DNA of 45,786 nt from Halioglobus sp. Lineage in GTDB: Bacteria; Pseudomonadota; Gammaproteobacteria; Pseudomonadales; Halieaceae. Shown here in pieces: positions 1-45,786 of the stretch. Numbering within the stretch: the stretch's first letter is position 1; every line of letters starts with the position of its first letter. The position numbers were made by a program, and so were the translations under genes. The notes beneath the pieces are model-generated. The model worked only from the letters and a program-made list of their open reading frames with translations. It was not told the DNA's origin and made no database searches. Location of the stretch: positions 1 to 45,786 of the forward strand of contig JAGRIK010000173.1 of the NCBI GenBank assembly GCA_020443325.1. The letters run 5' to 3'.

Positions 1-247
1 CCTCATGCCTGGTCTTCTGTACCTCGAGATCACCGCGAGCAACCCTGAGAGCCTCACGCAACGCAGACAGCTCTGACAACATGCTGCGCGCAGTTTCCGG
101 CCCGACTTCCAGCGCGTTGTATACCGACTGGCGCCCCAGGTAGATGCCCCCCAGCAGAGTGAGCGCCAGCAACAACACTATCGCCAGACTCAGTTTAGGC
201 CCGAGATGGTCCAGTAAACGGGAGAGCGGCGAGGGATTCAGGTTCAT
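1..247 (-). CDS. DUF6776 family membrane protein, N-terminal part (cut by window edge)
   Basis: The minus-strand reading frame starts with ATG at 245-247 and stays open to the window edge, giving the first 82 residues. The product opens with a short cytoplasmic stretch, one transmembrane segment at about residues 17-37 (SLAIVLLLALTLLGGIYLG), and then a charged region rich in Leu, Glu and Arg that looks like a coiled coil. This is the layout of the DUF6776 proteins that follow argC in Pseudomonas and its relatives. It starts 16 bases after the argC stop on the same strand, so it is probably co-transcribed. Its function is unknown. The call relies on topology and context, since the C-terminal part is not visible. 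Confidence 0.6.
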   Translation of the reverse strand, partial: MNLNPSPLSRLLDHLGPKLSLAIVLLLALTLLGGIYLGRQSVYNALEVGPETARSMLSELSALREALRVARGDLEVQKTRHE

Positions 248-263
248 TTGGCGGGAGTCTCCC

Positions 264-1295
264 TCAGGGCAGAAGCCCAACCTGCTGCAAGCCCGCTCTC
301 TCATCCAGCCCGAGCATGATATTCATGTTCTGCACCGCCTGTCCGGATGCGCCCTTGACCAGATTGTCTATCGTCGCCATGACCACCACCGTGTTGCGTT
401 CCTGCGGCACAGCAACGGAAACCTGGCACCTGTTGGCACCCTTGACGGTGCGGGTTTGTGGAAAAACACCCGCCGGCAACACGTCGACGAACGGCTCGTC
501 TTTGTACCACTCCTCGTACAATGCCTGTAAGTCCACACTGGTATCGCTGAGTCGGGCGAACAGCGTAGAGTGTATTCCCCGCACAATGGGTAACAGGTGC
601 GGTACGAACGTCACCTCGACCTTCCCCTGTGCAATATCCGACAGGCCCTGTTCTATTTCGGGCAGATGCCGGTGTCCACTCACCCCATAGGCTTTGAAAC
701 TGCCTGAGACCTCACTCAACAGATTGTCGATTTTGGCCTGCCTTCCGGCCCCGCTGACACCGGAAGCAGAGCTCGCTATCAGGTGCTGGGGATCGACCAG
801 ACCCCGCGCCAGCAATGGCATAAAACCCAGTTGCACGGACGTGGGGTAACAACCGGGGCAGGCCACCAACCGCGCCGCGGCAATTTTCTCGCGGTTGAGT
901 TCCGGCAAACCGTACACCGCCTCAGCCAGCAAACCGGGGCTGGCGTGGCTCTCACCGTACCAGCGCGACCAGAGTGCAGCATCCCGGATGCGATAATCCG
1001 CAGAGAGGTCGATCACCCGGGCTCCGGCGGCCAGCAATTCCGGCACCAGATTCATCGCAACATTGTGTGGCGTGGCGAAAAAAACCACATCGCACGCCGC
1101 CAGTAAACCGACATCCGGCTCGGAGAAGGCCAGGTCGTAGTGCCCCCGCAGATTGGGAAACAGATCATCCACACGTCGGCCGCATTCAGCGCGCGACGTG
1201 ATGGTCACCACCTCCACATCCGCATGCGCTGCCAGCAAGCGCAACAATTCGACACCTGTATAACCGGTGCCCCCCACTATGCCAACTTTAACCAT
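264..1295 (-). CDS. argC: N-acetyl-gamma-glutamyl-phosphate reductase
   Basis: ArgC catalyses the NADPH-dependent reduction of N-acetylglutamyl phosphate to the semialdehyde, the third step of arginine synthesis in the cytoplasm. The 343-residue product has the usual length of the short ArgC form. The N-terminal Rossmann motif [17 protein letters not shown] binds NADP, and the catalytic cysteine is C149 in PGCYPTS. A C-terminal [12 protein letters not shown] segment is also typical. It is the first gene of a minus-strand pair with the DUF6776 gene and is divergent from the chloride channel gene, with 164 bases between the two starts. A possible -10 box (TATACT on the minus strand, about 1391-1396) lies in that gap. 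Confidence 0.97.
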
Positions 1296-1459
1296 GTCGC
1301 TATCCCAACCTCTCGCGCATCAGATTCGCGGGAGCAATTAAAGGTTCATTGTGATTCCGCAGTATCGATACCGCCAAACTGCGGGCCGCTAGTATAAAAG
1401 CAATACACGCGAAGATAACTGTTAATATTGTGTTTTTGATATAACCGAGCGGGAATCCG
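1296..1459. promoter_or_regulatory. Divergent promoter region, argC / ClC channel
   Basis: This 164-base gap separates two divergent genes and must carry both promoters. The stretch 1390-1445 is clearly AT-rich compared with its surroundings. On the minus strand a TATACT hexamer at about 1391-1396 fits a sigma-70 -10 box for argC, but no good -35 box lies 16-18 bases away. On the plus strand TGATATAAC at 1437-1445 resembles a -10 box but lies very close to the GTG start. No operator palindrome was seen. Confidence 0.35.
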
Positions 1460-3193
1460 GTGCGACACTGGCTAAACAGCTACAGACGGCATTTAATCAA
1501 CTACGAATCAATCCTCGCCTACTCCGTGCTCGGAGTGGTCGGCGGTGTGGCGTCTGGCCTGATAGTACTGGCCTTTGAACTGGGCATTCGACAGCTGAGT
1601 ATCGGCTTTGGTGTCGGCGGTAACGGCGAAAGCTTCGAATCCCTGCCCCAGTGGATGATTTTTGCCCTGCCAGCCGGCGGCGCCACCCTCCTGGGCCTGG
1701 CCTACACCCTGCTCAAACCGGAGGACCGGGAAACCGGCATCGTGCATGTTCTCAGTCGCATGCATTCACATTACAGCATCCTGCCCTTACGCAACGCCGT
1801 CGTGCAGTTCGTCGGCGGCGCCTTTGGCCTCGCCACCGGGCAATCCGGCGGTCGCGAAGGGCCCGGTGTGCATCTCGGCGGCGCAATCAACAGCCTGCTC
1901 GGGCAGTGGCTGAGCCTGCCAAACAACAGCCTGCGGATGCTGATCGGCTGCGGCACTGCGGGCGGTATAGCAGCCGCCTTCCAAACGCCGCTGGCCGGCG
2001 TACTGTTTGCAATGGAAGTGATTATCGCTGAGTACAGCGTGGTCGGATTTATCCCGGTGATGCTGGCGGCCGTTTCGGCGTCTGCGGTGAGCCGCACATT
2101 GTCACAGGATGACTGGCTGTTCAGCCTGCCGCCGCTGGAACTGAACTCACTTCTGGAGCTGCCTTATATCATGGTGCTGGGGCTCTGCTGTGGCACCGCC
2201 GTTGCAGCCTTTGTGCGGCTGAGTACCTTCGCGGCGCGGTTTTCAGACACTCCCGTTGTGTTGCGTTTTGCGGTGGCAGGTGCAGTGACCGGGGGCCTCG
2301 CCCTGCTGGTTCCCCAGATTCTGGGTCTGGGCTATGACACGTTAACCCTCGCAATGCACGGCGAACTTGCGCTCACTGCCCTGCTCCTCATCGCGCTGTG
2401 CAAGCTGATTGCTACCGCGGTGAGTGTTGGCGTTGGCATGCCGCTGGGCCTGATTGGCCCAAACCTGCTAATGGGCGCCTGCATCGGGGGCCTGGCGGGC
2501 GCCGTCGGCAGTGCGTTGATGCCAGAGCTGGCTTCGGACCCTACCTTCTACGCTGTCATTGGCATGGGCGCAGCCATGGGAGCTGTGCTCAATGCGCCCC
2601 TGGCGGCGATACTGGCCGTGATAGAAATGACACAATCACTCAGCATCAGCATGGCCGCCATGCTGGCGATAGTCACCGCAACCCTCACCAGCACCGGCCT
2701 GTTTCGGCAGAGCGCCGCCCACCAGGCGATGCTGGGGCAGTTGAAGCGTCTCGTGCCCCACGATCCGCTCAACCAGCTCCTTCACAGCACCAACGTTTCT
2801 TCCACGATGGATACCCGGGTAATGCGAGTGCCACTCATCTTCGCGCACAAGGATCTTGAACCACTGCTGGAATTCACACCCGCCTGGTGCGTGGTGGAGC
2901 GGGATGGCCAGGATCTATACCTGGTCAACGGCAGCGAACTGCTCGAATGGCTGAAGCAGGCACCGTTTGAACAGGATTCTGTGGACTTGACCGGCGCCGG
3001 TATCCGCCGGCTGACGACATCCCCACTACCCTTTCAGGCGACCCTGCGACAGGCGATGGACACGATGCGTGCCCAGACAACAGAAGCGGTCTGTGTGTAT
3101 GACCGCAGCGAGAATACCGGCAAGCAGATATTGCATGGCGTGCTGACGCTTGAGAACATCGAGGCCTACACATTGGCCAGTATGAACCAGTAA
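1460..3193 (+). CDS. ClC-family chloride channel/antiporter with C-terminal CBS-like region
   Basis: This 577-residue membrane protein belongs to the ClC family, which moves chloride by channel or proton-exchange mechanisms across the inner membrane. The second selectivity motif is clear: SGGREGPGVHLGG at about residues 130-142 carries the gating glutamate. The third is GMPLGLIGPNLLMGA at about 328-342. The first motif, normally GSGIP, is replaced by ETGIVHVL at about 92-99. After the last membrane helix a soluble region (about 445-577) resembles a degenerate pair of CBS domains, which usually sense nucleotides. The start is GTG at 1460, since no ATG lies close to the first helix; the ribosome site is weak. 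hemJ follows after 32 bases on the same strand. Confidence 0.9.
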   Translation: MRHWLNSYRRHLINYESILAYSVLGVVGGVASGLIVLAFELGIRQLSIGFGVGGNGESFESLPQWMIFALPAGGATLLGLAYTLLKPEDRETGIVHVLSRMHSHYSILPLRNAVVQFVGGAFGLATGQSGGREGPGVHLGGAINSLLGQWLSLPNNSLRMLIGCGTAGGIAAAFQTPLAGVLFAMEVIIAEYSVVGFIPVMLAAVSASAVSRTLSQDDWLFSLPPLELNSLLELPYIMVLGLCCGTAVAAFVRLSTFAARFSDTPVVLRFAVAGAVTGGLALLVPQILGLGYDTLTLAMHGELALTALLLIALCKLIATAVSVGVGMPLGLIGPNLLMGACIGGLAGAVGSALMPELASDPTFYAVIGMGAAMGAVLNAPLAAILAVIEMTQSLSISMAAMLAIVTATLTSTGLFRQSAAHQAMLGQLKRLVPHDPLNQLLHSTNVSSTMDTRVMRVPLIFAHKDLEPLLEFTPAWCVVERDGQDLYLVNGSELLEWLKQAPFEQDSVDLTGAGIRRLTTSPLPFQATLRQAMDTMRAQTTEAVCVYDRSENTGKQILHGVLTLENIEAYTLASMNQ

Positions 3194-3225
3194 GTGAATG
3201 ACGTCGCAAGGCGAGAGGTTGATCC

Positions 3226-3645
3226 ATGTTGTGGCTAAAGGCCTTTCATATTATTTTTGTCGTGTGCTGGTTCGCCGGACTTTTCTATCTGCCGCGAATC
3301 TTTGTGTACTACGCCGCAACCGAACAGGCGGCAGTGCGCGAGCAACTCGCGGTGATGGCGCGCAGGCTGTACCGATTTGTCACCCCTTTCATGTTTATTG
3401 CGATCGCCCTCGGCATCGCGATGATTTTACAGAACCCGGATTATTACCTGTCTGCCCGATGGATGTGGCTGAAATTGGGCGGCGTCGCATTTCTTATCGT
3501 TTATCACTTTGTGTGTGGCCATTATGTGCGCGCCATTAACGACAGTCGCAACCAGCACAACCACGTCTTCTACCGTTTCTTCAATGAAGTCCCAGTGCTC
3601 TTTCTTTTCGCCATCGTACTCCTCGCAGTACTGAAACCCTTCTGA
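3226..3645 (+). CDS. hemJ: Protoporphyrinogen IX oxidase, HemJ type
   Basis: HemJ oxidises protoporphyrinogen IX to protoporphyrin IX in the inner membrane, the penultimate step of haem synthesis in bacteria lacking HemG and HemY. The product has 139 residues, the family length, with four predicted membrane helices. The N-terminal LKAFHIIFVVCWFAGLFYLP carries the conserved histidine and the WFAGLFYLPR signature, and WLKLGGVAFLIVYHFVCG is the third helix. It lies 32 bases downstream of the ClC gene and ends facing the next minus-strand gene. hemL and hemB are found 12 kb further on, so haem genes are scattered over this segment rather than grouped. Confidence 0.92.
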   Translation: MLWLKAFHIIFVVCWFAGLFYLPRIFVYYAATEQAAVREQLAVMARRLYRFVTPFMFIAIALGIAMILQNPDYYLSARWMWLKLGGVAFLIVYHFVCGHYVRAINDSRNQHNHVFYRFFNEVPVLFLFAIVLLAVLKPF

Positions 3646-3686
3646 GCATACTCGGGAATCAAGTCCGTTCGCGCACTACCCAACGG

Positions 3687-4268
3687 TTAAGGTGCAGCTT
3701 CAGGCTGGCTACCTGCGCCCGTTGAATTAAGCGCCGGGTCGATCGCGAGAATGATCAATTGCGGCGAGTCGAGCAACCCCGCGCGGTAATGTCCCTGTGT
3801 CCAGTTCCACCGGCGCGCATGACTCCAGCTTTTCTTGCCGGTGGGGGCGCCTCCTGCATCAGCGGGGCCGAACGCCTCAATCAAGCCTGCCGCTACTGCG
3901 TCAGTGTCGCCTTTGTAGGCCATAACAATTCTGGTCAACGTGGTCGCGTCATCAGGCGCCTCCAGCAGAATGCTTGCTATTGGGTATGAAGCAACCGTCG
4001 GACCAGTGCCGGAGGACTCTTCCTCCTCGCAACCATCGGTCATCGCCGATTTCACACAGTGACTGTACTCGCACTGGACGCTTTTACCCGACTCGTTGGC
4101 TCGGGATGCGTTGACCTCACACCTGCCCCCCAGCTTTTCGGCCTGGGACACCGCTGCACCAAGGACCAGATCGAGATGTAAACCGCTGATTGTGTAAGGC
4201 GACTGAGCCGGCGCACCCGTGGAGGCTATCAGCAAGAACATTCCGGCAAGTATTCTGGGTCTGTGCAT
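3687..4268 (-). CDS. Secreted protein of unknown function
   Basis: The start at 4268 is chosen because a strong ribosome site (GAGGAGTTAGAGGGA on the minus strand) lies just upstream and because it gives a classical signal peptide, MHRPRILAGMFLLIASTGAPAQ, with a likely cut after APAQ. An upstream extension to 4400 has neither. The 193-residue product has no family I recognise. It contains four cysteines in the first half, an acidic EEEESSG patch, and a C-terminal part with W and R residues (KKSWSHARRWNWTQGHYRAG) that suggests a folded periplasmic domain. It is divergent from the sulfotransferase gene and convergent with hemJ. Function unknown. Confidence 0.7.
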   Translation of the reverse strand: MHRPRILAGMFLLIASTGAPAQSPYTISGLHLDLVLGAAVSQAEKLGGRCEVNASRANESGKSVQCEYSHCVKSAMTDGCEEEESSGTGPTVASYPIASILLEAPDDATTLTRIVMAYKGDTDAVAAGLIEAFGPADAGGAPTGKKSWSHARRWNWTQGHYRAGLLDSPQLIILAIDPALNSTGAGSQPEAAP

Positions 4269-4410
4269 TCCCTCTAACTCCTCATCAACAACGGATATGG
4301 GCCAAAAGCGGTTTGTGGGCGCCACTAACCAACCGCTACACAACTTTACCGATAAAATTCTCTCAATAACAATTACACTAGCGCTGTACTGTCCGTCCAA
4401 GGCGAAAGAT

Positions 4411-5655
4411 TTGAACGCTCCACAACAGCCACCGGGTTATATCCAGTTAATCAACGCGATTGGGGAACGCCTCGAACGGATGGCGCTGGTCAAACCGGAG
4501 CTGAGCGCAGAGCAACTCATGAAGCGCGCGCAACAAAAGACAGGTTTGAAAACATGGGGGGATGACGCGTTCAGGCCTGGCCTGGATCAACTTATCGCTG
4601 CGCTCAATACGCAGGCGCAGCTCTCCCAGGTGGGGCGTATCACCGCCTACTACAATTTACTGGATCACCTTTGTGTGCGACTGCGACTGAACAACTACCG
4701 CGCAACACGGCCGGAGGTGGCAGCCCAAACGATCGTGCGCCCGCTGTTTATACTCGGGCTACCCCGCACCGGGACCACTATTCTCCACGAGTTGATTGCG
4801 CAGGACCCCTCCTTCCGCTCACCCGCCAGTTGGGAGGTTGCCCGCCCACTGCCACCGCCGACAGCGCACACCTATAACAGCGACAAACGCATTGCGACCG
4901 TCAGTCGCCTGCTCCGCGTACTGGAGAAATTGACACCGGGGTTCCAGGCGATTCATGCGCTCGGCGCGCAACTGCCCCAGGAATGCGTCTACATGCTGGC
5001 GTCCAGCTTTATCAGCGAGCAGTTCGCCTATATGTACAATGTACCCGATTATCGAAACTGGGCGCTGGAACAGGATATGACCAGCGCCTATGCCTGGCAC
5101 GCCCGCTTCCTGCAACATCTTCAGGTAGACACGGCCCGTGAGCGCTGGGTGCTGAAAACGCCCGCTCACCTCGCGCACCTGGATTACCTGCTCGCACAAT
5201 ACCCTGACGCAGCCATCATCTGGACCCACAGGCGCCCGCTGGAAGCGATCGCCTCTTTCTCCAGCCTCGCCTGCACTTTGCGCCGCGGTTTTAGTGCGAG
5301 TGCCGACCCGGTAATGACCGGCGCATGTGAATTCGAGTACTTTTCCCGGGTAGCGCATCGCGGCGTGACAACCCGTCGCACGCTGGACAACGGCCAGTTC
5401 ATCGATGTCAGCTTCGAGGCAATCTGCGCCGACCCACTGTCCGTTGTCAGCGCCATTTATGACCGCCTCGGGATGCCGCTGACCCACGAGGCCCAGCTCA
5501 GTATGCGTGAATACCTCAGGCGACGACCGCGGAACCTCTATGGCGAGCATCAGTACTCCGCACAGACCTTTGGGCTGGACGCTGCCCAGGAGCAGCAACT
5601 GTACAGTGGGTACCTGTCGGAATACGGCGCCTACCTTGAGGGCGAAGCCGACTGA
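4411..5655 (+). CDS. Sulfotransferase family protein (PAPS-dependent type)
   Basis: Members of this family (Pfam Sulfotransfer_3) transfer a sulfo group from PAPS to a hydroxyl or amine; the substrate cannot be read from the sequence. The PAPS-binding P-loop-like motif is FILGLPRTGTTILHELI, and the second nucleotide site is WTHRRPLEAIASFSSL. The frame is open back to 4219, but that would overlap the divergent secreted-protein gene. I prefer the TTG at 4411, preceded by AAGG at 4399-4402, which gives 414 residues starting just before the conserved helix. ATG at 4297 is an alternative. The coding end is clear. Similar proteins are numerous in marine gammaproteobacteria, often linked to lipid or sterol-like substrates, but that is inference. 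Confidence 0.82.
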   Translation: MNAPQQPPGYIQLINAIGERLERMALVKPELSAEQLMKRAQQKTGLKTWGDDAFRPGLDQLIAALNTQAQLSQVGRITAYYNLLDHLCVRLRLNNYRATRPEVAAQTIVRPLFILGLPRTGTTILHELIAQDPSFRSPASWEVARPLPPPTAHTYNSDKRIATVSRLLRVLEKLTPGFQAIHALGAQLPQECVYMLASSFISEQFAYMYNVPDYRNWALEQDMTSAYAWHARFLQHLQVDTARERWVLKTPAHLAHLDYLLAQYPDAAIIWTHRRPLEAIASFSSLACTLRRGFSASADPVMTGACEFEYFSRVAHRGVTTRRTLDNGQFIDVSFEAICADPLSVVSAIYDRLGMPLTHEAQLSMREYLRRRPRNLYGEHQYSAQTFGLDAAQEQQLYSGYLSEYGAYLEGEAD

Positions 5656-6104
5656 CACTATTTTTTACACTTGCTGCCGTGCCGCTGCATGTATATTTTA
5701 TATTTCTCCAATAAATCAACAGGTTATTAGCACTCGGTACATATATTGCTTAGTCACAATGCCAGGGACGGACAAACGAAACGCGAGCGGTAAGACACGA
5801 GAAGAATAGACGACTCTCGCAGGGGTTTGCGCCTTTCCATGGGATAGCCATGTTCAACCGGATCAAAACCGGCCTGTACCCGGGCCCATCAGTGCTGCCT
5901 GATTCGTTTCTGTCGGGACACCGCGTCCGCATGGAAAGAGGCACAAAAACGCGCGTCCGAAGTGTAAAAAAGTTAGTTAGTACTTCTGCGAATATGTTAG
6001 CCTTCGCCACAAATAGCTCCAACAATAAAATACGCGTATTGCGCTCTACTGGTACCCCTGCGTACTGCGGCCTTTTCTGGCCAAAACCCAAGAGGACCCT
6101 TCAC
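5656..6104 (+). other. 449-base gene-free leader before the di-haem beta-propeller gene
   Basis: No convincing gene fills this gap. The frame of the downstream gene is open back to 5850, but the signal peptide and the ribosome site (AGAGGACC at 6091-6098) place the start at 6105. The first part (5680-5760) is AT-rich and could hold a promoter. A TAAAAT hexamer at about 6025-6030 is another possible -10 box, without a good -35. The middle (5818-5935) is GC-rich with several short self-complementary stretches, so a structured 5-prime leader is possible, but I could not match it to a known riboswitch. Confidence 0.35.
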
Positions 6105-9068
6105 ATGTCGAACATCCGCTCCTTCCGTTGCTCGTTATCCCGTCTTGCGGGGTTGCTATTAAGCAGTATGGTACTGCTGGGTATCAGTACGACACCCGCG
6201 ATTTCACAACCTTCTTTTATAACGTTTGAAAGTGGCCATGTAAGGCCAGTCGCGACGACACCGGACGGCACCAAATTATTCGCGGTCAACACACCGGACA
6301 ACAGGCTGGAGGTTTTCACGGTAAGTGGGGGCTCACTAACACACACCGATTCTATCCCAGTGGGGATGGAGCCGGTAGCGGTCGCAGCACGCACCAACAG
6401 CGAAGTCTGGGTGGTAAACCACCTCTCCGACAGCATCAGCATCATCGACCTTTCCGCCAGTCCGGCAAAAGTTGTGCGCACCCTCCTCGTGGGCGATGAA
6501 CCGCGCGATATCGTTTTCGCCGGAACAGCGTTTAACCGGGCATTTATCACCACCGCGCACCGCGGGCAGCAGCGTTCCGACAGCTCGATTGCGGCGGTAC
6601 CCGGTGCCGGCGATCCGCAACTGAACACCGAGGGAATCGGGCGGGCAGATGTCTGGGTCTTCGACGCAACCAACCTCGGCACGACGATGGGCGGCACGCC
6701 ACAGGAGATTCTCAGCTTTTTTGCCGACACCCCGCGCGGACTCGCTGTCACACCGGATGGCGGTACTGTGTATGTAGCCGCATTCCAGTCAGGTAACCAG
6801 ACCACCTCCATTCTGGAGACAGAGGTGCCCAATGGTTTCGGGACGAACGGCGCACCCGGACCGAGCAGGAACTGCTGGCAGAGTGATGCCGATCCCGCCT
6901 GCGAGGAGCGCGTTTTGGCACCTGAGGTGGGCGTCATCGTCAAATTCGACGGCACCAAATGGGTGGACTCCAAGGGCACGGACTGGAGCAGCAAGGTTAT
7001 GTTCAACCTGCCCGACCACGATGTCTTTTCCATCAACGCCAACACGCTCGCAGCTGGTTCAATCGTCGAGTACGACCATGTCGGCACGATCCTGTTTAAC
7101 CTGGTAGTGAATCCGGTAACGGGCAAGGTCTATGTCACCAACACCGAGTTGCCGAACCACATCAATTTCGAGGGCCCCGGTATTCACGGTGGCAGCACAG
7201 TACAGGGCCGACTGTCGGAGTCGCGCATTACGGTACTCAACCCGGCCAACACGGGTGTCGATGTACAGCACCTGAACCAGCATATCGACTACTCACAACT
7301 GCACACCGATGCCGGCGCCAACCACGCCGCCATCAATGCACAGCGCAATCACAGCCTCGCAACACCTTTGCAACCGGTGGTCTCCAGCGACGGTGAGACG
7401 CTGTATGTGGCGGCCTTCGGGTCCGCCAAAATCGGCGTATTCAATGTTGAGGACATTGAGTCCGCAAACTTTGAGAACGAGTTCGACCCCACAGCGCAGA
7501 GCGCCAACTACATTTCCACGGGTGGCGGCCCCAGCGGGATGGTGCTGGATGAGACAAATAACCGCCTCTATGTCATGACGCGGTTTGGCAACCAGGTCGA
7601 AGTGATTGACCTGAATACCAATGCTACCGTCGAAACCCATACGCTGCATAACCCCGAGCCAGCGGCAGTTGTGGATGGGCGTAAATTTCTCTACGACGCA
7701 TTTGCCACATCGGGAAATGGTGAGGCCTCCTGCGCGAGCTGCCATATCTTCGGTGATATGGATCAGCTGGCATGGAACCTGGGCAACCCGGATGATCACG
7801 TAACCACCAATACACAACCTGCTGCCGTCAATTTTGGTGTGTCCAACTCTTTTCATCCGATGAAAGGGCCAATGACCACACAAACCCTGCGCGGTATGGC
7901 CACTCACGGCGGCCTGCACTGGCGCGGCGACCGTGTGGACGGTTTCTTCGGCACCGACCCGTGTGCAGAATCCAGCGGCGCGCCCTGCTCAGAGGATTCT
8001 TCCTTCCGTAACTTCATTGTTGCTTTTGAGGGCCTGGTAGGGATGGAAGGTACGATCACCACGGGAGAAATGCAGCAGTTTGCGGACTTTGCCCTCGAAA
8101 TCATGCTGCCGCCAAACCCTGTCCGAGCGTTGAACAACGCGCTGTCAACGCAGGCGACCGCCGGCAAAGCGCTCTTTAATGGCCGCACCACCGATACCCT
8201 GACGAACTGTAATGGCTGCCATACACTGGACCCACTGCAGGGCTTCTATGGCACCGGCGGCAAACAGAGCTTTGAGAACGAGACGCAAAATTTCAAAGTG
8301 CCGCACATGCGCAACCTCTATCACAAGATCGGGATGTTCGGGATGTCGAGCGATACGATTTTCACGGGAGACCAGGTTCGCGGATTCGGATTCCTGCATG
8401 ACGGCGGCGTCGATACCGTGGATCATTTCCTCGAGGCCGGCGTATTCAGCGTAAACAACCAGGAGGAGCTCGAGCTCCAGGCTTTCTCCCTGGAATTCCC
8501 GACAGACCTCGCGCCCATTGTAGGCCAACAGGTAACCAGAACGGCTACCAACGGTGCTGTTGCAAACCCTCGCATCAACCTGCTGATCAGCCGGTCGAAT
8601 GCGAACTTCGATTCGCTGATGCTCGGAGGCACAGTGAAGGAGTGTGAACTGATCGTGAAAGGCACATTCAATGGCGCTGAGCGCGGCTGGGTGCGCCAGG
8701 CTAACGGGCAGTTCCGCTCTGATGTCGACGATTTTGTCAGCGACTCAACCCTGCGCAGTTACGCCGTGTCGCAGGGCCCGCTCACGTATACCTGCGCCCC
8801 TCCCGGATCAGGCATCCGCATGGGCATCGACCGGGATGAGGACAACGTGCTGGACGGACTCGATAACTGTCCTGCGGTGGCGAACGCCTCGCAGGTCGAC
8901 ACCAACAATAACGGTCTCGGCAATGCCTGTGACCCGATCACCGACAGCGACGGTGACGGCGTACTGGATGATTTCGACAACTGCCCCGCCATTTATAACC
9001 CGGACCAGTTGGACAGCGACAACAACGGCAGGGGCGACATCTGCGAAGGTCTGCCCCCCGGGTGCTAG
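6105..9068 (+). CDS. Secreted YVTN-type beta-propeller / di-haem cytochrome c protein with calcium-binding TSP3 repeats
   Basis: This 987-residue exported protein starts with a signal peptide ([20 protein letters not shown], cut near AISQ). Residues about 30-530 form repeated WD/YVTN-like blades, for example [13 protein letters not shown] and [20 protein letters not shown]. Two c-type haem sites follow: CASCH at 543-547 and CNGCH at 702-706, a region resembling di-haem cytochrome c peroxidase/MauG-like proteins. Residues about 905-985 hold thrombospondin type 3 calcium motifs such as [15 protein letters not shown]. The combination suggests a periplasmic or surface redox protein. Its electron partner and substrate are unknown. 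An Lgt-like gene follows after a hairpin terminator. The start is set by the signal peptide and ribosome site. Confidence 0.88.
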
Positions 9069-9076
9069 CCCTCCTC

Positions 9077-9118
9077 CCGGGAATACGTGCAATGCGGTAA
9101 GCTTGCACGTATTCCCGG
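9077..9118 (+). terminator. Hairpin after the di-haem propeller gene
   Basis: A perfect 16 bp inverted repeat (arms 9077-9092 and 9103-9118, sequence CCGGGAATACGTGCAA and its complement) encloses a 10-base loop. It begins 8 bases after the stop codon at 9066-9068. There is no run of T after it, so it is not a standard intrinsic terminator, but it could stall polymerase or protect the mRNA 3-prime end. The next gene starts 21 bases later. Confidence 0.6.
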
Positions 9119-9139
9119 CCAACCCACCCAGAGCCCGCT

Positions 9140-9928
9140 ATGTATCCACAAGGCCTGTTCGGCATTGAAGCGCTGCGGCTACTGATTTCGCCCATCGCGA
9201 TATTCGGTATGCTGTTTTTTATCCTCTACCTGCGCCAGGATGGCATTCGCGCGTGGCGTGCAGTGGGACTGCTACTGTTGCTGGCAGCTTTCGCATTCCT
9301 CGGCGCGAAAGTATTTTCGCTCTACGTTCGCGAGTGGGTGTTCTACGAGCCGCTCTCGCATGAACTGCGCGGCGGACTGCGCTATCCCGGTGCCCTGCTG
9401 GCGATGGTGGCGGCGGGACCTCTGCTGAAGCGCTGGATTCTGCCCGAACTCCCGCTGGCGCGCTTTCTCGATGTGCTGGCCATTACCGTCTGCTTTGCGT
9501 TTGCGCTGGTGCGCTTCAGCTGCTGGATGAGCGGCTGTTGCACCGGGCCCCCGTGCTCCGGCTTTTTATGTCTCAGCTACGCACCCGGTAGCCAGGTCTG
9601 GTATGCGCACCTGCAACACGGCCTGATTGAATCCCCCGCACATCGCAGCCTGCCCGTTCTGCCCCTGCATTTCCTGTTCATGGCGGCATCGCTCGGCGTC
9701 GGCCTGTTCCTGATGTGGTTTGATCGCAGGCGCGGCTTTGACGGCCAGATCGCGCTCCTCTACCTCGTGCTCCACGACGGCGCCAAGGGCCTGCTGGAAT
9801 CCTTCCGCGATCCCTACGTGGCACAGCTGCAATTGACCTCGCTGCTGACCAGCGCAGTAGGGCTCATTGCCCTGCTGGCCATCATGCGCTGGCGTCGCGT
9901 GAGACAAGCCGCAAAAAAGACAGGGTAA
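9140..9928 (+). CDS. Lgt-like polytopic membrane protein (prolipoprotein diacylglyceryl transferase family)
   Basis: The 262-residue product has about seven hydrophobic helices and follows the Lgt fold pattern. Lgt moves diacylglycerol from phosphatidylglycerol to the lipobox cysteine of prolipoproteins. The central Lgt signature region appears here as ALVRFSCWMSGCCTGPPCS, a cysteine-rich variant, and a DGAKGLLESFRDPY segment near the C-terminus matches the conserved E-x-x-R region. This gene is probably a paralogue with a specialised substrate rather than the housekeeping lgt, because the normal GRxxNFxNxE motif is absent. It follows the di-haem propeller gene by 71 bases with a hairpin between. 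A functional link is inference. Confidence 0.7.
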   Translation: MYPQGLFGIEALRLLISPIAIFGMLFFILYLRQDGIRAWRAVGLLLLLAAFAFLGAKVFSLYVREWVFYEPLSHELRGGLRYPGALLAMVAAGPLLKRWILPELPLARFLDVLAITVCFAFALVRFSCWMSGCCTGPPCSGFLCLSYAPGSQVWYAHLQHGLIESPAHRSLPVLPLHFLFMAASLGVGLFLMWFDRRRGFDGQIALLYLVLHDGAKGLLESFRDPYVAQLQLTSLLTSAVGLIALLAIMRWRRVRQAAKKTG

Positions 9929-9985
9929 TCCTCGCACACCCACCAATCCGATAACGCACGGAGACGGGTTTGGTTGCTGGCACGA

Positions 9986-10009
9986 ATTCTGCTTTACTCA
10001 AAGTAGAAT
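9986..10009 (+). terminator. Small hairpin after the Lgt-like gene
   Basis: The arms ATTCTGCTTT (9986-9995) and AAAGTAGAAT (10000-10009) pair over 10 positions, one of them G-T, around an ACTC loop. It lies 58 bases after the stop codon of the Lgt-like gene. No U-tract follows, so termination is only a possibility. Its right half also belongs to the outer arm of the larger inverted repeat that surrounds the element at 10041-10154. Confidence 0.35.
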
Positions 10010-10040
10010 GGCGCAGATTTAAGCACTGGTGCGGCACTGA

Positions 10041-10154
10041 GGCGGTAATTTGAATGCTATAGGGGTGGGACTGTGCGAGGCATGGATGCCGAGCTCAAGC
10101 CCCCATGGATGGGTTTACGGCGTGTCCCACCCCTATAGCATTCAAATTGCCGCC
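10041..10154 (+). repeat. Family 1 long-stem element, copy 1 (twin GGA-loop core)
   Basis: The arms 10041-10071 and 10124-10154 are complementary at 30 of 31 positions. Between them lies a 52-base core (10072-10123) that folds into two small hairpins. GGCATGGATGCC is at 10079-10090 and CCCATGGATGGG at 10102-10113; both present CATGGATG. The core matches copy 3 (43480-43590, read on the minus strand) at about nine in ten positions, although the arms have nothing in common. The bases next to the core, GGGAC/GTCCC, are conserved. The element lies between the Lgt-like gene and glyK. What it does is unknown; the loop pattern fits CsrA/RsmA sites. Confidence 0.85.
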
Positions 10155-10215
10155 GTCTCGAGGCATAAGTCCGCGCCAGTCTACTTAGAGCCAGAATAAC
10201 CGTGATAGGTAACCC

Positions 10216-11151
10216 GTGACATCCGGAACCAGACAACACGACACCCCGCAATGGCAGGACGACTTTATCCAGCGACACCAGTTGGGTACCGGGTATCTGG
10301 AAACCGCACGCAAATGGTTCACGCCTCTGGTGCACAATCTGGCGGCGCACCAAAAACGTGCAGATCGCACGATCCTCGTGGCTTTGAACGGGTGCCAGGG
10401 ATCCGGGAAAACAACTGTCTGCGATTTCCTGGGTACCTCGCTCAGGGAGGAACACAATCTCCAGGCCGTCGCACTCTCACTGGATGACTTTTATCTTACC
10501 CACGCGCAGCGACAGGCACTTGCTGCATCGGTAAATCCGCTACTGGCGACGCGCGGCGTACCGGGAACGCACGACATGGCTCTCCTGCGGGAAACACTCG
10601 AACAGTTGCGCGATGCACGGCGCGATAAACCGGTGGCCGTACCCCGATTCGACAAGTCTACCGATGACAGGCGCCAGCCACCCGACTGGGATTCCATTAC
10701 GACGCCTGTGCAAGTTGTACTACTGGAGGGCTGGTGCCTGGGTGCCCGGGCGCAATCGCCGACGTCCCTGGCGCGCCCGATCAACCGGCTGGAAGAAGAC
10801 GAGGACGCCGCTGCCCAGTGGCGCAGCTACAGCAACACCATCCTGGAGCGCGATTTTCAGCCGCTCTATACGCTGTTCGACCAGTGGATCATGTTGCGCG
10901 CGCCCTCATTTGACTGTGTTTTCGAGTGGCGGCTGGAACAGGAGCGCAAGCTCGCCGCCACTCTGCCACCCGGGCAGACCGGCAAACTGATGGATGACAG
11001 AGCACTGCGCAGGTTCATTCAGCACTACGAGCGGATCACCCGGCAGTGCCTCAGCGCCCTGCCGGACAGGGTGAATCACCTGTTCGAGTTGGATGAACAG
11101 CGCCAGATTGTGGCGTACACACACCGCGAACAGGCAAGCGTATCGCCGTGA
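10216..11151 (+). CDS. glyK: Glycerate kinase, plant GLYK-type
   Basis: This P-loop kinase family phosphorylates D-glycerate, with 3-phosphoglycerate as product in the plant-type enzymes. The Walker A motif is NGCQGSGKTT at about residues 59-68, followed by ALSLDDFYLTHAQR with the conserved acidic pair and by VPRFDKSTDDRR and LLEGWCLGAR, all hallmarks of the GLYK family. The start is GTG at 10216; a weak AGGT lies 8 bases before it. The stop overlaps the start of the next gene by four bases (GTGA), so the two are translationally coupled. In this cluster the kinase would supply 3-phosphoglycerate to the synthase, and recapture glycerate released by the phosphorylase. The 2- versus 3-position product is inferred from the family. 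Confidence 0.88.
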   Translation: MTSGTRQHDTPQWQDDFIQRHQLGTGYLETARKWFTPLVHNLAAHQKRADRTILVALNGCQGSGKTTVCDFLGTSLREEHNLQAVALSLDDFYLTHAQRQALAASVNPLLATRGVPGTHDMALLRETLEQLRDARRDKPVAVPRFDKSTDDRRQPPDWDSITTPVQVVLLEGWCLGARAQSPTSLARPINRLEEDEDAAAQWRSYSNTILERDFQPLYTLFDQWIMLRAPSFDCVFEWRLEQERKLAATLPPGQTGKLMDDRALRRFIQHYERITRQCLSALPDRVNHLFELDEQRQIVAYTHREQASVSP

Positions 11152-11990
11152 AAGACCAGACACCGACATCCATCGTAATCAGTGACCTGGACGGCTCACT
11201 GCTTGACCATCACAGCTACAGTTTCGTTGCCGCATTACCCGTGGTCGAGGCACTGGAGCGGCTGGGCATTCCGCTGATTCTCGCGTCCAGCAAAACCGCT
11301 GCGGAGATAATCGCACTGCGCGCAGCGCTGGGAAACACCCATCCATTCATCGTCGAAAACGGCGCTGCGATATATGTCCCCACACATTCCCTTCCTGCAC
11401 AACCCACAGACACCAGGGTGCAGGGAGACTACTGGGTGTACGAAATGGCCCCTCCACGCAGCCAATGGCTAACGCTGCTGGCTGCCCTGGCGAAGGAATT
11501 TCCCGATGAGTTTGTTTCTTTCTATAGCGCCGGCGTTACCGGCATCATCGAGATGACCGGGTTATCGGCAGAAGCGGCGCAGGCCGCGAATGAGCGGTGT
11601 TATAGCGAACCGGTGAAGTGGCTGGGCTCCGCACAGCGTGAAGCCATCTTCAGGCGGTCCCTGGGTGACGCGGGTGCAACCGTCATCAGGGGCGGCCGCT
11701 TCCTGTCGGTCAGCGCGAGCTGCGACAAGGGAAAGGCGCTGCGCTGGTTGCGCGCGCAGTATCAGGCACACTCGCCCGGCGACGATGTGGACGATCTTGC
11801 AATCGGCGACAGCGAAAACGACCTCCCGATGCTGGAAGCCGCGCGCACAGCGCTGGTGATCCGCTCTCCGGTACACGATTTTCCAACACTGACGAGAACC
11901 GACCGGGTTATTCACAGCCAGCGGTACGGCCCGGAGGGATGGGCCGAGGGCGTGTCACAATGGCTAAGGGCAAAAGGCGAAACAATATGA
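11148..11990 (+). CDS. gpgP: HAD phosphatase: glucosyl-/mannosyl-3-phosphoglycerate phosphatase
   Basis: This 280-residue product is a HAD superfamily hydrolase of the mannosyl-3-phosphoglycerate phosphatase (MPGP) type, which removes phosphate from glucosyl- or mannosyl-3-phosphoglycerate. Motif I is ISDLDGSLLDHHSY with the nucleophile aspartate in DLDGS. Motif II is ILASSKTAAEI, and motif IV is AIGDSENDLPML with the magnesium-binding GDSxND. FIVENGAAIYVP is the family signature. The start GTG overlaps the glyK stop, and the next gene begins 12 bases after its stop. The glucosyl rather than mannosyl substrate is inferred from the neighbouring synthase and phosphorylase. Confidence 0.88.
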   Translation: MKDQTPTSIVISDLDGSLLDHHSYSFVAALPVVEALERLGIPLILASSKTAAEIIALRAALGNTHPFIVENGAAIYVPTHSLPAQPTDTRVQGDYWVYEMAPPRSQWLTLLAALAKEFPDEFVSFYSAGVTGIIEMTGLSAEAAQAANERCYSEPVKWLGSAQREAIFRRSLGDAGATVIRGGRFLSVSASCDKGKALRWLRAQYQAHSPGDDVDDLAIGDSENDLPMLEAARTALVIRSPVHDFPTLTRTDRVIHSQRYGPEGWAEGVSQWLRAKGETI

Positions 11991-12002
11991 AGGATTTTGA
12001 CT

Positions 12003-13229
12003 ATGGGTGACTTCTACCAGAATGGGATTATCACTACCCTGCACAATCTATCTAACCGTCCGCTGCAGGAACTCGAACGGGAACTGGTCGCATTTTCGGC
12101 GCGGCGCCCCATGGCATTGATTCTGCCATCGCTCTACTCTGAGTTGGAGGGCGACGCGCTGCCTCGGATCATCGACGAACTGGTACAGGTGCCCTATCTC
12201 GCAGAAATCGTCATCGGCCTGGACAGGGCAGATGAGGCAGAGTACCGCGATGCACTCAAATTTTTCGGTCGCCTGCCGCAACACCACCGTGTGCTGTGGA
12301 ACGACGGGCCCCGCCTGCAGGCGCTGGATGCCCGATTACAGGAACAGGGCCTGGCACCGCGGGAGTTGGGCAAGGGGCGCAATGTCTGGTACTGCATGGG
12401 CTATTTGCTGGCAAACAACCGGTCGGAATCCGTCGCACTCCACGATTGCGATATCGTCACCTACAGTCGTTCACTCTTGGCGCGCCTGATCTACCCGGTC
12501 GCCAACCCGGGCTTCAACTATGAGTTCTGCAAAGGCTATTACGCCCGCGTGGCGGACGGCAAGATCAACGGGCGTGTGAGCCGACTGCTGGTGACACCGC
12601 TGCTGCGCGCGCTGAAGAAAACCGTAGGCGACCTGGAATACCTCGAGTACATGGACAGCTTTCGCTACCCGCTGGCCGGCGAGTTTTCATTCCGGCGCGA
12701 CGTGCTCAACGACCTCCTGATCCCCAGCGACTGGGGGCTGGAAATTGGCGTACTCTCGGAGATGTACCGCAACTATGCGAAGAACCGACTGTGCCAGGTG
12801 GACATCGCCGACACTTACGACCACAAGCACCAGAATCTTTCCGCTGCTGACGACAGCGGCGGCCTGTCCAAAATGTCGATTGATATCGCCAAGGCCCTGT
12901 TTCGCAAGTTGGCAACACGCGGCGTCACTTTCAGTACCGAGTCGTTTCGCTCCCTCAAGGCCACCTACTACCGTATCGCCCTGGACTTCGTTGAGACCTA
13001 CCACAACGATGCGGTAATGAACGGGTTGACGCTGGACATACATCAGGAAGAGCAGGCCGTAGAGCTATTCGCAGAGAATATTATCAAAGCCGGAGAGGCG
13101 TTTATGGAGAGCCCCATGGAACGGCCATTCATCCCGAGTTGGTCGCGCGTGATCAGCGCTATCCCCGATATCATGGAACAGCTCAGCGACGCCGTAGAGG
13201 CGGATCACGCCGAGTTCGTGGGGGGCTGA
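12003..13229 (+). CDS. gpgS: Glucosyl-3-phosphoglycerate synthase, GT81 type
   Basis: GpgS joins glucose from an NDP-glucose donor to 3-phosphoglycerate, the committed step to glucosylglycerate. The 408-residue product has the GT-A nucleotide region [13 protein letters not shown] and [13 protein letters not shown], and the metal-binding D-x-D motif in [27 protein letters not shown] is the conserved acceptor-side segment. The ATG at 12003 is preferred over TTG at 11997 because AGGA at 11991-11994 is 8 bases upstream of it. The length fits the roughly 400-residue GpgS branch found in marine bacteria and archaea, longer than the mycobacterial enzyme. It sits 12 bases after gpgP and 5 bases before the phosphorylase gene. 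Confidence 0.88.
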
Positions 13230-13234
13230 GAAGA

Positions 13235-15016
13235 ATGCAGGGGATCGCTGAAAAAGCAGGGGCACTACTGGAGCGTGTCAGGCTCCACATCGATGAGATC
13301 TACCATGACAATCCACTGGGCGCCGACCTCGAAGGCCTGCCAGAGGCCTTGCTCGACCTGATGCGGCTGGAAGAGAATGCGGCGGAACCCCTACAGCACA
13401 CCAATCACTGGGACCAGAGTGACGCCCTGGTAATCACCTACGCCGACAGCCTCCAGGTTGAGGGTGAAAAACCTTTGGTAACGCTGAAGCGTTTTCTCGA
13501 CCAGCGGACCGACGGCGTTGTGAGCGGAGTCCACATCCTGCCCTTTTACCCGTGGACATCCGACGACGGATTCTCAGTGCTCGACTATTCCAGTGTTAAT
13601 GAGGCGCTGGGCGACTGGAACGATATCCACACAATTGCCGAACAGTACGACCTGATGGCAGACCTGGTGATCAATCACTGCTCCATCCGCAGCATCTGGT
13701 TCGAGAACTTCCTGGCCGACAGGGAGCCGGGCAAAGGCTATTTTTTCACGGCCAGTCCGCAGGACGATTTGAGTGCCGTGGTGCGCCCCCGCACAACCCC
13801 CCTGCTGCAGGAAGTTGCCGCTGTCGACGGCCCAAGGCATGTCTGGTGCACCTTCAGCCCCGACCAGGTTGACCTGGATTTTCGCAACCCGGAGGTGCTC
13901 AAGCAGTTCGTATCCATCATTCGGCAGTACCTGGACGCCGGCATCAGGATTTTTCGCCTGGACGCCGTTGCCTTCCTCTGGAAAATTCCCGGCACCACCT
14001 GCCTGAACCTCGAAGAGACCCATGAGGTAGTACGCCTGCTGCGCACGCTGGTAGAGCACGCGCGTGCGGACACCGTACTGATCACCGAAACCAATATCCC
14101 CCACAGGGAAAATCTGTCCTATTTCGGCAACGCCAATGAGGCGCACTGCGTCTACAACTTTTCCCTGCCGCCGCTGCTGGTTTACGCGCTGTTAACCGGC
14201 GACTGCACGTATCTGAAACAGTGGATGATGAGCATGCCACCGGCACAAAACGGCACCGCGTACTTCAATTTCATTGCGTCCCACGACGGCATTGGCCTGC
14301 GACCTGCCGAGGGCCTGCTGTCCGACACCGAGCTGGATTGCCTGATTGCCGCGATGGAGGGCTTTGGCGGCCATGTCTCCTATCGCGCGCTGGAGTGCGG
14401 CCAGCGCAAGCCCTACGAGATCAATATTTCGCTCTTTGATGCGCTCCAGGGCACGATCAACGGCTGCGATGACTGGGGTGTGGAGCGGTTCATCTGTGCG
14501 CACGCGATCATGCTCGCGCTTGAGGGTATCCCCGGCATCTACATTCACAGCCTGCTCGGCACACGAAATGATTACGAACGCGTCGAGAACAGCGGGCACT
14601 ATCGCGCGATCAACAGGCACCAATGGAACCTGCACGAACTCGGTAAAGTGCTGGACGATAGCGCGAGCGACCACTCCCGCATATTCTCCCGCCTCAAATC
14701 TCTGCTTGCAATCCGCCGACGCCAGCCCGCATTCCATCCCAATGCCGTGCAGTACACATTGCACCTGGGTTCAGGCGTTGTGGGTTTTCGTCGCGAGAGT
14801 ATGGATCAACAGCAGCATATTTTCTGCATGAGTAATATCACTGACAACACGCAGCACCTTGCGTGGTCGGATATCAACCTCAACAATTCTGACGACTGGC
14901 GGGATCTCATTACCACCGAGCAGTACACCGGGGGAGAGGACCAGCTAACACTTCTGCCCTACCAGACCGTGTGGCTCTCAAATGCCCCGGACCCGCTGCA
15001 ACCCGGCAATGCATAA
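13235..15016 (+). CDS. GH13_18 phosphorylase, probably glucosylglycerate phosphorylase (sucrose phosphorylase-like)
   Basis: Enzymes of this group cleave an alpha-glucoside with phosphate to give alpha-glucose 1-phosphate and the free acceptor. The 593-residue product carries the GH13 catalytic set: nucleophile in [11 protein letters not shown], acid/base in LITETNIPH, and transition-state stabiliser in SHDGIGLRP. The active-site regions [15 protein letters not shown] and DLVINHCS match the sucrose phosphorylase subfamily. The start at 13235 is chosen because GAGAAG lies upstream and the previous gene ends at 13229. A frame extending upstream to 13139 lies inside gpgS. Because it sits with glycerate kinase, GpgS and GpgP, I infer that the substrate is glucosylglycerate, as described for Meiothermus and for E. 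coli YcjM. Sucrose remains possible. Confidence 0.85.
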
Positions 15017-15178
15017 AGCCTGACTCCGGGCAGGCGACACGCCCGAACGGGACTCACCCGGATTATTCCGTGCGACCATGCAGCGACCACTGGATATTGT
15101 GCGCCACAGCCCTGATAATTTCACCCTCGCCAGCCGCAAGCTATGCGCCGGCCAATGATTGATCAGGACAGATACGCC
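15017..15178 (+). other. Gap before hemL
   Basis: This 162-base gap carries no gene I can support. CGGGC and GCCCG at about 15028-15046 form a short hairpin that could end the glucosylglycerate operon, but it lacks a T-run. A ribosome site (AGGACAG at about 15166-15172) near the end belongs to hemL. Confidence 0.3.
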
Positions 15179-17487
<2,309 letters not shown>

Positions 17488-17494
17488 GCCGCCC

Positions 17495-18106
17495 ATGCGC
17501 ACCTTTCTCCTGTTGTGGTTGACGCTGTACCTCGCCGCTCCACCGGCATCCGCGGAATGCCAATGTCTCTGGCGTGGCTCGTTCACCGATGTCCAGGCAG
17601 ATACGGACCTGGTGGTCAGTGGCAGCGTAATCGCGAGCGTGGGGAATTCCATCGACCTGGCGGTGTCGCGCGTGCTGCGCGACCCGGAACCTCCCGAAAC
17701 CTTGCGCATCTGGTTGCAAACGGCCGATTATTGCCGCCCCGACGTGGCGCTTTTCCCCATCGGCACTACATGGGTGATGGCGCTCGAAAAGATCACCGAA
17801 GACGCCCCCGGGGGATTCAACCCCTCCACACCCAACATCAGCTACGGGCGGCCCGGCGACTACATTCTGTCGAGCTGCGGGGGTTACTGGTTAGCCCTGA
17901 GCGGCGACTATGTGACGGGCAGCCTGGTAAACACACCGCGCTGGGAGCGCGACCCGCCAATGACTCCCGTGCTGCTGGAACTGGTCGTGGATTTCGTGCA
18001 GGGCAGGCTCGGGCGCGATGCGCTGCTTGAAGCCAGCAAGGAAGATCCCGCGTTGCGCCAACTCCAGCGGGACACCCGCTCTTTCCTGCGAAACGAGAAC
18101 CAGTAG
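17495..18106 (+). CDS. Secreted cysteine-containing protein of unknown function (possible NTR/TIMP-like fold)
   Basis: The 203-residue product has a signal peptide (MRTFLLLWLTLYLAAPPASA) with a likely cut before ECQC. The mature N-terminus begins with a C-x-C pair followed by F-x-D-x-x-A-D-x-V-x-x-G-x-V. That pattern recalls the OB-fold NTR/TIMP-like domains, in which an N-terminal cysteine pair anchors the fold. Further cysteines at YCRPD and SSCGGYW could form disulfides. The C-terminal third is helical and charged. It lies 7 bases after hemB, suggesting co-transcription, but no haem-related motif is evident. The fold suggestion is inference and the function is unknown. Confidence 0.65.
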   Translation: MRTFLLLWLTLYLAAPPASAECQCLWRGSFTDVQADTDLVVSGSVIASVGNSIDLAVSRVLRDPEPPETLRIWLQTADYCRPDVALFPIGTTWVMALEKITEDAPGGFNPSTPNISYGRPGDYILSSCGGYWLALSGDYVTGSLVNTPRWERDPPMTPVLLELVVDFVQGRLGRDALLEASKEDPALRQLQRDTRSFLRNENQ

Positions 18107-18193
18107 CAATAATTGAAGAATAGTTAGCGACAAGTATCGCCTCGATGGGATATAACTCGCAATCGCGTACCAGATAAATAGAACAATATAGCC
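18107..18193 (+). promoter_or_regulatory. Probable promoter of the GGDEF gene
   Basis: TATAAC within GGGATATAACT at about 18151-18156 fits a -10 box 38 bases before the ATG at 18194. No good -35 box lies 17 bases upstream (CGACAA is the nearest), so the promoter may be weak or activator-dependent. Confidence 0.3.
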
Positions 18194-19390
18194 ATGTACT
18201 CGTTAACCGTGCCTTTCAGAAAGGCTCGAAACTGGTGGTTTCACCTGTGTACCGGCCGCTCGGTCTACGAGCGCGCGGACGAGGAAAACTACCGGCAGCG
18301 CATACTGGTGATGACCAGCTGCTTCTGGTTGCTGACGGTCATCCTGTTCGCGGTTGTAATCCCATTGTTCATGGACATTACCCCGCAGGGAAAGATCGCC
18401 GCAAACGTGCTGTTTGTCGCCAGCATCCTCGGCGTGCTGATAAGCATGCTGCTGTTGCGCCTGCGCGGCGACCGCATCGCCGCACTCAACATCATGTTGC
18501 TCATTTATACCGGCGCGTTTACAACCGCCTGCTTCGTTTTCGGCGGCACCGGTTCTCCCACCTACCCCTTACTGGTACTCGCTCCCGCAATGGCAGCTAT
18601 TGCGGGCAGCGTTACGTTGTGCGCATCCTGGGGACTGCTGGTTATCGCCATCTGGATCTGTGTGCTGCAGGCGGAGCGGCAGGGCTTCCAGTTCACACAG
18701 ATTATCCTGCCCGAGAACCACAGCATGGCGATGATGATGGCCTACACGGCAATGGCGATTTCCGTTGTCAGCGTCATCATTATCTACGCGGAAATGAACA
18801 AGGCTTTGCGAACAAGCCTGCAGGCCAGCAATTCGGAGTTGGAACACCTGTCCTCCCACGATCAGCTAACCCGACTGCCCAACCGCCGGTTTTACGACGA
18901 ACGCATCGCACTTGCGCTGCAGCGCGCCTCGGAGCAGGACGGCCTGACAGGCCTGCTGTTTATGGACCTCAACGAATTCAAGAGCATCAATGACACCTAC
19001 GGACACGGGGCGGGCGACAAGCTGTTGATCGCGGTTGCGCAGCGCGTCCAGAACTGCCTGCGTGAAACCGATCTGGTCGCCCGCCTCGGGGGCGATGAAT
19101 TTGTCGCGGTGCTGGAGGATGTCAAATCGGCTGATGAGATTACACGCCTCGCCCATAAATTGTCACAGGCGATTGAGCAACCGTTGTATGTTCGTCAACA
19201 GATCCTGAAGTTCAGCTGCAGCATCGGCGTGGCGATCTTCCCAATTGACGGGCGCCAGTTGCATGAACTGGAGGAAAAAGCGGACAAGGCCATGTACCTG
19301 GCCAAAAAGCGCGGAATTCCAGTAGCCCTGGCCAGCCTTGAATCGACCAATACACCCATGCCTGCACGAGCGCCGACCAACCGTATCTAG
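18194..19390 (+). CDS. Membrane diguanylate cyclase (GGDEF)
   Basis: The product makes the second messenger cyclic di-GMP from two GTP. The N-terminal half (about 40-205) has five to six transmembrane helices, likely a membrane sensor. The catalytic domain begins near residue 220 (HDQLTRLPNRRFYDER) and contains MDLNEFKSINDTYGHGAGD and the intact signature GGDEF at about 299-303. The product-inhibition site RETD lies five residues before it, so the enzyme should be active and feedback-controlled. It has no EAL domain. The stop codon TAG at 19388-19390 is directly followed by a family 2 repeat element. Confidence 0.93.
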   Translation: MYSLTVPFRKARNWWFHLCTGRSVYERADEENYRQRILVMTSCFWLLTVILFAVVIPLFMDITPQGKIAANVLFVASILGVLISMLLLRLRGDRIAALNIMLLIYTGAFTTACFVFGGTGSPTYPLLVLAPAMAAIAGSVTLCASWGLLVIAIWICVLQAERQGFQFTQIILPENHSMAMMMAYTAMAISVVSVIIIYAEMNKALRTSLQASNSELEHLSSHDQLTRLPNRRFYDERIALALQRASEQDGLTGLLFMDLNEFKSINDTYGHGAGDKLLIAVAQRVQNCLRETDLVARLGGDEFVAVLEDVKSADEITRLAHKLSQAIEQPLYVRQQILKFSCSIGVAIFPIDGRQLHELEEKADKAMYLAKKRGIPVALASLESTNTPMPARAPTNRI

Positions 19391-19615
19391 CGGCTTGTTC
19401 ACAACCCCTTCATGTGACATCTCGGCTTGGTTTCGCCTTGGATTGCAACGAGATGGATTTTTCTCGTAGCGCTGTCGGGGGTTTGGTCGTGGGCGACGGG
19501 CTCGCACCCCAGCAGGCGTTTCAGTCGCTCCACGTGATTCGCTTTGTGAAACGCCTACTGGGGCACAAGCCCTGCATCTCAATACTACGGCACGACTTGC
19601 GACGGACGTTAGATT
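19391..19615 (+). repeat. Family 2 structured element, copy A
   Basis: This about 225-base element starts directly after the GGDEF stop codon. In order it holds a 7 bp hairpin (CATCTCG at 19418-19424 with CGAGATG at 19449-19455), then nested stems. The outer ones include CGTAG/CTACG and GGGCT/AGCCC. The inner one is a 17 bp stem (19507-19523 with 19547-19563, one mismatch). The inner loop GTCGCTCCACGTGATTCGCT is almost identical in copies B and C. It ends with ACGTTAGATT (19606-19615), shared with copy B. It carries no gene. It may be a structured RNA made from the end of the upstream transcript, or a palindromic DNA element. Confidence 0.85.
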
Positions 19616-19649
19616 CTTAAGTTCCGGGTTTAAGATTTTTAGAGTTAGC

Positions 19650-19773
19650 CGAATGGTAGGTACTGAGGTGACGAATAGAAATGTGTTTCTCAGTCGCTCC
19701 CGGAGTGCCGGACCAACGAATTCGCTTGGTGAGAAACACATTTTCCATCCACAACCTCAGTGCATACCATTCG
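19650..19773. repeat. Family 2-related hairpin D with different arms
   Basis: Between copies A and B lies a double hairpin. The outer arms are CGAATGGTA (19650-19658) and its complement (19765-19773), continued by ACTGAGGT and ACCTCAGT (19754-19761). The inner arms AAATGTGTTTCTCA (19679-19692) and its complement (19730-19743) are a perfect 14 bp stem. The inner loop begins GTCGCTCC and ends ATTCGCTTGG, exactly the ends of the loop in copies A, B and C. It has about 14 extra bases in the middle. The arms are unrelated to theirs. Confidence 0.75.
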
Positions 19774-19810
19774 ACTAGATAAAAAAAGACGTTCCATTCA
19801 TGCTTCTCAC

Positions 19811-19991
19811 AATCTAACGTTCGTCACAAATCGTGCCGTAGCATTGGGATGCAGGGCTCGTACCCCAGAGGGCGTTTCACCAAGCGAATCACGTGGAGCG
19901 ACTGAAACGCCCTCTGGGGTGCGAGCCCGTCGCCCACGACCAAACCCCCGACAGCGCTACGAAAAAACTCGTCTCGTTGCTATTCAAGGCG
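19811..19991 (-). repeat. Family 2 structured element, copy B (5-prime truncated)
   Basis: Read on the minus strand, this copy begins directly after the TAG stop (19992-19994) of the NUDIX gene. It matches copy A from CGCCTTG onward, so it lacks the first about 45 bases including half of the CATCTCG hairpin. Its main stem (19863-19879 with 19903-19919) is a perfect 17 bp. It reads AGAGGG where copy C reads AGTAGG, with the opposite arm changed to match. The outer stem GGGCTCG/CGAGCCC is also perfect. It ends with ACGTTAGATT at 19811-19820. Copies A and B form a large inverted repeat. Confidence 0.85.
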
Positions 19992-20648
19992 CTAGGCTTC
20001 CTTGCGACGCCGGAACCGGCGCAGAAACATCTGGCGGCGCCATTGTGCCTGGCGGGATTTCTTCCCCTCGACGAGATCCAGCAGTTCACCCAGCATCATC
20101 AGCGATAAGCCCCAGATACAGCGGCCTTCGTACCAGTAGCAGGGCATGGTTATTTCGGCGCCCTTGTAGCGCCAGGTCATCTCCGCCAGATTGTCATCAT
20201 CCAGCAGGAACTCCAACGGCACCCAGACGACTTCTGCCACCTCGTGGTTCGGTGTGAACGTCACTTCGCGGTCGAGGCGGAACACGAAAGGACTGACCGC
20301 CATGCCCAAAGGGCCTCGATGCGGGCGCGCGTGGAGGTCAGAGAGCCGCCCGATGCACTGATCCTCTTCCCCGAGAAACAGGCCCACCTCCTCTTCCGTC
20401 TCGCGCACTGCCACGGCGTAGCCGTTGGCGTCCGCACGGTCCATACGGCCGCCGGGAAAGGCCATGTGCCCGGACCAGGGGTCCCCCTCGCGATCGGCCC
20501 GCTTTATCATTAATATGTGCAGCTCGCCGTCACGTACCTGCAGTATCATCGCCACGGCAGAGCGCTTCATCAGCCGGCGCAACAGCTTTTTACCCGGCGC
20601 GTGATCGCCGAGCCGGGTTTCAATAAGTTGTAACAGCGGTACTGACAC
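19992..20648 (-). CDS. NUDIX hydrolase, CoA pyrophosphatase-like
   Basis: NUDIX enzymes hydrolyse nucleoside diphosphates linked to another group; this branch resembles the CoA pyrophosphatases (NudL/NUDT7). The NUDIX box runs from FPGGRMDRAD to VRETEEEVGL, with the metal-binding RExxEE intact. The segment MIKRADREGDPWSGHMAFPGG resembles the CoA-type signature upstream of the box. The C-terminus is rich in Arg and Lys and ends at the junction with repeat copy B, whose first bases follow the TAG. The ATG at 20648 gives 218 residues. The gene is divergent from the ABC ATPase gene with 98 bases between. Confidence 0.85.
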   Translation of the reverse strand: MSVPLLQLIETRLGDHAPGKKLLRRLMKRSAVAMILQVRDGELHILMIKRADREGDPWSGHMAFPGGRMDRADANGYAVAVRETEEEVGLFLGEEDQCIGRLSDLHARPHRGPLGMAVSPFVFRLDREVTFTPNHEVAEVVWVPLEFLLDDDNLAEMTWRYKGAEITMPCYWYEGRCIWGLSLMMLGELLDLVEGKKSRQAQWRRQMFLRRFRRRKEA

Positions 20649-20746
20649 TTGATCGCCTTTCGCAAAGAACTTAGGGTGACACCCCGATTAAGCCAGTCGC
20701 AGGGTAGCCTGACAAGTTGGCACTCACATTTATCATCAGGAATAGC

Positions 20747-22261
20747 ATGGTAGACGAGAACGAATCGACGAGAAATTTGCTGGAGCTGCACGATGTCAGC
20801 CTTGTTTACCGCGCGCTACCTGCGTTGCGCAATATCAACTGGACGCTGGCGTTGGGCCAGCAATGGGCCTGCCTGGGGCCCAACGGTTCGGGTAAAACCA
20901 GCCTGGCAAAGATCATCAGCCGACAGGCCACGCATTTTTCGGGCGCGCTGACCCGCTCTGTCGAACTCGAGCAGAACGGTGTTGCCTATGTCTGCTTCGA
21001 GCAGGCCAGGGCATTGTGCGAGCGCGACAGGAAACTGGATGACTCGGAGTTTCGCGCTGACGCGAGTGACCCCGGCACACAGGTACAAGCCCTGATCCTG
21101 GGTGGCCGCGAGCCGGATGAGCGTTTTCACTACTGGACCGAACGCCTGCGCATGCGACATTTCCTGCACCGCGGCCTGCGCTTTATCTCGACCGGCGAAA
21201 TGCGCAAGACTCTGCTGGTCGCGGCCATCCTGAGCGAGCCCGCGCTGCTGATTCTCGACAGCCCGCTGGACGGACTGGACCGCGCCAGCCAGCTGGAGAT
21301 GCAACACGTCATCGCCGAGCTGTTGCAGTCGCGTATCACGGTACTCATGCTGTGCCGGCAGCTGGAGGATGTTCCCGCCGATATTTCGCACATCATGGTA
21401 CTGGATGAAGGGCGGGTAGTGGCCTGCAACACGCGCCAGGCCATTCTCGCCAACAGCGATGTGGCGGCCCTGATGACCCCCCCGATGCCGCCGCTGGGCG
21501 CGCTGCCCGCACCCGCTGTCCGCCCTTATACGCTGCCTGATGAAGGGCCCTTGCTGGCGCTGCACAATGTCTCGGTGCAGTACGGGGACTTCACCGTACT
21601 GCACGATGTGAACTGGATACTGGAACGCGGCACCCACTGCTGTGTTTCCGGCCCCAACGGCTGCGGCAAGACCACGCTGCTGAGCCTTATCACCGGCGAC
21701 AACCACAAGGCCTACGGCCAGGACATCACCCTGTTCGGCGTGCGCCGCGGCAGCGGGGAGAGCGTGTGGGATATCAAACAAAAATTCGGCCAGCTGGATA
21801 CGCAACTGCAACTGAATTTCGCACGCGGCATGCGGGTTGTCGAGGTAGTGGTATCGGGTTTCTTTGATTCGATTGGTCTGTACGACGATTGGGGCGATGC
21901 ACAACGCACCAGCGCAGAACAGTGGTTGCGCGCCCTGGGGCTTGCAGAGCACAGCAGCGGGAAGTTCGATGGCCTGTCGTTCGGGCTGCAACGCATGGTG
22001 TTACTAGCCCGGGCGATGGTGAAATCCCCCGTCATACTGCTGCTGGACGAACCCACTCTGGGACTGGACGGCTACCACCGCAGGCTGATGCTGCGCGCAC
22101 TGGACCATATTGCACAGCACAGCGACACGCAGCTTATTTTCGTCAGTCATTCAGCGGGAGAAACCCCGGCCTGCATCAACCAGCACCTGACGTTCGAGCC
22201 GCAGGACGAGGGCTTTGCGTTAGTGTGCCGCAACGGGGCAACTACGCCCGCCGAATCCTGA
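20747..22261 (+). CDS. ModF-like protein with two fused ABC ATPase domains
   Basis: This 504-residue soluble protein has two ABC ATPase domains in tandem and no membrane part, like E. coli ModF. Domain 1 (about 10-235) has Walker A GPNGSGKTS and the unusual signature STGEMRK. Its Walker B reads LLILDSPLDGLD, with Ser in place of the catalytic Glu, and no H-loop histidine is seen near VLMLCRQLED. Domain 2 (about 270-495) has GPNGCGKTT, SFGLQRM, LLLDEPTLGLD and the histidine of FVSHS, so only its motifs are complete. The ATG at 20747 follows AGGA by 6 bases. The gene end overlaps the convergent RND pump gene by 20 bases. Its role is uncertain. Confidence 0.85.
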   Translation: MVDENESTRNLLELHDVSLVYRALPALRNINWTLALGQQWACLGPNGSGKTSLAKIISRQATHFSGALTRSVELEQNGVAYVCFEQARALCERDRKLDDSEFRADASDPGTQVQALILGGREPDERFHYWTERLRMRHFLHRGLRFISTGEMRKTLLVAAILSEPALLILDSPLDGLDRASQLEMQHVIAELLQSRITVLMLCRQLEDVPADISHIMVLDEGRVVACNTRQAILANSDVAALMTPPMPPLGALPAPAVRPYTLPDEGPLLALHNVSVQYGDFTVLHDVNWILERGTHCCVSGPNGCGKTTLLSLITGDNHKAYGQDITLFGVRRGSGESVWDIKQKFGQLDTQLQLNFARGMRVVEVVVSGFFDSIGLYDDWGDAQRTSAEQWLRALGLAEHSSGKFDGLSFGLQRMVLLARAMVKSPVILLLDEPTLGLDGYHRRLMLRALDHIAQHSDTQLIFVSHSAGETPACINQHLTFEPQDEGFALVCRNGATTPAES

Positions 22262-25200
22262 AAAACACCGCGTAGAGTGTCGGCACCACGATTAATGTCA
22301 GCACCGATGCGAAACCCAGGCCGGCCATGATCGTGACGGACATATTGACAAAGAACACGTCAGACAGCAGCGGAATCAGCCCCAGAATGGTCGTTGCGGC
22401 CGCCAGCATCACTGGCCGCATGCGACTGACACAGGAATCCATGATCGCGTCGAAGCCGTCCTTGCCGGTCCCGATTTGCTGGTCGATCTCCTCGATCAGC
22501 ACAATGGCGTTCTTGATCAACAACCCTACCAGCGATAACGCCCCCAGCATCGACATGAAATCAAATGCACCACCGGTCGTCAGCAGGCCTGCGGTGATGC
22601 CGACAATGGCCAGGGGAACTGTCAGCCAGATGATCAGCGGCTGCTTGAGTTTACCGAACAGGAAAATACTGGTGAGTATCATCAGCAGAAAGCCCACGGG
22701 CAGCGACGCACCGAGCCCCGCCTGTGCATTCACTGAATCCTCGTACTCGCCACCCCACTCCAGCGTGTAACCGGGCGGCAGCGGTATCGCCTCAATTTCG
22801 GGCCGCAGCACCTCCAGCAACGGGCTGGCTGCACCGTCGCGCGGATTGCAGGACGCGATAATGGTCTGGATACGGTCGCGCCCGCGAATCACGGCGTTTT
22901 CCCAGCGCGTCTCGTAATCGGATACCACCTGGGACACCGGCACGGATGCGTGCATTATCGGGCTCCATACCTGGATATCGCGCATATTGTCGATATCACC
23001 GCGCTCCTCCAGCGGTGCGCGCATCTGGATCGGCAACAGCCGATTGCCATCGCGATACACCCCCACGTTGCTGCCCTCAAAGGCGTATTGCATGGCGGCG
23101 CCGAGACTCTCGCGATCGACACCCAACTGGCGACCTACCTGCTCGTTGAAAATGGGTGTCGCCACTTTTACCGGGGAACGCCAGTCGTCCCGAATATCGA
23201 CAGCCTCCGCATTGGCGCGCATGATGGCCTGTGCCTGCTCCGACAGCTGACGCAGAATAGCGGGATCCGGCCCTGAGAAACGCGCTTCGATCTTGGCATC
23301 GCGACCGGGGCCGATGCGCATGGCCTTGATTATCGGATCCGTCCACGAGAGTTCCTCCCGCATAAATGCCTGCGTTGCGTCCCACACCGGCGCAATCTGC
23401 TCGCGCGTTTCGGTTCGCACAATAATCTGGGCGTAGGCCCGGGTCGGCTCCTTGGCATCGTAGACCAGGGTAAACCGCTGGTGGGGGCCACCTATCACCG
23501 TTGTTGTCTGCACCACACCCGGTTGCTGACGAATGAAATTGCTGACGCGCAGGGTGTCATCGCGGGTGACCCGAATATCGACACCCTCCGGCTCCCAGAC
23601 GTCCACGAAGAAAATCGGCGTATTGGAATCGGGAAAGAAGCCGCTTTTGACGCTGCCGAAGCCGGCAGCTGCCAGCACAAATAGCACAACCACCACACCC
23701 AGGGTCACCCAGCGATGATTGACCGCCGCAGAAACCACGGCGCGATAGCCCTGGAACAACTTGCCCGCATACGGGTCTTTGTCAGCCGCTGCCGCATTGG
23801 GTTTAAGCAACAGTGCACATAGCAGCGGCGTGGTACTGATCGCGGTAACCCAGCTCAGAGACAGCGAAATCAGGATCACGTAAAACAGGGAACTGGCAAA
23901 CTCCCCGGTATTGTCTGTCGACAAACCAATCGCTGAGAAGGCCAGGATGCCGATCACCGTGCCCCCGAGCAGCGCCCAGATCGTCTTGCCCACCGCCTCG
24001 CCCGCGGCCTTGGTGGCATTCATCCCCGCTTCCATTCGCACCAGCATGCCTTCGGCCACAACGATGGCGTTGTCCACCAGCATGCCCAGTGCTATAACAA
24101 GCGCACCCAGCGAAATACGTTGCAACTCAATCGCGAACACGTTCATGAAAAACAGGGTTCCGGCAACGGTAATAAGCAGTACCGCGCCGATCACGATGCC
24201 GGTGCGTATACCCATGAACAGCAGCAGCACTGCAATCACGATCACCACCGCCTGGCCGACACTGACCAGGAAGCCTCCCACTGACTTCTCCACTTCCGCA
24301 GGCTGGTCATACACCGACACCATCTCCATACCAATCGGGATGACGGTCTGCAGGGACTCCATCCTGCGACTGACAGCCTTACCCACCTGCACCACGTTTT
24401 CGCCTGCCGCCATCGAGATGCCTATACTCAATCCCGGCTTGCCGTTGACGTAATAAAGTTTGGTGGGTACCTCCTCATACGCCCGCGTGATGGTGGCAAA
24501 ATCACTGAGGCGCACCAGGGTCTTGTCGCTGGCGCTGATCAGCAGGTCCCCTATCTCCTGCACAGACTGGAAATTACCGGTAGGGCTGATACGCAGGTAG
24601 TCATCGCCGACTCGAACGTTTCCGGAATTGACCACCACATTCTGGGAACCCAGCACAGCGCCAATCTGCTGCAGGTCAATGCCCAGCTCGGCCATGCGAC
24701 TGCGAGAAACCTCCAGGTACGCCACCTCGCGCTGCTCGCCATCGATCACAACCTTGCGCACTCCGGGCACCAGCACGAGTTGCTTCTTGATCGCGTCGGC
24801 GGTGTCATACAGGTCGCGCCAGCTATAGCCGGCACCGGTAAGCATCATGTAAATGCCGTAGACATCGCCAAAGTCGTCGAGGATGATCGGGGCCTGTGCT
24901 CCCGGCGGGAGCAAGGGTTTGACATCGGCAATCTTGCGCCGCAGTTCGTCAAAAATATTGGGTAAATCGGCCGCCTTATACTCATCCTTGAAATCCACCA
25001 GGATGTCTGACAGGCCCGGCCGCGATACCGACATCTTGATACGCTTCACCTGCGGCATCTTCTGGATCGCATCCTCCAGGTGATAGGTTAACTCCTCCTG
25101 CACCTCGCGTGCGGTGGCACCGGGGTAGCGCGTCAGTATCTTTGCCGACTTGATAGTGAATGCCGGGTCTTCCAGCTTGCCCATTTTGCCGTAGGCAATG

Positions 25201-25277
25201 ATCCCGCCACCGACCATGATGACCACCAGCAACCACGAGATGACTTTGTTCTCGACCGAAAATTCCCCGATATTCAT
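22242..25277 (-). CDS. RND-family efflux pump, inner-membrane transporter
   Basis: This 1011-residue protein is a proton-driven RND transporter of the AcrB superfamily. It has twelve membrane helices and two large periplasmic loops. The helix 4 proton-relay segment is ALGMLVDNAIVVAEG (about 395-410): the first aspartate of the AcrB pair is kept and the second is Asn. Helix 10 has GLLIKNAIVLIEE, with the conserved lysine. It lies 31 bases after a lipoprotein adaptor gene on the same strand. No outer-membrane channel gene is in the window, so it probably borrows a TolC encoded elsewhere. The substrate cannot be told. The length is at the short end of the family. Confidence 0.93.
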   Translation of the reverse strand: MNIGEFSVENKVISWLLVVIMVGGGIIAYGKMGKLEDPAFTIKSAKILTRYPGATAREVQEELTYHLEDAIQKMPQVKRIKMSVSRPGLSDILVDFKDEYKAADLPNIFDELRRKIADVKPLLPPGAQAPIILDDFGDVYGIYMMLTGAGYSWRDLYDTADAIKKQLVLVPGVRKVVIDGEQREVAYLEVSRSRMAELGIDLQQIGAVLGSQNVVVNSGNVRVGDDYLRISPTGNFQSVQEIGDLLISASDKTLVRLSDFATITRAYEEVPTKLYYVNGKPGLSIGISMAAGENVVQVGKAVSRRMESLQTVIPIGMEMVSVYDQPAEVEKSVGGFLVSVGQAVVIVIAVLLLFMGIRTGIVIGAVLLITVAGTLFFMNVFAIELQRISLGALVIALGMLVDNAIVVAEGMLVRMEAGMNATKAAGEAVGKTIWALLGGTVIGILAFSAIGLSTDNTGEFASSLFYVILISLSLSWVTAISTTPLLCALLLKPNAAAADKDPYAGKLFQGYRAVVSAAVNHRWVTLGVVVVLFVLAAAGFGSVKSGFFPDSNTPIFFVDVWEPEGVDIRVTRDDTLRVSNFIRQQPGVVQTTTVIGGPHQRFTLVYDAKEPTRAYAQIIVRTETREQIAPVWDATQAFMREELSWTDPIIKAMRIGPGRDAKIEARFSGPDPAILRQLSEQAQAIMRANAEAVDIRDDWRSPVKVATPIFNEQVGRQLGVDRESLGAAMQYAFEGSNVGVYRDGNRLLPIQMRAPLEERGDIDNMRDIQVWSPIMHASVPVSQVVSDYETRWENAVIRGRDRIQTIIASCNPRDGAASPLLEVLRPEIEAIPLPPGYTLEWGGEYEDSVNAQAGLGASLPVGFLLMILTSIFLFGKLKQPLIIWLTVPLAIVGITAGLLTTGGAFDFMSMLGALSLVGLLIKNAIVLIEEIDQQIGTGKDGFDAIMDSCVSRMRPVMLAAATTILGLIPLLSDVFFVNMSVTIMAGLGFASVLTLIVVPTLYAVFFRIRRA

Positions 25278-25308
25278 GCTGCGGGCGCCCCTGAATCAGT
25301 CCACCTGC

Positions 25309-26448
25309 TCATTGCGGATCGCCAGCGCGCGGAACGGCCTGCTCGGTCACCGCCATGCGCGACACCTTCATCCCCTCCGCGAGGTAAGGTGCGCCTACGG
25401 AGACAATCTCCTCCCCGCCCGCCAGGCCATCGGTCACCTCGACCATCGCGCCGCTCATGCGCCCGATTGTCACCTCACGCGCCGAGACAGTCATGCTCTC
25501 CGGATCCAGCACCCAGACCCTCGGCTTGAGGCTGCTGTCGCCCTGCACCGCCCGCACAGGTACGCGTTTTAGGATGCTGTCATCGTCTATCAGCTGGCTT
25601 AGATCGAGGACAACCGTGGCTGTCATCCCCGGCAATACGGTGAACTTGGCGGGCGAAGCCATGGTGAATGTCGCCCTGAATGTCTGGGTTTGCTGGTTGG
25701 CCTTGGTGGCGATTTCTTTCGGCTTGAGAGGGAATCGTTCACCCGGTCGCCCCTCGAATTCGGCGTAGGCCCGGGTCACGGCGACGCGCTCATCGGTGGC
25801 AACGGAGTGATGTTCTTCACCGAGGCTGCGCACCATCCGTATCACCGACTCCGGCACGTCGATGATAATGTCCAGTTGACTGGTATTTTGCAGTGAAAAA
25901 ATCGTTTGCTTGGCCTGTACCTCCTCGAAGTTTTCGGCCTTGCGCTGGGCAACACGCCCGCTGAAAGGGGACTCCAGCACGGTGTACTCCAGGTCTTTCT
26001 CCGCCTGCGACAGCGCGGCAGACGCGGAGCGGAAGTTCGCCTCCATACGATCGAAGTCCATGCGGGAAATATTGCCCTCGGCAACCAGTTCTTTACCGCG
26101 TTTGAAATTGCTCTGCGCGTTGTCAAACGTGGCTTTCCTGTCCTCATAAACCAATCGGTAATCGGCGGGATCCAGGCGCGCCAGTATCTGGCCCTGCTCG
26201 ACCATGTCGCCCTCCTTTACCAGGATTTTCTGCAGCCGTCCCGGCACACGGAATGACAGCTCTGCACGCTGACTCGCATCTACTCTACCGGGAAAGGTGC
26301 GCACGGCATCCGCAACGCCACCTTCCACGACAAAGGTCTTGACCGGCCGGGTGAGTGGCGCCTCTATTGGGACCTCCTTGTCACTGCAGGCGACCAGCGT
26401 CAGCAGCATAAGGCTGGTGGCGACAACTCTTTGTGGGTACACCAACAT
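25309..26448 (-). CDS. RND efflux periplasmic adaptor (membrane fusion lipoprotein)
   Basis: The adaptor bridges the RND pump and an outer-membrane channel. The ATG at 26448 follows AGGGAG and gives 379 residues with a lipobox, TLVAC, at C21, so it is anchored by a lipid rather than by a helix. The frame is open far upstream, but that part lies in the lpoP gene and is a shadow. Domains in order: a lipoyl-like half (GRVDASQRAELSFRVPGRLQ), a coiled-coil hairpin (about 95-165), the second lipoyl half (VLESPFSGRVAQRKAENFEEV), a beta-barrel domain and a membrane-proximal domain near the end. It is co-directional with the RND gene, 31 bases downstream. Confidence 0.92.
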   Translation of the reverse strand: MLVYPQRVVATSLMLLTLVACSDKEVPIEAPLTRPVKTFVVEGGVADAVRTFPGRVDASQRAELSFRVPGRLQKILVKEGDMVEQGQILARLDPADYRLVYEDRKATFDNAQSNFKRGKELVAEGNISRMDFDRMEANFRSASAALSQAEKDLEYTVLESPFSGRVAQRKAENFEEVQAKQTIFSLQNTSQLDIIIDVPESVIRMVRSLGEEHHSVATDERVAVTRAYAEFEGRPGERFPLKPKEIATKANQQTQTFRATFTMASPAKFTVLPGMTATVVLDLSQLIDDDSILKRVPVRAVQGDSSLKPRVWVLDPESMTVSAREVTIGRMSGAMVEVTDGLAGGEEIVSVGAPYLAEGMKVSRMAVTEQAVPRAGDPQ

Positions 26449-26533
26449 CAACACGCACTCCCTAATCAATCCAGTTACAACATCATACCAAGTGCACATG
26501 CCCTGCCCAGCCAACGGCAGGCACGCACACGTT

Positions 26534-26974
26534 TTACCGCGTAAACGCTCGCAGCGCACTGCACACGGAGTCGCTCGAGCAGTACAACAGGCCGCGCTCA
26601 GCCATCGCCCTCGCCTGCCCGACATCGCCCTTCGCCAACTGGGTTCTGGCGATACCCAGATAGACCTCAGCGCTGTCCGGGTCAATGCGTTGTGCACGCT
26701 CCAGCAGCGCCAGCGCCTGTTCGTAATCGCCGCGCTCGGACGCCAGCTCGGCTTTTGCCAGCAGGGGTTGCCAGGCGGCGCTGGCAGAGTGGGTGGCGGG
26801 GCGGGGCGGAGTCTGGTGCTCGGTAGCGGGCGGGGGGGCCACGATGACAGGCGCCTGTGGCTTTGCCACCGGTGGTGCCGGTTGGCCACCGGGCTGCGTG
26901 GTGGTAGAACAGGCGGCCAGCAGCGCCATCATTAGCAGCACAGCAACCCGCGTCAGGCATTGCGACACGTTCAT
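26534..26974 (-). CDS. lpoP: TPR lipoprotein, LpoP-type activator of PBP1B
   Basis: The 146-residue product has a lipobox (LLAACS, C22), a linker rich in Pro and Gln (about 26-70), and then two to three tetratricopeptide units (for example ERGDYEQALALLERAQRIDPD). In Pseudomonas aeruginosa the lipoprotein LpoP, which has the same plan, is encoded next to the PBP1B gene and activates that synthase. Here the gene starts 2 bases after the mrcB stop, with its ribosome site (GGAGGAAAC) inside the end of mrcB, so the two are translated together. Identity as LpoP is inferred from plan and context. It is followed after 85 bases by the efflux adaptor gene. Confidence 0.82.
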   Translation of the reverse strand: MNVSQCLTRVAVLLMMALLAACSTTTQPGGQPAPPVAKPQAPVIVAPPPATEHQTPPRPATHSASAAWQPLLAKAELASERGDYEQALALLERAQRIDPDSAEVYLGIARTQLAKGDVGQARAMAERGLLYCSSDSVCSALRAFTR

Positions 26975-26976
26975 CT

Positions 26977-29235
26977 TCAGTTTCCTCCAAACAGCGCGTC
27001 GAACCAGCCTCGCGGCCCGGACCCCGGCGCGCGCGGGGCGCAATCGGTGCGCCGCTGCGGCTCGGACCCGACGATGAAAGGCAGTTTGACCGCCTGCGGG
27101 CAACCCTCGCCGGTCAGGTAACCATTGCGGCCATCGACCCACTGTGTCTGGATGCCGTCGGGCATGCGGTAGGCAAGGGACTGTTTACTGGCGCCGGCCA
27201 TAAACTGGGCCCATATCTTCAGCGCGCCACTGCTGCCGGTCAACCCGGTACTGCCGTTGTCGTCGCGGCCTATCCAGCTGACTGCCAGCAGATCGCCGGA
27301 GAAGCCGGCAAACCACGAATCGCGACCATCGTTAGTGGGGCCGGTTTTGCCCGCCACCGCAAAACTCTGTGGCAAATAGCGATAAACCCCCTCGCCGGTG
27401 CCCTCTCGCACCACGGCACGCAGCGCGAAGTGCAGCAGGTGCATGGATTGCAGGCTGACGGTGCGATCGTATTCCAGCGGATAGCGTCGCAGAGGTTCGC
27501 CATTGGCATCAACGATATCGCGAATACTGCGCAGCGGTATGCTGAAGCCCCCCGCGGCAATGGTCTGGTACATCATCGTCATGTCCATCGGCGAGTATTC
27601 ACCGGCACCCAGAAACAGCGCCGGAAGCCGCGGGACGCCGTCCTTGACGCCCAGTCGGGCCAACATGTCTACAACGCTATTCACGCCCAGCTGCATACCG
27701 AGGCGGGCACTCGCCAGGTTGTAGGAACGCGCCAGGGCCTGGTACAGCAATACATCCCCGTTCACTTTGCGATCAAAGTTTTGCGGCTGCCAAGCCTTCG
27801 CACCCGCCGAGTTCACGGTGAGGGGCGTATCGGACAACACCGTAGCCAGTGAATACTTGCGCGGCTGCTCCAGCGCCGCGAGGTAAATCGCAGACTTCAG
27901 CAGGGAACCGGCGGGCCGGCGCGCGTCCAGGGCACGGTTAAAACCGGCGAAACGCGTCTTGCGCCCGCCGATCAGCGCGGCCACCTCACCGGTGTCAAAC
28001 CGGGTGACAACTGAGGCGCTTTGCAGTTTCGCGGTGGGATCGAGCTGATCCAGCACGGCCGAGGTACTGCGCTCCAACTGGCGTTGCAGCAGCGGATCGA
28101 ACGGCGTAAATATGCTGAGCCCCTTCGTCGTGAGATCCTCCTCGCGATAATCCCGCCGCAACTGCCTGCGCACCAGATCCAGGTAGGCGGGGAACGAACC
28201 GCGGATACTTCCTTCGCTGTCCAGTTCCAACGGCTTGTCCCGGGCAGCCGCCGCCTGCTCGGGAGTGATGACACCCTGCTCCGCCATCACGCCGAGCACC
28301 ACATTGCGTCGCTCAAGCGCGCGCTTCGGGTTGCGCTCGGGGTTGTACAGGGAGGGCCCCTTGATCATCCCGATCAGCAGCGCCTGTTGTGGCAGGTTCA
28401 ACTGGTCCAGCGGCTTGCCGAAGTAGTGCTGCGCGGCCAGCGCAAAACCGTGCACCGCGCGCGGGCCCTCCTGCCCGAGATACACCTCGTTGATGTAACT
28501 CTCCAGTATCTGGTTCTTGTCGTAATGCAGGTCCAGCAATACGGCCATGACCACTTCCGTCAGCTTGCGCACGATGGTGCGCTCCGACGTCAGGTAGTAA
28601 TTCTTAACCAACTGCTGCGTAATCGTGCTGCCGCCTGCGACAACCTGTCCGGAGCGCAAATTACTGAAGGCCGCCCGGGCGATGCCCATGATCGAAAAAC
28701 CCCAGTGCCGGTAGTAATCGCGGTCCTCCACCGCCAGCAGGCCATGGATAAACTGCTCGGGCACATCCGCCAGTTGCACCAGTACGCGATCCTCCCCGTG
28801 CTGGGGAAAAATACCGCCTATCTGCACAGGGTCCAGCCGCATCAGGTCAACGGTGCGCCCGGAGGCAGACAGGCCCTTGACCCGATCACCGCTGAATTCG
28901 ATCACTACACGCCGCTCGGGCTCGCGCTCACCCGGAAAGTTGAAGCCACGGGTATAGAGGTCAAAGCGATCCCGGTTGCGCGACACGTCCCCGGGCTTGC
29001 CCGGCGAGGCCACCGGCCGGTACCCGAGCACATCCAGTTCGTAGGACAGATCGGCCGCCGACACGGCGGCCCCGGCGAACAACTCCAGCGGCCTGGCGTA
29101 CACCTTGGCCGGCAAACCCCACATCTTGTCACTGAAAGTCGCCGTGATACGGGCATCGAGATAGACCACAAACAACGCCCCCAGGACAAGGGCAACCAGG
29201 GCGAGTTTGAGTAGAATATGGCTGGTACGAAACAT
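26977..29235 (-). CDS. mrcB: Penicillin-binding protein 1B (bifunctional peptidoglycan synthase)
   Basis: PBP1B polymerises glycan strands and crosslinks them at the inner membrane. The 752-residue product has one N-terminal helix (about 9-27), a UB2H-like region (about 60-145) and a GT51 domain with EDRDYYRHWGFSI and GGSTITQQLVKNYYL. The transpeptidase domain has AGSLLKSAIYL (the SxxK motif), SYNLAS (SxN) and AGKTGPTND (KTG). All catalytic motifs are present. It heads a minus-strand run with lpoP, the efflux adaptor and the RND pump. It is divergent from the PfkB kinase gene, with 164 bases between the starts. Confidence 0.96.
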   Translation of the reverse strand: MFRTSHILLKLALVALVLGALFVVYLDARITATFSDKMWGLPAKVYARPLELFAGAAVSAADLSYELDVLGYRPVASPGKPGDVSRNRDRFDLYTRGFNFPGEREPERRVVIEFSGDRVKGLSASGRTVDLMRLDPVQIGGIFPQHGEDRVLVQLADVPEQFIHGLLAVEDRDYYRHWGFSIMGIARAAFSNLRSGQVVAGGSTITQQLVKNYYLTSERTIVRKLTEVVMAVLLDLHYDKNQILESYINEVYLGQEGPRAVHGFALAAQHYFGKPLDQLNLPQQALLIGMIKGPSLYNPERNPKRALERRNVVLGVMAEQGVITPEQAAAARDKPLELDSEGSIRGSFPAYLDLVRRQLRRDYREEDLTTKGLSIFTPFDPLLQRQLERSTSAVLDQLDPTAKLQSASVVTRFDTGEVAALIGGRKTRFAGFNRALDARRPAGSLLKSAIYLAALEQPRKYSLATVLSDTPLTVNSAGAKAWQPQNFDRKVNGDVLLYQALARSYNLASARLGMQLGVNSVVDMLARLGVKDGVPRLPALFLGAGEYSPMDMTMMYQTIAAGGFSIPLRSIRDIVDANGEPLRRYPLEYDRTVSLQSMHLLHFALRAVVREGTGEGVYRYLPQSFAVAGKTGPTNDGRDSWFAGFSGDLLAVSWIGRDDNGSTGLTGSSGALKIWAQFMAGASKQSLAYRMPDGIQTQWVDGRNGYLTGEGCPQAVKLPFIVGSEPQRRTDCAPRAPGSGPRGWFDALFGGN

Positions 29236-29399
29236 GGGATGCGAGTGTACACCAGCTCTCGTGCAATTTTCCGATTGTGTTCACCTTCGAGTTCAAATTT
29301 ACCCGGCAAACAAATCCACCGATTGGGCAGGCAACACTGTTATTCACCCTGCGAATCAGGATAATAGTGCGCTGATTTCAACACAGTGGACGAATCGGA

Positions 29400-30401
29400 A
29401 TGAAGAAGTACAAGGCATATGGCATCGGCGCGGCATTGGTGGACACCGAGATCAAGGTTGTCGATGCGGAGCTGGAACAAATGAACGTCGGAAAGGGGCT
29501 GATGACGCTGGTCGATGAAGCGCGACAGCGCGAACTGCTCGAGCACCTTGCGGGCCACATGGTCAAGGCCAGTCACGCCAGCGGTGGCAGCGCCGGCAAC
29601 TCGATGATTGCCACGGCACAGTTCGGCGGACCAACCTTTATGTCGTGCAAGGTCTCCAATGACCCGGACGGCGACATCTACATCGCCGACCTCGAAGCCG
29701 CCGGTGTGGACCACTGCTTCAACGGCGAACGCGCAGCGGGCACCACCGGCAAATGCCTCGTGCTGATTACCCCCGATGCCGAACGCAGCATGAACACCTT
29801 CCTGGGGATCAGCGAAACCCTGTCCACCGCGGAACTGGATGCAGAGGCTATTGCCGCCTCGGAATACGTGTACCTGGAGGGCTATCTGGTGACGTCCCCG
29901 AGCGGCAGGGCAGCAGCCATCAAGGCGCGCGAGATCGCTGAGGCGTCCGGCGTGAAGACCGCGCTGAGCTTCTCTGACCCCGGCATGGTGGAGTTTTTCC
30001 GCGAGGGCATTGCCGAGATGATCGGCGATCGCGTGGACCTGATTTTCTGCAATGAGGATGAAGCACTGGGCTGGGCGCAGACAAAAAGCCTGGACGTGGC
30101 CGTGGAGAGACTGAAAACCACCGCTGACAGCTTTGTGATCACCCGCGGCAGCAAGGGAGCCCTGGCCTTCGATGGTCAAACGCTCAGTGAGATCCCCCCC
30201 CACAAGGTGATGGCCGTAGACACCAACGGCGCCGGCGATATGTTTGCGGGGGCCTTCCTCTACGCTATCACGAGGGGCGAGGACTTCCCCACGGCGGGCC
30301 GTTTCGCCAGTCTCGCGGCGGGTAAAGTCGTCGCCAGCTACGGCCCGCGCCTGCCCGCTGCAGATTACCCGGCGCTGCGCCGGGAGTTTTTTGGCGAGTA
30401 A
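29400..30401 (+). CDS. PfkB-family kinase, adenosine kinase-like
   Basis: The 333-residue cytoplasmic kinase belongs to the PfkB/ribokinase family. The C-terminal signature DTNGAGDMFAGAFLYAI contains the catalytic aspartate and anion hole, and GGSAGNSMIATAQFGG at about 56-71 is the N-terminal signature. FCNEDEALGWAQTKS is the conserved NxxE region. Its closest likeness is to the bacterial proteins annotated as adenosine kinase, which would salvage adenosine to AMP, but a sugar substrate cannot be excluded. It stands alone on the plus strand, with mrcB divergent upstream and polB convergent downstream. TAATAGT at about 29362-29368 may be its -10 box. Confidence 0.88.
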   Translation: MKKYKAYGIGAALVDTEIKVVDAELEQMNVGKGLMTLVDEARQRELLEHLAGHMVKASHASGGSAGNSMIATAQFGGPTFMSCKVSNDPDGDIYIADLEAAGVDHCFNGERAAGTTGKCLVLITPDAERSMNTFLGISETLSTAELDAEAIAASEYVYLEGYLVTSPSGRAAAIKAREIAEASGVKTALSFSDPGMVEFFREGIAEMIGDRVDLIFCNEDEALGWAQTKSLDVAVERLKTTADSFVITRGSKGALAFDGQTLSEIPPHKVMAVDTNGAGDMFAGAFLYAITRGEDFPTAGRFASLAAGKVVASYGPRLPAADYPALRREFFGE

Positions 30402-30410
30402 CGCCAGGCC

Positions 30411-30452
30411 AGGGCAGCTCTGCGCAACGCGTTAATGCCCCAGAGGTGCCCT
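30411..30452. terminator. Hairpin between converging kinase and polB genes
   Basis: The arms AGGGCAGCTCTG (30411-30422) and CAGAGGTGCCCT (30441-30452) pair over 11 of 12 positions. The hairpin lies between two converging genes and touches the polB stop codon at 30451-30453. There is no strong T-run on either strand, so it is a weak two-way terminator candidate. Confidence 0.45.
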
Positions 30453-32805
30453 AAAACAGGCCGATCTGCTTCTCGGTGAGCGCGCTGAACGAGCTGCCGA
30501 CAAAGCCCAGAATGCCATCGGCCACGGGCGCCAGCTGGCGATCGACATAATGCTGGTAGTCCAGCGGCGCCAGCGGTTTGGCTGCCGGTTCGGCACCACT
30601 GGTCGTGATCACATACTCCACCCAGCTGCCCCGGCTCGGCACCGGCAGGCCGCGCTCGGCACACAGTCGCGCCGCCTGCACATGCGGTGGCACATTGCGC
30701 TCGTATTCCTCCAGTCTGCGCCGCAGGCGCTTGCGATACACCAGCTGGGGATCCTCGTCACCCGCGAGGACGCGCGCGGTGACGCCTTTGACATAGTCGA
30801 CATAGGGTTCCTGGCGAAAAATCCGCCCGTAGAGTTCCTCCTGGAACGTCCGGGCCAGCCGCGTCCAGTCCGTGCGCACACTTTCCAGCCCCTTGAACAC
30901 CAGCTGGTCGCCATCCTTGCCTGCCACGACACCCGCGTAGCGTTTTTTGCTGCCCTTGTCGGACCCGCGCACGGTGGGCATCAGGAAGCGCTTGAAGTGG
31001 GTTTCAAACTGCAGTTCGAGAACGCTCTCCAACCCGAACTCCTCGCGGATGCGCTCGCGCCACCACACATTGAGATCGCGTTCCAGTTGCACGCCCGCCG
31101 CCCGGGCCTGCTCGTCCGAGTCCGCATCCTGTATCCACACGAACACGGAGTCGGTATCACCGTAGATAACGCGGTGCCCGGCGGCTTCAATAGCGTCCCG
31201 GGTACGACCCAGGATCTGGTGCCCGCGGCGGGTAATCGATGTGGCGAGGCGCGCGTCGAAGAAACGACAGCCCGGCGTGCCCAGCACGCCATAAAAACTG
31301 TTCATAATGATCTTGATCGCCTGGGACAGGGGCTGGTCACCCGCGGCCTTGGCGGCATCGCGCTGCTGCCAGAGCTGTGCGATCAGCGCGGGGAGGATAT
31401 GCCCCTCGCGGGCGAAGCGCCCATCCAGGTAGCCCGGCACCGTCGCCTCGTCAGGTAACTCGCCCGACATCGCCAGTGCAAGGCCCAATGGGTCGATAAA
31501 GAACGTGCGGATGATACTGGGATACAGGCTCTTGAAATCCAGCACCAGCACGTGATCGTAGATGCCGGGCATGGAGTCCAACACAAAACCGCCGGGGCTG
31601 GCAGTGTGCTCACTGCTCGCATTGGGTGCAACATAGCCCGCCCGGTGCAGGCGGGGCAGGTAGAGATTGTCGAAGGAGGCCACCGAACCGCCCATGCGAT
31701 CCAGGTTGAGGCCGGTCATCGCGGTACGGGCCACCGCGAAATCCAGCATTGCGGTGGTTTGGAAAATCTCCGATACCAGCTCGCAGTCCTTCAGGTTGTA
31801 GGCCGCCAGGCTCGTCTTGTCCTCGTGGAACAGGCGGGTGATCTCGCCGCCGCGATCGCCGCCGTGCAGCAACTTCCCCTCGCCCAGTAACTCGCGCGCG
31901 ACATTCTCCAGCGAGAAACTCTCAAAGCGGTAGAACGCGGCGCGCAGCAGCTCAATACCGTCGAGTATCACGCGCCCGGGGAACTGCACGGTGTGGCGTT
32001 CGCCATACTCATCCAGTTCACGCCAGTGCCCGGGGCGCCGCTCCCTGCCCAGCAGCAGACGCCGTCCAAGGTGATCGGCCACCCGCTGCAGATACCGGGT
32101 GTCAAAGTTCACCACATTCCAGCCGATCAGCACGTCCGGGTCGTAGTCCGCAATCCAGTCGAGGAAGGACTGCAGTACCTCCTCCTGGGTGGCGCAGGCG
32201 GCGACAAATGCCTGCTCTGCCCCCTCCCCAAGCATGAACACCTTGCGCTCCTCTCCCGCGTGAGACGTACCGTGCACCGCAATGGAATACAACTGCAGGC
32301 CGTCCATCGCCGTCTCGATATCGAAGGACACCACCTTCAGCGCGGGCAGGTAGTCGCCCGCTTTGATAGCCGGGTCTTCCAGCAACAGGAATTGGCCGCG
32401 GCGGCGTGCCTCGCCGTGGAGTAACGCCGAACCCGCGACGAAACGCTCCATCAGGTAGCGATCGGCCGGGTTGATATCGGCCTCCAGCGGGTCGAGCCCG
32501 CCGGCGCGCAATTGGTCCGCCGCGCGGCGCGCCTGCCGATACTGGCGAAAATACAGCCCGACAACCGGGGCCAGGGAAAAATTGCGCAGTTGCACCGGCC
32601 TGACCTCCAGGCCGGGCACCTCACCCAGCAGGCTGCGCGCCTGTGGCAGCGCGCTCTCCGCCAGGAAAAATACACTGTGTTCGCCGCGCACCAGCGCGCA
32701 CAGCGGTCCGTCGCCGGTGCTGAACCAGAATTCGAGCTCGATTCCGCCCGGGGTATCCCGCCAATTGCGGGTCAGGAGAAATCCTGCATAAGTCTGTGCT
32801 GTCAA
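30451..32805 (-). CDS. polB: DNA polymerase II (family B)
   Basis: DNA polymerase II is a family B enzyme with proofreading, used in replication restart and lesion bypass. The 784-residue product is one residue longer than the E. coli enzyme. Exonuclease motifs are VVSFDIETAMDG, GWNVVNFDTRYL and YNLKDCELV. Polymerase motif A is LDFKSLYPSIIRT (about 420), motif B KIIMNSFYGVLG and motif C YGDTDSVFV (about 545). All catalytic acids are present. In E. coli the gene is under LexA control; no CTGT-N8-ACAG box was found upstream here, but a perfect palindrome, TATGTC-CC-GACATA, lies 58 bases before the start. The gene is divergent from the pentapeptide gene. Confidence 0.97.
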   Translation of the reverse strand: MTAQTYAGFLLTRNWRDTPGGIELEFWFSTGDGPLCALVRGEHSVFFLAESALPQARSLLGEVPGLEVRPVQLRNFSLAPVVGLYFRQYRQARRAADQLRAGGLDPLEADINPADRYLMERFVAGSALLHGEARRRGQFLLLEDPAIKAGDYLPALKVVSFDIETAMDGLQLYSIAVHGTSHAGEERKVFMLGEGAEQAFVAACATQEEVLQSFLDWIADYDPDVLIGWNVVNFDTRYLQRVADHLGRRLLLGRERRPGHWRELDEYGERHTVQFPGRVILDGIELLRAAFYRFESFSLENVARELLGEGKLLHGGDRGGEITRLFHEDKTSLAAYNLKDCELVSEIFQTTAMLDFAVARTAMTGLNLDRMGGSVASFDNLYLPRLHRAGYVAPNASSEHTASPGGFVLDSMPGIYDHVLVLDFKSLYPSIIRTFFIDPLGLALAMSGELPDEATVPGYLDGRFAREGHILPALIAQLWQQRDAAKAAGDQPLSQAIKIIMNSFYGVLGTPGCRFFDARLATSITRRGHQILGRTRDAIEAAGHRVIYGDTDSVFVWIQDADSDEQARAAGVQLERDLNVWWRERIREEFGLESVLELQFETHFKRFLMPTVRGSDKGSKKRYAGVVAGKDGDQLVFKGLESVRTDWTRLARTFQEELYGRIFRQEPYVDYVKGVTARVLAGDEDPQLVYRKRLRRRLEEYERNVPPHVQAARLCAERGLPVPSRGSWVEYVITTSGAEPAAKPLAPLDYQHYVDRQLAPVADGILGFVGSSFSALTEKQIGLF

Positions 32806-32862
32806 ACTCCAACTCCAGTTTGGCGCAGGGGGGCTGGGCTTGGCCGTCGCGGTGGCTTAAGC

Positions 32863-32876
32863 TATGTCCCGACATA
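32863..32876. promoter_or_regulatory. Palindrome between polB and the pentapeptide gene
   Basis: TATGTC-CC-GACATA is a perfect 6+2+6 palindrome in the 137-base gap between two divergent genes. Its position suits an operator acting on one or both. It does not match the usual gammaproteobacterial LexA box, and I do not recognise the regulator. Confidence 0.4.
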
Positions 32877-32942
32877 CAGGCGCAGGGTGCGCCGGACCAC
32901 CCGGTGACAACCGGGCCCGACAATCATCAGTAAGGTAATCCA

Positions 32943-33287
32943 ATGGACAAGCCCGTTATCAAGCAAGACCCTTTATACCAGCTGCTGCGCACCGAAAACA
33001 TCAAGGAATTCAACGAACAACGCGATGCGCTGGATACCGACGAACTCAAGAACGGTGACTATCGCGGGCGCGACCTGCGGAATATGAATGCAGCGGGACT
33101 GGACTTCAGTAATTCCTACTTTCGCAACGCAGATCTCAGCGGTATCGATTTTCGCAACACCAACCTGGAGGGCGCCAGCCTGCTCGATGCCAAGTTGTCC
33201 GGCACCTACTTTCCCGCAGCGCTGAGCGCGCAGGAGATCCGCCTCTCACTCGAGACGGGCACCCGCCTGCGCTACAGCAACGACTGA
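32943..33287 (+). CDS. Small pentapeptide-repeat protein
   Basis: This 114-residue protein has a charged N-terminal part (about 1-40) and then about seven pentapeptide units of the A(D/N)LxX type (YRGRDLRNMNAAGLDFSNSY and ADLSGIDFRNTNLEGASL), which would form a short right-handed quadrilateral helix. The C-terminus ends with a short helix. Pentapeptide proteins have varied roles, including DNA mimicry in the Qnr group, but this one is shorter than Qnr and its role is unknown. It is divergent from polB and ends 11 bases from the converging DUF2333 gene. Confidence 0.82.
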   Translation: MDKPVIKQDPLYQLLRTENIKEFNEQRDALDTDELKNGDYRGRDLRNMNAAGLDFSNSYFRNADLSGIDFRNTNLEGASLLDAKLSGTYFPAALSAQEIRLSLETGTRLRYSND

Positions 33288-33298
33288 GTCACCGCGCC

Positions 33299-34324
33299 TT
33301 ATCCCTGTGACAGCAGATCGCGCAGGTCGATGATCGCGGAATTGGCGCGGCTGAGATAGGACGCCATCACCAGCGAGTGGTTGGCCAGTGGCCCGAACCC
33401 GCTGCCGTTGAGGATCATCGGGCTCCACATGGGCTCCTGGGTACCTTCCAGTTCGCGAATAATCTGCCTGACACTCACCTGGGCGTTCTTTTTCCGCAGT
33501 ACGTCGGCGAAGTCGATTTCCAGGGCTTTCAGGAATTGAATCAACGCCCAGGACGTGCCTCGCGCCTCGTAAAACACGTCGTCAATTTCGGTCCAGGGCG
33601 TACGCACGATCTGCTCCATGGGCGCCTTGGTGGACTGCTTGGCCGCCGCATCCCCCGCCAGGTCGGTATTGAGGCGCAACTGGCCCACGCTGGCGCTGAG
33701 GCGCTGGGAGAGGCTGCCGAGTCGGCTGTCAACCGTAGCCAGGAAGTAGCGCAGGTTGTCCGCGCGCGCATAGAACTGGGCGTCACTCACCTTTTTATCG
33801 GCCAGGCGATAGAAGTACTTTTTAGCGTATTTCAATCCTTCGCGATACTCGGATTCAGAGGAGGGCAGAATCCAGCTGTCAGAGTCGAAATGAAAGCGCG
33901 GTTCCATCTCGATCAGGTCGATATCTTCCTTGGATTGCGACTGCGAGCGACTGAAGACTTCCCGCATCGCGCGCGACAGGTCGCGCACCTGGATCAGCAC
34001 GCCGTATTCCCAGTTCGGCATATTGTCCAGCCACACACCCGGCGGAAACCTGTCGTTGTGGGTATAGCCGCCCGGCTTATCCAGCAGGGTTTCCATCACG
34101 CCGATCAGTGTGCCCATCGTGACCGCGCCGGTCACCAGTTTGGCCTTGGAACCTGCCTGTATACCCTCTTCCGCCATCAGCGCACGCGCGTTGGCGCGCA
34201 CATTGAAGGGCTCGGGCGTAATGCTCCAGTACATGCCGAGTAGCACCGCGCCCAGCAGGTAAACGCCGAGCACGATTCCCGCTGTCTTGATCCATGGGGA
34301 GGAGGAGTCTGCTGATATATTCAT
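33299..34324 (-). CDS. DUF2333 family protein
   Basis: The 341-residue product has one N-terminal membrane helix (about 11-32, TAGIVLGVYLLGAVLLGMYW) followed by a periplasmic domain. Conserved features such as PGGYTHNDRFPPGVWLDNMP and WEYGVLIQVRDLSRAMRE are typical of DUF2333, a family of unknown function widespread in gammaproteobacteria. The start is 4 bases after the stop of the copper chaperone gene, so the two form an operon. A link with copper handling or envelope maintenance is only inference from this arrangement. Confidence 0.85.
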   Translation of the reverse strand: MNISADSSSPWIKTAGIVLGVYLLGAVLLGMYWSITPEPFNVRANARALMAEEGIQAGSKAKLVTGAVTMGTLIGVMETLLDKPGGYTHNDRFPPGVWLDNMPNWEYGVLIQVRDLSRAMREVFSRSQSQSKEDIDLIEMEPRFHFDSDSWILPSSESEYREGLKYAKKYFYRLADKKVSDAQFYARADNLRYFLATVDSRLGSLSQRLSASVGQLRLNTDLAGDAAAKQSTKAPMEQIVRTPWTEIDDVFYEARGTSWALIQFLKALEIDFADVLRKKNAQVSVRQIIRELEGTQEPMWSPMILNGSGFGPLANHSLVMASYLSRANSAIIDLRDLLSQG

Positions 34325-34328
34325 GATA

Positions 34329-34808
34329 TTACTCTGTCGAATGGTGGTGTTGATGATCCTGCGCGTCAGGCGTATCGCCGCTCATACGGACTTCTGCGTC
34401 CGTACATACCTCTTCATCGGTGATCAGTTGGAAGCAGATTTGTACGTCGTCGCCAGGTACCAGCCTAAACGCCAGCCCGAATAACATCAAATGTTTGCCG
34501 CCCGGGGCAAATTCAACGCGCTCCCCCGGAGCGACAGCCAGGCCCGTCAACTTCTCCATACGCATCAGTCCGTCCACTTCGCGCGTGGTGTGCAACTCCA
34601 CCGACTCCGCCACATTGGAACTGGCCCCGACGATGGCGACTGCGGCTTTGCCGCGATTGGTCAGCGTCAGGTATCCCGCTGAGTTGGGTTGAAACGGCGG
34701 CATGGCCCTGACCCAGACATTCTCAAATTCCAGCGATGCATCCTGTTGCGCCACCGCGGCCAACGGAAAAAGCGTGGCCGCCAGTGCCACCATCCAAACT
34801 TTGCTCAC
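34329..34808 (-). CDS. PCu(A)C-type periplasmic copper chaperone
   Basis: PCu(A)C proteins bind Cu(I) in the periplasm and deliver it to the CuA or CuB site of cytochrome oxidase. The product has 159 residues with a signal peptide (MSKVWMVALAATLFPLAAVA, cut near AQQ). The motif is H and M residues in ELHTTREVDGLMRMEKL and PGGKHLMLFGL, the H-x(n)-M-x(n)-H-x-M set. The C-terminus adds a His-rich tail (DHQHHHSTE), which may bind extra copper. It is divergent from dsbD, with 165 bases between, and is followed by DUF2333. Confidence 0.9.
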   Translation of the reverse strand: MSKVWMVALAATLFPLAAVAQQDASLEFENVWVRAMPPFQPNSAGYLTLTNRGKAAVAIVGASSNVAESVELHTTREVDGLMRMEKLTGLAVAPGERVEFAPGGKHLMLFGLAFRLVPGDDVQICFQLITDEEVCTDAEVRMSGDTPDAQDHQHHHSTE

Positions 34809-34912
34809 GTTTACACTCCAATCGGGAAACTATTGCGCCTGGCAGGCGTCATAGCAGTGTACCATCCGTGGCGTCCCTGATCCCACCCTACTTCGCGACT
34901 TCAGCAAAGTCT

Positions 34913-34921
34913 TGGTACAAT
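34913..34921 (+). promoter_or_regulatory. Extended -10 promoter element before dsbD
   Basis: TGG followed by TACAAT (34916-34921) is an extended -10 promoter element 52 bases before the dsbD ATG. Such elements work without a strong -35 box, and none is seen. The dsbD ribosome site GAGGA is at 34963-34967. Confidence 0.45.
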
Positions 34922-34973
34922 CCGGGCCCGAACGCTGCGCGGCATACGGCGCTGCTACCATTGAGGACTTGAT

Positions 34974-36725
34974 ATGCGTGCAACGCTCGCAGCCTTGCTA
35001 TTACTGATCAGCAGTACCTGCCTGGCGCAGGGCTTCGGCAACACTGAACGCGGTGCGCTGGGCGGGTCCACACCAGAATTCCTCCCGGTGGAGGAAGCCT
35101 ACCAACTGGTCGTGGAGATCCTCGACGAGCGCAATGTCCTGTTGCACTGGGAGATCACGCCCGGCTACTACCTTTACCAGCACCGCTTTGCCTTTACCCT
35201 GGAAGATGACGCAGGTGCCGTCGAGTTGCACAGCGAACTGCCGCAGGGCCTGCTGCACAACGATGAATATTTCGGCGAAGTGCAGATTCACTACAACAGT
35301 GCCGATATCACACTGGAACTGCAGCGCGACACACCGGTGGCCACCCTGTCCGCCACCTCCCAGGGGTGCGCCGACGCGGGGCTGTGCTACCCCCCGCACA
35401 GGGAATACTTCGAGCTGGATTTCGCCAGCGGGACAGTAACTGCCATCCCACCCCCCTCGGCACAGTCCACGCCGCGGGTGGAGCCGGAGGAGCAGGCCGC
35501 CAGTAACGACAGCCTGCTGCTGATGCTGGCGCTGGCATTCCTGGGCGGGGCCATTCTCAACCTGATGCCCTGCGTGTTCCCGATTCTGTCGTTGAAGATT
35601 CTCAGCTTTGCCCGCAGCACTGACCACGACCGCCATTTGCACAGCTGGCTCTACACCGCCGGCGTCATTGCGAGTTTCGTGTTCGTGGCCGGGCTGCTCA
35701 TCGTCCTGCAACAGGCAGGGCGCGCGATTGGCTGGGGCTTTCAACTGCAGTCACCGGGCTTCGTCATCGCCCTGGCCTACCTGTTCATCGCGATGGGCCT
35801 GTCCCTCTCCGGTGTCATCGCCATGGGCGGCAACCTGATGAATGCCGGCAGCGGGCTCGCCAATCGCGGCGGGCTGAGCGGCAGTTTTTTCACGGGCGTA
35901 CTCGCGGTCGTCGTCGCCAGCCCTTGCACCGCGCCGTTCATGGGCACCGCACTGGGTTTCGCCGCCAGTCAGCCGCCGCAGATCGGCCTGTTGATCTTCG
36001 CGGCACTGGGCGCCGGAATGGCCGCACCCCTGCTGCTGTTCGGCTACAGTGGCGCGGCCCGCGCACTGATGCCGAAACCCGGTGCCTGGATGGAGACGCT
36101 CAAACAGTTCCTGGCATTCCCCCTATACGCCACCGCACTCTGGTTGTTCTGGGTGGCGGGCAGGCAGACGGGGATAAACACCATGACGGCCGCACTGGGC
36201 GGCGCGCTCATCCTGGCGCTGGGCCTGTGGTTGTGGAGTGATAGCCGTGTGCGGCGCATACTGGCACTGGCCTGCCTGGTTATCGCCGCAGGGCTTGGCT
36301 CGATGCGCGGACTGGACGCCGACACCCGCAGCGCGGCACAGCTGGCAAACGGACATGTCGCCTGGTCTGAGGAAGAGGTCGCTGCGCTGCGCGCCGCCGG
36401 CAAACCCGTGTTTGTCGATGTCACGGCCGACTGGTGTATCACCTGCATCGCCAACGAAACCGCCGTCTTGCTCACCGATGACATGGTGCAGGCCTTCGCT
36501 GACCACGGCGTGGTCTACGTGGTAGCCGACTGGACCAACCAGGATGCCGACATTGCCGCGCTGCTCAGGAAACACGGGCGCAACGGGATCCCCCTCTACC
36601 TGGCCTATGCGCCCGATGCCGCTGAGCCCCCGATCATTCTGCCGCAGGTATTGACCAGGAAAACCGTCCTGGACGCCCTGCAATCAATTTCAGGCAAAAA
36701 CCCCGATTTTGCCGCCACGTTTTAG
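34974..36725 (+). CDS. dsbD: Thiol:disulfide interchange protein DsbD
   Basis: DsbD passes electrons from cytoplasmic thioredoxin across the inner membrane to periplasmic thiol proteins, including those for cytochrome c assembly. The 583-residue product shows the three-part layout. It has a signal peptide and an N-terminal domain with a cysteine pair in CADAGLCYPP. Next comes an eight-helix core with cysteines in LNLMPCVFPIL and ASPCTAPFMG. The C-terminal thioredoxin domain has CxxC in TADWCITCIANE (about 487-490). All three cysteine pairs are present. It is divergent from the copper chaperone gene. Need for reduced thiols in haem and copper proteins is a plausible shared theme. Confidence 0.96.
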   Translation: MRATLAALLLLISSTCLAQGFGNTERGALGGSTPEFLPVEEAYQLVVEILDERNVLLHWEITPGYYLYQHRFAFTLEDDAGAVELHSELPQGLLHNDEYFGEVQIHYNSADITLELQRDTPVATLSATSQGCADAGLCYPPHREYFELDFASGTVTAIPPPSAQSTPRVEPEEQAASNDSLLLMLALAFLGGAILNLMPCVFPILSLKILSFARSTDHDRHLHSWLYTAGVIASFVFVAGLLIVLQQAGRAIGWGFQLQSPGFVIALAYLFIAMGLSLSGVIAMGGNLMNAGSGLANRGGLSGSFFTGVLAVVVASPCTAPFMGTALGFAASQPPQIGLLIFAALGAGMAAPLLLFGYSGAARALMPKPGAWMETLKQFLAFPLYATALWLFWVAGRQTGINTMTAALGGALILALGLWLWSDSRVRRILALACLVIAAGLGSMRGLDADTRSAAQLANGHVAWSEEEVAALRAAGKPVFVDVTADWCITCIANETAVLLTDDMVQAFADHGVVYVVADWTNQDADIAALLRKHGRNGIPLYLAYAPDAAEPPIILPQVLTRKTVLDALQSISGKNPDFAATF

Positions 36726-36939
36726 GGAATTTGCCGCGGTTTAGCCATTTTAACGACTTTGCGGATACTGCCCCATACCCCTCTGGCACTTCGCTCCGCT
36801 AATGCTAAATCTACCTAACTTCTGCAATACGGCAGCTATATTCTGCCAAAATTCACAAACTGATTGATATTCGTAGACAGCCCCTGATATTTCGGCGAGA
36901 ATCCGGATTCATCGTGCACCAGCGGGGAGTGCCATCCAA
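36726..36939 (+). promoter_or_regulatory. Gap and probable promoter before aroQ
   Basis: This 214-base gap has no gene. The pair TTGATA (36864-36869) and GATATT (36886-36891), 16 bases apart, is a possible sigma-70 promoter about 49 bases before the GTG start. A GGGGAG ribosome site at 36924-36929 belongs to aroQ. No terminator for dsbD is evident. Confidence 0.35.
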
Positions 36940-37383
36940 GTGGCGACCATTCTTGTATTACACGGCCCCAACCTCAACCTGCTCGGCGAGCGCGAACCCG
37001 ACATTTATGGCAGCACCACCCTCGCCGATATCAACCGGCAGCTTGAGCAGCAGGCCCAAGCGCGGGGACACCAGCTGGTACACCTGCAGAGCAACGCGGA
37101 GCATGAACTGGTGGAGCGCGTGCAGAACGCCCGGCGCGAAGGCGTCAATTTTATCCTCATCAATCCCGCCGCGTTCACCCACACCAGTGTGGCGCTGCGC
37201 GATGCGATCGCTGCAGTGAGTATTCCGTTCATCGAAATTCACCTGTCCAACACGCACGCCAGGGAAGAATTCCGGCAGCACTCCTACTTCTCGGACCTGG
37301 CGCTGGGCGTCATCTGCGGACTGGGAGCACAGGGCTATGAGCTGGGCCTGCAGGCCGCGCTCAGTAAATTGGAAAAACCGTAA
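36940..37383 (+). CDS. aroQ: 3-Dehydroquinate dehydratase, type II
   Basis: AroQ removes water from 3-dehydroquinate in the shikimate pathway. The 147-residue product has the type II signature [20 protein letters not shown] with the active-site tyrosine and arginine loop. [17 protein letters not shown] binds the substrate, and [14 protein letters not shown] carries the catalytic histidine. The start is GTG at 36940, 10 bases after GGGGAG. accB follows 22 bases after the stop codon. The order aroQ-accB-accC is common in gammaproteobacteria and is likely one operon. Confidence 0.97.
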
Positions 37384-37405
37384 ACACAATAAACGAGACC
37401 GTATT

Positions 37406-37870
37406 ATGGACATTCGCAAGGTAAAAAAACTGATCGAATTGCTGGAAGAGTCCAACATCGATGAAATTGAAATCAAGGAGGGCGAGGAGTCGGTGCGCAT
37501 CAGCCGCAACAGCGCCGCGGCGTTGTCGATGGCGGCCCAGGCTGCGCCCGTTTACGCCGCGCCCCCGCCGGCCCCCGCACCCCCGCCCGCTCACACACCT
37601 GAGCCAGCGGTGTCTCCGGCCGAGACCAGCCCGGCCGGTCATCAACTGAAGTCACCGATGGTCGGTACGTTTTATCGCTCCCCGTCACCGAGTTCCCCCG
37701 CCTTTGTGGAAGTGGGACAGGAGGTCAATGTCGGCGACGTCATCTGCATCGTGGAGGCCATGAAAATGATGAACCAGATCGAGGCCGACAAGGCTGGCAA
37801 GATAGGGGCTATCCTGGTTGAGAATGGGCAAGCGGTCGAGTTCGACCAGCCACTGTTCTCGATTGTGTAA
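37406..37870 (+). CDS. accB: Biotin carboxyl carrier protein of acetyl-CoA carboxylase
   Basis: AccB carries biotin for acetyl-CoA carboxylase, the first step of fatty acid synthesis. The 154-residue product has the helical N-terminus [20 protein letters not shown], a linker rich in Ala and Pro (about 48-78) and a C-terminal biotinyl domain with EAMKMMN, whose lysine is about residue 120. [13 protein letters not shown] marks the domain start. The ATG at 37406 gives the normal N-terminus; the frame upstream lies in aroQ. accC follows after 11 bases. Confidence 0.97.
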
Positions 37871-37881
37871 GGATCACCCCT

Positions 37882-39228
37882 ATGCCCATCCTGGAAAAAG
37901 TACTCATCGCCAACCGCGGTGAGATTGCACTGCGCGTGCTGCGGGCCTGCAAGGAGCTGGATATCCCGACAGTGGCCGTTCACTCCAAGGCAGACCGCGA
38001 ACTCAAGCATGTCCTGCTGGCAGACGAGGCCGTCTGCATCGGCCCCGCGCCCTCCATCGACAGCTACCTCAATGTACCGGCGATCATCAGCGCCGCAGAA
38101 GTGACCCGGGCGACCGCCATCCATCCCGGCTATGGCTTCCTGGCAGAAAACGCGGACTTTGCCGACCAGGTGGAGAAAAGTGGTTTTATTTTTATCGGCC
38201 CCACCCGCGACCCCCACCGGCTGGTGGGCCGAAAGGTGGCCGCGATCCAGGCGATGAAAGAGGCCGGCGTCCCCACCGTACCCGGCTCCGATGGCCCCAT
38301 CACCGGTGACGACGAACAGACGCTGGCGATAGCCCGCCGCATCGGCTACCCCGTTATCGTCAAGGCAGCGGCAGGCGGCGGTGGCCGCGGCATGCGCGTC
38401 GTTCACGAGGAGGCTGACCTGCTCAGCTCGATCCAGGTCACCCAGTCCGAGGCGGCCGCCGCGTTCGGCTCGGCTGTCGTCTACCTGGAGAAATTCCTGC
38501 AACGGCCGCGCCACGTGGAGATACAGGTACTCGCCGACGGCCAGGGTAACGCAATTCACCTGGGTGACAGGGACTGCTCCCTGCAGCGCCGCCACCAGAA
38601 AGTCCTCGAGGAAGCGCCCGCGCCGGGCATCCCGCAGGACGTGCGCGATGCGGTCGCCGAGTCCTGCGTCAAGGCCTGTATCGACCTGGGTTACCGGGGA
38701 GCCGGCACCTTCGAGTTCCTGTACGAGGACGAGGGGTTCTACTTTATCGAGATGAACACGCGCGTCCAGGTGGAGCATCCGGTCACCGAAATGATCACCG
38801 GTATCGACATCGTCAAGGAACAGCTGCGCATTGCCAGCGGCCTGCCACTGTCCTTCAAACAAAGCGAAGTCACGTTTCGCGGGCACGCGTTCGAGTGCCG
38901 TATCAATGCGGAAGACCCCAAGACTTTCCTCCCATCACCGGGCAAGGTCACCACGTTCCACGCACCGGGCGGCCTGGGTGTGCGCGTGGATTCACACCTG
39001 TACGATGGCTACACCGTGCCACCCTACTACGACTCATTGATAGCCAAAATTATTTGCTACGGCGAGGACCGCAGCATCGCGCTGGCCAAAATGCGCCAGG
39101 CGCTGGACGAACTGGTAGTGGAAGGCATCCGCACCAACACACCCCTGCACCGGGAGCTGGCACGTGACCCCGAGTTCCAGAAGGGTGGCGTGAGTATTCA
39201 CTATCTCGAAAAACGCCTGCAAGAGTAG
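37882..39228 (+). CDS. accC: Biotin carboxylase subunit of acetyl-CoA carboxylase
   Basis: AccC carboxylates the biotin on AccB with bicarbonate and ATP. The 448-residue protein starts [19 protein letters not shown]. The ATP-grasp lid is [17 protein letters not shown], and the catalytic loop reads [19 protein letters not shown]. The length fits the family. It is the third gene of the aroQ-accB-accC run, and prmA follows 42 bases later, so the operon may extend to prmA. Confidence 0.98.
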
Positions 39229-39270
39229 CGCGGCGTTCGCCGCCAGGCACACGCCACGGCAACGCCAGCA

Positions 39271-40164
39271 ATGACGTGGCTGCAATTGCGTGTGGATGCG
39301 CAGCGCCCGGAGATCGCGGAGTGGGACGATGCCCTGCTCGCCAGCGGCGCAGTGGCCGTTACCCTGGAAGACAACGCCGATCAACCACTGCTGGAACCCG
39401 GTGTGGGTGAAACACCGATGTGGAACCTGACCCGCATCACCGGACTCTACCCCGCAGACACCGATATGAAACGTGTCATGCAGGACCTCCCCGAGCACCT
39501 GCTGCAAACGAGTAACCCACGCGTTGAGATCCTGGAGGACAAGGACTGGGAGCGCGAGTGGATGCAACACTACCAACCCATGCATTTTGGCGAACGCCTG
39601 TGGGTCTGCCCCAGCTGGCTGGAGCCGCCCGACCCGAATGCAGTAAACCTGATGCTGGACCCGGGCCTCGCCTTCGGCACCGGCACCCACCCCACCACCG
39701 CACTGTGCCTGACGCAACTCGACAGCCTGGCATTAAGCGGCCAGACCATCGTCGATTACGGCTGCGGCTCCGGCATCCTCGCAGTCGCCGCACTAAAACT
39801 GGGCGCCGCACGCGCCCTTGGCGTAGACAACGACCCCCAGGCCCTGGCCGCCTGCCGCGACAACGCAACCCGCAACAACATCGCTGCCCAACAGCTCACA
39901 GTCGCATTCCCCCAGGATGTGGATCAGCAAACCTGGTCGCAACAGGCCGAACTCGTCATCGCGAACATCCTCGCCGGACCACTGATCGAACTCTCCGCGA
40001 CCCTGCTCGACTTCCTGCAACCCGGCGGCACACTGCTGCTCTCAGGCCTCCTGCAAAACCAGGCCGAGGCGCTGTGTGAGCACTACGCCGACCGACTGCC
40101 CATCGCCATCGTCGGCGAAAAAGACGGCTGGGTGTGCCTTCGTGGAACACTCCCTCCTCGCTAG
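39271..40164 (+). CDS. prmA: Ribosomal protein L11 methyltransferase
   Basis: PrmA trimethylates ribosomal protein L11 using S-adenosylmethionine. The 297-residue product has the substrate-recognition N-terminal domain (about 1-95) and a Rossmann methyltransferase domain. PGLAFGTGTHPTTALCL precedes the SAM site VDYGCGSGILAVAALKLGA, and VIANILAGPLIEL matches the family N-I-L-A loop. The second half of the gene is markedly C-rich on the coding strand. It is followed by a 389-base gap holding a family 1 element before dusB. Confidence 0.96.
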   Translation: MTWLQLRVDAQRPEIAEWDDALLASGAVAVTLEDNADQPLLEPGVGETPMWNLTRITGLYPADTDMKRVMQDLPEHLLQTSNPRVEILEDKDWEREWMQHYQPMHFGERLWVCPSWLEPPDPNAVNLMLDPGLAFGTGTHPTTALCLTQLDSLALSGQTIVDYGCGSGILAVAALKLGAARALGVDNDPQALAACRDNATRNNIAAQQLTVAFPQDVDQQTWSQQAELVIANILAGPLIELSATLLDFLQPGGTLLLSGLLQNQAEALCEHYADRLPIAIVGEKDGWVCLRGTLPPR

Positions 40165-40553
40165 CGTTAATACTCGCAAGAAAGAACGACACCCTAGTAC
40201 CCCGCTAAGAAATTCGATCCGACGATGCTGATCTTGAGACACTGCCGCTTACTGGGCGGGAGCCTGAGAGATAGAGTTGCGGGCGGGACCGTGTGGCGAC
40301 AGGACGTCGCCACCCGAGCCTGCACATGGATGTGCGCTTTTTGGCGTGTCACGCCCGCAACTCTATCTCTCAGGCGCTCAACACGTGGCAGATTCCAATC
40401 CGAACCAAGACTAATGATACAAGTGCCTACGACAACTTGAGTAGAAAGCGACACTCGGAATCGCCGCTTTTTTACTCAGCTGTCCTTTCACACTTTCCCC
40501 CGAGCGAGTATCATACCGCCTCTTTTTCAAAGCCTTCTTCCAGACAAAATCCA
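40165..40553 (+). promoter_or_regulatory. prmA-dusB gap with candidate dusB-fis promoter
   Basis: The 389-base gap contains the family 1 element described separately and no gene. After it, a T-run at 40468-40473 follows only a weak stem. TATCAT at 40509-40514 is a possible -10 box, 40 bases before the dusB start, without a good -35. In E. coli the dusB-fis promoter is strongly growth-regulated and repressed by Fis, but AT-rich Fis sites cannot be assigned by eye here. Confidence 0.35.
40262..40375 (+). repeat. Family 1 long-stem element, copy 2 (divergent core)
   Basis: The arms 40262-40289 and 40348-40375 pair at 27 of 28 positions. The 58-base core holds two hairpins. GTGGCGAC-AGGAC-GTCGCCAC is at 40293-40313 and GCACATGGATGTGC at 40322-40335. 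Their loops match those of copies 1 and 3 (CAGGACG and CATGGATG), while their stems are changed on both sides, so the loops rather than the stems are conserved. The GGGAC at the inner edge of the left arm and GGCGT before the right arm are also shared. It lies between prmA and dusB. Confidence 0.8.
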
Positions 40554-41540
40554 ATGCTCAATATCGGACCGTACACTTTGCCCAATCGCGTCGCCCTGGC
40601 GCCGATGGCGGGTGTCTCCGATTTGCCATTTCGCCGACTGTGTTCCGAGTTTGGGGCCGGACTCGTGGTATCTGAGATGATCAGTGCCAACCCCCGGTTG
40701 CGCAATTCGGCCAAGACGCAGTGGCGCAGCCAGCACGACGGGGAGATCGCACCGCGCTCGGTACAGATAGCCGGCAGCGACCCGCAGGAAATGGCAGCGG
40801 CCGCCCGGTACAACGTGGCACGCGGCGCCCAGATCATCGACATCAACATGGGGTGTCCGGCGAAGAAGGTGTGCCGCAAGGCGGCCGGCTCCGCGCTGCT
40901 GGCTGATGAGTCACTGGTGGAGGCCATTTTGAACGCGGTCACCGCTGCGGTGGACGTGCCCGTCACGCTGAAGATTCGCACCGGCACCTCCCCCGGGAAC
41001 AGAAATGGCCCGACCATCGCCCGCATCGCCGAAGATGCCGGTGTGGCGGCACTGGCGGTACATGGCCGCACCCGGGCCTGCGGATTCAGCGGCCAGGCGG
41101 AATACGACACCATTGCAAACATTGTTGCCACCACCGGGATTCCGGTCTTCGCCAATGGCGATATCGACTCCCCGGAGATGGCTGCGGCCGTGATCAGGCA
41201 TACCGGCGCGGCCGGCGTGATGATCGGCAGGGCCGCCCAGGGCAAGCCCTGGCTGTGTGGGCAGATTGCGGCACACCTGGAAACAGGCCGAACGCCTGCG
41301 GCCCCCACCAGCGAGGAGCAGATGGGGATTATCCATCGCCATGTCTCACAACTTCATCAGTTCTACGGCGACTTCATGGGCGTGCGTATCGCCCGCAAGC
41401 ACGTCAGCTGGTACCTGGCCGCGAGAGCGGACGCGCTGGCGCAGCGAAAATTATTTAATCAACTTGCACATCCACAAGAGCAGCTACACTTCATACTCCA
41501 GCTGTCAGACATCGAATTCGAGAAGGAACTAGCAGCATGA
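40554..41540 (+). CDS. dusB: tRNA-dihydrouridine synthase B
   Basis: DusB is an FMN enzyme that reduces uridine to dihydrouridine in the tRNA D-loop. The 328-residue protein begins [20 protein letters not shown]. The catalytic cysteine lies in [19 protein letters not shown] (the CPxKKVC motif), and [11 protein letters not shown] and [10 protein letters not shown] contact FMN. Upstream in-frame codons run into the family 1 element, so ATG at 40554 is chosen. Its stop overlaps the fis start by four bases (ATGA), the usual dusB-fis arrangement. Confidence 0.97.
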
Positions 41541-41860
41541 TCAGGGCCGAATCCCTAAAACCCAACGCGGCGGGAGAATTGACTGCCGCGAACGACCTCA
41601 CCCCATCGACTGCGCCCGCGGCAAGCCACCTGCGCGAGGCCGTGACCACTGCAGTGCGCGATTACCTGGAGCAGTTGGACGGGCAACTGTCCAGCGACGT
41701 CTACCAGATGGTCCTCGCTGAAGTCGAGGCGCCCCTGCTGGCGGAAATCATGGCGTACACCCGCAATAACCAGACCCGGGCATCGATCATGCTGGGCCTC
41801 AACCGGGGCACGCTGCGCAAGAAACTCAAGCAGTACGACCTGATCTCCGACCGGAACTAG
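41537..41860 (+). CDS. fis: DNA-binding protein Fis
   Basis: Fis is a nucleoid protein that bends DNA and controls rRNA, tRNA and many growth-phase genes. The 107-residue product has a variable N-terminal arm, a dimer core ([19 protein letters not shown]) and the C-terminal helix-turn-helix [20 protein letters not shown], the family hallmark. It overlaps dusB by four bases, and purH starts 13 bases after its stop, so all three may be transcribed together. Confidence 0.96.
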
Positions 41861-41873
41861 GATAAACAACGCT

Positions 41874-43448
41874 ATGAGTGAAAGTGATCTCGTGAAGGTC
41901 AAACGCGCCCTGATCAGTGTCTCTGATAAATCGGGTATCGCGGAATTCGCCGGTGCGCTGCGCGAGATGGGCGTGGAACTGCTCTCGACGGGCGGCACCT
42001 ACCGCCTGCTGCAAGATGCCGGACTGGACGTGACTGAGGTTGCGGACTACACAGGTTTCCCGGAAATGATGGACGGCCGCGTGAAGACCCTGCACCCCAA
42101 GGTGCACGGCGGCATCCTGGGCCGCAGGGGCCAGGATGACAGCGTGATGGCGCAGCACGGCATAGACCCCATCGATATGGTCGTGGTCAACCTCTATCCC
42201 TTTGCGGCCACCGTCGCCAAACCCGATTGCACGCTGGAAGACGCCATCGAGAACATCGACATCGGCGGCCCGACAATGGTGCGCGCGGCGGCCAAGAACC
42301 ACCGTTTCGTGAATATCGTGGTCAACGCCTCCGATTACGGCGACATCCTCAGTGAGATGCAGGCCAACGATGGCAGCACGTCGCTGGCGACCCGTTTCAA
42401 CCTGGCCATCAAGGCCTATGAGCATACGGCGGCTTACGACGGCGCCATCGCCAATCACTTCGGCACACTGGTACCCGGCGGCTCAGCCGGTTTCCCGCGC
42501 ACGTTCAATACCCAGTTTCACAAGGCACAGGACATGCGCTACGGCGAAAACCCGCACCAGCAGGCGGCGTTCTACGTCGAGGCCAATCCCGCTGAAGCGG
42601 GCATCGCCACCGCCCGCCAGATCCAGGGTAAGGAACTGTCCTACAACAACGTCGCCGATACCGATGCCGCACTGGAGTGCGTCAAGAACTTCGAGCAACC
42701 GGCCTGTGTGATCGTCAAGCACGCCAACCCCTGCGGTGTGGCGGTTGCCGAGAACATCAGTAAGGCCTACGACCTGGCCTTTGCCACGGATACAGAGTCG
42801 GCCTTTGGCGGGATTATTGCGTTCAACCGTGAACTGGACGCGGCTACCGCTGCGAGCATTGTCGAGCGCCAGTTCGTGGAAGTCATTATCGCGCCGAGCG
42901 TGAGTGATGAGGCGGCAAAACTGGTCGCTGACAAGAAGAATGTGCGCCTGCTGGCCTGCGGCGAGTGGTCCGCGAGCGGGCCTGCGCTGGACTACAAGCG
43001 GGTCAATGGCGGCCTGCTGGTGCAGGATCGCGATCTCGGCATGATTACCCGCGACGATTTGCGCGTGGTCAGCAAACTGCAGCCCACGGAGCAGCAGTGG
43101 CAGGATCTGTTGTTTGCTTGGAAGGTGGCCAAGTTCGTCAAATCCAACGCCATTGTCTACGCCGCCAACGGCCAGACGGTCGGCGTCGGTGCCGGCCAGA
43201 TGAGTCGTATCAACTCTGCCCGTATTGCCGCTATCAAGGCGGAGCATGCGGGGCTGCCTGTTAAGGGGTCTGTGATGGCCTCCGACGCGTTTTTCCCTTT
43301 TCGCGATGGGATTGATAATGCCGGGGTTTCGGGTATTGCTGCGGTGATACAGCCTGGGGGGTCGATTCGTGATGATGAGGTGATTGCGGCGGCGGATGAG
43401 CATGGGATGGCGATGGTGTTTACTGGGATGCGGCATTTTCGACATTAG
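41874..43448 (+). CDS. purH: Bifunctional AICAR formyltransferase / IMP cyclohydrolase
   Basis: PurH carries out the last two steps of IMP synthesis. The N-terminal IMP cyclohydrolase domain (MGS fold) shows [26 protein letters not shown] and [13 protein letters not shown]. The C-terminal formyltransferase domain shows [13 protein letters not shown] and [13 protein letters not shown] with the catalytic Lys-His pair. The 524-residue length is normal. From about 43210 to the end, codon third positions shift from C to G and T, unlike the rest of the gene. A family 1 element follows 31 bases after the stop codon. Confidence 0.98.
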
Positions 43449-43479
43449 CGGTTATGGGGGCTGCCTTCGCTGGATGAGC

Positions 43480-43590
43480 GGCTGTTGAGCGGTTGTGGCC
43501 TGTCGGGACACGCCGTGAACCCATCCATGGGGGCTCGAGCTCGGCGTCCTGCCTCGCACGGTCCCGACAGGCCACAACCACTCAACAGCC
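43480..43590 (-). repeat. Family 1 long-stem element, copy 3 (inverted)
   Basis: The arms 43480-43509 and 43561-43590 pair at 29 of 30 positions. Read on the minus strand, the 51-base core nearly equals that of copy 1. It carries GGC-AGGAC-GCC (43543-43553) and CCCATGGATGGG (43520-43531), separated by a GAGCTCGAG spacer. The GGA loops are thus on the strand opposite to purH and purD, unlike the two other copies. The arms share only the GGGAC edge with copies 1 and 2. It lies in the 194-base purH-purD gap. Confidence 0.85.
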
Positions 43591-43642
43591 TCCTTGCCAA
43601 CCTCGAGCTTTTTCTCAGTCTCATTCTCACTAGAGGGATAAT

Positions 43643-44926
43643 ATGAATGTTTTGATCATTGGCAGTGGCGGGCGTGAGCATGCGCTTGCGTGGAAAGCTG
43701 CCCAGTCGGCTGACGTGGAGACGGTTTACGTCGCGCCTGGTAATGCCGGTACGGCGATGGAAGCGGGGCTTGAGAATGTAGCCATCGATGCGATGGATTT
43801 TGCGGGGCTGGCGGAGTTTGCGGAGCAGAACAATGTCGGGCTGACGATTGTCGGGCCTGAGACGCCGCTGGTGGAAGGGGTGGTGGATTACTTTCAGGCG
43901 CGTGGACTGCGCTGTTTTGGGCCCAGCAAGGGTGCGGCGCAGTTGGAGGGTTCGAAGGCGTTTACCAAGGATTTCCTGGCGCGGCACAATATTCCCACCG
44001 GCAGCTATGCGAACTTTACGGAACTGGAACCGGCGCTGGCTTACCTGCGCGAGCAGGGTGCGCCGATCGTGGTCAAGGCGGATGGCCTGGCCGCTGGCAA
44101 GGGTGTGATTGTGGCGGAGACGCTGGCGCAGGCGGAGGCGGCGGTCACGGACATGCTGGCGGGCAATGCGTTTGGTGAGGCCGGGTGCCGGGTGGTGATT
44201 GAGGAGTTTCTTCCCGGCGAAGAGGCCAGCTTTATCGTGATCGTGGACGGTGTGAACGTGCTGGCGATGGCGACCAGCCAGGACCACAAGCGGATCGGCG
44301 AGGGCGATACGGGGCCCAACACGGGCGGCATGGGGGCCTACTCTCCCGCGCCGGTAGTGGATGCGGCGGTGCACCAGCGCGTCATGGAGCAGGTCATTCT
44401 GCCGACTGTGGCCGGCATGGCGGCTGAAGGCAATGACTACACGGGGTTTCTCTATGCCGGCCTGATGATTGACGCTGCGGGCCAGCCACGGGTTATAGAA
44501 TACAACTGCCGCTTTGGCGATCCGGAAACCCAGCCCATCATGATGCGCCTGCAATCGGATCTCGTGAGCCTGTGCAACAGTGCACTGGATGGGACGCTGG
44601 ACAAGGTTGAAGCGCAGTGGGATGAGCGCTGCGCCATCGGTGTGGTACTGGCCGCCGGCGGCTACCCGGGCGACTATGCGAAGGGCATGCCGATACACGG
44701 GCTGGACGCGGCGCAAGCGGATGCGATCAAGGTCTTCCACGCCGGTACTGCGCGCTCCGGGGACAACATCGTCACCAGCGGCGGCCGCGTTCTGTGCGTC
44801 ACAGCACTCGGCAGCGATATCGCCAGCGCCCAGCGCGCCTGTTATGAGGCTGCCGACAAGATCAGTTGGGACGGCATGACCCTGCGCCGTGACATTGGTT
44901 GGCGGGCGATAGCGCGCTATAGTTAG
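43643..44926 (+). CDS. purD: Phosphoribosylamine-glycine ligase (GAR synthetase)
   Basis: PurD joins glycine to phosphoribosylamine with ATP, the second step of purine synthesis. The 427-residue ATP-grasp protein starts [20 protein letters not shown]. It has [20 protein letters not shown], the ATP-binding [19 protein letters not shown] and the metal-binding [13 protein letters not shown]. The first half (to about 44150) uses many G- and T-ending codons, as at the end of purH, while the last part returns to C-ending ones. It is downstream of purH with a family 1 element between, and coq7 follows after 41 bases. Confidence 0.97.
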
Positions 44927-44967
44927 GGCAGCCCTCTTCAAGACAAGGAACCGCGCGGGAACCCACC

Positions 44968-45612
44968 ATGCAAAAGCGTCGCCTCTCCCTGCTCGACAAA
45001 CTGATTTCTGAAGCGGATTCGGTGATGAAAACCATCACCAACCGCGGCCACCACGCCCGCCGGCCCTCACCGGCGCAAGACCATACGGACACCGAACTCT
45101 CGGAGGCGGAACGCAAACACGTCGCGGGCCTGATGCGCGTCAACCACACGGGCGAAGTCTGTGCCCAGGCGCTCTACCAGGGCCAGGCACTGACGGCAAA
45201 ACTGCCCACTGTGCGCAAGGAGATGTCCGAGGCGGCCCAGGAAGAGATTGACCACCTGGTATGGTGCGAGCAACGCCTGCGCGAACTGGGCAGCCACACG
45301 AGCTACCTGAATCCGGCCTGGTACGGGATGTCATTCGTACTGGGCGCAATCGCCGGGGCGATCAGTGACAGGGTGAGCCTCGGGTTTGTGGCAGCAACCG
45401 AGGAACAGGTCTGCAGCCACCTGCACGACCACCTGAGGCAACTCCCGGACGAGGATCGCAAGTCCCAGCTGATCCTTCAGCAAATGCTGGTGGACGAACA
45501 GCGCCACGGTGCAAAAGCACTGGAAGCAGGCGGCACTGACTTTCCGCTGCGCGCGAAAGAAGCGATGACATCCGTCTCCAGGTTCATGACGCGCACCAGC
45601 TACAAAATCTAG
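44968..45612 (+). CDS. coq7: 2-Nonaprenyl-3-methyl-6-methoxy-1,4-benzoquinol hydroxylase (Coq7)
   Basis: Coq7 is a di-iron oxygenase that adds the last hydroxyl group in ubiquinone synthesis. The 214-residue product shows the iron-binding set: E in [17 protein letters not shown], ExxH in [11 protein letters not shown] and H in [13 protein letters not shown], and E and H in [16 protein letters not shown]. It replaces UbiF in many gammaproteobacteria. The stop TAG at 45610-45612 is directly followed by family 2 element copy C. Confidence 0.95.
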
Positions 45613-45786
45613 CAGCGTGTTGAAAACCTTGATCTGGCATCTCGGCTTGTTTTCGCCTTGAATAGCGACGAGATGAATTTTCTCTTAGCGCTGTCGAGGG
45701 GATGGTCGTTGGCGACGGGCTCGCACCCCAGTAGGCGTTTCAGTCGCTCCACGTGATTCGCTTGGTGAAACGCCTACTGGGGTACG
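45613..45786 (+). repeat. Family 2 structured element, copy C (cut by window edge)
   Basis: This copy begins directly after the coq7 stop codon and continues to the window end. It matches copy A throughout: GTGTTGAAAACC resembles the copy A start, the CATCTCG hairpin is at 45638-45644 and 45669-45675, and the GGCGACGGGCTCGCACCCC segment is shared. The main stem 45726-45742 with 45766-45782 is a perfect 17 bp with AGTAGG/CCTACT. The loop is the conserved 23 bases. The 3-prime part seen in copies A and B lies beyond the window. Confidence 0.85.

What the first reader, a model, noticed from the sequence alone, without database searches (positions are those of the whole stretch)
10041..10154. Family 1 elements carry paired CsrA/RsmA-like GGA hairpin loops
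All three family 1 cores (10072-10123, 40290-40347 and 43510-43560 on the minus strand) fold into two small hairpins with A(N)GGA in the loop. Copy 1 has CATGGATG twice, copy 2 has CAGGACG and CATGGATG, and copy 3 has CAGGACG and CATGGATG. The hairpin stems differ (GGCA/TGCC against GTGGCGAC/GTCGCCAC; CCCA/TGGG against GCACA/TGTGC) while the loops stay the same. CsrA/RsmA dimers bind two such loops at once. The elements could therefore be dispersed CsrA sponges or regulatory sites in transcripts. That CsrA binds them is inference.
Basis: partly seen in the sequence, partly recalled or inferred. Interest (0 to 1): 0.85.

Follow-up and report, generated by a model that had tools for sequence, protein, structure and literature searches.

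The report
Mobile repeats carrying paired GGA hairpins
The three elements belong to a large, patchily spread family of short repeats whose RNA form shows two GGA hairpin loops, the kind of site that the regulator protein CsrA binds; this matches a known but functionally untested RNA family called TwoAYGGAY, and here it looks like something that moves around genomes.

Summary
Each element is a 28-31 bp near-perfect stem topped by a three-way junction with two GGA-loop hairpins. They belong to a dispersed family with at least 67 places in this genome, found patchily in relatives and many named Gammaproteobacteria. Window copy 1 just reaches Rfam's cut-off for TwoAYGGAY (43.6 against 43 bits, permissive search); copies 2 and 3 do not. 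CsrA binding was already proposed in print for TwoAYGGAY (PMC4333381).

Three results go further. GGA stays in the first loop of 92 of 113 loci chosen without using that hairpin, on 71 different stems. Mispaired arm positions are G.T rather than A.C on the GGA strand (101 against 30), pointing to RNA of that strand. One subfamily has terminal inverted repeats and 8-bp target duplications (4 of 61 copies pass), and copies 1 and 2 have empty sites in a relative. I read them as transposed RNA elements acting as CsrA/RsmA decoys. Binding and transcription are untested; csrA was not found in this 90% complete assembly.

The parts
10000..10186 (+). whole inserted unit of copy 1 (about 187 nt) with imperfect end repeats AAAGTAGAATGGCGC / GCGCCAGTCTACTT
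   Evidence: absent in relative G016, where the conserved sequence just upstream (GGCACGAATTCTGCTTTACTC) is followed by other sequence; exact ends inferred by eye
10041..10154 (+). copy 1: 31-bp stem plus three-way-junction core
   Evidence: TwoAYGGAY 43.6 bits, gathering score 43
10079..10090 (+). copy 1 hairpin 1, GGCATGGATGCC, GGA in loop
10102..10113 (+). copy 1 hairpin 2, CCCATGGATGGG, GGA in loop
40262..40375 (+). copy 2 (second subfamily): 28-bp stem plus core
   Evidence: site empty in the six related genomes compared, G016, G008, G013, G003, G014 and G009
40293..40313 (+). copy 2 hairpin 1, GTGGCGACAGGACGTCGCCAC
40322..40335 (+). copy 2 hairpin 2, GCACATGGATGTGC
43480..43590 (-). copy 3: 30-bp stem plus core, between two genes that look like purH and purD (names recalled from the protein sequence)
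   Evidence: orthologous, partly decayed copy in G016
43543..43553 (-). copy 3 hairpin 1, GGCAGGACGCC
43520..43531 (-). copy 3 hairpin 2, CCCATGGATGGG (in the MFE of this copy the loop is widened to eight unpaired bases)

Best explanation
The elements are TwoAYGGAY-type RNA elements carried as non-autonomous mobile repeats (MITE-like, about 185 nt). Copied into intergenic DNA, they are expressed on the GGA strand as a long stem with a three-way junction that presents two A(N)GGA loops, usually 22-26 nt apart. The pair of loops most likely binds one CsrA/RsmA dimer, so tens of copies act together as a dispersed CsrA decoy. Shown here: the structure, its conservation, the dispersal, the target duplications in one subfamily, and the strand-specific asymmetry in the arms. 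Inferred: that they are transcribed, that CsrA binds them, and that the result is titration rather than local regulation.
For: Structure and stability. Two-sided changes in 27 of 45 pairs, 97% of cells paired, in 17 copies. GGA is the commonest loop triplet: 92 of 113 loci selected only by hairpin 2 and its 3' side, on 71 distinct stems; 98 of 113 have A(N)GGA there. 179 of 258 copies fold with two GGA loops, against 3 of 258 on the reverse strand and 3 of 258 with shuffled cores (a further 53 shuffled cores have one). 191 of the 205 copies with exactly two A(N)GGA sites have them 22-26 nt apart. G.T exceeds A.C in the arms: 101:30 in 93 of 110 pattern-selected loci with an arm search that rewards only Watson-Crick pairs, 29:6 in this genome, 33:3 and 16:4 in relatives by locus strand. 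The asymmetry holds when both neighbouring genes run the other way (52:5 in 46 copies). TIRs and 8-bp TSDs in subfamily 2. Empty sites. csrA in 23 of 23 TwoAYGGAY-positive genomes against 46 of 57 others, Fisher one-sided p 0.018, not corrected for kinship or genome size.
Against: No csrA was found in this assembly (90% complete), although 34 of the 36 relatives searched have one. No sigma-70-like promoter was found around copy 1. Only 4 of 61 copies, all of subfamily 2, pass the joint TIR and TSD test. No transposase partner was found. The orthologue of copy 3 in G016 has 10 of 30 arm positions not Watson-Crick paired (8 of 30 not even G.T) and an insertion in the core, so a single copy can decay. 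Structure selection could be on single-stranded DNA, and a strand-specific C-to-T bias could mimic the G.T excess. Most loci were found with patterns or a model that contain one or both GGA, so conservation figures other than one search are inflated to an unknown degree.
Confidence: 0.55

Rival explanations
1. A selfish DNA repeat whose hairpins act on single-stranded or extruded DNA, for example as a recognition structure for a transposition protein; the GGA loops are read by that protein and CsrA is irrelevant.
For: Patchy distribution: 12 of 36 relatives with model R1, 23 of 369 class genomes with RF01731 under strict filters. TIRs and TSDs. A 70-nt repeat in G026 with the same ends and an 8-bp TSD but no core. 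Outward-facing pairs (26 of 30 neighbours closer than 700 nt). Arms unrelated between many copies with near-identical cores (65 of 136 pairs of 17 copies have arms under 45% identical, cores 92% on average).
Against: DDE-type 8-bp duplications imply double-stranded transposition (established knowledge). The 70-nt element suggests that the ends suffice without the core. G.T over A.C asymmetry and the tandem GA step favour RNA, though single-stranded DNA is not excluded.
Confidence: 0.25
2. Cis-regulatory CsrA sites: each copy controls the mRNA in which it lies (copy 1 lies between a conserved promoter-like sequence and a kinase-like gene).
For: Copy 1 ends about 60 nt upstream of the 10216-11151 gene and lies downstream of a sequence conserved in G016. 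The element's 3' side lies nearer to a gene than its 5' side: median 50.5 against 157 nt, and 84 against 289.5 nt in Xanthomonadaceae loci.
Against: Strand relative to genes is unbiased in this genome (17 same/same, 19 opposite/opposite of 54 with both neighbours), and contexts between convergent genes outnumber those between divergent genes 25 to 5 of 88 in named loci. Copy 3 is antisense to both flanking genes.
Confidence: 0.1
3. Ordinary REP-like elements acting as terminators or mRNA 3'-end stabilisers.
For: Intergenic, near gene ends, stable hairpins.
Against: No terminator-like site was found around copy 1. GGA-loop conservation and the junction are unexplained by this.
Confidence: 0.07

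Closest known systems
TwoAYGGAY RNA (Rfam RF01731)
   Same: Two hairpins with AYGGAY-like loops on a poorly conserved outer stem; copy 1 scores 43.6 bits against a gathering score of 43; L048, another copy of this genome, scores 46.2. Several of the genomic places hit by our model R1 are also hit by RF01731. A tandem GA step in the hairpin 1 stem, reported for TwoAYGGAY, is visible here (by eye).
   Different: No RF01731 match is listed for copies 2 and 3. The passages I read on the family do not describe dispersal, mobility, arm turnover or outward pairs.
CsrB/CsrC, RsmX/Y/Z type CsrA-sponge RNAs
   Same: Several hairpins with GGA loops; CsrA/RsmA as inferred ligand.
   Different: Those are usually one or few independently transcribed RNAs with many sites each (recalled). 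Here two sites per unit are spread over tens of loci. I did not search for CsrB or Rsm RNAs in these genomes beyond the Rfam scan of the window.
MITEs and REPINs
   Same: Short, non-autonomous, dispersed, intergenic; TIRs and 8-bp TSDs in subfamily 2; pairs in inverted orientation recall REPINs (recalled).
   Different: Units of about 185 nt with a conserved RNA core; no autonomous element found; a RAYT partner was not searched for.

Membership tests
TwoAYGGAY RNA (RF01731) | covariance-model score at or above the gathering score (43 bits) | tested here: met
   copy 1: 43.6 bits, when a 201-base stretch was searched with permissive filters; not listed in the default-filter run nor, where its locus L007 was searched at E 1. 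Copies 2 and 3: no RF01731 match listed, so the feature is not met for them
TwoAYGGAY RNA (RF01731) | two hairpin loops of AYGGAY type | tested here: met
   copy 1 has two ATGGAT loops; copies 2 and 3 have one ATGGAT and one AGGAC loop, so only one of the AYGGAY type
CsrA/RsmA-binding sponge RNA | paired A(N)GGA sites in hairpin loops | tested here: met
   241 of 258 copies have at least two A(N)GGA in the core; 179 of 258 fold with two GGA loops; 92 of 113 in the less biased set
CsrA/RsmA-binding sponge RNA | binds CsrA/RsmA | not testable with these tools
   none; proposed in print for TwoAYGGAY
CsrA/RsmA-binding sponge RNA | is transcribed | tested here: inconclusive
   only indirect: G.T over A.C asymmetry on the GGA strand; no promoter found by consensus around copy 1
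CsrA/RsmA-binding sponge RNA | host encodes CsrA | tested here: inconclusive
   csrA not found in this assembly (90% complete); found in 34 of 36 relatives and in 29 of 29 genomes at least 90% complete and at most 5% contaminated
MITE | terminal inverted repeats and target-site duplication | tested here: met
   subfamily 2 only: 4 of 61 copies of this genome (two exact and two 7/8 TSDs), against 0 in 19 of 20 mismatched-flank controls and 2 in the other. None of the three window copies passed
MITE | empty sites in relatives | tested here: met
   copy 2: empty in six of six relatives compared, of the 17 loci that brought from relatives; copy 1: empty in the one relative compared, G016. Copy 3 is present in G016
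MITE | autonomous partner supplying a transposase | tested here: inconclusive
   end-repeat searches were followed up for about a dozen places, which were elements, a core-less 70-nt repeat, solo ends or chance matches in genes; the other places were not opened

The most novel reading that the evidence does not exclude
A transposable element that amplifies CsrA/RsmA decoys. Each insertion adds two binding loops on an RNA made from the element itself, so bursts of transposition would raise or lower free CsrA and could rewire a global regulator lineage by lineage. TwoAYGGAY as a whole would be this kind of mobile decoy, not a conventional sRNA.
Probability: 0.35. Interest if true: 0.8.

Novelty: new variant of a known kind. 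Interest (0 to 1): 0.58.

Why it matters
TwoAYGGAY has been a candidate RNA since its listing in 2010 (PMC2864571), and I found no test of its function in print. If it is a transposed CsrA decoy, it links mobile DNA directly to the dosage of a global regulator. It would also explain why the family is patchy, multi-copy and not tied to particular genes. The G.T/A.C comparison also gives a simple way to separate RNA-level from DNA-level constraint in palindromic repeats.

Tried and rejected
Rfam at default settings over the window gave no match, and a permissive search that included the locus of copy 1 did not list it; its TwoAYGGAY match appeared only in a permissive search of a 201-base stretch. 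At default filters L054 and L102, which had scored at or above the cut-off elsewhere, were also not listed, so the filters lose true members. The many microRNA families listed lie far below their gathering scores and reflect any long hairpin. Plasmid and phage collections gave no match to the one query tried in each; one IMG/VR contig matched a pattern.

A possible autonomous transposon in G016 (two end repeats 1.3 kb apart) turned out to be two separate elements flanking a gene that looks like cysE (recalled). A shared spacer between outward-facing pairs was looked for by eye and not seen; in several Stenotrophomonas loci the spacer ends are themselves palindromic. A REP/RAYT origin was considered only from memory and not tested.

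Compensatory arm changes were rejected as proof of RNA on their own, because palindromes can be corrected by template switching; hence the G.T/A.C test. My palindrome finder accepts G.T pairs on the locus strand, so relatives were also split by strand; the excess holds both ways (33:3 and 16:4).

Rows dropped before counts: of 124 model matches in 81 loci (80 of the 118 stretches, and one viral contig), three reverse-strand duplicates were dropped, leaving 121. The 258 distinct elements come from 67 places here (64 kept), 84 palindromes in 60 fetched stretches of relatives (78 kept) and those 121 (116 kept), after length filters. 24 of the 258 were left out, and 17 of 110 out of the first row, for lack of a clear arm. 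Model hits in this genome are a lower bound: three more copies, on contigs C119, C158 and C295, turned up through the nested insert. The class survey scored at most seven candidates a genome with strict filters and missed G000 itself, so 23 of 369 is a lower bound, and the 57 genomes used as 'without', of 346 unmatched, may include carriers.

Full report
Observation. The three elements are present as described. Their arms are 28-31 nt and 96-97% complementary. On the GGA strand they fold at -77.0, -79.9 and -84.5 kcal/mol, ten to twelve standard deviations below shuffles. Copy 1 has two ATGGAT loops; copies 2 and 3 have one AGGAC and one ATGGAT loop.

A family in the genome. A strict pattern for the core's second hairpin finds 17 copies and none in the reversed control. 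Aligned, 97% of cells form pairs and 27 of 45 pairs change on both sides; all 500 shuffles and all six slid registers do worse on every measure. The two-sided changes lie mostly in the outer arms (25 of 31 pairs), with two in the hairpin 1 helix and none in hairpin 2. A covariance model built from them finds 67 distinct places once reverse-strand duplicates are removed. Three subfamilies differ in core details (by eye). One of the 67 lies wholly inside a called gene; a few overlap called gene ends, and the gene caller is my own simple script. Arms differ wholesale between many copies with near-identical cores: among the 17 strict copies, 65 of 136 pairs have arms under 45% identical, and their cores average 92% identity (part of the core was in the search pattern).

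Spread. Of 36 related genomes 12 have model matches, with 0 to 77 matches per genome within one genus (reverse-strand duplicates included). A contig of 390,205 bases in relative G020 has the length of one of Chromatocurvus halotolerans, a species of the Halieaceae, which would put the window's genome in that family; this is inference. Neighbours closer than 700 nt are mostly outward-facing: 26 of 30 pairs; but 44 of 85 elements with enough flank have no such neighbour.

Identity. Rfam's TwoAYGGAY (RF01731) matches a copy in G020 at 45.2 bits. In whole genomes it matches 9 of 36 relatives and this genome at E 0.01 or better, 7 relatives and this genome over the cut-off, and 0 of 14 control genomes. 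In this genome it passes the cut-off at C360 and C226, both also found by our model. Window copy 1 scores 43.6 bits against a cut-off of 43; for copies 2 and 3 no TwoAYGGAY match is listed. In a sample of 369 genomes of the class, 23 match at E 0.001 or better and 15 are over the cut-off; strict filters missed this genome there, so these are lower bounds.

What is in print. I read passages, not whole papers. PMC4333381 proposes from motif matches that TwoAYGGAY RNAs sequester CsrA, and cites two tandem GA steps in a stem. PMC2864571 lists the motif as probably an RNA and probably not cis-regulatory. PMC11701678 reports two added covarying pairs. PMC11661157 discusses loop stabilities. PMC4383904 describes the CsrA motif annotation in Rfam. 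Of full-text searches, those for TwoAYGGAY (7 papers, 5 listed, 4 of them opened) and RF01731 (4 papers) showed me no title or passage on dispersal or mobility; searches on CsrA with repeats, MITEs or extragenic palindromes, on Stenotrophomonas repeats and on long inverted repeats (no paper) brought no title that describes this, seen as listings only apart from passages of PMC9788540 and PMC4383904. Most subscription papers are not in that library.

Is GGA really conserved? Models and patterns that contain GGA favour it, so I took loci chosen only by hairpin 2 and its 3' side and looked at the hairpin upstream. GGA lies in the loop of the best upstream hairpin in 92 of 113, on 71 distinct stems; the next triplets (ATG 67, GAT 60) come largely from the same ATGGAT loop. 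Of the 21 others some still hold a GGA hairpin that was not the best one, and some, such as three Methylotuvimicrobium loci, do not. In the wider set, 179 of 258 copies fold with two GGA loops, 40 with one and 39 with none; two such loops occur in 3 of 258 on the reverse strand and in 3 of 258 with shuffled cores. In 191 of the 205 copies with exactly two A(N)GGA sites these lie 22-26 nt apart, median 23. From memory, CsrA dimers bridge sites at about such distances.

RNA or DNA? A palindrome that decays without strand preference should show as many A.C as G.T mismatches. On the GGA strand there are 263 G.T and 51 A.C in 234 of 258 copies. With an arm search that rewards only Watson-Crick pairs, pattern-selected named loci give 101:30 (93 of 110), this genome 29:6 (63 of 63), and relatives 33:3 and 16:4 by locus strand. 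By gene context the counts are 52:5 where both neighbours run the opposite way, 36:8 where both run the same way, 23:5 between convergent and 13:4 between divergent genes. This is what selection on RNA of the GGA strand predicts, and it does not depend on read-through from neighbours. Single-stranded DNA or a strand-biased C-to-T mutation could give the same sign, and related copies are not independent.

Mobility. Subfamily 2 units are 184 nt (longer with nested inserts), end in repeats like GGTAGTGGCTCAGTTTGAA, and some carry 8-bp duplications: CGATTGCT and AAATAAAC exactly, two others at 7 of 8; that is 4 of 61 copies, against 0 in 19 of 20 mismatched-flank controls and 2 in one. By eye, relatives show further cases, among them a 70-nt repeat with the same ends and no core. 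The interval that holds copy 2 (genes that look like prmA and dusB, recalled) lacks it in all six relatives compared, and copy 1 is absent in G016. Copy 3 has an orthologue in G016 that keeps both GGA triplets, but 10 of 30 arm positions are no longer Watson-Crick pairs, against 1 of 30 in the window, and the core has an insertion. So copies can be old, and some decay.

CsrA. The csrA gene is in 34 of 36 relatives and in 29 of 29 well-assembled genomes, but was not found in this assembly. In the class sample, 23 of 23 TwoAYGGAY-positive genomes have it against 46 of 57 others. Several of the 11 lacking it are small or incomplete genomes, so this is weak support.

Verdict. These are members, or close sisters, of TwoAYGGAY spread as mobile repeats. 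The best mechanism is a dispersed CsrA/RsmA decoy with two loops per unit. That CsrA binds the family was already proposed in print; the mobile dispersal, the arm turnover and the strand-specific asymmetry are what this work adds.

Noticed in passing
L050, L051, L056, L057, L070, L073, L074, L076-L078 and others: A nested insert of about 23 nt (GGGYCTGCCCCTSTTTATGGGYA) sits after GGA in loop 1, loop 2 or both; its core pattern has 20 places in this genome against 1 in the reversed control. Two of them (C72, C142) lie in a different sequence context.
   Followed up: partly
window 19407-19991 and 45627-45786: A second repeat, unrelated by eye, with inverted arms of 133-160 nt at 90-91% complementarity.
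   Followed up: no
window about 9973-9999: TTGCTGGCACGAATTCTGCTTTACTC upstream of copy 1 is largely conserved in G016 and resembles a sigma-54 promoter (recalled consensus).
   Followed up: no
L345 (G026:C17), 70-nt repeat: A palindrome with the same ends as subfamily 2, no TwoAYGGAY core, and the 8-bp duplication AGTAGTTT (by eye): possibly the minimal mobile unit.
   Followed up: partly
L315, 7443-7546 and 7771-7876: An outward-facing pair in an IMG/VR viral contig.
   Followed up: no
L217, L221, L250 and other named loci; G305, G399, G194: Where two elements lie close together outside this genome they usually face outward, with 9-335 nt between them. Why is unexplained.
   Followed up: partly
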